Origin: Cytophagaceae bacterium
GTDB lineage: Bacteria > Bacteroidota > Bacteroidia > Flavobacteriales > Flavobacteriaceae
Direction of reading: 5' to 3'
Assembly (NCBI GenBank): GCA_002712765.1
Contig: PAUP01000021.1
Coordinates: forward strand, 1 to 40,610
Length of the DNA: 40,610 bases
The first letter of the stretch is position 1. Every line of letters starts with the position of its first letter. Below, piece by piece: positions 1-40,610 of the stretch. Both the position numbers and the translations under genes were made by a program. The notes beneath the pieces were generated by a model. It worked only from the letters and a program-made list of their open reading frames with translations, had not been told where the DNA came from and made no database searches.

Positions 1-142
1 CTTCGGGAGTACCGCTGTAATCCTACCATAAAAAAAGGAACCTAATCAGGTTTGGTTTAAATAAGGTATCGATCGTCCCGAAGCATCGGAAGTACCGCTG
101 TAATCCTACCATAAAAAAAGGAACCTAATTAGGTTCCTTTAA
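1..142. repeat. Tandem duplication of tRNA-Cys tail and terminator (period 83)
   Basis: Positions 1-50 and 84-133 match at all but three positions. Both carry AGTACCGCTGTAATCCTACC, an A-run and the terminator stem. The likeness continues past the terminator: 61-72 resembles 144-155, so the left unit ends in GGTATCGA, identical to the tRNA-Cys acceptor 3' strand, followed by a degenerate T-arm-like stretch. The left unit is probably a decayed partial copy of the tRNA 3' end plus terminator. Its terminator arm has diverged (CAGGTTTGG against TAGGTTCC). More copies may lie left of the window. Confidence 0.7.
113..140 (-). terminator. Terminator of tRNA-Cys
   Basis: A perfect 24-bp palindrome at 117-140 (arms AAAGGAACCT and AGGTTCCTTT around AATT) begins 7 bases beyond the tRNA 3' end. 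On the minus strand it is followed by a T-run, which is the form of an intrinsic terminator. Confidence 0.8.
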
Positions 143-146
143 GATG

Positions 147-217
147 AGGTATCGAGCGGATTCGAACCGCTGTAGATGGTGTTGCAGACCACTGCCTAGC
201 CACTCGGCCACGATACC
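147..217 (-). tRNA. tRNA-Cys (GCA)
   Basis: Read on the minus strand, the sequence folds as a full cloverleaf. The acceptor stem is GGTATCG/CGATACC, the D-arm contains GAGTGGCTA, and the anticodon stem GTGGT/ACCAT carries loop CTGCAAC with anticodon GCA. The T-stem AGCGG/CCGCT carries loop TTCGAAT. The discriminator base is T, as expected for bacterial tRNA-Cys. CCA is not encoded. Confidence 0.95.
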
Positions 218-228
218 TTGTGAGGGTG

Positions 229-261
229 CAAATGTAGTTATTTTTTAGAATAAAGCGCAAA
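229..261 (-). promoter_or_regulatory. Bacteroidota-type promoter of tRNA-Cys
   Basis: On the minus strand, TTTG (258-261) and TACATTTG (229-236) are separated by 21 bases. This matches the Bacteroidota -33 TTTG / -7 TAnnTTTG architecture, and it lies 11 bases before the tRNA 5' end. It is the best two-part promoter in the window. Confidence 0.65.
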
Positions 262-305
262 CAAAAAGCCAATAGACTTTTTATTATTTCTAAGGTCAAT
301 AAGAG

Positions 306-665
306 TTATTCTCTGGCCTTGGTACGTTCTACGGTGACCATTTCTACATCACCACCTATAGGAGGGTTTAATTTTGAAACAGCCACGGTAGCCTCTTTGA
401 TTAAGCTTTCTTCTTTAAAAAATCGTTGCAGTATACGTTCACAAACAGTTTCCAATAGGTGAGAGGCAATAGCCATTTCTTCTTTGACAATACGATTGAG
501 AAGTACATAATCAACCGTATCTTTTAATAAATCGGTTTGGGCTGAGGTAGACAAATCGGCCTCTATAGCCACATCCACACGATAATCTGATCCAATTTTT
601 GTTTCTTCTCTCAAGCAACCGTGATAGGCATATACCCTAATGTTTTGCACGCTAATTCTCCCCAT
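306..665 (-). CDS. folB: Dihydroneopterin aldolase
   Basis: This 119-residue protein should cleave 7,8-dihydroneopterin to 6-hydroxymethyl-dihydropterin and glycolaldehyde in cytosolic folate biosynthesis. The length is normal for the family. The N-terminal Y14-H-G motif is followed by acidic residues E20/E21, and Y53, E72 and K98 with the KLNPPIGG loop sit where the family has its substrate-binding and catalytic Tyr, Glu and Lys. The assignment comes from these motifs and the overall sequence likeness. The ATG start follows a TAnnTTTG promoter element at a suitable distance. No other folate gene is adjacent, so it appears to be expressed alone. Confidence 0.93.
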   Translation of the reverse strand: MGRISVQNIRVYAYHGCLREETKIGSDYRVDVAIEADLSTSAQTDLLKDTVDYVLLNRIVKEEMAIASHLLETVCERILQRFFKEESLIKEATVAVSKLNPPIGGDVEMVTVERTKARE

Positions 666-691
666 TTATCTTTTTTTAAAAATTATAAATG

Positions 692-699
692 CAAAGTTA
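692..699 (-). promoter_or_regulatory. -7 promoter element of folB
   Basis: TAACTTTG on the minus strand fits TAnnTTTG and lies about 27 bases before the folB ATG. No clear -33 element is seen. Confidence 0.45.
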
Positions 700-710
700 G
701 TCGATAAAGC

Positions 711-920
711 TTAACCTGTAAAGAAATCAAAAACGTTACTCAGCCCACTGGTTTTGGTTTTGTAAAATTCGGTATAGGTGCATCGTTTACAAGTTACAGA
801 GGTATATTTTTCGGTTTGTACGTCAAAAATTTTGGATAAGGTACCACCAGTGGCACGCATTTGACCTAGGGTATAGCTGTGGTTGTCACATTTAGGACAG
901 GTATAATTTAGTGTTTTCAT
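711..920 (-). CDS. Small zinc-ribbon protein (DUF2082-like)
   Basis: A 69-residue protein with two CxxC knuckles, C8-x2-C11 and C44-x2-C47, which should form one zinc ribbon. The spacing and the opening TCPKC resemble the DUF2082-type group described as putative nucleic-acid-binding zinc ribbons. No signal peptide or membrane segment is present. It lies just upstream of folB on the same strand, but folB has its own probable promoter. Molecular function is unknown. Confidence 0.75.
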   Translation of the reverse strand: MKTLNYTCPKCDNHSYTLGQMRATGGTLSKIFDVQTEKYTSVTCKRCTYTEFYKTKTSGLSNVFDFFTG

Positions 921-1048
921 CTTGGTGTTTCTTATAGGACGGTAAAATTGAAATTCGTTACAACGGTGGCTTTACCAATAAAGGTATAACCATCTTTAGT
1001 ATAAGAAAAGACCTTAGTAAGCGTAGGAGCTAAGATGACATTTTTGTG

Positions 1049-1056
1049 TAATTTTG
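1049..1056 (+). promoter_or_regulatory. -7 promoter element of glnS
   Basis: TAATTTTG matches TAnnTTTG and ends 18 bases before the glnS ATG, which would give a very short leader. No -33 TTTG at the right spacing is obvious. Confidence 0.4.
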
Positions 1057-1074
1057 TTTCCTTAATTTTAGCAC

Positions 1075-3102
1075 ATGAGTGATACACACAAACCGCTTAA
1101 CTTTTTAGAGCAAATCGTTGAAGATGATTTGGCTACCAATTATAAAAAGGAGGATCTCAGATTTCGATTTCCGCCAGAGCCAAATGGTTATCTACATATA
1201 GGTCATTGCAAAGCGATTTGTATCAGTTTTGGACTGGGCGAGCGCTATGCCGCTCCGGTCAATTTGAGGTTTGACGATACCAATCCTGCCAAAGAAGAAC
1301 AAGAATATGTAGATGCGATAAAGCGCGATGTATCTTGGTTGGGGTTTCAATGGGATAAGGTGTGTTTTTCAAGTGATTATTTTCAGCAATTATATGATTG
1401 GACCTTGCAACTGATAAGGGACGGAAAGGCTTATGTCGATTCACAGTCTAGTGAAGCTATGGCTCAGCAAAAAGGCACCCCAACTTCTGCAGGTAGTAAT
1501 AGTCCTTTTAGAGATCGATCGGTCGAAGAAAACCTAGATCTTTTTGCCCGTATGAAGGCTGGAGAATTTGAAGAAGGCAAACATGTTTTGCGTGCCAAAA
1601 TTGATATGAGCAGTCCTAATATGCTGCTTAGAGATCCCATTATGTATCGTGTCTTACATAAACAGCATCATCGCACAGGCGATAGTTGGTGTATTTATCC
1701 GATGTACGATTGGACACATGGAGAAAGTGATTATATAGAACAAGTATCTCACAGTTTGTGTTCGCTCGAATTTAAGCCGCATAGACCGCTTTACGATTGG
1801 TTTTTGGACCAGGTATATACCGGAGAAGATATTAGGCCTAAGCAACGAGAATTTGCCCGTTTAAACCTGAGTTACACCATAATGAGTAAACGCAAATTAT
1901 TGCGCTTGGTCGAAGAAGGGATAGTAACCGGGTGGGACGATCCTCGTATGCCTACAATTTCTGGCCTGCGACGCAGAGGGTATACCCCAGCTGCTATTCG
2001 AAATTTTATCGATACCGTAGGTGTTGCCAAGAGAGAGAACGTCATAGATGTGTCGCTTTTAGAATATAATATTAGAGAAGATCTCAATAAAACGGCCAAT
2101 CGGGTAATGGCAGTGCTAGATCCTGTAAAACTAATCATCACCAATTATCCAGAGGGAGTCGAAGAAGTTCTGGAGGCCGAAAATAACCCAGAAGATCCTA
2201 CCGCTGGTGCACATGAGGTGCCGTTTAGTAAAGAACTCTATATCGAAAGAGAGGATTTTAAGGAAGATGCTGGGAGAAAGTACTTTAGATTGACCCTTGG
2301 TAAGGAGGTGCGTCTCAAAAATGCCTATATCATCAAAGGCGAAGCTGTGGTCAAAGATGCCGAGGGTAAGATTACAGAAATACACTGTAGCTATGATCCC
2401 GACAGTAAATCGGGTAGTGGGACCGAGGCTTCCAAACGCAACGTAAAAGGAACTTTGCATTGGGTCTCTATAGCGCATGCAGTCAAAGCAGAGGTTAGAC
2501 TCTATGAACGTTTATTTAATCACGAAGCGCCAGATGGCGATAAGGAGACCGATTTTATGAACTATCTCAACCCAGAATCGCTTCAAGTAGTTACAGGATA
2601 TCTCGAACCCTACTTGCAAACGGCAAAAGTGGGAGAGCGGTTTCAGTTTCAGCGATTGGGATATTTTAATGTCGATATAGATAGTACACCAGATAAATTG
2701 GTCTTTAATCGCACCGTTGGTTTGCGAGATTCTTGGGCCAAGCAAAAACCAAAATCCAATCAACCTGCCGCCAAGGGTAAACAACAGCAGCCTAAACTTT
2801 CCGCTTTAAGCGAAATTAACCGCGCTGGTAAAAAATTGGCCAATCTGCCAGAGGAGAAACGCCTTACTATGATTGCAAAGATCAGAGAATTGGCACCTCA
2901 ATTAAGCCAGGATGAAGTGGTTGGATTCTTTGGTACAGCGGCCAAAAAGGTAGGGACTCGTATGGCTGGGATTGAGAGTTTATACGCTTTCGCGAAAGCG
3001 CACTCAAAACAAATTGCAGATATCCCAGGAGCACAAGAGTTTATTACGGCTGCCAAAGAAGACAAAAACGAATTGCTTCAAGAGGCCGCTGCCAAATTTT
3101 AA
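1075..3102 (+). CDS. glnS: Glutaminyl-tRNA synthetase with YqeY-like tail
   Basis: This 675-residue class I enzyme charges tRNA-Gln with glutamine in the cytosol. The HIGH signature lies in PPEPNGYLHIGH (33-44) and the KMSKS-type loop is IMSKRKL (M270-S271-K272). The catalytic and anticodon-binding beta-barrel domains follow, to about residue 545. A C-terminal extension of roughly 125 residues, rich in Lys and Ala, resembles the GatB/YqeY tRNA-binding tail found on GlnRS of Bacteroidota and some other bacteria. This tail contains one copy of the dispersed palindrome, encoding A638-A642. The gene ends at a strong terminator. Together with gltX it suggests direct charging of glutamine rather than a GatCAB-dependent route, although GatCAB could be encoded elsewhere. 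Confidence 0.97.
   Translation: MSDTHKPLNFLEQIVEDDLATNYKKEDLRFRFPPEPNGYLHIGHCKAICISFGLGERYAAPVNLRFDDTNPAKEEQEYVDAIKRDVSWLGFQWDKVCFSSDYFQQLYDWTLQLIRDGKAYVDSQSSEAMAQQKGTPTSAGSNSPFRDRSVEENLDLFARMKAGEFEEGKHVLRAKIDMSSPNMLLRDPIMYRVLHKQHHRTGDSWCIYPMYDWTHGESDYIEQVSHSLCSLEFKPHRPLYDWFLDQVYTGEDIRPKQREFARLNLSYTIMSKRKLLRLVEEGIVTGWDDPRMPTISGLRRRGYTPAAIRNFIDTVGVAKRENVIDVSLLEYNIREDLNKTANRVMAVLDPVKLIITNYPEGVEEVLEAENNPEDPTAGAHEVPFSKELYIEREDFKEDAGRKYFRLTLGKEVRLKNAYIIKGEAVVKDAEGKITEIHCSYDPDSKSGSGTEASKRNVKGTLHWVSIAHAVKAEVRLYERLFNHEAPDGDKETDFMNYLNPESLQVVTGYLEPYLQTAKVGERFQFQRLGYFNVDIDSTPDKLVFNRTVGLRDSWAKQKPKSNQPAAKGKQQQPKLSALSEINRAGKKLANLPEEKRLTMIAKIRELAPQLSQDEVVGFFGTAAKKVGTRMAGIESLYAFAKAHSKQIADIPGAQEFITAAKEDKNELLQEAAAKF
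2986..2999. repeat. Dispersed palindrome GCTTTCGCGAAAGC, copy 1
   Basis: Exact 14-bp palindrome, extended to 16 bp by flanking C/G. It lies in the C-terminal tail of glnS and is read as Ala-Phe-Ala-Lys-Ala. Confidence 0.95.
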
Positions 3103-3112
3103 TACCAACAAG

Positions 3113-3146
3113 AAATGCCTCAGTAGGACACTGAGGCATTTTTTTT
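3113..3146 (+). terminator. Terminator of glnS
   Basis: A 12-bp perfect stem (AAATGCCTCAGT / ACTGAGGCATTT) with loop AGGAC is followed by eight Ts, 10 bases after the glnS stop codon. Confidence 0.92.
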
Positions 3147-3189
3147 GGATATAGAATGCTTCTTGGTGGGAAGCACTTATTTAAACGCA

Positions 3190-4143
3190 CTAATCTCGAT
3201 CTTCATCTTTTTTGTTGACAATACCCTTTTTGGCATTGTCAATCTTCATTTGCTCACCTATTTTATTGGAGGCGACAAAAGAGGCAATCATATCATTGAG
3301 CATATTGCTTCCCGCCTGCGGCGAATTGGGCATCAAGATAAGATTGGAGTTGGTTTGTTCACCCATAGATTGTAGGGTGTCATAATGTTGGGTCACTACA
3401 ATCAAAGCCGAGGCTTCCTGAGAGTTAATCCCTACGTTGTTAAGTACATCTACAGATTCTTCTAGACCTCTGGCAATTTCGCGACGCTGATCGGCGATAC
3501 CTTGACCTTGAAGGCGTTTAGACTCGGCCTCTGCTCTTGCTTTGGCTACGATTTTAATACGATCGGCTTCGGCTTCAAACTCTGCGGCTACTTTTTCGCG
3601 TTCGGCTGCGTTAATGCGGTTCATCGCTTCTTTTACCTGTAAATCGGGATCGATATCGGTAACAAGCGTTTTAATAATGTCAAAACCATAACTAGACATG
3701 GCTTCGTTCAATTCTCTTTTGACGGCTATGGCGATATCATCTTTACGTTCAAAAACATCATCAAGTTTCATTTTGGGAACCTCTGCACGCACTACGTCAA
3801 AGACATAAGAGGTGATTTGATCATTAGGATTTTCTAGTTTGTAAAAGGCGTCATATACCCGCTCTTTGACCACTTGAAACTGTACCGAAATTTTTAGTCG
3901 TACAAATACATCATCTTTGGTTTTGGTTTCTACAACTACATCCAACTGCTGAATTTTTAGGTTGATCCTACCAGCAATGCGATCTATGATTGGAATTTTA
4001 AATTGGAGCCCAGAATTGCGTACTCCAGTAAATCTCCCAAAACGTTCTACAATCGCAGCTGTTTGCTGTCGTACCATAAAAATACCCGAAAGCAGAATAA
4101 GCACTGCGAGCGCAATCACTATTGGAAATACAATTTGACTCAT
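3190..4143 (-). CDS. SPFH/band-7 (stomatin-like) membrane protein
   Basis: This 317-residue protein has one N-terminal membrane segment (about residues 4-23), then an SPFH/band-7 domain (about 25-185). An Ala/Glu/Arg-rich coiled coil follows (about 180-240, containing AAEREKVAAEFEAEADR). This order matches the stomatin/prohibitin-like QmcA group, which forms oligomeric cages in the inner membrane and is linked to membrane quality control and microdomains. The C-terminus is polar and ends in a charged KKDEDRD tail. No NfeD-like partner gene is adjacent. Substrate or partner cannot be inferred from the sequence. Confidence 0.9.
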   Translation of the reverse strand: MSQIVFPIVIALAVLILLSGIFMVRQQTAAIVERFGRFTGVRNSGLQFKIPIIDRIAGRINLKIQQLDVVVETKTKDDVFVRLKISVQFQVVKERVYDAFYKLENPNDQITSYVFDVVRAEVPKMKLDDVFERKDDIAIAVKRELNEAMSSYGFDIIKTLVTDIDPDLQVKEAMNRINAAEREKVAAEFEAEADRIKIVAKARAEAESKRLQGQGIADQRREIARGLEESVDVLNNVGINSQEASALIVVTQHYDTLQSMGEQTNSNLILMPNSPQAGSNMLNDMIASFVASNKIGEQMKIDNAKKGIVNKKDEDRD

Positions 4144-4312
4144 AAAATTTTGTTTTGAAGGTTAATTAATAGTGGAAGTTATGAAAATAACTATTGATAT
4201 GTCGCTCTTGTCGAGAAAACGTAACAGTTCGTCTTATTTTTCTGCAGGAGATAAAAACATATCCTATCTTCCCAAAGAATTAAACAGATGCTCCCCAACA
4301 TCAACTGTTATT

Positions 4313-4987
4313 ATGAAGCAAAAAATTGTCCTATTGTTCTTTACCTTGGCCACGCTAAGTAGCCTTGCTCAGTCTTATATGGGCTCGGGCAATTACAACC
4401 GTATTGGGATACAGGGACGCTATGCCTTATTAGACATAAATACGACCGATTTTGAGACTTCTCAGGAAGCCGGTTTTATGGCAGGTCTTACGACTAGAGG
4501 TAGGTTGTATAATAATTTTGGAATGGTGTACGGGATCGATTTTGTTTCGTTAAGTACTAGCGTGCAAGGGCGTGCTTTGGGTACCGCTTCTTTTGAAGAC
4601 ATGAAGTATACCATAATTGGAGCACAGCTCAACCTATTGTTAAGTTATAATATCTTAGAACAAAACCTTGCCATAGAAGCAGGGCCTGCCTTAATGGTTA
4701 ATAGCAAGATGACCCTAAAAAATATGGGTCAAGAAGACAATATAGTGAAGGGGTATGCCAGTTTAAAAGCCACCGATATCGAAGAGATTTCTAGGATCAA
4801 TCCTTTTGTGGTAGTGGCGCTCACAGGAGGTTTTGAAGGCCTGCGATTTAGCATACAATATCAGTACGGATTTACCAATATGCTCGGTAACCTCAACAGC
4901 GAGGATCTTCAAGATATCGATAGAACTGTACCAGAGTTTAATGGTACCGCCTCCATTATTTCAGGGGGGATTATACTTTATCTATAA
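4313..4987 (+). CDS. Small outer-membrane beta-barrel protein
   Basis: A 224-residue protein whose signal peptide (MKQKIVLLFFTLATLSSLAQ, cleavage near A19) sets the start. The reading frame is open further upstream to 4172, but that extension has no membrane or domain character and would bury the signal peptide. The mature part alternates polar and aromatic residues in strands and ends with a hydrophobic strand (IISGGIILYL). It resembles the PorT/OmpW-like small barrels common in Bacteroidota. The 3' end overlaps the convergent gltX by 6 bp. Function is unknown. Confidence 0.75.
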   Translation: MKQKIVLLFFTLATLSSLAQSYMGSGNYNRIGIQGRYALLDINTTDFETSQEAGFMAGLTTRGRLYNNFGMVYGIDFVSLSTSVQGRALGTASFEDMKYTIIGAQLNLLLSYNILEQNLAIEAGPALMVNSKMTLKNMGQEDNIVKGYASLKATDIEEISRINPFVVVALTGGFEGLRFSIQYQYGFTNMLGNLNSEDLQDIDRTVPEFNGTASIISGGIILYL

Positions 4988-6502
4988 GGTTTCAATAACC
5001 CTTTTGATGCGCTCTAGGGTAGCTTCTTTGCCAATAAGCCCAGCAATTTCAAATACATCAGGTCCTTGCATCGCCCCCACAAGACTTAAACGCAGGGGTT
5101 GCATTACTTTTCCAAAACCAAGTTCCTGATCTGTAATCCAACCTTTAACTGTAGTTTGTAAATGATGCGCTTCAAAAGGCGTAACCCCAGCCATAAGCTC
5201 ATGAATTTGGGTCATGATTGCTGCCGTATCGCTTTTCCAACCTTTTTTTACAGCTTTTGGATCATAGGAAGTAGGCGCTTCGTAAAAATAAGCTCCTAAC
5301 TCCCAAAAATCACTTACAAAAGTGGCGCGCTGTTTTAAAAGCGAGATAACTGCCGTAGTATAGGAAAGGGTAGATGATATATTTCTCTCAGAAAGGATTT
5401 CCATAAACTGCTTAGCAAGCTCCTCTGCCGAGCTTTGTTGTAAGTAATGTTGCTGAAACCACTTTGTTTTTTCTGGATCAAATTTGGCACCAGATTTATT
5501 GACCTTTTCTAGAGAAAAAGCAGCCACCAATTGGTCGAGGGTAAAAAATTCTTGTTCGGTACCAGGATTCCACCCTAAAAAGGCAAGCATATTGGTAACG
5601 GCCTCAGGAAAATACCCATCTTCTCTATAACCGGCACTAACCTCATTGGTTTTAGGGTCTGTCCATTCTAGCGGAAATACAGGAAATCCGAGTTTGTCTC
5701 CATCTCGTTTACTCAATTTACCTTTTCCTACAGGTTTTAAAATTAGCGGTAGGTGTGCAAATTTAGGCGCATCCCAACCCAAAGCGCGATATAGTAAGAC
5801 ATGCAAAGCGAGTGAAGGCAACCACTCCTCACCTCGTATCACATGGGTAATTTCCATGAAGTGATCGTCTACAATATTGGCCAAGTGGTAAGTGGGCATC
5901 CCGTCAGATTTGAACAGTACTTTATCATCCAAAATCGAGGTGTCTACCGTCATTTGGCCTCGTATTTCATCCTGTAAATGGAGGGTCTCTTCTTTGGGTG
6001 ATTTAAATCTAATGACATAATCTTCACCGCTTTCGATGCGTTTTTGAGTCTCTTCTGGGGTCAACCTAAGTGAATTATCTAATTCATTTCGGTTGTGCCA
6101 ATTGTAAATAAAAGTCTTACCATCTGATTCATAGGTCTTTCTTAAATCGGCCAATGCTTCGCTACTATCAAAAGCGTAGTAGGCATTGCCGTTGTCTATA
6201 AGCGCTTTCGCGAAAGCGTAATACTGCTCCTTGCGCTCACTCTGACGATAGGGGCCAAAATCACCCTCTTTGCCAGGGCCTTCGTCATAAGGAATTTGAC
6301 ACCAATCCAAACTCTCTGTGATATAAGATTCGGCACCGGGAACATAACGGCTTTGATCAGTATCTTCTATACGCAAAACAAAAGTTCCCTTGTGTTTTTT
6401 GGCAAAGAGATAATTGAATAATGCGGTTCTTACACCACCTATATGTAAAGGGCCAGTAGGGCTAGGGGCAAAACGCACCCGTACATTTTGAGACATATTC
6501 AC
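4982..6502 (-). CDS. gltX: Glutamyl-tRNA synthetase
   Basis: This 506-residue class I enzyme charges tRNA-Glu. The HIGH-type motif is PSPTGPLHIGG (HIGG at 20-23) and the KMSKS-type motif is KLSKRDGDKLGFP (K262-R266). The alpha-helical anticodon-binding domain forms the C-terminal third. Two starts are possible, M1 and M3 (MSQNVRVRFAPS); the first is kept because both lie just after the promoter element. One copy of the dispersed palindrome encodes A96-A100 in the segment QYYAFAKALIDNG. The 3' end overlaps the convergent outer-membrane gene by 6 bp. Confidence 0.97.
   Translation of the reverse strand: MNMSQNVRVRFAPSPTGPLHIGGVRTALFNYLFAKKHKGTFVLRIEDTDQSRYVPGAESYITESLDWCQIPYDEGPGKEGDFGPYRQSERKEQYYAFAKALIDNGNAYYAFDSSEALADLRKTYESDGKTFIYNWHNRNELDNSLRLTPEETQKRIESGEDYVIRFKSPKEETLHLQDEIRGQMTVDTSILDDKVLFKSDGMPTYHLANIVDDHFMEITHVIRGEEWLPSLALHVLLYRALGWDAPKFAHLPLILKPVGKGKLSKRDGDKLGFPVFPLEWTDPKTNEVSAGYREDGYFPEAVTNMLAFLGWNPGTEQEFFTLDQLVAAFSLEKVNKSGAKFDPEKTKWFQQHYLQQSSAEELAKQFMEILSERNISSTLSYTTAVISLLKQRATFVSDFWELGAYFYEAPTSYDPKAVKKGWKSDTAAIMTQIHELMAGVTPFEAHHLQTTVKGWITDQELGFGKVMQPLRLSLVGAMQGPDVFEIAGLIGKEATLERIKRVIETL
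6204..6217. repeat. Dispersed palindrome GCTTTCGCGAAAGC, copy 2
   Basis: Exact copy with flanking C/G, inside gltX. Although the gene is on the minus strand, the palindrome is again read as Ala-Phe-Ala-Lys-Ala. Confidence 0.95.
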
Positions 6503-6517
6503 AGTTTTTTAAGGCTG

Positions 6518-6525
6518 CAAAGATA
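6518..6525 (-). promoter_or_regulatory. -7 promoter element of gltX
   Basis: TATCTTTG on the minus strand fits TAnnTTTG and lies 15 bases before the first gltX ATG. Confidence 0.5.
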
Positions 6526-6584
6526 CGTGAAACTTAGCCGAAAACAGGAGGCTAAAAGGAGAAACACCTAGCTTAAAAGCTCTT

Positions 6585-7625
6585 TTAACCCAGTTGATCT
6601 TTTGGGATATGTTTGTTCATAAGACGAAACCATAAGGGAGGAATCATCGATAAAACCATAGCCGTAGGATAGCCATAAGGCAATTGTGGGCTTATGTCGT
6701 GATAGTCGAGTAACTGATACTTTTTATTGGATCTGTAATGGTGATCGCTATGACGGGTAAGTTCATAAAGCATGATGCGCCCAAAGATGTGATTGCTATT
6801 CCAGGAGTGTACTTCTCTCACCCGCTCATAACGCCCGCTTTCTAGTTTTTTGCGTCTTAGCCCATAGTGTTCGATATAATTGATGGTCTCTAAAAGCAAG
6901 ACTCCTGCTAAGGCTACAAAAAAGGCGATAAGTACACCAAAGCCCCCAAAAACAAAAAAGAGTAAACCTAGATACATCATTTGTAGGATATGGTACCATA
7001 GCATATCATTATAAACCGATAAAAAACCACGACCCTCACGTGACAACAAATTGCGCTGAATGCGCCAGGCACTTCGGTATTGTCCCGGGATAGAACTCAA
7101 CCAAAACGCATATAAAGATTGGTTATACTTTGCTGTAGCGGGATCTTCTGGGGTTGCCGCATTAAGGTGATGGCCAAAGTTGTGTTCGATGTAAAAATGC
7201 ATATACAGCGCCGGTAGCAATAAGAGTTTGCCTAGTTGTTGTTCAATTCGGCTTTTGCGGTGACCCAATTCGTGTGCCACATTAATGCCATTAGACCCTA
7301 TGACAATCCCACAAGAGAAAATTAACCCGATTTGTTCTGAAAGCGAATACGTCATTCTCGTTAGTTGTGATAAGGTGAGATAGAGTATGCCAAAAACAAT
7401 GATAATATTGGCATAGAGCAGGAAATCGGTCCAGTGTAATTGCTTTTTTTGAGCGCGTTGGTCTTCACTTATATTATCGAGTTGCTTGGGAAATACTGCT
7501 TCTAGAATAGGTACAATAACAAAGGCATAGATGGGAGTTAGATACGCCCATAAACCACCATAGTATAAGCCTGTAAGGGCACAGAGAGGTATAGCATAGG
7601 CAGTGAGGTACTTCAGGTCATTCAT
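6585..7625 (-). CDS. AlkB-like membrane di-iron alkane 1-monooxygenase
   Basis: This 346-residue integral membrane protein belongs to the fatty-acid-desaturase-like di-iron hydroxylases. The histidine boxes are all present: HELGH (118-122), EHNFGHH (147-153) followed by the family hallmark NAATPEDPATA, E252-H253, and RHSDHH (H292, H295, H296). Hydrophobic segments alternate between the boxes. By family it should hydroxylate the terminal carbon of alkanes or related chains, but substrate range cannot be read from sequence and no rubredoxin gene is adjacent. The start is placed at MNDLKYLTAYAIP; an ATG 51 bases upstream would add a polar 17-residue tail with no family support. gltX follows 82 bp downstream behind its own promoter. 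Confidence 0.9.
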   Translation of the reverse strand: MNDLKYLTAYAIPLCALTGLYYGGLWAYLTPIYAFVIVPILEAVFPKQLDNISEDQRAQKKQLHWTDFLLYANIIIVFGILYLTLSQLTRMTYSLSEQIGLIFSCGIVIGSNGINVAHELGHRKSRIEQQLGKLLLLPALYMHFYIEHNFGHHLNAATPEDPATAKYNQSLYAFWLSSIPGQYRSAWRIQRNLLSREGRGFLSVYNDMLWYHILQMMYLGLLFFVFGGFGVLIAFFVALAGVLLLETINYIEHYGLRRKKLESGRYERVREVHSWNSNHIFGRIMLYELTRHSDHHYRSNKKYQLLDYHDISPQLPYGYPTAMVLSMIPPLWFRLMNKHIPKDQLG

Positions 7626-7762
7626 CTTTGGGGTAATTTTAACATCACTATGCAATGTAGGGCAATTTAAAAACATAATAAAATGGTATTTTAGAGGTTC
7701 CTTTAGTAGGAGGTGGTAATCAGGTCTAAAACCCAGCTATCACCTTAATCAACAATAACTAA

Positions 7763-10700
7763 GTGAGTAGATTTCAAAACATAGAAAAGAAGCTAGAACG
7801 CTTCATTCGAAAGTATTATACCAATGCCTTGTTGCGAGGGGGTATCCTATTTTTTGCCTTTGGGGTATTGTACTTTTTACTCACTTTACTCATCGAGTAC
7901 TTTTTTTGGCTCAGTACGGCAGGAAGGGCTGTCTTGTTTTGGCTATTTGTTGGTGTAGAAGGGGCTTTATTGGTCAAGTTTATATTTATACCACTATCGC
8001 GTTTGTTTAAACTCTCAAAAGGGATCGATTATGAAGATGCCGCGCAAATAATAGGCAATTATTTTCCAGAGGTAAGTGATAAGCTCATCAATACCTTACA
8101 GCTCAAAACCGAGGCAGCCTCGTCAGATTTAATCCTGGCAAGCATCGAACAAAAGAGTGCTGCTTTAGAGCCTATTCCTTTTACCCTGGCGATAGATTTT
8201 AAAAAGAATGTCAAGTACTTAAAATATGCTGCGATACCAGTCATCGTATTTTTACTGGCCAATTCTATAGGTAAGGAAGCTATATTTAGCAGCAGTTACG
8301 AGCGCGTGGTTAACTACAATGAAGCTTACGAACCACCTGCGCCCTTTGAATTTTTTATAGTAAATGAGCAATTAGAAGCAATAGAGAACAAGCGTTTTAC
8401 CCTTCAGGTAAGAACCGTAGGAGATGTCGTTCCTGAAGATGCCGCAATACACATTGGTGAAGAGGTGTACTTTTTACAGCAAGACGCTTTAGGGGAGTAT
8501 TCTTACACCTTTGAACAGCCACAAACCGATGTTTCGTTTTTTTTAACGGCTAATAAAGTAGTTTCTCAACCCTATACTCTCAAAGTGATCAAAGTGCCCG
8601 TATTGGTCAATTTCAATATGGAATTAAACTATCCATCGCACACACAAAAGCAAAATGAGGTCATTAAAAACACGGGTAATGCTGTTATTCCAGAAGGGAC
8701 TGAGGTGATTTGGAAATTAGAAACCCGTCAGACCGATCAGGTCGATTTAATCTTAAAGGATACGGTGTTGTCTTTCGCTTTAAGCGAAAAGGAGGGAAGG
8801 CGAGGCTTTGAGCGCTCAAAACGTATTTATACCAACACGGCTTATGAAGTAAGCACCAGCAATGCCCAGCTCAAAGGCTATGAAAATTTGGCCTATAATC
8901 TTCAGGTTATCAAAGACGAGTTTCCGCAGATGGAGCTCGAGGTCAAAAAGGATAGTGTCTCAGGGCAACAGCATTATTTTTATGGTAAAGTAAGTGATGA
9001 CTACGGTTTGTCGAGATTACAATTGGTGTATTATCCCACTCAGTCTGAAGAGCGCATCAATGTGCCGTTACCACTTTCTGGTGGCAATGTAGATCAATTT
9101 GTATATGCCTTCCCCAACGATTTGCCCTTAGAAGAGGGGGTGAGCTATGAGTACTATTTTGAGGTTTTTGACAACGACGTTATACATCGCTATAAGCGTA
9201 CCAAGAGTGCGGTCTTTGGTTTTCAAAAGCTTACCGATAGCGAGCTAGAACAACAACAACTCGAACAACAGCAAAAATCAATCAGTGAGCTAGATAAGTC
9301 GTTAAACGCTATGCAGCAGCGCGAAAAAGAGCTCAAGGCCTTATCCCAGTTACAGAAAGAGAAAAAGCAGCTCAATTTTAATGACCAAAAACGATTAGAA
9401 CAATTTTTAAAACGGCAAGAGCGTCAAGAACAGATGATGAAGGAGTTTTCTAAACAACTCAAAGAAAATCTCGACCAATTTCAAAAAGACGAGCCTCAAA
9501 GCGACCTGGACAAAGAGCGTTTGAAGGAACGTCTCGAGCGCATGGAAAAAAAGGCCAAAGAGGATGAAAAACTCTTAAAAGAATTGGAGCGCCTTCGCGA
9601 AAAAATAAGCAAAGAAGAACTTGCAGAGAAATTAGAAAAACTAGCGCAACAAAACAAAAACAATAAGCGTAACCTCCAACAAATGCTGGAGCTCACCAAA
9701 CGGTATTATGTACAGAAGAAGGCAGAAAAATTATCAAGGGATCTTGAAAAACTTGGTGAAAAGCAAGATGCCTTAAGTAAGAAAGACCAAGAAAATACCT
9801 CAGAAGAACAAGAAAAAATTAATGAGGCCTTTAAGCAATTAGAAGAGCAGTTAGATGATTTAGAAAAGGAAAACCAAGGTTTAAAGAAACCGATGGATAT
9901 TCCTGCCGATCAGAAAAAGCAAGCCGAAATTAACGACGCACAGCAGCAAGCCACTGAAGAATTAGAGCAACAAGAGCAAGAGCAGGAGCAATCGGGCAAA
10001 CCCCAAGATAAAAGCGATGCGAAAAAACAACAGCAAAAGGCAGCGGCCAAGATGAAACAAATGGGGCAGCAAATGCAACAAATGATGATGGCAGCTGGCC
10101 AACAAGGCGCACAAGAAGATGCTGATGCACTGCGACAGATTTTAGATAATTTGCTCGTTTTTTCGTTTGAAGAAGAAGCCCTGATGGAACAGTTTAGAAC
10201 GATGGACGATAAAAGCCCGAATTATGCCAAAAAATTGCGTCGTCAAAACGTGTTAAAACAAAATTTTAGACATGTTGACGATAGCTTATACGCCTTGTCC
10301 TTAAGAAATGCCCAGATTTCAGAAATCATAAACGAATCACTTACCGATATTGATTACAATATGGATAAGGCCTTAGAGCGTCTTGCCGAGAGTCAGGTAG
10401 TACAAGGGGTGAGTAGCCAGCAATATGTAGTCACTGGCGCCAATGAATTAGCAGATTTATTAAGCCAAGCGCTTGATAATATGCAAAATCAAATGATGTC
10501 TGCCTCTGGACAAGGTCAAGGTCAGGGTCAAGGCATGCAATTACCAGATATTATTCAATCTCAAGAAGAGTTGAATAAAAAAATGCAAGAGGGTACTAAA
10601 CCTGGAGAGGGAGAAAAAGGAGGTGAAAAAGGCGAAAAGCCGGGAGAAGGAGAGAAACCCGGAGAGGGCGAAGGAGAAAAATCTGGAGAAGGACAACAAG

Positions 10701-11260
10701 GCCAAGGTCAGGGACAGGGTGAAGGAGAAGGTGAAGGAGAGGGCCAAGGCCAAGGCAATGGAAAAGGGAAAGGTCAAGATGGCAGTGATGGTAAAGAAGG
10801 ACAAACGGGAAAGGAAGGCCAACAAGATGGAGATCCTAATGACGAGTATCAGCAAGGACTCTTATATGAGATTTACAAAGAACAGCAAAAACTAAGACAA
10901 CAATTGCAGGATGAAATAGAAAAAAACGGACTAGGACAGGATGCACAAAACCTGGTAAAAGACATGGAAGGTGTCGAACAACAATTGCTAGATAAAGGCT
11001 TTAATGCCGAGACTATGGAGCGTATGACTCAAATAAAGCACGAATTACTAAAATTGAAAGAGGCAGCGTTTCAACAGGGCAAAGAAGAAAAGAGAGAATC
11101 TAGTACAAACCAAAAGGACTACGTGAACCCTACCAATGCGCCCATTGAAAAGGCAAAAAAATATTTTAATACCACAGAGATTCTAAACAGAAAAACACTG
11201 CCATTAAAGGACACCTATAAAAAGAAAGTCCAAGAATATTTTAAACGCGACAATGATTGA
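7763..11260 (+). CDS. Giant membrane-anchored coiled-coil protein (DUF4175-like)
   Basis: This 1165-residue protein starts at GTG (MSRFQNIEKKLERFI). Membrane segments lie near 25-47, 53-77 and 153-168. A beta-rich periplasmic-type region follows to about residue 490. Next comes a very long Lys/Glu/Gln coiled coil (about 495-770) and a low-complexity Gly-Glu-Gln-Lys stretch (about 915-1030). The C-terminus is helical and ends in a basic, Lys-rich segment. The order matches the DUF4175 proteins of Bacteroidota, whose role is not established. The stop overlaps ybeY by 8 bp, so the two are probably translationally coupled. The overall form suggests an envelope-spanning structural or scaffolding role, but that is inference. 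Confidence 0.8.
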   Translation: MSRFQNIEKKLERFIRKYYTNALLRGGILFFAFGVLYFLLTLLIEYFFWLSTAGRAVLFWLFVGVEGALLVKFIFIPLSRLFKLSKGIDYEDAAQIIGNYFPEVSDKLINTLQLKTEAASSDLILASIEQKSAALEPIPFTLAIDFKKNVKYLKYAAIPVIVFLLANSIGKEAIFSSSYERVVNYNEAYEPPAPFEFFIVNEQLEAIENKRFTLQVRTVGDVVPEDAAIHIGEEVYFLQQDALGEYSYTFEQPQTDVSFFLTANKVVSQPYTLKVIKVPVLVNFNMELNYPSHTQKQNEVIKNTGNAVIPEGTEVIWKLETRQTDQVDLILKDTVLSFALSEKEGRRGFERSKRIYTNTAYEVSTSNAQLKGYENLAYNLQVIKDEFPQMELEVKKDSVSGQQHYFYGKVSDDYGLSRLQLVYYPTQSEERINVPLPLSGGNVDQFVYAFPNDLPLEEGVSYEYYFEVFDNDVIHRYKRTKSAVFGFQKLTDSELEQQQLEQQQKSISELDKSLNAMQQREKELKALSQLQKEKKQLNFNDQKRLEQFLKRQERQEQMMKEFSKQLKENLDQFQKDEPQSDLDKERLKERLERMEKKAKEDEKLLKELERLREKISKEELAEKLEKLAQQNKNNKRNLQQMLELTKRYYVQKKAEKLSRDLEKLGEKQDALSKKDQENTSEEQEKINEAFKQLEEQLDDLEKENQGLKKPMDIPADQKKQAEINDAQQQATEELEQQEQEQEQSGKPQDKSDAKKQQQKAAAKMKQMGQQMQQMMMAAGQQGAQEDADALRQILDNLLVFSFEEEALMEQFRTMDDKSPNYAKKLRRQNVLKQNFRHVDDSLYALSLRNAQISEIINESLTDIDYNMDKALERLAESQVVQGVSSQQYVVTGANELADLLSQALDNMQNQMMSASGQGQGQGQGMQLPDIIQSQEELNKKMQEGTKPGEGEKGGEKGEKPGEGEKPGEGEGEKSGEGQQGQGQGQGEGEGEGEGQGQGNGKGKGQDGSDGKEGQTGKEGQQDGDPNDEYQQGLLYEIYKEQQKLRQQLQDEIEKNGLGQDAQNLVKDMEGVEQQLLDKGFNAETMERMTQIKHELLKLKEAAFQQGKEEKRESSTNQKDYVNPTNAPIEKAKKYFNTTEILNRKTLPLKDTYKKKVQEYFKRDND

Positions 11261-11669
11261 ATTTCACAGTGAAAATGATTTTGTTCTAGAAGATAGCGCT
11301 TTCGCGAAAGCGTGGATTGCCAAAGTCATAACCGAAGAAGAAAAAGAGCTAGGAGAGTTGCAGTACATTTTTTGCTCTGATGAGCAGTTGCACAAAATTA
11401 ATCTAGAATTTCTTAAGCACGACACCTATACAGACATCATCAGTTTTGATTATACGCTAGGAGACGTTGTGAGCGGAGATATTTACATTTCTACAGACAG
11501 GGTTGCCGAAAATGCAAACGAGTATAAAACAGGCTTTAAAAGCGAATTATTGCGAGTGATGATACATGGGATTTTACATTACTGCGGCTACAAAGATAAA
11601 ACGGTGGCAGAAAAGGCCATCATGCGCGCCAAGGAAGCCTATTACCTGGAGAAATATCCTGACGAATAG
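11253..11669 (+). CDS. ybeY: Endoribonuclease YbeY (16S rRNA maturation)
   Basis: This 138-residue metal-dependent RNase takes part in 16S rRNA 3'-end processing and ribosome quality control. The metal-binding motif is HGILHYCGYKD. The family form in E. coli is HGxLHxxGYDH, so the third ligand histidine is replaced and the Asp of YKD probably takes the role, a change I believe is usual in Bacteroidota. The motif DTYTDIISFDY, also characteristic, lies in the middle. A copy of the dispersed palindrome encodes A16-A20 in the variable N-terminal helix. The ATG lies within the end of the DUF4175 gene. A bidirectional terminator follows. Confidence 0.93.
   Translation: MIEFHSENDFVLEDSAFAKAWIAKVITEEEKELGELQYIFCSDEQLHKINLEFLKHDTYTDIISFDYTLGDVVSGDIYISTDRVAENANEYKTGFKSELLRVMIHGILHYCGYKDKTVAEKAIMRAKEAYYLEKYPDE
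11298..11311. repeat. Dispersed palindrome GCTTTCGCGAAAGC, copy 3
   Basis: Exact copy with flanking C/G near the 5' end of ybeY, read as Ala-Phe-Ala-Lys-Ala. Confidence 0.95.
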
Positions 11670-11676
11670 TATTTAC

Positions 11677-11712
11677 ATAAAAAAAGCGGCTGATTCACAT
11701 CAGCCGCTTTTT
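11677..11712. terminator. Bidirectional terminator between ybeY and the T9SS gene
   Basis: A 13-bp stem (AAAAAGCGGCTGA / TCAGCCGCTTTTT) with loop TTCACA has T-runs on both strands. It serves two convergent genes. Confidence 0.92.
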
Positions 11713-11730
11713 GTTTGATACATCTAAAAA

Positions 11731-14685
11731 TTATCTCACAATAATCTTTTTGGTTTTATTAAAGGTGCTCGTACCTAAAGAAACGAGATAGACACCTGAC
11801 GCTTGATTACTTAAATCTAAACGTGTTTTATATCCTCCTGTTTCATAGTTCAAACCTTGTGTCAATACACGTTGTCCAGAAATATTATAAACAGTTACAT
11901 CGAGATCTTCGCTTAATTCGAAGGCGAGGTCTAAGATTACATCAAAATTACTGTTCTCGCGTGTAAGTACGTGATATTGATTGTCACCAATAGTGAAATC
12001 TCCAAGACCAAGAGAAGTATCTACGATATTCACCGTATAATCTTCTGTTTCTCCCCATTGTACATTTCCACAAGGATCGTCAATTCCAGTCCCTGTACCA
12101 CCTGCGTCAATCGCTTTGGCTCTAAGGGTATGCACCCCTAAGGTAGCCGTAGTAGGAATAGTCAGAGTAAATACCTGATCAACATTGGCTTGAGTAATCG
12201 TCGTATTATTTAGAACTTGTTCTGAAGCTTCATAAATACCGTTGTCATTAAAGTCAATCCAAATCGATACTTCTTCTGGAGCAAATCCAGATCGTACCGT
12301 TAGGTCGTAATCTCCCACCGCCTTATCGAGGTCGGTACTGATAAAAGTAAAATCGGCATAACCTACACCAACGGCATCGTTATTACATCCAGAAATGTTT
12401 TTGATGGTTCCTAATTCAAAGTTCTTGAATCCATCAGAAGCACACCCATTATTAAAAGTAGTACCTGTAGATCTAGGAATACAATCAGAATGAATAACAC
12501 GAGCAGTTAAAGCGTCATTGGTGTCATCTTGATCTCCAGCCAAGGTAGTTGCAACCTCTATATCATAAGGACCAGTGGCCGATAGGTTGGCATCTGTAGT
12601 AAAGGTATACGACTCTGAAGTTTCTGGAGCAATAGTACCCGCAAAAGTTTCGGACACAGGAGTTCCACCATTAAGACTGTAGCTCAAAGTAAAACCGGTC
12701 TGAGGACTAGCCCCGTAATTATAAATCAAGACTTCAATATTTTCCTGACCAAGCCCATCCTCAGATCTAGGACCTACAATACGTTGGATACCGAGGTCAT
12801 TGGCAAATAAATTCTTGACGGTTGGATTAATGCCATCGTTAAAGGTAGCTTCGTCTGTGGTAAGTCCAGTCGATACCGATAATTCAAATTCATTTCCTGC
12901 TCCAGAAAAATCGCCCGCTTGCGCGAAAGTAAATACAGCATCATCACCAGCTCCTAAAGTACCAGTAAAGGTTTCTGTCACTACAGTACCGTTATCAATT
13001 TGATAAGATACAGGGAAATTGCTCTCTGCATTCTCACCGTAATTACGAATAGTTACCGAAATCGTCTCTGAAGCCGATAACCCACCATTTTGAGGTGTTT
13101 CAAGCGCAGCGACGCCTACATCATTATTAAATTCTTCATTTATTTTGAAGGATGCAATACGTGTTCTCCAAAGCCCACCAGCAAAGTATTCTCCTGTAAA
13201 CCAGAAGGTTAGGTCGTCTGTAGGGTCTATTGTAAGTTGAGAATAATCACCAAAACGCGTAAAAGTAGTCTGTGCATTGGTACCATCGATTATTACTTCT
13301 TCATCTAAGGTCATTTCTCCTAATGGATCACTAGGGAAGCGCCCTGTATAACGTAAAGATGGAAATACCGTAGGACCAGAGACGGCATATGCAAGACCAA
13401 TGGCGCCATCGCCATCGATAGCAATACTACCCATAAATCTACTTTCGGTATCAGGACTAAAAGTACCTTGCTGATATATCGACCAAGGTGAACTACTATC
13501 ATCCTGACGTAGTTCATACCATCTAATACCTCCAAGAAGGGTATTGTCTACATCAACGGTATGATTTAAAACCATAGAATTGTGTCCATCAAATTCTCTG
13601 AAGTGTACTTGATACATTAAAGCCCCCCAAACGGCGTCAATACGTTGAGAAGTTCCTGGTTGTTGAATGTCACCAACACCAAATGTGTTAAAAAATGTAT
13701 CAAAAGGCTCTGTGATTAATTCGACAGGTGACGATATGGTAGAATTACCTGTTTGATCCCAATCAATATTGATGTCCCATATTTTTAAGTGATCTTGAGC
13801 GATACCAGCAAAATTATCATCTTGGAAATAGGTGATCATTCCAGGTTGATCGGAAGCGGGTAATTCTGGTCCAATAGCGTTTACAGGACCAGGAGCAAAT
13901 ATATTATTCGAAGAAGTCCCGATATCCGGAATAGAGAAACCGATTAATTGTGCCAGAGGATTTCCTTCTAGCATTTGATCTCTGTTTACAACAAAGGCAG
14001 CATCATTGTCCCTCTTGTTTGCAGTAATGTAATAGCCATCATGCCAGATGCCAATTTTGAAATAATCAGGAAAAGAATCAAATTGAAACTCATATAAGAA
14101 ATAGGAACCTGTAGGATCTGGCGTTTCTGAAATAGCAATTTTAATAGTATTAGTTTCAGAGTTAGTAAACTGACTAAGTAACCAACGATCGGCAAAGCGA
14201 TCATAGAGAGCAATTGGGTCTCCAGCACCTGCACCAAATAGAGCAGATAGCGGTGTTTGAGAAGTGAGAGGTGTTCCGCTCTTATCCCAAATTCGATATT
14301 GTAGATTTACCATCTGTACATAATGGTTAGGGCCAACAGCTCCAGTAGGATCTGGAGGAGCAACGCCACCATTAGACCCTATTCCGGGAAAATTTTCGAT
14401 AGGCGCCTTAGAAGGAATTACACCCATTTCTTTTTGTGCGGCTGGATCTTGTCCAAGCGGCAAAGCGTTAGGATTTGTAGGTTCGCTTGTTTTGAAATTG
14501 TTTGGAACCAAGTAGGGTTTGTCTGCAGTAGTCGCATTACGATTTGCAGTAGCTGATATTTCACTCAGCGGTGCAGTTTTAACCATTGATTTTGCCACTC
14601 CAATATAATTGGGTTTTGTTTGGGCGTTCAATGAAAAGGATGCCATTAGCAAAAGCAATAGCAAATAGGATAATTTTAATTTCAT
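11731..14685 (-). CDS. Large T9SS-exported multidomain protein with GEVED domain
   Basis: This 984-residue protein has a classical signal peptide (MKLKLSYLLLLLLMASFSLNA, cut before Q22). The N-terminal half (about 90-510) is Asp/Gly-rich, with phrases such as VAPPDPTGAVGPNHYVQMVN that recur in secreted Bacteroidota proteins with a propeller-like sensor fold. Two CARDB-like immunoglobulin repeats follow (about 520-730, each opening NDVGVAAL or NDLGIQRI). Next is a GEVED-type domain (about 732-890, ending WGETEDYTVNI). A C-terminal type A sorting domain (about 905-984) ends in TFNKTKKIIVR, which directs export through the type IX secretion system and attachment at the cell surface. No catalytic residues are evident; adhesion or substrate binding is a plausible role. 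A two-mismatch relative of the dispersed palindrome lies inside it. Confidence 0.88.
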   Translation of the reverse strand: MKLKLSYLLLLLLMASFSLNAQTKPNYIGVAKSMVKTAPLSEISATANRNATTADKPYLVPNNFKTSEPTNPNALPLGQDPAAQKEMGVIPSKAPIENFPGIGSNGGVAPPDPTGAVGPNHYVQMVNLQYRIWDKSGTPLTSQTPLSALFGAGAGDPIALYDRFADRWLLSQFTNSETNTIKIAISETPDPTGSYFLYEFQFDSFPDYFKIGIWHDGYYITANKRDNDAAFVVNRDQMLEGNPLAQLIGFSIPDIGTSSNNIFAPGPVNAIGPELPASDQPGMITYFQDDNFAGIAQDHLKIWDINIDWDQTGNSTISSPVELITEPFDTFFNTFGVGDIQQPGTSQRIDAVWGALMYQVHFREFDGHNSMVLNHTVDVDNTLLGGIRWYELRQDDSSSPWSIYQQGTFSPDTESRFMGSIAIDGDGAIGLAYAVSGPTVFPSLRYTGRFPSDPLGEMTLDEEVIIDGTNAQTTFTRFGDYSQLTIDPTDDLTFWFTGEYFAGGLWRTRIASFKINEEFNNDVGVAALETPQNGGLSASETISVTIRNYGENAESNFPVSYQIDNGTVVTETFTGTLGAGDDAVFTFAQAGDFSGAGNEFELSVSTGLTTDEATFNDGINPTVKNLFANDLGIQRIVGPRSEDGLGQENIEVLIYNYGASPQTGFTLSYSLNGGTPVSETFAGTIAPETSESYTFTTDANLSATGPYDIEVATTLAGDQDDTNDALTARVIHSDCIPRSTGTTFNNGCASDGFKNFELGTIKNISGCNNDAVGVGYADFTFISTDLDKAVGDYDLTVRSGFAPEEVSIWIDFNDNGIYEASEQVLNNTTITQANVDQVFTLTIPTTATLGVHTLRAKAIDAGGTGTGIDDPCGNVQWGETEDYTVNIVDTSLGLGDFTIGDNQYHVLTRENSNFDVILDLAFELSEDLDVTVYNISGQRVLTQGLNYETGGYKTRLDLSNQASGVYLVSLGTSTFNKTKKIIVR

Positions 14686-14734
14686 TTTGACATAGTTTTA
14701 GTAGCGTAAGTTACTGAAATTGTAGGAAAGCCTG

Positions 14735-14742
14735 TATCTTTG
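14735..14742 (+). promoter_or_regulatory. -7 promoter element of mnmG
   Basis: TATCTTTG fits TAnnTTTG and lies 47 bases before the mnmG ATG. The first parS site falls downstream of it, inside the expected leader. Confidence 0.5.
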
Positions 14743-14773
14743 CACGATTAATTTCGTACAAGAAGTATTTTAA

Positions 14774-14789
14774 TGTTCCACGTGAAACA
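14774..14789. promoter_or_regulatory. parS site 1 (ParB-binding)
   Basis: TGTTCCACGTGAAACA matches the conserved bacterial parS consensus TGTTNCACGTGAAACA at every fixed position. It abuts the ATG of mnmG with no spacer. ParB bound here should nucleate the chromosome-segregation complex and could also obstruct mnmG transcription or mask the start region. Confidence 0.92.
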
Positions 14790-16667
14790 ATGAGTTTGTT
14801 TAAAGATACATATGATGTAATTGTGGTTGGTGCTGGTCATGCTGGTTGTGAAGCCGCCGCTGCTGCCGCTAATTTGGGCAGTAGTACACTCTTGGTAACT
14901 ATGAATTTACAAACCATCGCCCAGATGTCTTGTAATCCTGCTATGGGTGGTATAGCCAAAGGTCAAATTGTTCGAGAGATTGATGCTTTAGGTGGATACA
15001 GTGGTATTGTCTCTGATAATACGGCCATTCAATTTAAAATGTTGAATAAATCAAAAGGTCCCGCAATGTGGTCTCCAAGAGTGCAAAGTGATAGGATGCG
15101 TTTTGCCGAAGATTGGAGATTACGTTTGGAGCATACCCCAAATCTCGATTTTTATCAGGAGATGGTGAACGGACTTTTGGTTGAAGGTGATCGGGTAGTA
15201 GGTGTGCGTACTTCTTTAGGAATAGAAATTAAGTGCCGTTCTGTGGTGTTAACTAATGGTACTTTTTTGAATGGGCTTATTCACATAGGCGATAAAAATT
15301 TTGGCGGAGGACGATCTGGAGAAAGGGCAGCGACAGGCATTACAGAACAACTAAGTGATTTAGGTTTTGAGGTGGGTCGTATGAAAACGGGAACTCCACC
15401 AAGAGTAGATGGAAGATCCCTAGATTTCTCTAAAATGATTGTGCAACCAGGCGATGAGCATCCAGAAAAATTTAGTTATCTCGATATAACAAAGCCGCTT
15501 AAAGAGCAACGTCCTTGTCATATGAGTTATACTTCTCCAGAAGTACACGATTTACTTCGAGAAGGTTTTGATCGCTCTCCTATGTTTAATGGAAGAATCC
15601 AATCCATAGGGCCTAGATATTGCCCCTCAATAGAAGATAAGATTAACCGATTTGCAGACAAAGATCGTCATCAGTTATTTATTGAACCAGAAGGGTGGGA
15701 TACTTGTGAGATCTACGTCAATGGATTTTCTACATCACTACCGGAGGATGTTCAGTTTAAAGCATTGCGCTCTGTAGCTGGATTTGAAAATGTGAAGTTT
15801 TTTAGACCGGGTTATGCTATAGAGTATGATTATTTTCCGCCTACACAACTCATGCATACCCTAGAAACAAAATTGGTTAATGGCTTGTACTTTGCTGGTC
15901 AAATAAATGGAACAACGGGTTATGAAGAAGCAGCTTCCCAAGGATTAATGGCAGGAATAAATGCACATTTAAAAGTACACGAAAAAGATCCATTTATGCT
16001 GCAGCGTGATGAGGCCTATATTGGAGTACTCATAGACGACTTGATCACTAAAGGTACAGAAGAGCCGTATCGTATGTTTACCTCAAGAGCCGAGTATCGC
16101 ACTTTATTGCGTCAAGATAATGCCGATGAACGCTTGACTCCGAAATCTCATGCCATAGGTTTGGCAAGTCAGGAACGTCTTGAAACTATGGAGAAGAAAT
16201 ACGAACAGGCCGAAGCATTAGTTCGTTTTTTTGAAGACACTAGCATTTTGCCAGAAGAGGTAAATGATATTTTAGAAGAGAGAGGATCCTCTCCCATGAA
16301 ACAATCAGATAAAATGTTTAAGGTGTTTTCAAGACCTCAAATTCACTTAGAGGACATGAAAAGCTTTAAGAAAGTTGCGGCCTATATTGATGAGCATAAT
16401 TTAGAAAAGGATGTTTTAGAACAGGCCGAAATAAAAGTGAAGTATGCGGGCTATATCGCCAAAGAAAAATTAAATGCAGATAAATTGAGCAGGTTAGAAA
16501 ATATCAAGATTCCCGATAATTTTGACTACACCAAGCTCAAATCACTTTCATACGAAGCCTGCGAAAAACTTTCCAAAATTAGACCACGCACTATTTCTCA
16601 AGCCTCAAGGGTGAGTGGTGTTTCTCCTTCAGATATAAGTGTAATGCTTGTCTATATGGGACGATAA
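14790..16667 (+). CDS. mnmG: tRNA uridine-34 5-carboxymethylaminomethyl synthesis enzyme MnmG
   Basis: This 625-residue FAD enzyme (older name GidA) works with MnmE to install the carboxymethylaminomethyl group on U34 of tRNAs reading NNA/NNG codons. The dinucleotide-binding motif GAGHAG lies at 14-19. The family-specific CNPAMGGIAKG, GRMKTGTPPR and CPSIEDK motifs are all present, with a helical C-terminal domain for MnmE and tRNA contacts. Length is normal. The start codon follows parS site 1 directly. A second parS site and a methyltransferase gene follow in the same direction. In many bacteria this gene lies near the replication origin, which agrees with the parS sites. Confidence 0.98.
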   Translation: MSLFKDTYDVIVVGAGHAGCEAAAAAANLGSSTLLVTMNLQTIAQMSCNPAMGGIAKGQIVREIDALGGYSGIVSDNTAIQFKMLNKSKGPAMWSPRVQSDRMRFAEDWRLRLEHTPNLDFYQEMVNGLLVEGDRVVGVRTSLGIEIKCRSVVLTNGTFLNGLIHIGDKNFGGGRSGERAATGITEQLSDLGFEVGRMKTGTPPRVDGRSLDFSKMIVQPGDEHPEKFSYLDITKPLKEQRPCHMSYTSPEVHDLLREGFDRSPMFNGRIQSIGPRYCPSIEDKINRFADKDRHQLFIEPEGWDTCEIYVNGFSTSLPEDVQFKALRSVAGFENVKFFRPGYAIEYDYFPPTQLMHTLETKLVNGLYFAGQINGTTGYEEAASQGLMAGINAHLKVHEKDPFMLQRDEAYIGVLIDDLITKGTEEPYRMFTSRAEYRTLLRQDNADERLTPKSHAIGLASQERLETMEKKYEQAEALVRFFEDTSILPEEVNDILEERGSSPMKQSDKMFKVFSRPQIHLEDMKSFKKVAAYIDEHNLEKDVLEQAEIKVKYAGYIAKEKLNADKLSRLENIKIPDNFDYTKLKSLSYEACEKLSKIRPRTISQASRVSGVSPSDISVMLVYMGR

Positions 16668-16674
16668 TTTTATA

Positions 16675-16690
16675 TGTTTCACGTGAAACA
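16675..16690. promoter_or_regulatory. parS site 2 (ParB-binding)
   Basis: TGTTTCACGTGAAACA is a perfect 16-bp palindrome, identical to the canonical parS sequence. It lies 7 bases after the mnmG stop and 6 bases before the next ATG, 1,901 bp from site 1. Confidence 0.95.
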
Positions 16691-16696
16691 ATTGCT

Positions 16697-17530
16697 ATGA
16701 AGTCTTCATTTTCTGTTACAGATCACGCCGTTTCTGGCGAACGTTTTGAGCTTGTTTATAACGAGCAGCGTCATATGTATGAGACTAGCCCGGTTCCAGC
16801 ACCAGATAAAATTTCGGCATACTACGAGAGTGAAGATTATATTTCGCATACCGATGCCAAGCGGTCTTTGTTCGAAATGCTCTATTATGGAGTAAAGCAA
16901 ATTACGCTTTCGCGAAAGCAAAAATTAATAAAAACCTACAGCCCAGAAAAAGGAAAGATTCTAGATCTTGGAGCTGGGACAGGAGATTTTTTAGAGTTTT
17001 GTAAAAATAAGAGCTGGGAAACATTAGGAGTAGAACCTAGTGAGGCTGCCAGAAAATTGGCAGCGGCCAAAGGTTTAGATTTACTCAAAGATCAAAAGCA
17101 AATTACAACTACTTTTAATGTAATAACGATGTGGCATGTTTTAGAGCATGTGCACGACGTGCATGCACAAATGAAATGGCTCAAAGAACATTTACATCAA
17201 AACGGCACCCTTTTTATCGCAGTGCCTAATTTTGAGTCTTATGACGCACAGCACTACGGTTCATTTTGGGCGGGCTACGATGTGCCAAGGCATTTACATC
17301 ATTTTTCAGAAAAAGCGATACGCTGGTACTGTGATCAAAATCAATTACAACTTTTGGATACGCGTCCAATGAAGTTTGATGCCTATTATGTAAGTTTACT
17401 TTCTGAGAAGTATAAAAATGGACGTATGCGATATTGGCCAGCTTTTGTAACGGCATGGCGATCTAATCAAAAAGCTAAAAGGTCTAGAGCCTACTCCTCA
17501 AAAATCTATATTATTAAGCATAAATCGTAG
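16697..17530 (+). CDS. Class I SAM-dependent methyltransferase
   Basis: This 277-residue protein has a Rossmann-fold SAM-binding motif ILDLGAGTGDF (88-98) and the post-motif MWHVLEHVHD typical of methyltransferase type 11/12 proteins. The N-terminal 50 residues have a reduced zinc-ribbon-like look without cysteines. Substrate is unknown; the phrase VPNFESYDAQHYGSFWAGYDVPRHL is common in methyltransferases acting on small molecules or saccharides. It lies 29 bp after mnmG with parS site 2 in the gap. It is the only gene here in which the dispersed palindrome is read in another frame (Leu-Ser-Arg-Lys). A terminator follows. Confidence 0.85.
   Translation: MKSSFSVTDHAVSGERFELVYNEQRHMYETSPVPAPDKISAYYESEDYISHTDAKRSLFEMLYYGVKQITLSRKQKLIKTYSPEKGKILDLGAGTGDFLEFCKNKSWETLGVEPSEAARKLAAAKGLDLLKDQKQITTTFNVITMWHVLEHVHDVHAQMKWLKEHLHQNGTLFIAVPNFESYDAQHYGSFWAGYDVPRHLHHFSEKAIRWYCDQNQLQLLDTRPMKFDAYYVSLLSEKYKNGRMRYWPAFVTAWRSNQKAKRSRAYSSKIYIIKHKS
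16906..16919. repeat. Dispersed palindrome GCTTTCGCGAAAGC, copy 4
   Basis: Exact copy in the methyltransferase gene, 215 bp after parS site 2. It is the only copy not read as Ala-Phe-Ala-Lys-Ala; the reading frame gives Leu-Ser-Arg-Lys. Confidence 0.95.
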
Positions 17531-17563
17531 AAAACGTATTTTTAAGCGATTTAAGGGCATATA

Positions 17564-17598
17564 AAGACATAAAGCTATACTTATGTCTTATTTTTTTT
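17564..17598 (+). terminator. Terminator after the mnmG-methyltransferase unit
   Basis: A 9-bp stem (AAGACATAA / TTATGTCTT) with loop AGCTATAC is followed by A and eight Ts, about 34 bases after the methyltransferase stop. Confidence 0.8.
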
Positions 17599-17754
17599 AG
17601 TTGAGCAATTAATGGCAATGTAAACGTTTAGTTTTTGATAGCTATTAGTTATGGAAAAATTAAACAAAATAGATTAATCTTATTTTAGATAATTTGCTCT
17701 ATATAGATTAGAACTACGTCTACTTAATTATTTTTGCCATTCAAAAATTTAATC

Positions 17755-18288
17755 ATGAAAAAAACAGCCATTTGGGTCTTATTGGCCTTTATAAGTTTTT
17801 CTTGTCAATCTGATAAAACAGGATTTGTTGATACAGAAAAATTGATTACCGAATTTAATGAGATGAAAGCGGCCAAAGAGCGTTTTACAAAACAGAGCGA
17901 TGAGGTGATGAAGGAATTGCAATTAAAAATTGATGCCTTTGAGATCAAAGGCCAGCAATTTCAATCTAATGCCGCTTCTATGTCGCGTAAAAAGCAAGAA
18001 GAACGTTACAATGAGCTCGCCTTAGAAAACCAACAGTTGCAGCGTGAACAACAGTCTAGAATGGGAGCCATACAGGTCGAAAGCCAGCGTGTTATTGATA
18101 GTTTGATCAAAAAAGTGAAGGACCGTGTCAAGGTTTACGGTAAAAATAATGGCTATACCTATATCTATGGCGCAAACGATGCTGGTAGTGTTATGTATGG
18201 AGCCCAAGACAAAGACCTAACAGATGCTATTTTGAACGTTCTTAATAGCGCTGAAGCGAGCCAAGAAACAGCAGAAACACAAGAGTAA
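17755..18288 (+). CDS. OmpH/Skp-like periplasmic lipoprotein
   Basis: This 177-residue protein begins MKKTAIWVLLAFISFSC, a lipoprotein signal with the acylated cysteine at C17; this fixes the start, since an ATG seven codons upstream would spoil the signal. The mature part is a long, charged alpha-helical coiled coil (about 25-125) with GFVDTEKLITEF at its start. That layout matches Skp/OmpH chaperones, which hold unfolded outer-membrane proteins in the periplasm. The C-terminal segment GYTYIYGANDAGSVMYG is also typical of the family. A membrane-anchored form is common in Bacteroidota. The 224-bp region in front holds the preceding terminator and no clear promoter consensus. Confidence 0.85.
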   Translation: MKKTAIWVLLAFISFSCQSDKTGFVDTEKLITEFNEMKAAKERFTKQSDEVMKELQLKIDAFEIKGQQFQSNAASMSRKKQEERYNELALENQQLQREQQSRMGAIQVESQRVIDSLIKKVKDRVKVYGKNNGYTYIYGANDAGSVMYGAQDKDLTDAILNVLNSAEASQETAETQE

Positions 18289-18310
18289 AAACAGCGTTTA
18301 TATCTTATCA

Positions 18311-18343
18311 AAAAGAGGCACTTTTAGAGTAGCCTCTTTTTTT
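18311..18343. terminator. Terminator after the OmpH-like gene
   Basis: Arms AAAAGAGGC and GCCTCTTTT with a 12-base loop are followed by a T-run. On the minus strand the A-rich left flank gives a shorter T-run, so it may also serve the convergent membrane-protein gene. Confidence 0.8.
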
Positions 18344-18345
18344 GT

Positions 18346-18750
18346 CTAGCTGCTAAATAGGTAAAGAATAATCAAAATAACGCCAAAATAAAGGGTGAGA
18401 TTGGCCGCGCCCTGAAAGTCTTTGGCAACACGTTGTCCAAGAAGTAAACAGAGAATAGTTATACCCGCCCATACTGCGGCCCACCATCCATAATATAGAT
18501 TTTGGCAGCACCATAATAGAATAATTCCTACTACCGAAAAAGCGGCAGAAACCACATCTAGGATTATCAAAATGACCAATAGGATTTGTAGGAACTTGGG
18601 AGAAAATCGTTGAGCAAAGTGGGTTGTTAACCATTGCGTCTGACCTTTAAAATCAATTACTTTTTCAAATGCCGAATAGCCAAAGGTGAGTAGGATAAAA
18701 AGAAGACCAAGAAGTTTAGGAATATGATCATTCATGGCGACAAAACGCAT
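18346..18750 (-). CDS. Small four-helix membrane protein, DoxX-like
   Basis: This 134-residue protein has four hydrophobic segments (about 12-30, 52-75, 78-100 and 112-132). Its N-terminal LLFILLTFGYSAFEKVIDFKGQTQWL resembles DoxX/DoxD-type proteins, where a membrane helix is followed by a short amphipathic K/G-rich turn. DoxX-family roles vary and none can be fixed here. A second ATG five codons in (MNDHIPKLL) is an equally good start. holB lies 47 bp upstream on the same strand, so the two could be cotranscribed. Confidence 0.65.
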   Translation of the reverse strand: MRFVAMNDHIPKLLGLLFILLTFGYSAFEKVIDFKGQTQWLTTHFAQRFSPKFLQILLVILIILDVVSAAFSVVGIILLWCCQNLYYGWWAAVWAGITILCLLLGQRVAKDFQGAANLTLYFGVILIILYLFSS

Positions 18751-18770
18751 TTAGATAGCGCTCAAAATGG

Positions 18771-18788
18771 TATTAGACGCATCTAATA
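18771..18788. repeat. AT-rich inverted repeat between holB and the DoxX-like gene
   Basis: TATTAGA and TCTAATA flank CGCA, a perfect 7-bp stem 10 bases after the holB stop. The stem is AT-rich with no T-run on the minus strand, so it is a poor terminator. It could be an operator or an mRNA processing site. Confidence 0.4.
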
Positions 18789-18797
18789 AAAATGCAA

Positions 18798-19958
18798 TTA
18801 GTTGATAACATTGCTTTTACGATGCAATAGTCGTGTGAGTTTTATAGATAAATCGGTTAGGATAATTTTTGCATTACCATTGCGCTCTATGTGATAACTC
18901 GCATCTTCAAGCTCTTTTACAATGGCTGTGATGTTATTTTCATGCACAAAAGGGGCAAATTTTTCTAAGGAAAATTCGGTTTCGGGCTTATAATACACCA
19001 AGTCACTTACACCGTAATGTAACAGCAACGCCTGACGAAAAAATCGCACACAATACCCCAAGAACTTCTTTTGTGTTTCGCGCCCGGTTTTGGCAATAGT
19101 TTGGCTCCAACTTATAAGTTCTAAAATAGCTTCTTTTCTTCCTTTTGCTTTAAAGGCCGTACGCACCCAAGTCACAAACCACTCTTCAAATAGCAAGTCG
19201 TCGCCATCGTGTTTCAATAAATGTAAAGCCCGATTATAATTACCTTGTGATTGATGGGCTAGGGTATGAGCTAAAGCTTTTTCGCAGTCGTGCTTCTCAA
19301 TTAGGGCCTTAGCAATTTGGGCTTCATTCAATTTCGGAAAATGAAGTACCTGACATCTTGATTTGATGGTGTCTATGATGTTATCTTCATTATTAGTAAT
19401 AAGCAAGAGTAGCGTCTTGGTAGGAGGTTCTTCAATTAATTTGAGCAATTTGTTGGAAGCCGGGGTATTCATTTTATCGGCCATCCAGATAATCATGATC
19501 TTATAACCACCTTCATAGGCTTTTAATGCTAAAGCTTTATTAATGTCTAATGCTTCATCAACACCTATTCGTCCTTGCTTTTTTTCCACACCCAAATGTT
19601 GCAACCATTCAAAGAGATTGGCATAGGGGTTTTTCTGGACAAATTCTCTCCATTCTACGGCAAAATGACTCGAGACAGGATGTGATTTGACCGAGGGAGT
19701 CGTCGTTACCGGATAGGCAAAATGTAAATCGGGATGTGCGAGTTGATTAAACTTGATATTGCAATGGTCGATGCCTTGTGTGTTTTCGCCTCCTTTGTTT
19801 TGACAGAGGATATATTGTGCATAGGCGATTGCCATAGGCAATGTACCAGACCCTGCATCTCCCACAAACAGCTGGGCATGAGCAATTCTTCCTGCGTCTA
19901 CACTCGCGGTGAGGTGTTTTTTAATGAATTCTTGTCCTATGACGTCTTTAAAAAGCAT
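18798..19958 (-). CDS. holB: DNA polymerase III delta' subunit
   Basis: This 386-residue AAA+ clamp-loader subunit helps load the sliding clamp for replication. The order is typical: N-terminal VIGQEFIKKHLTASV, a degenerate Walker A GDAGSGTL (33-40) lacking the ATP-binding Lys, the delta'-type KMNTPASNKLLKLIEEPP segment, and an SRC motif (KSRCQVLHF). Loss of the Walker A Lys fits delta', a non-hydrolysing structural subunit. The cysteine zinc module of E. coli delta' is reduced: the loop after residue 50 (YILCQNKGG...DHCNIKF) keeps only two Cys. The ATG lies 5 bases after a -7 promoter element, divergent from pgk. Confidence 0.93.
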   Translation of the reverse strand: MLFKDVIGQEFIKKHLTASVDAGRIAHAQLFVGDAGSGTLPMAIAYAQYILCQNKGGENTQGIDHCNIKFNQLAHPDLHFAYPVTTTPSVKSHPVSSHFAVEWREFVQKNPYANLFEWLQHLGVEKKQGRIGVDEALDINKALALKAYEGGYKIMIIWMADKMNTPASNKLLKLIEEPPTKTLLLLITNNEDNIIDTIKSRCQVLHFPKLNEAQIAKALIEKHDCEKALAHTLAHQSQGNYNRALHLLKHDGDDLLFEEWFVTWVRTAFKAKGRKEAILELISWSQTIAKTGRETQKKFLGYCVRFFRQALLLHYGVSDLVYYKPETEFSLEKFAPFVHENNITAIVKELEDASYHIERNGNAKIILTDLSIKLTRLLHRKSNVIN

Positions 19959-19963
19959 TGGGT

Positions 19964-19971
19964 CAAATATA
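19964..19971 (-). promoter_or_regulatory. -7 promoter element of holB
   Basis: TATATTTG on the minus strand fits TAnnTTTG and ends 5 bases before the holB ATG, which implies a leaderless or near-leaderless transcript. If that is not tolerated, the start codon may lie further in. Confidence 0.45.
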
Positions 19972-20006
19972 ATTCTTTTTGACTCGGTTATATATAGGCT
20001 ATCGGC

Positions 20007-20014
20007 TATATTTG
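20007..20014 (+). promoter_or_regulatory. -7 promoter element of pgk
   Basis: TATATTTG fits TAnnTTTG and lies 18 bases before the pgk ATG. It stands back to back with the holB element in a 74-bp divergent intergenic region. Confidence 0.5.
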
Positions 20015-20032
20015 CTGGTAAAAGCTATTGAT

Positions 20033-21220
20033 ATGACAACTGTAGATGCGATAAATTTTGAAGGCAAAAAGGCGCTTATCCGCGTAGATTTTAATGTGCC
20101 ACTCGACCAAGAAGGCAATGTTACCGATATCACCCGTATTGAGGCGGCCAAACCTACTATACTCAAAGTTTTAGAAGACGGTGGCGCGGCCATTCTCATG
20201 TCACATCTTGGTCGTCCTAAAAGTCAAGAGGCCCAATTTTCGCTCCAGCAAATTTGTAAAAAAGTGTCAGAGGTCATTGGGGTAGAGGTCAATTTCTTGC
20301 CCAATTGCATTGGTCCAGAGACACAAGAAGCGGCCAATAATTTGGAGATGGGTAAGATCTTATTACTTGAAAATCTTCGGTATCATGAGGAGGAAAAAGC
20401 TGGAGATCCCGCTTTCGCGAAAGCCTTATCTGAACTAGGCGATGTATATGTTAATGATGCCTTTGGAACCGCGCATAGGGCTCATGCATCAACGACGATT
20501 ATTGCCCAGTACTTCCCAAACAACAAATGTTTTGGGTATTTGCTGGCCAAAGAGATTGAAAGTCTTGACCGTGTACTAAATCAAAGCGAAAAACCCGTTC
20601 TGGCTATTTTGGGTGGAGCTAAGGTTTCCTCAAAAATCACCGTAATTGAAAACATTCTAGATAAGGTTGACGAAATGATTATTGGCGGCGGTATGGCCTA
20701 TACGTTTATCAAAGCCCAAGGCGGTAATGTAGGAAGCAGCATTTGTGAAGACGACAAGCAAGAATTGGCACTAGAAATCCTAGAAGCCGCAAAGGCCAAG
20801 GGCGTACTTATCCACTTACCGGTAGACGTTCTGGCAGCCAATGATTTTTCTGAAACAGCTCAGACGCAAACCGTTGACATCAAGAGTATTCCTGACGGAT
20901 GGCAAGGCCTGGATGCAGGACCACAATCGATACAAAAATTTGACGCTGTGGTCAATAACGCAAAGACCATCCTATGGAATGGTCCTTTGGGGGTTTTTGA
21001 AATGACTCCATTTGCTACCGCTACTATAGCGCTGGGCAATAGCATTGCCAATGCCACCAAGAATGGTGCTTTTTCTCTTGTAGGAGGTGGTGATAGTGTA
21101 GCTGCAGTGAAGCAATTTGGTTTTGATGACAAGGTGAGTTATGTATCTACCGGAGGAGGGGCAATGCTCGAAATGCTAGAAGGCAAAACCCTGCCCGGCA
21201 TCGCTGCGATCAAAGAATAA
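20033..21220 (+). CDS. pgk: Phosphoglycerate kinase
   Basis: This 395-residue glycolytic enzyme transfers phosphate between 1,3-bisphosphoglycerate and ADP. Substrate-site motif RVDFNVPLD (17-25), then SHLGRPK, and the nucleotide-site GGGDSVAAV with the glycine-rich VSTGGGAMLEMLEGKTLPG near the C-terminus are intact. The start is set at ATG 20033, giving MTTVDAINFEGKKALIRVDF; the frame is open 18 codons further up, but that stretch covers the promoter element. A copy of the dispersed palindrome encodes A127-A131. A hairpin follows the gene. Confidence 0.97.
   Translation: MTTVDAINFEGKKALIRVDFNVPLDQEGNVTDITRIEAAKPTILKVLEDGGAAILMSHLGRPKSQEAQFSLQQICKKVSEVIGVEVNFLPNCIGPETQEAANNLEMGKILLLENLRYHEEEKAGDPAFAKALSELGDVYVNDAFGTAHRAHASTTIIAQYFPNNKCFGYLLAKEIESLDRVLNQSEKPVLAILGGAKVSSKITVIENILDKVDEMIIGGGMAYTFIKAQGGNVGSSICEDDKQELALEILEAAKAKGVLIHLPVDVLAANDFSETAQTQTVDIKSIPDGWQGLDAGPQSIQKFDAVVNNAKTILWNGPLGVFEMTPFATATIALGNSIANATKNGAFSLVGGGDSVAAVKQFGFDDKVSYVSTGGGAMLEMLEGKTLPGIAAIKE
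20411..20424. repeat. Dispersed palindrome GCTTTCGCGAAAGC, copy 5
   Basis: Exact copy in pgk, read as Ala-Phe-Ala-Lys-Ala. The flanking bases are C on both sides, so it does not extend to 16 bp. Confidence 0.95.
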
Positions 21221-21294
21221 ACCCTTTAGGAGGTTAAATAAGTGAGCTTAAGTGATGTAAAACACCTATACGCTACAGCAGTACGGCAAGAAAT

Positions 21295-21322
21295 CCGCTT
21301 TTGTCATAAAGCGGTTTTATTT
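21295..21322 (+). terminator. Probable terminator of pgk
   Basis: Stem CCGCTTT / AAAGCGG with loop TGTCAT is followed by TTTTATTTT, 75 bases after the pgk stop. The stem is only 7 bp, so strength is moderate. Confidence 0.6.
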
Positions 21323-21424
21323 TGATTATCTTTCGGATTTAAGGGGGTCTTCTAGGCGGTAGTCCTGTTACAGGCAGTTTGTAGTAAAACATACGATATA
21401 GAAGATCCAATCGTTTCAAAAAGT

Positions 21425-23038
21425 ATGCGTTCACATCATTTTTTTCTTTCTTTTCTAATCATTCATATAATGTCTTTGCTTTCGAGCGGTGTATCTAGTG
21501 TGATAGCGCAGGATACCTTGAGTGGTGACCTCTACAAAAGCGAGAATCCAGTTCAAAAAGTGCTTAAAAGAGACACCATTACGGTAGTAGACTCTTTGAT
21601 CACAACCCAGTTTGTCAATGAAAAAGAACAAACACTGCTTTTAACTACTTCTAAAGATTCAATCCAATTTAGATTAAGTGATGACCCCTTAGCCGAGAGA
21701 CTCGATAGTTTATGGAGGAGAGAACTCGCGCGTTACGATTTATTTGATTCTATCAATAAAATGGTACACGAGCTCGATTATAAAGAAGAGGTTATTGTTG
21801 ACCTGCCTACAGATACTCTCAAAAAACGCTTGGCACTTATAGATGCCAAGACGCCATTTAATGTAGCCTACAATCCCTCTTTAGAACGAGTGATTAGACA
21901 GTACCTAAAAAGGCATAAACCCACCATGGAACGCCTAATGGCGGTAAGCGCTTTCTATTTTCCGATGTTTGAAGAAGCCTTAGACAAATATGATATCCCG
22001 CTAGAGATGAAATACTTAGCCATAGTCGAGTCTGCTTTGAGACCTAGAGCCAAATCAAGGGTTGGCGCCACAGGCTTATGGCAATTTATGTTTGCCACGG
22101 GCAAAATGTACGGTCTTGATGTAAACTCTTATGTCGATGAACGTATGGACCCCATAAAAGCAACCGAAGCCGCTTGTCAATACCTCGCCAAACTATATGC
22201 AATGTTCGGTGATTGGGATCTGGCATTGGCATCGTATAATTCTGGACCAGGCAATGTATCTAAGGCGATAAGGCGATCGGGAGGCTATCAAAATTACTGG
22301 AATATTAGAGGCAATCTTCCTCGAGAAACTGCGGGTTATGTCCCAGCCTTTCTCGCCACGATGTATTTATTCGAATATGCAGATGCCCACGGCTATCAAC
22401 CCGAAAAACCGCCAGTAAATTACCTAGCCACAGACACTATTGAAATACGGCAAATGATCACTTTAGATCAGATCTCAGAAGTTACTGGTGTGCCTATGGA
22501 GCAGGTGCAATTTTTAAACCCTTCCTACAAGCTCGATATCATTCCAGTAGTCAAAAATAAAAAGTATTATTTGCGACTGCCTACCGAGATAAGTGGCAAA
22601 TTTGTCAATAACGAGGCGGCTATATACGCTTTCGCGAAAGCAGAATTAGACAAAAGAGAAAAGCCGCTACCTCAATTTTTTAACGCAGAAAGTAGGGTGA
22701 GATATCGCGTGAGAAGTGGAGACTATTTAGGGAAGATTGCCAATAAATACGGGGTAAGGGTGAGTCAAATAAAAAAATGGAATGGCCTGCGCTCTAACAA
22801 TCTCAAAATAGGCCAACGTCTTACGATTTATCCGAGAAGACCTGTGGTGGCCGCTTCGACAAACACCTCTAGAAAAACTCCCGATAAGGGAAAGCGTCTG
22901 TATACCGTTAGGCAGGGAGATAGTCTTTGGAAAATAGCCCGAAAATTTCCCGGCGTCTCTGTTGACAATATCAAAGTTTGGAACGATATTAGCAGTAGTA
23001 CATTAAAGCCAGGAATGAAACTGGTTGTTTCAAAATAA
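21425..23038 (+). CDS. mltD: Membrane-bound-type lytic murein transglycosylase with two LysM domains
   Basis: This 537-residue exported protein opens with a hydrophobic signal (residues 1-29, ending SSVIAQ). A helical linker leads to an SLT/GEWL-fold catalytic domain (about 180-330), where E202 in LAIVESALRP is the catalytic glutamate and GLWQFM, ALASYNSGPG and AGYVPAFLA are the other conserved motifs. Two peptidoglycan-binding LysM repeats follow (427-472 and 493-537, each starting YxVRxGD). The domain order matches MltD-type enzymes, which cut glycan strands to 1,6-anhydro-MurNAc products. No lipobox is seen, so it may be free in the periplasm. A palindrome copy encodes A402-A406 in the linker before LysM1. 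A DUF4837 gene follows 27 bp later. Confidence 0.92.
   Translation: MRSHHFFLSFLIIHIMSLLSSGVSSVIAQDTLSGDLYKSENPVQKVLKRDTITVVDSLITTQFVNEKEQTLLLTTSKDSIQFRLSDDPLAERLDSLWRRELARYDLFDSINKMVHELDYKEEVIVDLPTDTLKKRLALIDAKTPFNVAYNPSLERVIRQYLKRHKPTMERLMAVSAFYFPMFEEALDKYDIPLEMKYLAIVESALRPRAKSRVGATGLWQFMFATGKMYGLDVNSYVDERMDPIKATEAACQYLAKLYAMFGDWDLALASYNSGPGNVSKAIRRSGGYQNYWNIRGNLPRETAGYVPAFLATMYLFEYADAHGYQPEKPPVNYLATDTIEIRQMITLDQISEVTGVPMEQVQFLNPSYKLDIIPVVKNKKYYLRLPTEISGKFVNNEAAIYAFAKAELDKREKPLPQFFNAESRVRYRVRSGDYLGKIANKYGVRVSQIKKWNGLRSNNLKIGQRLTIYPRRPVVAASTNTSRKTPDKGKRLYTVRQGDSLWKIARKFPGVSVDNIKVWNDISSSTLKPGMKLVVSK
22628..22641. repeat. Dispersed palindrome GCTTTCGCGAAAGC, copy 6
   Basis: Exact copy in the linker between the transglycosylase and LysM domains, read as Ala-Phe-Ala-Lys-Ala. 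Confidence 0.95.
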
Positions 23039-23065
23039 GCGATAACTCAGGATAATTTACTCGAT

Positions 23066-24064
23066 ATGAAAATCAAAATTTTACTTAGCGCACTTCTCAC
23101 AGCATTTATGTTGTTCTCATGTGGAGAAAAGAAAAATACAGCACCAGAAAAACGAAAAGTAACTACCTTTTCAAATGGTCGTATTAACACAATTAATGTG
23201 GTAATGGAAAGCGATCAATGGAAAGGCGAAGTAGGCGACAGTCTGCGCGCCGTTCTCGCCTCTCCAACCTTGGGCCTTCCTACAGACGAGCCTTTGTTTT
23301 CGATCAAACAATTGAGCGAGCAAACCTTTACTGGTTTTCAAAGAGAAAAGCGTTTAATACTCGAAGTACGACAATCTGATACCACTGGGGTAGCCTTTAA
23401 AAAGAACGTATATGCCATACCGCAAACGGTAGTGGTTGTTAGTGGTCCAGATGATGCAGCTGTAGCCAAAGCGCTAAGTGAGAATGAAGCTCAAATTGTA
23501 GCGACGCTCAAAGCGCAAGAACTCAACGAGCGCCAACGTCAAATTAGTAAAAACCTACAGCGTACCGATTCTTTAGAAAAGGTGATGGGGGTGAGTCTTA
23601 AATTTCCTACAGCCTACAGATATGCGGCGCAAACCGAAGATTTCTTTTGGATGACCAAAGATCTTAAGATTGGAGAGATGAATATTATGGTTTATGAAGT
23701 ACCCTTGTATGCTATAGATAAGGATACCAATACCATTGCTAGAATTGTGCGTATGCGTGACTCTGTTGGATCTCGAAAAATCCCTGTAGATGGAGGTAAG
23801 TTTATCACCCAGACCGACTTTTCTCCGTATTTACAAAAAACAACTCTCGATGGCTTACCTGCCTGGGAAACTAGAGGCTTATGGGAAGTAGACAAGCAGA
23901 GTATGGGCGGTCCTTTTGTCAATTTTGCGATTAAAGACGAAAAACGCAATAGGTATCTTGTTCTAGAAGGGTTTATCCATTCGCCATCTTTGGACAAACG
24001 GGATAATATGTTGGAGTTAGATGCCATTTTGAAAACAGCCAAAATCAGCACTCCAGAAAAATAA
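23066..24064 (+). CDS. DUF4837 family lipoprotein
   Basis: This 332-residue protein opens with MKIKILLSALLTAFMLFSC, a lipoprotein signal with acylated Cys at C19. The mature part has no recognisable catalytic motif; its length and composition, and its place right after a lytic transglycosylase, match the DUF4837 proteins of Bacteroidota. The 27-bp gap suggests cotranscription with mltD, and so a role in or near the cell wall, which is inference only. It ends at a strong terminator shared with the convergent tatA. Confidence 0.8.
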   Translation: MKIKILLSALLTAFMLFSCGEKKNTAPEKRKVTTFSNGRINTINVVMESDQWKGEVGDSLRAVLASPTLGLPTDEPLFSIKQLSEQTFTGFQREKRLILEVRQSDTTGVAFKKNVYAIPQTVVVVSGPDDAAVAKALSENEAQIVATLKAQELNERQRQISKNLQRTDSLEKVMGVSLKFPTAYRYAAQTEDFFWMTKDLKIGEMNIMVYEVPLYAIDKDTNTIARIVRMRDSVGSRKIPVDGGKFITQTDFSPYLQKTTLDGLPAWETRGLWEVDKQSMGGPFVNFAIKDEKRNRYLVLEGFIHSPSLDKRDNMLELDAILKTAKISTPEK

Positions 24065-24074
24065 AAGCACCAAA

Positions 24075-24113
24075 CAAAAAAAGCCCCGATATGTGATATC
24101 GGGGCTTTTTTTA
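24075..24113. terminator. Bidirectional terminator between DUF4837 and tatA
   Basis: A 12-bp stem (AAGCCCCGATAT / ATATCGGGGCTT) with a 3-base loop GTG is flanked by an A-run and a T-run, so it works on both strands for the convergent genes. Confidence 0.93.
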
Positions 24114-24131
24114 TGCTGGATTGAGAGTGAT

Positions 24132-24314
24132 TTAATCCTCAATTTTATTGGGTTCGTCTTCTTTGGACGCCTTTTTAAATTCTTTGATTCCACCACCAAG
24201 CCCGCGCATCATTTCTGGTATTTTTTTACCTCCAAACAGAAGTAAAATTACAACTACGATCAATCCTATTTGCCAAGGGCCAATCATTCCTAAAAAAATT
24301 CCTAAAAAATTCAT
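24132..24314 (-). CDS. tatA: Twin-arginine translocase subunit TatA/E
   Basis: A 60-residue protein with one N-terminal membrane helix (about 10-26, [23 protein letters not shown]) followed by the [23 protein letters not shown] amphipathic helix. This is the TatA signature: FG motif, short hinge and basic amphipathic helix. It forms the pore-like ring of the Tat pathway that exports folded proteins. The ATG at [10 protein letters not shown] is chosen over an upstream TTG that would add three codons. No tatC gene lies beside it. Confidence 0.93.
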
Positions 24315-24333
24315 GTCTTTCAATTTAGTGCTA

Positions 24334-24341
24334 CAAAGATA
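24334..24341 (-). promoter_or_regulatory. -7 promoter element of tatA
   Basis: TATCTTTG on the minus strand fits TAnnTTTG and ends 19 bases before the tatA ATG. Confidence 0.5.
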
Positions 24342-24394
24342 ATAAGAAATAGATTGTAGACACGTTAATGAGAGAACTTTAGCATTTTACCTAG

Positions 24395-24402
24395 TATATT
24401 TG
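24395..24402 (+). promoter_or_regulatory. -7 promoter element of the M23-GH3 unit
   Basis: TATATTTG fits TAnnTTTG and ends only 7 bases before the ATG of the M23 gene, implying a leaderless or near-leaderless transcript. Confidence 0.5.
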
Positions 24403-24409
24403 CAGCAAT

Positions 24410-25276
24410 ATGGCCCAAAAAAAACGCGAAAAGAAGGCGATAGCCAAGAAACTCCTCCACAAGTATCGTCTAGTGATACTCAACGAAGACACCTTTGAAG
24501 AACGCGTTTCGTTCAAATTGACACGTCTTAATGTATTTATACTCGTTGGTCTGTCGGCAATAATACTGATTTCGCTTACCACCTTATTAATTGCTTTGAC
24601 ACCTCTAAGAGAATATATCCCCGGGTATTCTAGCACCCAGTTAAAACAAGATGCCAGGCGGCTATTGATAAAAACCGATTCCTTGGAGAGAGCACTTGTT
24701 GTAAGAAATCAGTACTACGAAAAAATACAAGAGGTTTTATCTGGAGATATCACTCCAGAGAAGTTTAGTCGTGATACCGTTTTGGATCAGTCTGACCGTC
24801 CTACAGAGATAGATTTGGCCCCTTCCAAGCAAGACTCTGTATTAAGGGATCTGGTAGAAAAAGAAGATAAATACAATGTTTTTGAGACAGCAGGAGCCAC
24901 CGCCGATATGGCACTATATCCGCCCGCACAAGGCAGTATTTCTGACCCTTACAATGTAGACAAAAGACACTATGCCGTAGACATAGTTACCGAAAAAGAT
25001 GCCCCTGTAAAAGCTGCTGCTGACGGCACCGTCATATTTGCCGAGTGGACTGCCGATACCGGCCATGTTATTATTATTGAACATCCGCAAAATATGATTA
25101 CCGTGTATAAACACAACGCATCATTAAATAAAGAGCAGGGTGACTTGGTCAAAGCAGGAGAAGTTATTGCTACGGTAGGCAATACGGGAGAGCTCTCTAC
25201 AGGGCCTCATTTACATTTTGAATTATGGAGTAATGGATATCCTATTGATCCGAGTAATTTTATAGATTTTAACTAA
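24410..25276 (+). CDS. M23 family peptidoglycan metallopeptidase
   Basis: This 288-residue protein has a basic cytoplasmic N-terminus (MAQKKREKKAIAKKLL), one membrane helix (about 44-65), a helical periplasmic stalk, and a C-terminal LytM/M23 domain (about 165-285). The zinc-site motifs are H187-x3-D191 (in KRHYAVDIV, where most members have HxGxD) and H267-x-H269 (HLHFELW), so the catalytic set looks complete. By family it cuts peptide cross-links of peptidoglycan, or acts as an amidase activator. The GH3 gene starts 2 bp after its stop, so the two are translationally linked. tatA is divergent. Confidence 0.92.
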   Translation: MAQKKREKKAIAKKLLHKYRLVILNEDTFEERVSFKLTRLNVFILVGLSAIILISLTTLLIALTPLREYIPGYSSTQLKQDARRLLIKTDSLERALVVRNQYYEKIQEVLSGDITPEKFSRDTVLDQSDRPTEIDLAPSKQDSVLRDLVEKEDKYNVFETAGATADMALYPPAQGSISDPYNVDKRHYAVDIVTEKDAPVKAAADGTVIFAEWTADTGHVIIIEHPQNMITVYKHNASLNKEQGDLVKAGEVIATVGNTGELSTGPHLHFELWSNGYPIDPSNFIDFN

Positions 25277-25278
25277 AG

Positions 25279-26772
25279 ATGTCTTTAAAGTCCTTTGCCG
25301 CCAAGCTATTTGCTAAAGTAATTCGGAAAAAAATTGACCGATGGGCCGATAACCCTATTGTGATTCAGGAAAAAGTATTTCAGGATCTGATTGAAAAGGC
25401 GCAGTACACTGCATTTGGCGAAGATCACAGTTTTGATGATATCGCCTGTCATGATGACTTTGTAAAATACGTACCGGTGCGCGATTATGAGGCGTTAAAG
25501 CCTTATGTAGAGCGTGTGGTAGCAGGCGAATCCGATGTCTTATGGCCTGGCAAGCCCTTGTACTTTGCGAAGACCTCTGGCACCACTTCAGGAGCCAAAT
25601 ACATCCCGCTTACCAAAGAGAGTATGCCCACACATACCGAGGCCGCCCGCAATGCAATTTTGTGTTATATCGCAGAAACCGGTCGGGCCCAATTTGTTGA
25701 TGGGAAGATGATATTTTTACAAGGCAGCCCAGAAATGACCCAAAAAAATGGCATTCAAATAGGCCGTCTCTCGGGTATAGTGGCACATTATGTTCCAAAT
25801 TATTTGCAACGCAATCGTTTGCCAAGTTGGGAGACCAACTGTATTGAAGACTGGGAAACAAAAGTAGACGCCATTGTCGAAGAGACCCTAGATCAAGACA
25901 TGACCATCATAAGCGGAATCCCATCTTGGGTTCAAATGTATTTTGAACGCCTAAAAGCCAAAAGCGGCAAAAAGATTGGAGACCTCTTTCCCAATTTTAA
26001 TTTATTTATTTACGGCGGTGTCAATTACCAGCCCTATCGGGCTAAATTTGAGCATTTGATAGGTAGGTCTGTAGATAGCATAGAACTTTATCCTGCTAGT
26101 GAAGGCTTTTTTGCTTTTCAAGATTTGCAAACCGAGAAAGGCATGTTGCTGCAACTAGACAGCGGTATTTTTTATGAGTTTATTCAGGCCGACACCTTTT
26201 TTGATGAGCAGCCCGAGCGCCTTACCATAGGCCAGGTTGTCTGTGGGGTAAATTATGTAATGATTATTTCTACTACAGCTGGTTTGTGGGGATATAATGT
26301 TGGAGATACGATTCAGTTTACGAGTACCTCTCCGTATCGCGTTGTGGTATCAGGGCGTATTAAGCACTTTATTTCGGCATTTGGCGAACACGTTATAGGC
26401 AAAGAAGTAGAGCAAGCCATGCAAGAGGCGGTCCAAGAGCAAGCCATACGAGTGAGTGAATTTACCGTAGCCCCTCAAACCAATCCTGCCCAAGGCTTAC
26501 CCTATCACGAGTGGTTTATAGAAATGGAGTCTGACCCTTTGACAGTAGATATGGACGCTTTCGCGAAAGCGTTAGACCAGGCATTACAAGCTCAAAACAG
26601 TTACTATTACGATTTAATACAGGGAAAGGTACTACAGCCTTTAAAAATAGCTTTGGTCCAAGAAAATGGTTTTAATACTTATATGAAATCTCAAGGAAAG
26701 CTAGGTGGACAAAACAAAATACCCCGATTGGCAAACGACCGTAAGATCGCCGATCAATTACCGATTATTTAA
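25279..26772 (+). CDS. GH3-family acyl-adenylating enzyme
   Basis: This 497-residue protein belongs to the GH3 family (plant GH3 proteins conjugate auxin or jasmonate to amino acids through an acyl-adenylate). The three adenylate-forming motifs are present: AKTSGTTSGAKYIP, YPASEGFFAF and YNVGD. Two-domain length is normal. The bacterial substrate is not known. It sits 2 bp after an M23 peptidase and just before a DUF6909 gene that has its own promoter element. A palindrome copy encodes A427-A431 near the C-terminal domain. Confidence 0.88.
   Translation: MSLKSFAAKLFAKVIRKKIDRWADNPIVIQEKVFQDLIEKAQYTAFGEDHSFDDIACHDDFVKYVPVRDYEALKPYVERVVAGESDVLWPGKPLYFAKTSGTTSGAKYIPLTKESMPTHTEAARNAILCYIAETGRAQFVDGKMIFLQGSPEMTQKNGIQIGRLSGIVAHYVPNYLQRNRLPSWETNCIEDWETKVDAIVEETLDQDMTIISGIPSWVQMYFERLKAKSGKKIGDLFPNFNLFIYGGVNYQPYRAKFEHLIGRSVDSIELYPASEGFFAFQDLQTEKGMLLQLDSGIFYEFIQADTFFDEQPERLTIGQVVCGVNYVMIISTTAGLWGYNVGDTIQFTSTSPYRVVVSGRIKHFISAFGEHVIGKEVEQAMQEAVQEQAIRVSEFTVAPQTNPAQGLPYHEWFIEMESDPLTVDMDAFAKALDQALQAQNSYYYDLIQGKVLQPLKIALVQENGFNTYMKSQGKLGGQNKIPRLANDRKIADQLPII
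26557..26570. repeat. Dispersed palindrome GCTTTCGCGAAAGC, copy 7
   Basis: Exact copy with flanking C/G in the GH3 gene, read as Ala-Phe-Ala-Lys-Ala. Confidence 0.95.
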
Positions 26773-26773
26773 G

Positions 26774-26781
26774 TATCTTTG
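26774..26781 (+). promoter_or_regulatory. -7 promoter element of the DUF6909 gene
   Basis: TATCTTTG fits TAnnTTTG, starts just after the GH3 stop and ends 9 bases before the DUF6909 ATG. Confidence 0.5.
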
Positions 26782-26790
26782 CCCTTTAAT

Positions 26791-28479
26791 ATGAGTATAT
26801 TAAAAAAACAAGGGCGCACACGTGCACAAGAGAGCAGCAGCGCTATAGAGCGCATGTATATTACCATGCGCCACCTCTTCAACAGAGGATTCTACAAACC
26901 TATGGGTGTTTCTGGAGAAACACTGCGGGAAGCACTTCTAATTTTACGACCTGAAATTTACGGAACTATAGCCGAAGAAAAGGTAGAACTCAGTGGCTTA
27001 TTATATGTTATTGATAGACTACCCGAGGGTATAGAAGAATGTCGTTTTATCAACCTTACCAGTGATGAAGGGTATAAAAACAGTCATTTTACACCTATAG
27101 TGCCGCCTAAAAGAAGACGCAATTGCTATCGTATTGACGATGAGCAAATGAATATTGAAATTACTAGAGGACGTTCTGAAATCTATGATATTCTAACCCA
27201 TCTTACCTTTTTGTTTATCGAATCACACAAAATTATGCACCGTGTAGTGATCAACGAGGAAGGCAGTGTGGTACGCGATTGGGAAAAATTGGAAAAAGCA
27301 GTGCTTTCTGAGGACGAATTGGATCAAAAAGAGCGAGAGATTGCCATTACACATACCGCCAATATTCTAGGACGCACCTTTGAGGAGGTAAGAGCCATTG
27401 CCCCGTTATTTAACACGGCCAATAATAACAAGCGTTTTCTTCAAATTATCTATTGGTTAGGGAAACTCGCCATTGCCGAATCGGTAAAAGACGAGAAGCG
27501 GGTAGTTACTTTTAGCCCTGTTTTGCGAGAGCGCTTAGGACATCATATCCATGGTGAGGTCTGGGCATCAGACATAAAAAAAGCGCTAAAAGAGTTAGGA
27601 CTATTGCATCGCCCTATTCACATTATTAGTGCCAATATGCACTCTGTGATGAATACTCTCTATGCCCCTCTAGCTTTAAAAACAGAGTTAAAAAAGAAGA
27701 CAAAACTCGAAATGTATGAGCAACTTAGTAAAAGTGAGTCTACAGCCCTTCGTACTAAGGTGGAGAAAACAGCCCTAAAAAATGGAATGACCTTTCTTCC
27801 TGATGAAAGCGGCACCAATATCGACGTACAGATATTTGATATGTGCAAACTCAAGGTTGCCGATAATGATTTTTGTGACACCCCTACGCAACCAGAAGCG
27901 GTTCCTGTCATCTTAGTAATGGACTACGCCTTTGGCGAGCAGGCTTATGAAACCATGGAAGAGCTGCTAAAACCTTATGAGCAAGAGAATGAGCGCACCT
28001 ATCTCGATGTAGATTCGGTGTCAATTATGGGTAAAGCGGGTATACTTGAAGGAGGGAAAGGAGATATTATGATACCCTCGGCTCACCTTTTTGAAGGGAC
28101 CGCCGATAATTACCCCTTTAATAATGAACTCAAGAAATCTGATTTTGAAGGCCAGGGATTAAAAGTATTTCAAGGAGCGATGGTCTCTGTTTTGGGGACT
28201 TCCTTGCAAAATCGAGATATTCTTAAGTTCTTTCACGAGAGTACTTGGAATGTTATAGGTTTGGAAATGGAAGGAGCCCATTACCAGAAAGCCATACAAG
28301 CCTCGTCCAAATTGCGCGGAAGCATACAAGAAGATGTAAAGGTGAGATATGCATACTATGCCTCAGATAATCCCTTAGAAACAGGCAGCACATTGGCTTC
28401 TGGAGGATTGGGCACTACAGGTGTCAAACCAACATATTTGATTACTGAGAAAATATTAAAGCAAATTTTTAGTTCATAA
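26791..28479 (+). CDS. DUF6909-like protein with nucleoside-phosphorylase-like C-terminus
   Basis: A 562-residue soluble protein; the ATG is chosen over an in-frame TTG that overlaps the promoter element. The N-terminal half is mostly helical without familiar motifs. The C-terminal part (about 375-555) has features in the order seen in the purine nucleoside phosphorylase/nucleosidase superfamily: a glycine-rich loop ending GGKGDIMIP (421-429), then GLEMEGAHY (E492-M493-E494-G495; this superfamily uses a Met-Glu pair to bind ribose), then SDNP (525-528), where the superfamily has a catalytic SD. This suggests a nucleosidase or phosphorylase acting on a purine nucleoside or nucleotide. I associate the whole protein with DUF6909, but the enzymatic reading is inference. 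Confidence 0.7.
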   Translation: MSILKKQGRTRAQESSSAIERMYITMRHLFNRGFYKPMGVSGETLREALLILRPEIYGTIAEEKVELSGLLYVIDRLPEGIEECRFINLTSDEGYKNSHFTPIVPPKRRRNCYRIDDEQMNIEITRGRSEIYDILTHLTFLFIESHKIMHRVVINEEGSVVRDWEKLEKAVLSEDELDQKEREIAITHTANILGRTFEEVRAIAPLFNTANNNKRFLQIIYWLGKLAIAESVKDEKRVVTFSPVLRERLGHHIHGEVWASDIKKALKELGLLHRPIHIISANMHSVMNTLYAPLALKTELKKKTKLEMYEQLSKSESTALRTKVEKTALKNGMTFLPDESGTNIDVQIFDMCKLKVADNDFCDTPTQPEAVPVILVMDYAFGEQAYETMEELLKPYEQENERTYLDVDSVSIMGKAGILEGGKGDIMIPSAHLFEGTADNYPFNNELKKSDFEGQGLKVFQGAMVSVLGTSLQNRDILKFFHESTWNVIGLEMEGAHYQKAIQASSKLRGSIQEDVKVRYAYYASDNPLETGSTLASGGLGTTGVKPTYLITEKILKQIFSS

Positions 28480-28501
28480 TACGACAAACAACTAACCAAG
28501 C

Positions 28502-29506
28502 ATGAATACACAACAGCCTCCTGCTGCGGCAGACGAGATGGATCTCACTGATATATTCGATCTGTTTAAGCGCGGGTTCTACAAATTTTTAGCCTTGTGT
28601 TTTAAGGCGTTCGATTTTATAGTAAAGTTTTGGTGGATGCTACTCATCCTGATTGTTTTAGGTGCTGCCCTAGGTTATTTCACCAAAGGTAAACCCTACT
28701 ATACCTCAACTCTAGTGATTCAAACTAATTTTGACAGTCAACCCTATGTGTATAATGCCATAGACCAGTTTAATGACAATCTAGGCGAGAATGATCTAGC
28801 GTTTATTGAAAGTGTTGGCTTAAACCCTGCCAATCCTGGAATAGGAGACATCACCATCCAACCAGTTATAGATGTAGTTGGTCTTATGGAAGATATGGAG
28901 GTTTCAGAACGTACCTTAGGTACCATCATAGACGAGTTAAGTGTAGATGACGACACCGAATTGTTTGCCACCGATCGCTTTTATACCAACTACAAATACC
29001 ACAAAATGGAAATCACCCTTAGCGGGGAAGATAAATTGGCCAGTATCGAAGTCTTGATGGATTACATCAATAATCAACCATTTGTCAAGACCTTACGGGA
29101 TGAGACGGTCAAAAACTTAAAGGATCGTATTGCTAAAAATGAAAAAACGGTAGATCAGATCGACATGTTGATAGAGAATTATTCTAAAAATGCAGATCTG
29201 GCCAATCGCAGCATTAGTAGTTTGACCTACTTTAACAATCAAAACGATTTGAATGTTAATGGTACTTTGACCTTTAAAAATGATCTAATCACCGAAACCG
29301 AAGAATTAAAAAATAATTTAATCACCTATACCGATGCTGCGGTCGTTGTTAGTGATATTCAAACAGCCGAAGAGCGAAAACTCAAGGACAAAAAAGAAAT
29401 TATATATCCGGCAGTATTGGTTTTCCTATTTCTTTTCTTTGCGGCCTTACGCTATTTCTACATCACAATGAGAAGAGAAGTAGCCCAAATGCAACTGTTA
29501 GATTAA
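28502..29506 (+). CDS. Wzz-like polysaccharide chain-length determinant
   Basis: This 334-residue protein has two membrane helices, near 42-62 and 300-321, enclosing a periplasmic helical and coiled-coil domain. This is the polysaccharide co-polymerase topology. The inner part is acidic, with a helical hairpin region around 205-290. It has no cytoplasmic tyrosine-kinase domain. It is the first gene of the polysaccharide locus and should set polymer chain length together with the Wzy-like protein downstream. gmd follows 46 bp later. Confidence 0.75.
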   Translation: MNTQQPPAAADEMDLTDIFDLFKRGFYKFLALCFKAFDFIVKFWWMLLILIVLGAALGYFTKGKPYYTSTLVIQTNFDSQPYVYNAIDQFNDNLGENDLAFIESVGLNPANPGIGDITIQPVIDVVGLMEDMEVSERTLGTIIDELSVDDDTELFATDRFYTNYKYHKMEITLSGEDKLASIEVLMDYINNQPFVKTLRDETVKNLKDRIAKNEKTVDQIDMLIENYSKNADLANRSISSLTYFNNQNDLNVNGTLTFKNDLITETEELKNNLITYTDAAVVVSDIQTAEERKLKDKKEIIYPAVLVFLFLFFAALRYFYITMRREVAQMQLLD

Positions 29507-29552
29507 TATGCGTTAAGCGCCTTTGGTGCGTGAGACCATTCAAAATACAATT

Positions 29553-30671
29553 ATGGGAAAGAAAGTAGCCCTTATTACCGGAGTCACTGGGCAAGACGGT
29601 GCTTATTTGAGCGAGTTCTTACTAAAAAAAGGATATATCGTACACGGGATTAAACGAAGATCATCCCTTTTTAATACAGACAGAATTGATCACTTATATC
29701 AAGATCCACATGTAGATAACCAACAGTTTTTTCTGCATTACGGAGATTTGTCTGACAGTACCAACCTGCTGCGTATCATCCAAGAAGTACAACCTGACGA
29801 GATCTATAATCTTGGGGCAATGAGTCATGTACAGGTGTCTTTTGAAATGCCAGAATATGTGGCCAATGTAGATGGGATTGGATCTTTGAGACTGCTGGAG
29901 GCCATACGCGCATTAGGCCTGCAAGACAAGACACGTCTATATCAGGCGTCTACCTCAGAATTATACGGGAAAGTACAAGAGGTGCCTCAAACCGAAACCA
30001 CACCCTTTTATCCTCGCAGCCCTTATGCAGTGGCAAAAATGTATGCCTATTGGGCCACGGTAAACTACCGTGAGGCCTATGGTATTTTTGCCTGTAATGG
30101 GATTTTATTTAATCACGAATCTCCAATTAGAGGTGAGACTTTTGTGACCAGAAAAATTACCAGGGCTACCGCCAGAATTGGCTTGGGCCTTCAAGACAAA
30201 GTTTATTTGGGAAATCTCGAGGCCAAACGCGACTGGGGTCACGCCAAAGACTATGTCAAAATGATGTGGATGATCCTTCAAGCCGAAGCTCCCGAAGATT
30301 GGGTTATCGCAACAGGAAAGACTACAGCCGTGCGCGAATTTGTACGCATGGCGTTTAAACATATTGGGGTCACCTTAGAATTTAGAGGTGAAGGGGTAGA
30401 TGAGGTTGGCGTTGTAGTCGCAGCCAGCGACCCACAATACAAGGTAAAAGTAGGTCAGGAAGTGGTTGCGGTAGACAAAAAATACTTTAGACCAACCGAG
30501 GTAGATTTGCTCATTGGAGATGCTTCAAAGGCCTATGAAAAGTTGGGTTGGAAACCAGAGCACAGTCTTGAGATGCTTGTAGATGATATGATGCAAAGCG
30601 ACATCAAACTCATGAAAAAAGACAGTTACTTGAGAGATGGAGGGTACACGACCTTAAATTATTTTGAATAA
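29553..30671 (+). CDS. gmd: GDP-mannose 4,6-dehydratase
   Basis: This 372-residue short-chain dehydrogenase-type enzyme turns GDP-D-mannose into GDP-4-keto-6-deoxy-D-mannose, the first step to GDP-L-fucose. The NADP-binding motif [12 protein letters not shown] opens the protein, the NADP-specific KRRSS follows, and the catalytic set is STSELYG with YAVAK. The start is the ATG of [10 protein letters not shown]; an in-frame TTG 30 bases upstream adds residues with no family support. fcl follows after 4 bp. Confidence 0.97.
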
Positions 30672-30675
30672 GCCT

Positions 30676-31719
30676 ATGGAGGTCTCTGCAAAAATTTACG
30701 TAGCTGGTCATAGAGGGTTGGTAGGAAGCGCTATCGTCAAAACGCTCGAAGAGAAAGGCTATACCAATCTTGTCTTTAGAACACATGCCCAATTGGATCT
30801 TACCGATACTGCTGCTGTTGCCGCATTTTTTGAGCAGGAAAAACCGCAATACGTTTTTCTGGCTGCCGCAAAAGTAGGAGGCATCGTGGCCAATAATACC
30901 TATCGCGCCAATTTTATCTATGAAAATTTGATGATTCAAAACAATGTGATTCATCAGAGTTATCTGCATGGGGTAGAAAAACTACTCTTTTTAGGTAGTA
31001 CCTGCATCTATCCCAAAAATGCAGCCCAACCTATGTCTGAAGATGCCTTGCTTACAGGCCCACTCGAATATACCAATGAACCTTATGCCATTGCCAAAAT
31101 TGCTGGGATTAAAATGTGTGAGAGTTATAATATTCAATATCAAACCAATTTTCTTTCGGTTATGCCTACCAATTTATACGGGTATAATGACAATTTTGAT
31201 TTGGAGAAATCTCATGTGCTACCGGCCTTAATTCGCAAGATGCACCTGGCCAAGCTCTTGTCTGAGCAACAGCATCAAGCGGTTATGGATGACTTGAAGG
31301 TAGACGCTTTCGCGAAAGCGCAAACCTACCTCTCCAATTTTGGGGTAAGCGCAGATGCGGTCGAAATCTGGGGGAGCGGAGCGCCAAAAAGAGAATTTTT
31401 ATGGAGCAAAGACATGGCCGAAGCTTGCGTGTTTTTGATGGAGCACCGCAACTTTGCCGATGTGACCAAGGGCAAATCAGAAATTAGAAATACCCATATC
31501 AATATTGGAACAGGAGAAGATATTTCGATCAAAGAACTCGCCCAACTCATTGCGAAAATAATTGGCTTTAAAGGTGATTTGGTTTTTAATACCAACAAAC
31601 CTGATGGCACGCTCAGAAAATTGACAGATGTATCCAAATTACACAGTTTGGGCTGGAAGCATCAAGTAGCTCTTGAAGAAGGTATCGAGCGCTTGTATCA
31701 GTGGTATCTTAAGCAATAA
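30676..31719 (+). CDS. fcl: GDP-L-fucose synthase
   Basis: This 347-residue epimerase-reductase (also called WcaG) converts GDP-4-keto-6-deoxy-D-mannose to GDP-L-fucose. It shows the NADP-binding GHRGLVGSAI, the GSTCIYPK motif with catalytic Ser, and YAIAK with catalytic Tyr and Lys. An insertion after the MHLAKLL helix (about residues 194-225) lengthens it relative to the E. coli protein; the palindrome copy at A211-A215 lies inside this insertion. The ATG start is 4 bp after gmd, and the flippase gene begins 3 bp after its stop, so the genes form one transcription unit. Confidence 0.96.
   Translation: MEVSAKIYVAGHRGLVGSAIVKTLEEKGYTNLVFRTHAQLDLTDTAAVAAFFEQEKPQYVFLAAAKVGGIVANNTYRANFIYENLMIQNNVIHQSYLHGVEKLLFLGSTCIYPKNAAQPMSEDALLTGPLEYTNEPYAIAKIAGIKMCESYNIQYQTNFLSVMPTNLYGYNDNFDLEKSHVLPALIRKMHLAKLLSEQQHQAVMDDLKVDAFAKAQTYLSNFGVSADAVEIWGSGAPKREFLWSKDMAEACVFLMEHRNFADVTKGKSEIRNTHINIGTGEDISIKELAQLIAKIIGFKGDLVFNTNKPDGTLRKLTDVSKLHSLGWKHQVALEEGIERLYQWYLKQ
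31306..31319. repeat. Dispersed palindrome GCTTTCGCGAAAGC, copy 8
   Basis: Exact copy with flanking C/G in an insertion of fcl, read as Ala-Phe-Ala-Lys-Ala. Confidence 0.95.
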
Positions 31720-31722
31720 CCT

Positions 31723-33045
31723 ATGTTAAGTCCCAAAACGCTTTTTTCTAACCGAGGTATTGGCCGGTATTTTTCGAATACCATATGGCTATTGGCAGAG
31801 AAAGGACTGCGTATTGTCGATGCATTTTTTATTGGAATATGGCTCGCCAGATATTTAGGCCCGAAGTCTTTTGGGGTTTTGAGTTATGCCGAGTCTTTTG
31901 TGTATTTGTTTGCCGCATTTGCCGCTTTGGGTCTAGATCAAATCGTTGTGCGAGAACTGGTTAGAGACAATGACAAACGCGACGAAATTTTAGGAACGAC
32001 ACTAGGGTTGAGAATAGTGGGCTTTATCTTGATGTATGCCGCTATGATTTTGACCTTAGGCGTGCTCGACAACACTGAGCTCTCTGACACAGTGGTACTG
32101 GTGATTGGGCTTTCTGTATTTTTCCAAAGTTTTAAGGGAATAGACTTTTATTTTCAGAGTAAAGTAAAAAGTAAACATACGGTCATTGTCAATATAGTAG
32201 CAGTGGCTATACTAAGTCTTTTAAAAGTCATTTTAATCCTTTCTAAGGCGCCTTTGATTTATTTTGCCTATGTGCTTACCCTAGAGTGGTGTATTATTGC
32301 CTGTGGCTATCTAATTGCCTATGTGACTCACAAATTGTCGTTAAGAAAGTGGCGTTTTAAACTATCGGTGGCCAAACAATTGCTCAAAAAAAGTTGGTTC
32401 TTGGTTATTGGCTCTGTAGCGGCGGCGCTTTATATGAAAATTGATCAGGTCATGATTAATGAGATTTTGAACGAGAGTGCCGTAGGTATCTATAGTGTGG
32501 CGGTAAAGCTTACCAGTATTTGGATTTTTGTGACCGTCGCTATCACACAATCTGTATTTCCTTCATTAGTGAGTACGCGTAAGACAGATCGCGCCCTATT
32601 TCTAAAGCGTTTACAGCAATTGTACGATGTATTGATCAAAATTGCGGTACTCGTTTCTATACTTTATACCATTTTTGCCCCCTATTTTGTTCCCTTATTA
32701 TTTGGATCGGCTTATACCGAGAGTAGTCCCATATTGATCTTGTATATTTGGTCGATTGTATTCGTGTTTCTCAGTAATGCTTCCTGGGGATTTTATCTCA
32801 ATGAAGGCTTGGAGAAGTTTAGTAGCATACGATTGGTCATCGGGGCTGTAGTAAATATTGGTCTTAACTTGATCTTTATTGAGCAATACGGCTTGCTAGG
32901 TGCGGCATATGCTACCTTGATTTCGTACGGCATTTCTGGGTATTTGGTCAATGCACTTTTTGAAAAAACGCGCGTTAACTTTATGCTTCAGACCAAAGCA
33001 TTTATACATATTTTTAAATTAAGAACTTGGACAAATCCATTATGA
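31723..33045 (+). CDS. Wzx-type polysaccharide flippase
   Basis: This 440-residue membrane protein has about 12 hydrophobic segments and resembles the MATE/MOP-type oligosaccharide flippases. It opens LLAEKGLRIVDAFFIGIWLARYLGPKSFGVLSYAESF, which is typical of Wzx/RfbX proteins in Bacteroidota. It should move lipid-linked repeat units across the inner membrane. Its TGA stop overlaps the next gene's ATG (ATGA). Confidence 0.9.
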   Translation: MLSPKTLFSNRGIGRYFSNTIWLLAEKGLRIVDAFFIGIWLARYLGPKSFGVLSYAESFVYLFAAFAALGLDQIVVRELVRDNDKRDEILGTTLGLRIVGFILMYAAMILTLGVLDNTELSDTVVLVIGLSVFFQSFKGIDFYFQSKVKSKHTVIVNIVAVAILSLLKVILILSKAPLIYFAYVLTLEWCIIACGYLIAYVTHKLSLRKWRFKLSVAKQLLKKSWFLVIGSVAAALYMKIDQVMINEILNESAVGIYSVAVKLTSIWIFVTVAITQSVFPSLVSTRKTDRALFLKRLQQLYDVLIKIAVLVSILYTIFAPYFVPLLFGSAYTESSPILILYIWSIVFVFLSNASWGFYLNEGLEKFSSIRLVIGAVVNIGLNLIFIEQYGLLGAAYATLISYGISGYLVNALFEKTRVNFMLQTKAFIHIFKLRTWTNPL

Positions 33046-34448
33046 GTGAAGTTTTAAAAGTGTCAGATTTACAGACTATAGAATTTTCTATAGACAAAGT
33101 CTGTACCCTGTTTTTTTATGGTGATAGAGTCTTGAGAGGGATCAACCCAGCCTATGAAGCACAGGTACATGAGATGTTTGATGGAGGGATGATGCAGGCC
33201 TTACTCGAGAAAGAATTATTTGTCGACACTTGGATTTCTGACCTACAAATTGAAGGATTTAATCTGGTGATAGAACATCAAAATATACCTTACTGGAATT
33301 ATCCCTATGAATGGTCTTTTAGCATGCTGCAAAGAGCAGCCAATGTCGTCTTGGAGACCAATCAAATTGCCTATAACTATGGCTATGAAATCTTTGATGT
33401 ACACGCCTTTAATGTCGTTTTTGACATGGCGCGACCCAAGTATGTCGATTTTGGTAGTTTTTTTAAGAGAGATCCCAAAAATGGAAAGAGCTGGTCGGGC
33501 TATATGAATTTTTATAATTCATTTTATATGCCGCTATATCTGTACAGCAAGGGATATTCTGATCTTCCCAATAGTATCTACCTTTACAATGGGTTTTTTA
33601 GTGATAAGGATTTGTTTAAACTAAGACATCCCTATGCTAATTTTTTAGGGAGTGGTTTGGGCAATTTGCTTTTTAAACTTCAAAATAATTCACGAAGACT
33701 GGCGGTGGCTAGACATCAGCGTATTATTGACAAATACGGCAATCACAAGCACATAGGAAAGATTTTGAAGTTCAAGTCTTTTTATCAAAACCGTTTTACA
33801 ACGGCCAAAGCCCAACGCCTAATCAAAAGTGTTGGAAAGAGTAAAATCGATTCTTACTGGAAAGATTATCACAACGATAAAACCCCAGCAAGCGATCCTA
33901 GATTTATGCGCATTACCGAGCTTATCAAAACGCGTCTTGGCGATGCTAGCTCGCTTATAGAACTCGCCTCCAATCAGGGTAAATTTGCCAACCACGTTCT
34001 GGCCAATACCCAAATTGAAAAAATCATAGCGACCGATTATGACAAGAATGCTTTAGATCACATTTTTATCAATAATGAAAACAGCAAGGATGTTTTACCT
34101 CTGGTGTATGATTTTGTGCGTCCTAACAACCGTTCTAATACACAAGTACTAGAAAAACGTATCTCGGCCAATATTGTGATGGCATTGGCGGTGACCCATC
34201 ATTTGATTTTGACACAAGACGTGAGCCTTGCACATATATTTAAAGTGCTAAAATCTCTCACCAACAAATACATCATTGTCGAGTTTATGCCTTTAGGGCT
34301 TTATTTTGGAGACATGGACAACATACCTGCCATTCCTGAGTATTATACCTTAGCATGGTTTAGAACGGCATTTTCTGAGGAGTTTGAGCACATACTAGAT
34401 GAAGAAGTGGCTGTAAACCGCCACCTTTTTATCGGAAAATTAAAATAG
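33042..34448 (+). CDS. SAM-dependent methyltransferase, NoeA-like, of the polysaccharide locus
   Basis: A 468-residue soluble protein. The C-terminal third carries a SAM-binding fold with SSLIELASNQGKFANHV (about 300-320) and ATDYDKNALDHI, a methyltransferase motif set. The N-terminal 270 residues have aromatic-rich text (IPYWNYPYEWSFSMLQRAA, DVHAFNVVFDMARPKYVDFGSF) that resembles proteins such as NoeA, implicated in sugar modification of Nod factors. By context it could methylate a sugar of the repeat unit, but the acceptor is unknown. The ATG overlaps the flippase stop by 4 bases, indicating coupled translation. Confidence 0.7.
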   Translation: MSEVLKVSDLQTIEFSIDKVCTLFFYGDRVLRGINPAYEAQVHEMFDGGMMQALLEKELFVDTWISDLQIEGFNLVIEHQNIPYWNYPYEWSFSMLQRAANVVLETNQIAYNYGYEIFDVHAFNVVFDMARPKYVDFGSFFKRDPKNGKSWSGYMNFYNSFYMPLYLYSKGYSDLPNSIYLYNGFFSDKDLFKLRHPYANFLGSGLGNLLFKLQNNSRRLAVARHQRIIDKYGNHKHIGKILKFKSFYQNRFTTAKAQRLIKSVGKSKIDSYWKDYHNDKTPASDPRFMRITELIKTRLGDASSLIELASNQGKFANHVLANTQIEKIIATDYDKNALDHIFINNENSKDVLPLVYDFVRPNNRSNTQVLEKRISANIVMALAVTHHLILTQDVSLAHIFKVLKSLTNKYIIVEFMPLGLYFGDMDNIPAIPEYYTLAWFRTAFSEEFEHILDEEVAVNRHLFIGKLK

Positions 34449-34491
34449 CAGATAGGCTGTTATTGGCCAAAAATATGAAGTAACTACAACC

Positions 34492-35937
34492 ATGGGGTTA
34501 AAGTACCTTTTGCTTTTTGTCTACGGGTTTATTACCCTAGCGCTCTTTGCCACTTTTGATGGCGAGGTAGAGGTATGGGTTTCTTTTTTGGTTAACGCTA
34601 TTATCCTAGCAGGGATCACACTTTATCATATTTTTATCGAGCGTATATATTCGCCATTTTTATCGGCATTTATTGTCTTTACCTTTTTGTTTTTTATTGT
34701 GGCACCTATGGTGCAGATCAACTCTTTTGAAGGAACCAACCCCGCCTTTGAAAATCATTTGCCCTATAGTGCCCCCGCTACGGTTTACACCAATGTATTG
34801 ATAGGCTTATTTAATATTGTGTTTTTTAGTAGCTATGTCTTTTTTAAACGTTGGCGATGGTTGCGAGCGTCACCATTACTTAGCAAGCAATCGCAATATG
34901 TGAGCCCCTTGCTTATTGTAGTATTGGCGGTATTGACCTTGCTCGTCTTTATGGCTAGTCTCAATTTTGTTCAGGATGAGCTTACACGCCCTGCATGGAG
35001 ACGTTCTGTCTTTCCCACCGTTGTATTTCTGATATGGAAAAAGGTCTTTTTCTTGGTTCCTTTTGCCGGTATCATTTTGTGCTTCCAATATTTTAAACGA
35101 GAAAAGAAAAAAGCAGTCAATTATGTCACTATAATCGCCATGATGATTTTTATGGGCGTTTTGTTGTTTTGGTTTAAAAACCCACTGGTCGAAAAGAGAA
35201 ATGCCCTAGGCCCCTTGTATATCAGTCTAATATTCTTGGTGGTACCCAAGTTGTTTAACACCAATATCAAGAGTTTGTTTTTTCTTTTCTTTACGATGAT
35301 CGTCGCCTTTCCTTTATCGGCCATGTTTACGCATACTGAGGCTAATTTTGAGGAGATCTTAGAAAACCCATTAGTCTTTTTTGAAGAAATGAAAGGAGGG
35401 GGCATAGCCTCTGCCTTTAACACTCTTAATTACGATGCCTTTTCCAACATCATGGCCACTATGGATAGAGTACACTACCACGGCTTTGAATACGGCAATC
35501 AACTGCTAAGTGCATTTTTGTTTTTTGTACCAAGAGGACTTTGGGAAGACAAACCCATCTCTACGGGAGAGCTGGTAGGTAATCATTTGATAGATCGATA
35601 TGAGTTTACCTACAGCAATCTTTCAAATCCTCTGGTGTCAGAAGGATATATAAACTTTGGCATTGCAGGAGTGGTGATTGGTGCATTTATTTTGGCCTTG
35701 GTCCTGGTACGATTTTTAGGATGGTTGCACAGCAAGGATATGCTCAAACGTTTAATGGCTTTTTATCTAGCAATTCATCTTATATTTTTGCTCAGAGGTG
35801 ATTTTACCAACGGGTTTTCATACTATGTTGGTGCATTAATTGGGGTCATCGTCATTCCTAAAGCCATAGAAGCATTTTTAAAACACCTTTTAAAAAGACA
35901 ACAACAATGGAAGCACTCCAGACCTCAAAAAGCTTAA
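34492..35937 (+). CDS. Wzy-like repeat-unit polymerase
   Basis: This 481-residue membrane protein has some 10-12 hydrophobic segments and one larger periplasmic loop with SAFNTLNYDAFSN and FVPRGLWEDKPISTG. That loop text is characteristic of the oligosaccharide repeat-unit polymerases of Bacteroidota. It should join lipid-linked repeat units in the periplasm, with the Wzz-like protein setting length. Its last 31 bp overlap the next gene. Confidence 0.8.
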   Translation: MGLKYLLLFVYGFITLALFATFDGEVEVWVSFLVNAIILAGITLYHIFIERIYSPFLSAFIVFTFLFFIVAPMVQINSFEGTNPAFENHLPYSAPATVYTNVLIGLFNIVFFSSYVFFKRWRWLRASPLLSKQSQYVSPLLIVVLAVLTLLVFMASLNFVQDELTRPAWRRSVFPTVVFLIWKKVFFLVPFAGIILCFQYFKREKKKAVNYVTIIAMMIFMGVLLFWFKNPLVEKRNALGPLYISLIFLVVPKLFNTNIKSLFFLFFTMIVAFPLSAMFTHTEANFEEILENPLVFFEEMKGGGIASAFNTLNYDAFSNIMATMDRVHYHGFEYGNQLLSAFLFFVPRGLWEDKPISTGELVGNHLIDRYEFTYSNLSNPLVSEGYINFGIAGVVIGAFILALVLVRFLGWLHSKDMLKRLMAFYLAIHLIFLLRGDFTNGFSYYVGALIGVIVIPKAIEAFLKHLLKRQQQWKHSRPQKA

Positions 35938-37127
35938 AAGCGGTGCAAGTTGCGATTGGACTCCTATTTGCTTTAGTTGTCCTTCCTTCAAATCTCAAGG
36001 CAATAGCCATTTTGATTTTTGGAGTAACCGTTCTTATTCATGCGCTTACGCGAAAATGGCATTTTAACGGGCTGTTTTTTGTGACCAATGCCCTAGTTTT
36101 TCTGGTAATCGCACTCACTTATTTTTACAGTGACAACACGGCTTACGCACAGCGAAAGATGATGACAATGGCCTCTCTTTTGGTTTTTCCGTTTGTCTTT
36201 GCGATGCTCACCAAGGAAGAGGGCAAGCTTATTTTCAAACAGCTCAAAAGTTATTTATGGATCTATCTGCTCTCTATATTTCTATTTAACCTAGTCGCCT
36301 TTGTCTGGTTTTATACAACCCAATATTCTTTTATGGAGTTGATGGAACACTTTCACACCCTGTTAAGAGTCAAAATGGGAAAATGGGGCATACATCCTAT
36401 TTACCTATCGATGCACTGTAGCATAGCGGTATTGTTTTCTTTCTATATTCTGAAAAAGACAACTTCAAAGTCTATCATTGCGTTATTAATCGCCATCGAT
36501 ATCACCTTGGTACTGTTTCTGTTATTGTATGCAAAAAAAGGTCCTTTGTTAGCCTTGCTGATTGTGTTTTCTTTATTTGTGGTTTTTCAACGAAAACAAC
36601 AACTACTCAAACCCTATCTCATCGCCGTTGTCGCTTTAATTTTTTTGACAATCGCCATTCCTAAAACCCGCAATAAATTTGTTGAATTACTAAAAATTGA
36701 AACTATTGAGAATGGTGCGGTGACCTCGACTAATATCCGGTATACCGTGTACGCAACGGCCAGAAAACTCATCGCAGAATCTCCTGTGCTAGGTTATGGT
36801 ATAGGCGATTATAATGACACCTTACTACAGGCCTATATCGAATCAGAAAATCAAGTACTAATAAAAGGCGAATACAACGCTCATAATCAGTTTTTTAGCC
36901 TCCTACTCATAGGAGGGGTGATTGCTTTAATTGCCTTTTTGATTACTATGGGAATGAATATGGTATACGCCATACGCTTTAACAATCAGCTGTTAATACT
37001 CCTATTGCTATTCTACGGAATGGTCATGTTTACCGAAAACATATTAGAGCGTGAGGCGGGGGGCATTTTCTTTGCCTTCTTTTTAAAATTTTTTGGTCAT
37101 AAAAGCCTCTACGCCCGTGAAGCCTAA
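35907..37127 (+). CDS. O-antigen ligase-like membrane protein
   Basis: This 406-residue membrane protein with 10-12 hydrophobic segments resembles the WaaL/O-antigen ligase family. The periplasmic loop (about 260-320) contains SPVLGYGIGDYNDTL and YNAHNQFFSLLLIGG, family hallmarks including a conserved His. It could join the polymer to a lipid acceptor, or be a second polymerase; the two groups cannot be separated by sequence alone. Its start lies inside the end of the preceding polymerase gene (31 bp overlap). Confidence 0.8.
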   Translation: MEALQTSKSLKAVQVAIGLLFALVVLPSNLKAIAILIFGVTVLIHALTRKWHFNGLFFVTNALVFLVIALTYFYSDNTAYAQRKMMTMASLLVFPFVFAMLTKEEGKLIFKQLKSYLWIYLLSIFLFNLVAFVWFYTTQYSFMELMEHFHTLLRVKMGKWGIHPIYLSMHCSIAVLFSFYILKKTTSKSIIALLIAIDITLVLFLLLYAKKGPLLALLIVFSLFVVFQRKQQLLKPYLIAVVALIFLTIAIPKTRNKFVELLKIETIENGAVTSTNIRYTVYATARKLIAESPVLGYGIGDYNDTLLQAYIESENQVLIKGEYNAHNQFFSLLLIGGVIALIAFLITMGMNMVYAIRFNNQLLILLLLFYGMVMFTENILEREAGGIFFAFFLKFFGHKSLYAREA

Positions 37128-38199
37128 ACGTATTTTAATGATCGGGCCCTTTCCCAAGCCCACTACAGGAGTTTCTCTGGCCAATCAGGTGGTTAGGGAA
37201 ATACTCGAACAAGCACCAGGATATACGGTTAATAGTATCAATACTTCTTTAGACCGCTTTGATGAAAAGGTAGGTTCTTTCTCCCTCTACAAGTTGTTTT
37301 ATAATTTAAAATTTAGTCTTTCAGCGTTTAAATTGATATCTCAAGATATCATCTACCTCACACCGGGACAGAGTTTTTTTGGAGTCGCGAAGTACAGTCT
37401 TTTTATTCTTTTGGGTTCCCTCTTTAAAAAAGAGCTCGTTATACATGTACACGGTAATCATCTCGGTACGGCTTATAAGAAGTTAAGCGGTTGGAAAAAG
37501 CGCTATTTTAAACTTTTGGTTTCAAAAATGACCAAGGGTATCGTGCTTTCCAAATCACTGCGTCCCAATTTAAGCCCCTTTCTAGCCGAAGCACAGATTT
37601 TTGAGCTACCTAATTTTGCGCAAGCCTACTTATCACAGCAGCTTAGACCTCCTGTCAAAGATCAATTACAGCTTGTATACCTCAGTAATTTGATGGAGGA
37701 AAAAGGCATTTTGGTTTTATTAGAAGCACTGCAAATGCTCGAAAACGAAAATGTCCCTTATAAAGCCAGAATTGCAGGCAATATCGACGCCGATAATCGA
37801 GAAATGGTACAAGCCGCTTTAAGCAAATTAACACATACCCAATACATCGGGGTAGTACACGGTTTAGAAAAAAAGGAATTACTAAACTGGGGCAACGCCT
37901 TTGTCCTCCCTACTTTTTATACCATGGAGGGTCAGCCTATTGCCATCCTAGAGGCGATGGCAACACAAAACGCTATTGTCACCACGGCTCATGCAGGCAT
38001 TCCGGATATCATCAAAGACAAAGAACATGGCTACTTTGTAGCCAAAAAAGACGCTCACTCGCTTTATCAACAATTAAAATACATGCAACTTCATCTAGAT
38101 GAAGTAGCTCAGATAGCACAAAATAATAGCGCCTATTTTCAAAGCCATTTTACGCCCACTCAATTTGAAGAGAGACTTCTTCGTATTTTAAAGGCTTAA
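37117..38199 (+). CDS. Glycosyltransferase family 4
   Basis: This 360-residue GT-B enzyme starts most plausibly at GTG (MKPKRILMIGPFPKP), inside the end of the preceding gene. A TTG 24 bases upstream is also possible. The N-terminal domain has GPFPKPTTGVSLAN and HVHGNHLG; the C-terminal domain has YLSNLMEEKGILVLLEAL and the donor-binding EGQPIAILEAMA (about 270), the E-x7-E of GT4 enzymes. It should transfer one sugar of the repeat unit; donor and acceptor are unknown. The next ATG overlaps its stop (TAATG). Confidence 0.9.
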   Translation: MKPKRILMIGPFPKPTTGVSLANQVVREILEQAPGYTVNSINTSLDRFDEKVGSFSLYKLFYNLKFSLSAFKLISQDIIYLTPGQSFFGVAKYSLFILLGSLFKKELVIHVHGNHLGTAYKKLSGWKKRYFKLLVSKMTKGIVLSKSLRPNLSPFLAEAQIFELPNFAQAYLSQQLRPPVKDQLQLVYLSNLMEEKGILVLLEALQMLENENVPYKARIAGNIDADNREMVQAALSKLTHTQYIGVVHGLEKKELLNWGNAFVLPTFYTMEGQPIAILEAMATQNAIVTTAHAGIPDIIKDKEHGYFVAKKDAHSLYQQLKYMQLHLDEVAQIAQNNSAYFQSHFTPTQFEERLLRILKA

Positions 38200-39122
38200 T
38201 GATGGTTTTTAAACGGCTTTTTATCGCAGTATCCTTACTTCTATTCTATAGTTGTACAGCTCCAGAAGACACATTGGTTGGATGGGGTGACAGTATGATG
38301 AAAGGTTCTCTTAGTAAAATCTCTATACTTGAAGTTATTCAAGAAGAGCTCGGTCTTGCTACGATCAACTTTGGCCAAGGAGGCCTTAGGTCATCTCAAG
38401 TGGCTATATTACAAGGGGGAGCACCTTTTTACCTATCTCCAATAGATAGAAAAGAAGCAGACATGGGTATGCTATTTCTACCTCCAAAAGATGCGCCTTT
38501 TACCAGCTTTGGAACGCAACAGTACACAGGCAATATCAATGGGATAGGTGGCAGCTTAAAGCGAGTAGCAGACACACACCACCCCAACAAAACAGCGCAT
38601 CTTGCCTTTTCTGGAGATCTTACAGACACTTTGATGAGCAGTAACGCCCTCTTATTTGACTTTGATCATGCCCAAAAATACCGCAAAAGCCCCACGATTA
38701 TTTGGGCGGGGCGTAATGACCAAAAATCGGATGAGGGAAGGATCACGATATTAGAAAATCTTAAAATGATGGTAGCCCATCTCGAAGGTGACGCAAAACA
38801 AAACTATTTGATATTAGGGATTTGTAATGGCCGAAGTGATGTTGAGGCCAATGATACGCCAGCTTATCAAAATATTTTAGCCTTGAACACCTCCTTGGCA
38901 TCACATTTTGGATCTCACTATGTCGATGTGCGTGCTGTGATGATGAAAGATGCTTTTAGTCTATTAGATATTGTACCTACATCACAAGACAAAGCGGCGA
39001 TACGTCTTGATTGTATCCCAGAGCGTTTTTTTGCAGATGAGGTTCATTTTAATGAACTCGGAAACAAGGCATTAGGGCTTTATCTGGCACGACGCATCTT
39101 GGAAAAAGGATGGACAAACTAA
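38199..39122 (+). CDS. SGNH/GDSL hydrolase lipoprotein of the polysaccharide locus
   Basis: This 307-residue protein has a lipoprotein signal (MMVFKRLFIAVSLLLFYSC, acylated C19). The SGNH blocks are GDSM with nucleophile S32, a glycine in FGQGG, WAGRND, and D280-x2-H283 in DEVHFN. All catalytic residues are therefore present. The place and topology suggest an envelope esterase that removes (or adds) acetyl groups on the polymer, which would fit the acetyltransferase gene just downstream. Substrate is inferred. Confidence 0.8.
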   Translation: MMVFKRLFIAVSLLLFYSCTAPEDTLVGWGDSMMKGSLSKISILEVIQEELGLATINFGQGGLRSSQVAILQGGAPFYLSPIDRKEADMGMLFLPPKDAPFTSFGTQQYTGNINGIGGSLKRVADTHHPNKTAHLAFSGDLTDTLMSSNALLFDFDHAQKYRKSPTIIWAGRNDQKSDEGRITILENLKMMVAHLEGDAKQNYLILGICNGRSDVEANDTPAYQNILALNTSLASHFGSHYVDVRAVMMKDAFSLLDIVPTSQDKAAIRLDCIPERFFADEVHFNELGNKALGLYLARRILEKGWTN

Positions 39123-39158
39123 TTTCAACTTAAAATTATCTAGTATCTTGGCCTGCGC

Positions 39159-39704
39159 ATGAAGTACCAAAATTTAGACAGCTACCAAACACCAAAAGGC
39201 TTTAGAGGGCGCTCCAAAGTGACCGTCCAGCTATGGTGGATCGTACAGGCGACCTTATTTAGACTATCGCCTCAAATGTTATATGGATGGCGTCGTTTTT
39301 TGCTACGCAGTTTTGGAGCTACCATCGGGAAAGATGTCATTATACGGCCATCGGCTCAAATTACTTACCCCTGGAAATTGACTATAGGTGATTACAGTTG
39401 GATCGGAGATGAGGTAGTACTTTACACCTTAGGAGAAATCTCCATTGGAGCAAATGCCGTTATCTCACAACGCTCCTACATATGTACGGGCACCCACGAT
39501 TATGCCTCTGAAGATTTTCGCATTTATGCCAAAAAAATAAGCATAAAAGACAAGTGTTGGCTAGCCACCGATGTCTACGTAGCCCCGGGCTGCACTATAG
39601 GCGAGGGAGCAGTGGTAGGAGCGAGAAGCAGCGTTTTTAAAGACTTACCACCTCAAAAAATATGCATAGGTAATCCTGCAAAACCACTAAGAGACCGCGT
39701 ATAA
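39159..39704 (+). CDS. WcaF-like hexapeptide-repeat acetyltransferase
   Basis: This 181-residue protein belongs to the left-handed beta-helix acyltransferases. Hexapeptide-type repeats run from about residue 55 (IGKDVIIRPSAQI, IGDYSWIGDEVVL, IGANAVISQ), and the catalytic-type His lies in CTGTHDYAS. The C-terminal VAPGCTIGEGAVVGARSSVFKDLPP and IGNPAKPLR are family hallmarks. It resembles WcaF of colanic acid synthesis, a sugar O-acetyltransferase using acetyl-CoA. Starts at ATG 36 bases after the SGNH gene. Confidence 0.9.
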   Translation: MKYQNLDSYQTPKGFRGRSKVTVQLWWIVQATLFRLSPQMLYGWRRFLLRSFGATIGKDVIIRPSAQITYPWKLTIGDYSWIGDEVVLYTLGEISIGANAVISQRSYICTGTHDYASEDFRIYAKKISIKDKCWLATDVYVAPGCTIGEGAVVGARSSVFKDLPPQKICIGNPAKPLRDRV

Positions 39705-39753
39705 GACTTCAAAAAATACGTTATTTGCAACCGTATTATAACCTCAAGTTTCT

Positions 39754-40610
39754 TTGAAAGACATTAAGCATATCACCTTTATAGGGCTCAATTTTTATCC
39801 GGAGAGTACAGCTATTGGCTTATATTCTACCCAGCTAGCTCAATATTTGGAACAGGCCGGGTATCAGATTGACGTGATTACTGCCTTTCCCTATTACCCG
39901 CAATGGGAAATCGCCCAAGAGTATCGCGATAAACCATCGTATTATCAAGAAACTCTAGGGAGTATCAACTTGTGGCGCTACAAACAATATGTGCCTAAAC
40001 AGCCTACTTTTTTTAAACGAATACTTCATATTCTTTCGTTTACTTGGGGTTCTTTTTGGAATCTTTGGAAGATAAAAAAATGCGATCTCGTCATATCAAT
40101 TGTCCCTTTCACCAGTGCTACTTTCTTGGGTTATATCCAACAAAAAAGACATAAAGCACACTCTTGGATTCACATACAAGATTTTGAATTTGATGCCGCT
40201 TTCCAATCTGGACTCACAAGTAAAGGTGAGACCAAAGGCGGGCTGGTGTATCGCTTATTGATGCGTCTGGAACGCTTTCTCTTTTCAAAGGCAGATCGGG
40301 TGAGCACCATTAGTCATTCGATGCTTAAAAAACTCGAATACAAGACCACAAGCCCGACCTATTACTTGCCCAATTGGATCGATGAGCATGCTATAAACCC
40401 CGCTTTCGCGAAAGCGCACCCCTACCTGACATCGTCTAAATTTAAGATCTTGTATTCTGGCAATATCGGAGACAAACAAGATTGGAATTTCTTCTTTGAA
40501 CTGCTTAAACACTTAGATTTTGACACCTATGAGGTCATTATTGTTGGGGCCGGGTCGATGCGAAAAGAAGTAGAAATGCAAATTGCCCAGTACCCTGAGG
40601 TAAGCTTATA
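39754..40610 (+). CDS. WcaI-like glycosyltransferase (cut by window edge)
   Basis: The first 285 codons are present and the 3' end lies outside the window. A TTG start (LKDIKHITFIGLNFYPE) is chosen: an in-frame stop lies 5 codons upstream and no ATG or GTG is available before the conserved N-terminal motif. That motif (GLNFYPESTAIGLYSTQLAQYL) is typical of WcaI/WbuB fucosyl- or sugar-transferases of GT family 4, and DVITAFPYYPQWEI and HIQDFEFDAAF fit as well. A palindrome copy encodes A217-A221. It should add a sugar of the repeat unit, possibly fucose. Confidence 0.85.
   Translation, partial: MKDIKHITFIGLNFYPESTAIGLYSTQLAQYLEQAGYQIDVITAFPYYPQWEIAQEYRDKPSYYQETLGSINLWRYKQYVPKQPTFFKRILHILSFTWGSFWNLWKIKKCDLVISIVPFTSATFLGYIQQKRHKAHSWIHIQDFEFDAAFQSGLTSKGETKGGLVYRLLMRLERFLFSKADRVSTISHSMLKKLEYKTTSPTYYLPNWIDEHAINPAFAKAHPYLTSSKFKILYSGNIGDKQDWNFFFELLKHLDFDTYEVIIVGAGSMRKEVEMQIAQYPEVSL
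40402..40415. repeat. Dispersed palindrome GCTTTCGCGAAAGC, copy 9
   Basis: Exact copy with flanking C/G in the WcaI-like gene, read as Ala-Phe-Ala-Lys-Ala. Confidence 0.95.

Follow-up and report, generated by a model that had tools for sequence, protein, structure and literature searches.

The DUF6909 protein encoded in the window, the 40,610-nucleotide stretch of Bacteroidota DNA analyzed here, most likely represents an unrecognized family of the purine-nucleoside-phosphorylase (PNP)/nucleosidase superfamily. We consider it probable that the protein hydrolyzes AMP to adenine and ribose 5-phosphate, and that it replaces the short AMP nucleosidase in members of the Bacteroidota where that enzyme is absent. 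This proposal is supported by the predicted fold, the invariance of the catalytic residues and the mutual exclusion of DUF6909 and the short AMP nucleosidase among genomes. The gene and its two domains are located as follows:

26791 to 28479, forward strand: DUF6909 protein, 562 aa from the ATG at 26791, an N-terminal domain followed by a PNP-superfamily core.
26791 to 27540, forward strand: N-terminal domain, residues 1-250, helices and a small sheet, with residues 1-40 of low confidence in the model.
27556 to 28476, forward strand: PNP/uridine-phosphorylase-superfamily core, residues 256-562, recognized with Foldseek and VIA-align.

Pfam assigned the 562-aa protein to DUF6909 (PF21850, E 2.1e-65), a family named in none of the papers covered by our literature search, which was confined to open-licence PMC articles. 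The open reading frame list allowed an alternative TTG start 12 bases upstream of the ATG, which would yield 566 aa; the alignment of relatives starts near the ATG at 26791. No reverse-strand open reading frame of at least 100 aa in that list overlapped the gene. Searches of the window protein against NCBIfam profiles returned a single row at chance level (E 0.15), with none of the AMP nucleosidase models, TIGR01721/NF005500 included, giving a row at E <= 1. Likewise, PF01048 (PNP_UDP_1) gave no row at E <= 1 for the window protein, its gathering cut-off not being reached, and searches of PDB sequences with the window protein or with a 48-row profile produced no meaningful match. A weak sequence signal was carried by the relatives: at E <= 0.1, PF01048 was hit by 22 of 48 (best E 0.0015), and apart from DUF6909 no other Pfam family was hit by two or more of these 48 members.

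The sequence-only reading had proposed a hidden member of the PNP/nucleosidase superfamily, and the predicted structure bore this out. An AlphaFold2 model, built from the window protein aligned with 80 relatives, had a mean pLDDT of 78.7, with residues 1-52 below 50. The superfamily alpha/beta core (about 230 residues, PNP topology) was present in this model by both Foldseek and VIA-align. Foldseek matched the model to 183 PDB chains at E <= 0.001 (best E 3.7e-7), and all of the 50 matches listed fell into a single superfamily of phosphorylases and nucleosidases, the AMP nucleosidases 2guw (7.6e-7), 1t8s, 7uwq and 1ybf among them; these superpositions were loose, with rmsd values of 4.7 to 22 among the matches listed. 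The best VIA-align match had a Z score of 18.1 and an rmsd of 2.8 Å over 213 aligned residues in the model range 256-561. Across the 50 VIA-align matches listed, Z ranged from 17.3 to 18.1, with PNP and uridine phosphorylases, MTA/SAH nucleosidase and futalosine hydrolase (PF01048) sharing the core fold; since matches no more than 1 Z apart count as ties, no superfamily branch is singled out by the fold search. The predicted core is larger than the range of residues 375-555 anticipated for it and spans about 256-562. Judged from the model, membership of DUF6909 in this structural superfamily can be regarded as very likely, almost to the point of certainty.

The motifs on which the assignment of an active site depends were located at these positions, all of them within the core:

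27619 to 27645, forward strand: H277-S285 (HIISANMHS), proposed first strand and nucleotide-contact loop.
27922 to 27942, forward strand: D378-Q384 (DYAFGEQ), invariant, at the place of the nucleosidase Gly-rich loop (NFGMGS in the short AMP nucleosidase) in an hhalign register that is not significant alone.
28027 to 28047, forward strand: M413-L419 (MGKAGIL), corresponding to GKCGGL of the short AMP nucleosidase.
28060 to 28077, forward strand: G424-P429 (GDIMIP), the superfamily GD strand inside GGKGDIMIP, with K423 and D425 invariant.
28093 to 28113, forward strand: E435-Y441 (EGTADNY), common to the short AMP nucleosidase.
28189 to 28212, forward strand: V467-N474 (VLGTSLQN), at the place of Amn R381/W383 by eye, with G469 to N474 present in 133/133 sequences.
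28258 to 28275, forward strand: G490-G495 (GLEMEG), the ribose-binding Met-Glu with E494; E492, M493, E494 and G495 in 133/133.
28363 to 28377, forward strand: S525-L529 (SDNPL), the catalytic Asp D526 and the P-L/M continuation as in AMP nucleosidases, in 133/133.

Counted from the ATG at 26791, GGKGDIMIP at 421-429 and SDNP at 525-528 lie exactly where the sequence-only reading had put them, as do the Met-Glu pair M493-E494 and the Asp D526; GLEMEGAHY is also present but at 490-498, one position lower than the 491-499 claimed for it. Conservation was assessed in the window protein and 125 relatives, a set of 126 rows from which six repeat loci (L081, L082, L083, L102, L104 and L108) and one extra fragment at L077 had been left out, and in a set of 133 sequences that added seven relatives from two further families. 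G421, K423, D425, E492, M493, E494, S525, D526, N527 and P528 were identical in 126/126, as were K415, G417 and numerous further positions, and all of the positions from K423 to P528 named in this series were again identical in 133/133, window included, at identities to the window protein as low as 54%. With key positions invariant in 126/126 and most of them in 133/133, the three motifs are not a product of chance, and the family-wide conservation of E494 and D526 expected of a true active site was found. Two further reading frames were noted: a second, partial DUF6909 frame at L077:11299-11748 on the reverse strand (275 bits), at the locus end beside the intact gene, and a 654-aa frame at L115:4566-6530 on the forward strand, roughly 90 residues longer than that of the window, whose start may be misjudged.

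The catalytic residues can be placed on a characterized enzyme. In a cryo-EM study of Klebsiella Amn, N205, W383, M404, E405 and D428 surround the base and sugar, H188, Y189 (from the other chain), R381 and K436 form the phosphate site, and its more distant homologues keep only M404, E405 and D428 (PMC9584410). M493, E494 and D526 of DUF6909 correspond to M404, E405 and D428; this placement follows from the order of the motifs and the hhalign register against the short AMP nucleosidase rather than from superposing structures residue by residue. N282 (133/133) falls at the place of Amn N205 when matched by eye, and N282 together with H251 (130/133) and H252 may match N205 and H188/Y189, a reading by eye across a length difference. 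Matched by eye, R381 of the phosphate site and W383 are replaced by T470 and L472, both invariant in DUF6909, and no sure counterpart of K436 was apparent. Because of these differences from the Amn site, AMP as the substrate is a prediction only.

Several short motifs are shared with AMP nucleosidases. SDxP[LM] occurs in 133/133 DUF6909 sequences, in 50/52 short and 7/7 long AMP nucleosidases, and in 0/55 controls (0/12 UP/DeoD, 0/13 MTAN/futalosine-like and 0/30 class-I PNP). This pattern separates the groups less than 0/55 implies, since SD is found at that place at all in only 5/55 of the non-AMN controls by eye. GK[CA]G was found in 133/133 DUF6909, 36/52 short and 0/7 long enzymes and in 0/55 others, and EG[TS]...Y in 133/133 DUF6909, with EGT...Y in 34/52 short enzymes and 0/62 of the other sets. 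SDxP[LM], GK[CA]G and EGT...Y were chosen after both families had been seen, and SDxP[LM] is not a published definition. The short AMP nucleosidase (TIGR01721/NF005500; 1ybf) has the superfamily fold in common with DUF6909 and carries GK[CA]G, EGT...Y, the ME pair (52/52) and SDxP[LM] in the same order, but it is mostly about 256 aa long, without the 250-residue N-terminal domain of DUF6909, and has NRRVW where DUF6909 has GTSLQN, at the place of Amn R381/W383 by eye. The long Amn of E. coli and Klebsiella (TIGR01717, PF10423; 1t8s, 2guw, 7uwq) resembles DUF6909 in having an extra N-terminal domain ahead of the PNP core, in [ED]ME and SDxPL and in the predicted structure (Foldseek E 7.6e-7 to 2guw_B); it differs in its PF10423 N-terminal domain, which was not found in DUF6909, and, by eye, in the R381 and W383 noted above. 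The remaining PF01048 enzymes share the ribose-site Met-Glu and, in part of them, the catalytic Asp, but lack a DUF6909-type N-terminal domain and, in the 55 examined, SDxP[LM].

A closer sequence kinship with AMP nucleosidases was considered and dropped, as hhalign comparisons with single E. coli sequences and with small and larger sets were unconvincing and showed no AMP nucleosidase preference. The E-values of DUF6909 were 0.0024 against class-I PNP (the lowest), 0.0037 against a mixed non-AMN set, 0.011 against UP/DeoD, 0.014 against the short AMP nucleosidase, which is not significant, 0.028 against long Amn and 0.29 against the MTAN/futalosine-like set, 11 of whose 13 proteins look futalosine-hydrolase-like by eye (ending in SN, not SD). 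The best blastp E-value against the short enzyme was 5e-6 in a 126-sequence set and 0.008 at a larger database size. In these profile checks against the PNP superfamily and Amn, of a kind put forward together with the original motifs, the register was sensible in several comparisons, none was convincing, and Amn was not favored. At the level of sequence, these profile results argue against a demonstrable common branch with AMP nucleosidases and not against that function. Since the profile tests failed, DUF6909 is not filed under TIGR01717, TIGR01721 or PF01048.

Further evidence for a connection to AMP came from gene content. PF10423, the N-terminal domain of the long-type Amn, was found in 0/395 Bacteroidota genomes, and many Bacteroidota carry the short type of AMP nucleosidase, with about 256 aa. 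Its Pontibacter representative, WP_068840264, scored 422 bits with NF005500 and 328 bits with TIGR01721 and has 1ybf as its nearest structure. TIGR01721 is graded as a "hypoth_equivalog", and the activity of the short enzyme rests on annotation and PDB entry 1ybf, for which the search of open-licence PMC articles found no paper. The same genomes were searched with DUF6909 and with the short AMP nucleosidase protein. Amongst 296 genomes of the class, 26 had DUF6909, 208 had the short enzyme (at E <= 1e-20), 62 had neither and none had both, with 18.3 expected to have both (Fisher 1e-15). Families f5, f8, f56 and f100 contain both kinds of gene, in different genomes. A denser sample of family f5 (n=70) comprised 32 genomes with DUF6909, 36 with the short enzyme and two with neither, so that 68/70 had exactly one; both genes were expected together in 16.5 genomes and seen in 0 (Fisher 6e-18). 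At the scale of the phylum (n=395), the 56 genomes with DUF6909 did not overlap with the 40 class members carrying the short enzyme at E < 1e-100. Weak matches to the short enzyme (2.6e-9 to 5.2e-6) were obtained in 10/56 DUF6909 genomes; the one in the window's genome is a DeoD-like gene, and the other nine are assumed to be the same.

The Fisher values ignore relatedness, for which an RpoB tree is the better guide. In a tree of 29 genomes the gene label changes 6 times, 5 of these changes being forced by well-supported branches. These genomes were chosen for carrying exactly one of the two genes, with "neither" genomes excluded, so the tree counts switches, not losses; the window's genome, which is 78% complete, is absent from it for want of an RpoB match. 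We infer from this repeated replacement without coexistence the pattern of functional equivalents of different origin. The link to AMP, previously no more than conceivable from the sequence, thus gained support from the mutual exclusion in the 296-, 70- and 395-genome samples. Adenosine and methylthioadenosine, put forward as substrates alongside AMP, gained no such support. As a separate observation, loci L247-L254, several of them from family f24, encode relatives of the short AMP nucleosidase (31-36% identity, 392-396 aa) that perhaps represent another architecture.

The exclusion would also be compatible with a nucleosidase that has this fold but uses a different 5'-substituted nucleoside or nucleotide as its substrate, such as IMP, GMP, NMN or a modified nucleotide, if the two families shared a broader role. 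The fold and the catalytic Asp and Glu suit many superfamily members, the profiles show no AMP nucleosidase preference, different residues occupy the places of Amn R381/W383, and the AMP activity of the short enzyme is itself an annotation. Nevertheless, the gene excluded by DUF6909 in the 70 and 296 genomes is the one annotated as AMP nucleosidase, and other PF01048 genes are kept in all three DUF6909 genomes among the 40 examined (2, 4 and 4 matches, of which one is interrupted by an internal stop). Additionally, among the sets compared, SDxP[LM] is found only in AMP nucleosidases. We consider such a different substrate unlikely.

A nucleoside phosphorylase, using phosphate instead of water on adenosine, guanosine or a pyrimidine nucleoside, has in its favor that many of the best structural matches among those listed are phosphorylases and that class-I PNP gave the lowest hhalign E (0.0024). 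However, the phosphate-site arginines of DeoD, which we take to be R24 and R87, fall on S285 and I412 by eye, the exclusion partner is a nucleosidase, and the window's genome retains one DeoD-like and one UP-like gene. Phosphorolysis therefore appears distinctly improbable.

Under the preferred reading as an AMP nucleosidase, M493-E494 would hold the ribose, D526, which follows S525, would protonate the leaving base, and water rather than phosphate would attack C1'. Residues that vary little or not at all would hold the 5'-phosphate, namely K415 of GKAG and perhaps N282, H251/H252 and the loop at 534-546; the Arg/Trp pair of the E. coli-type Amn would not be used for this purpose.

The N-terminal half had been described as unfamiliar from its sequence, and the first 250 residues did remain without a fold match in Foldseek or VIA-align. 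Modelled alone, residues 1-252 reached a pLDDT of 80.1; against the PDB, the best Foldseek E of 0.4 and the best VIA Z of 3.5 were treated as noise, and the domain may nevertheless have a known fold. PF10423 gave no row at E <= 1 for the window protein. A by-eye resemblance of a hairpin and helix to the Amn N-terminal domain was rejected, given an hhalign E of 0.33 and a shuffle P of 0.57 for the best diagonal, below which the by-eye diagonal scored. R27, H28, R76, R108, R110, R114, E123, D133, H137 and E144 are identical in 133/133 sequences. The domain is probably an extra regulatory or capping domain; its invariant polar residues could form a binding site, perhaps one that senses ATP, phosphate or an alarmone, or a second active site with an activity of its own. 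These ten polar residues and the missing fold match would also suit a protein in which the N-terminal domain provides the main activity and the PNP-like part serves as a catalytically dead or regulatory sensor. The Glu that binds ribose and the catalytic Asp are, however, also invariant (133/133), which is unusual for a dead domain, and this reading is very improbable.

DUF6909 was identified in 56 genomes of the phylum sample, 41 of them from the window's family and 15 from others, and in 0/14 control genomes outside the Bacteroidota. A genome scan returned at least 590 loci, of which the best 80 all belong to Flavobacteriaceae or Flavobacteriales judging by their titles. No relatives were found in the phage collection, nor in viral contigs by a close-relative scan. 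The plasmid collection held two Persicobacter records with DUF6909 at 59-60% identity (CP012860.1, 236948-238621; NZ_AP025295.1, 282154-283824). In the window, the gene is preceded by the following neighbor:

25279 to 26772, forward strand: GH3 acyl-amido synthetase (Pfam GH3, 5.1e-43), separated from DUF6909 by an 18-base gap; context, not part of the enzyme.

An M23 peptidase gene ends 2 bases ahead of the GH3 gene, whose product is a possible amino-lipid ligase. The protein resembles OlsH (NCBIfam NF052613, 384 bits against a cut-off of 620). OlsH makes lyso-ornithine lipid in an ATP-dependent manner, and the authors of the OlsH study expected its mechanism to resemble that of the plant GH3 enzymes, in which AMP is released (PMC12493201). 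As the GH3 protein resembles OlsH, a coupling of DUF6909 and GH3 through AMP is possible in the window's family. GH3 is directly upstream in 82/100 DUF6909 loci, which divide into 82/85 in or near the window's family and 0/15 in other families. The adjacency behind the earlier suggestion of an AMP link thus holds in or near the window's family and was not seen in the loci of other families, which makes the argument weak.

Other lineages showed neighbors of their own. In family f2, the cluster with a type III glutamine synthetase (L124 member) was present in 8/8 loci and that with an M1 peptidase (L124 member) in 7/8; an HAD hydrolase and a GH65-like gene were present in 2/3 loci of f5, and a Met-sulfoxide-reductase cluster in 4/4 of f8. 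There were no purine-salvage enzymes among the ten neighbor proteins identified by Pfam, most neighbors lying outside those ten, and no neighbor clusters were common to DUF6909 loci and the four short AMP nucleosidase loci compared. Downstream in the window, 28502 to 29506 on the forward strand encodes a 334-aa protein without a Pfam match at E <= 0.001, which we take to be Wzz-like and to precede polysaccharide genes.

Altogether, we see about even chances that DUF6909 constitutes a further architecture of AMP nucleosidase, observed to date in Bacteroidota only, in which a new 250-residue domain acts as sensor or cap and the 5'-phosphate is bound at a different site, and that it has been swapped with the short enzyme at least five times. 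A family of unknown function thereby gains a concrete substrate prediction, and with it comes a possible way for bacteria that lack a recognizable AMP nucleosidase to cleave AMP. The one-or-other pattern (68/70) has the look of displacement among enzymes that are related only very distantly, and a new mode of controlling adenylate pools may come to light through the extra domain.
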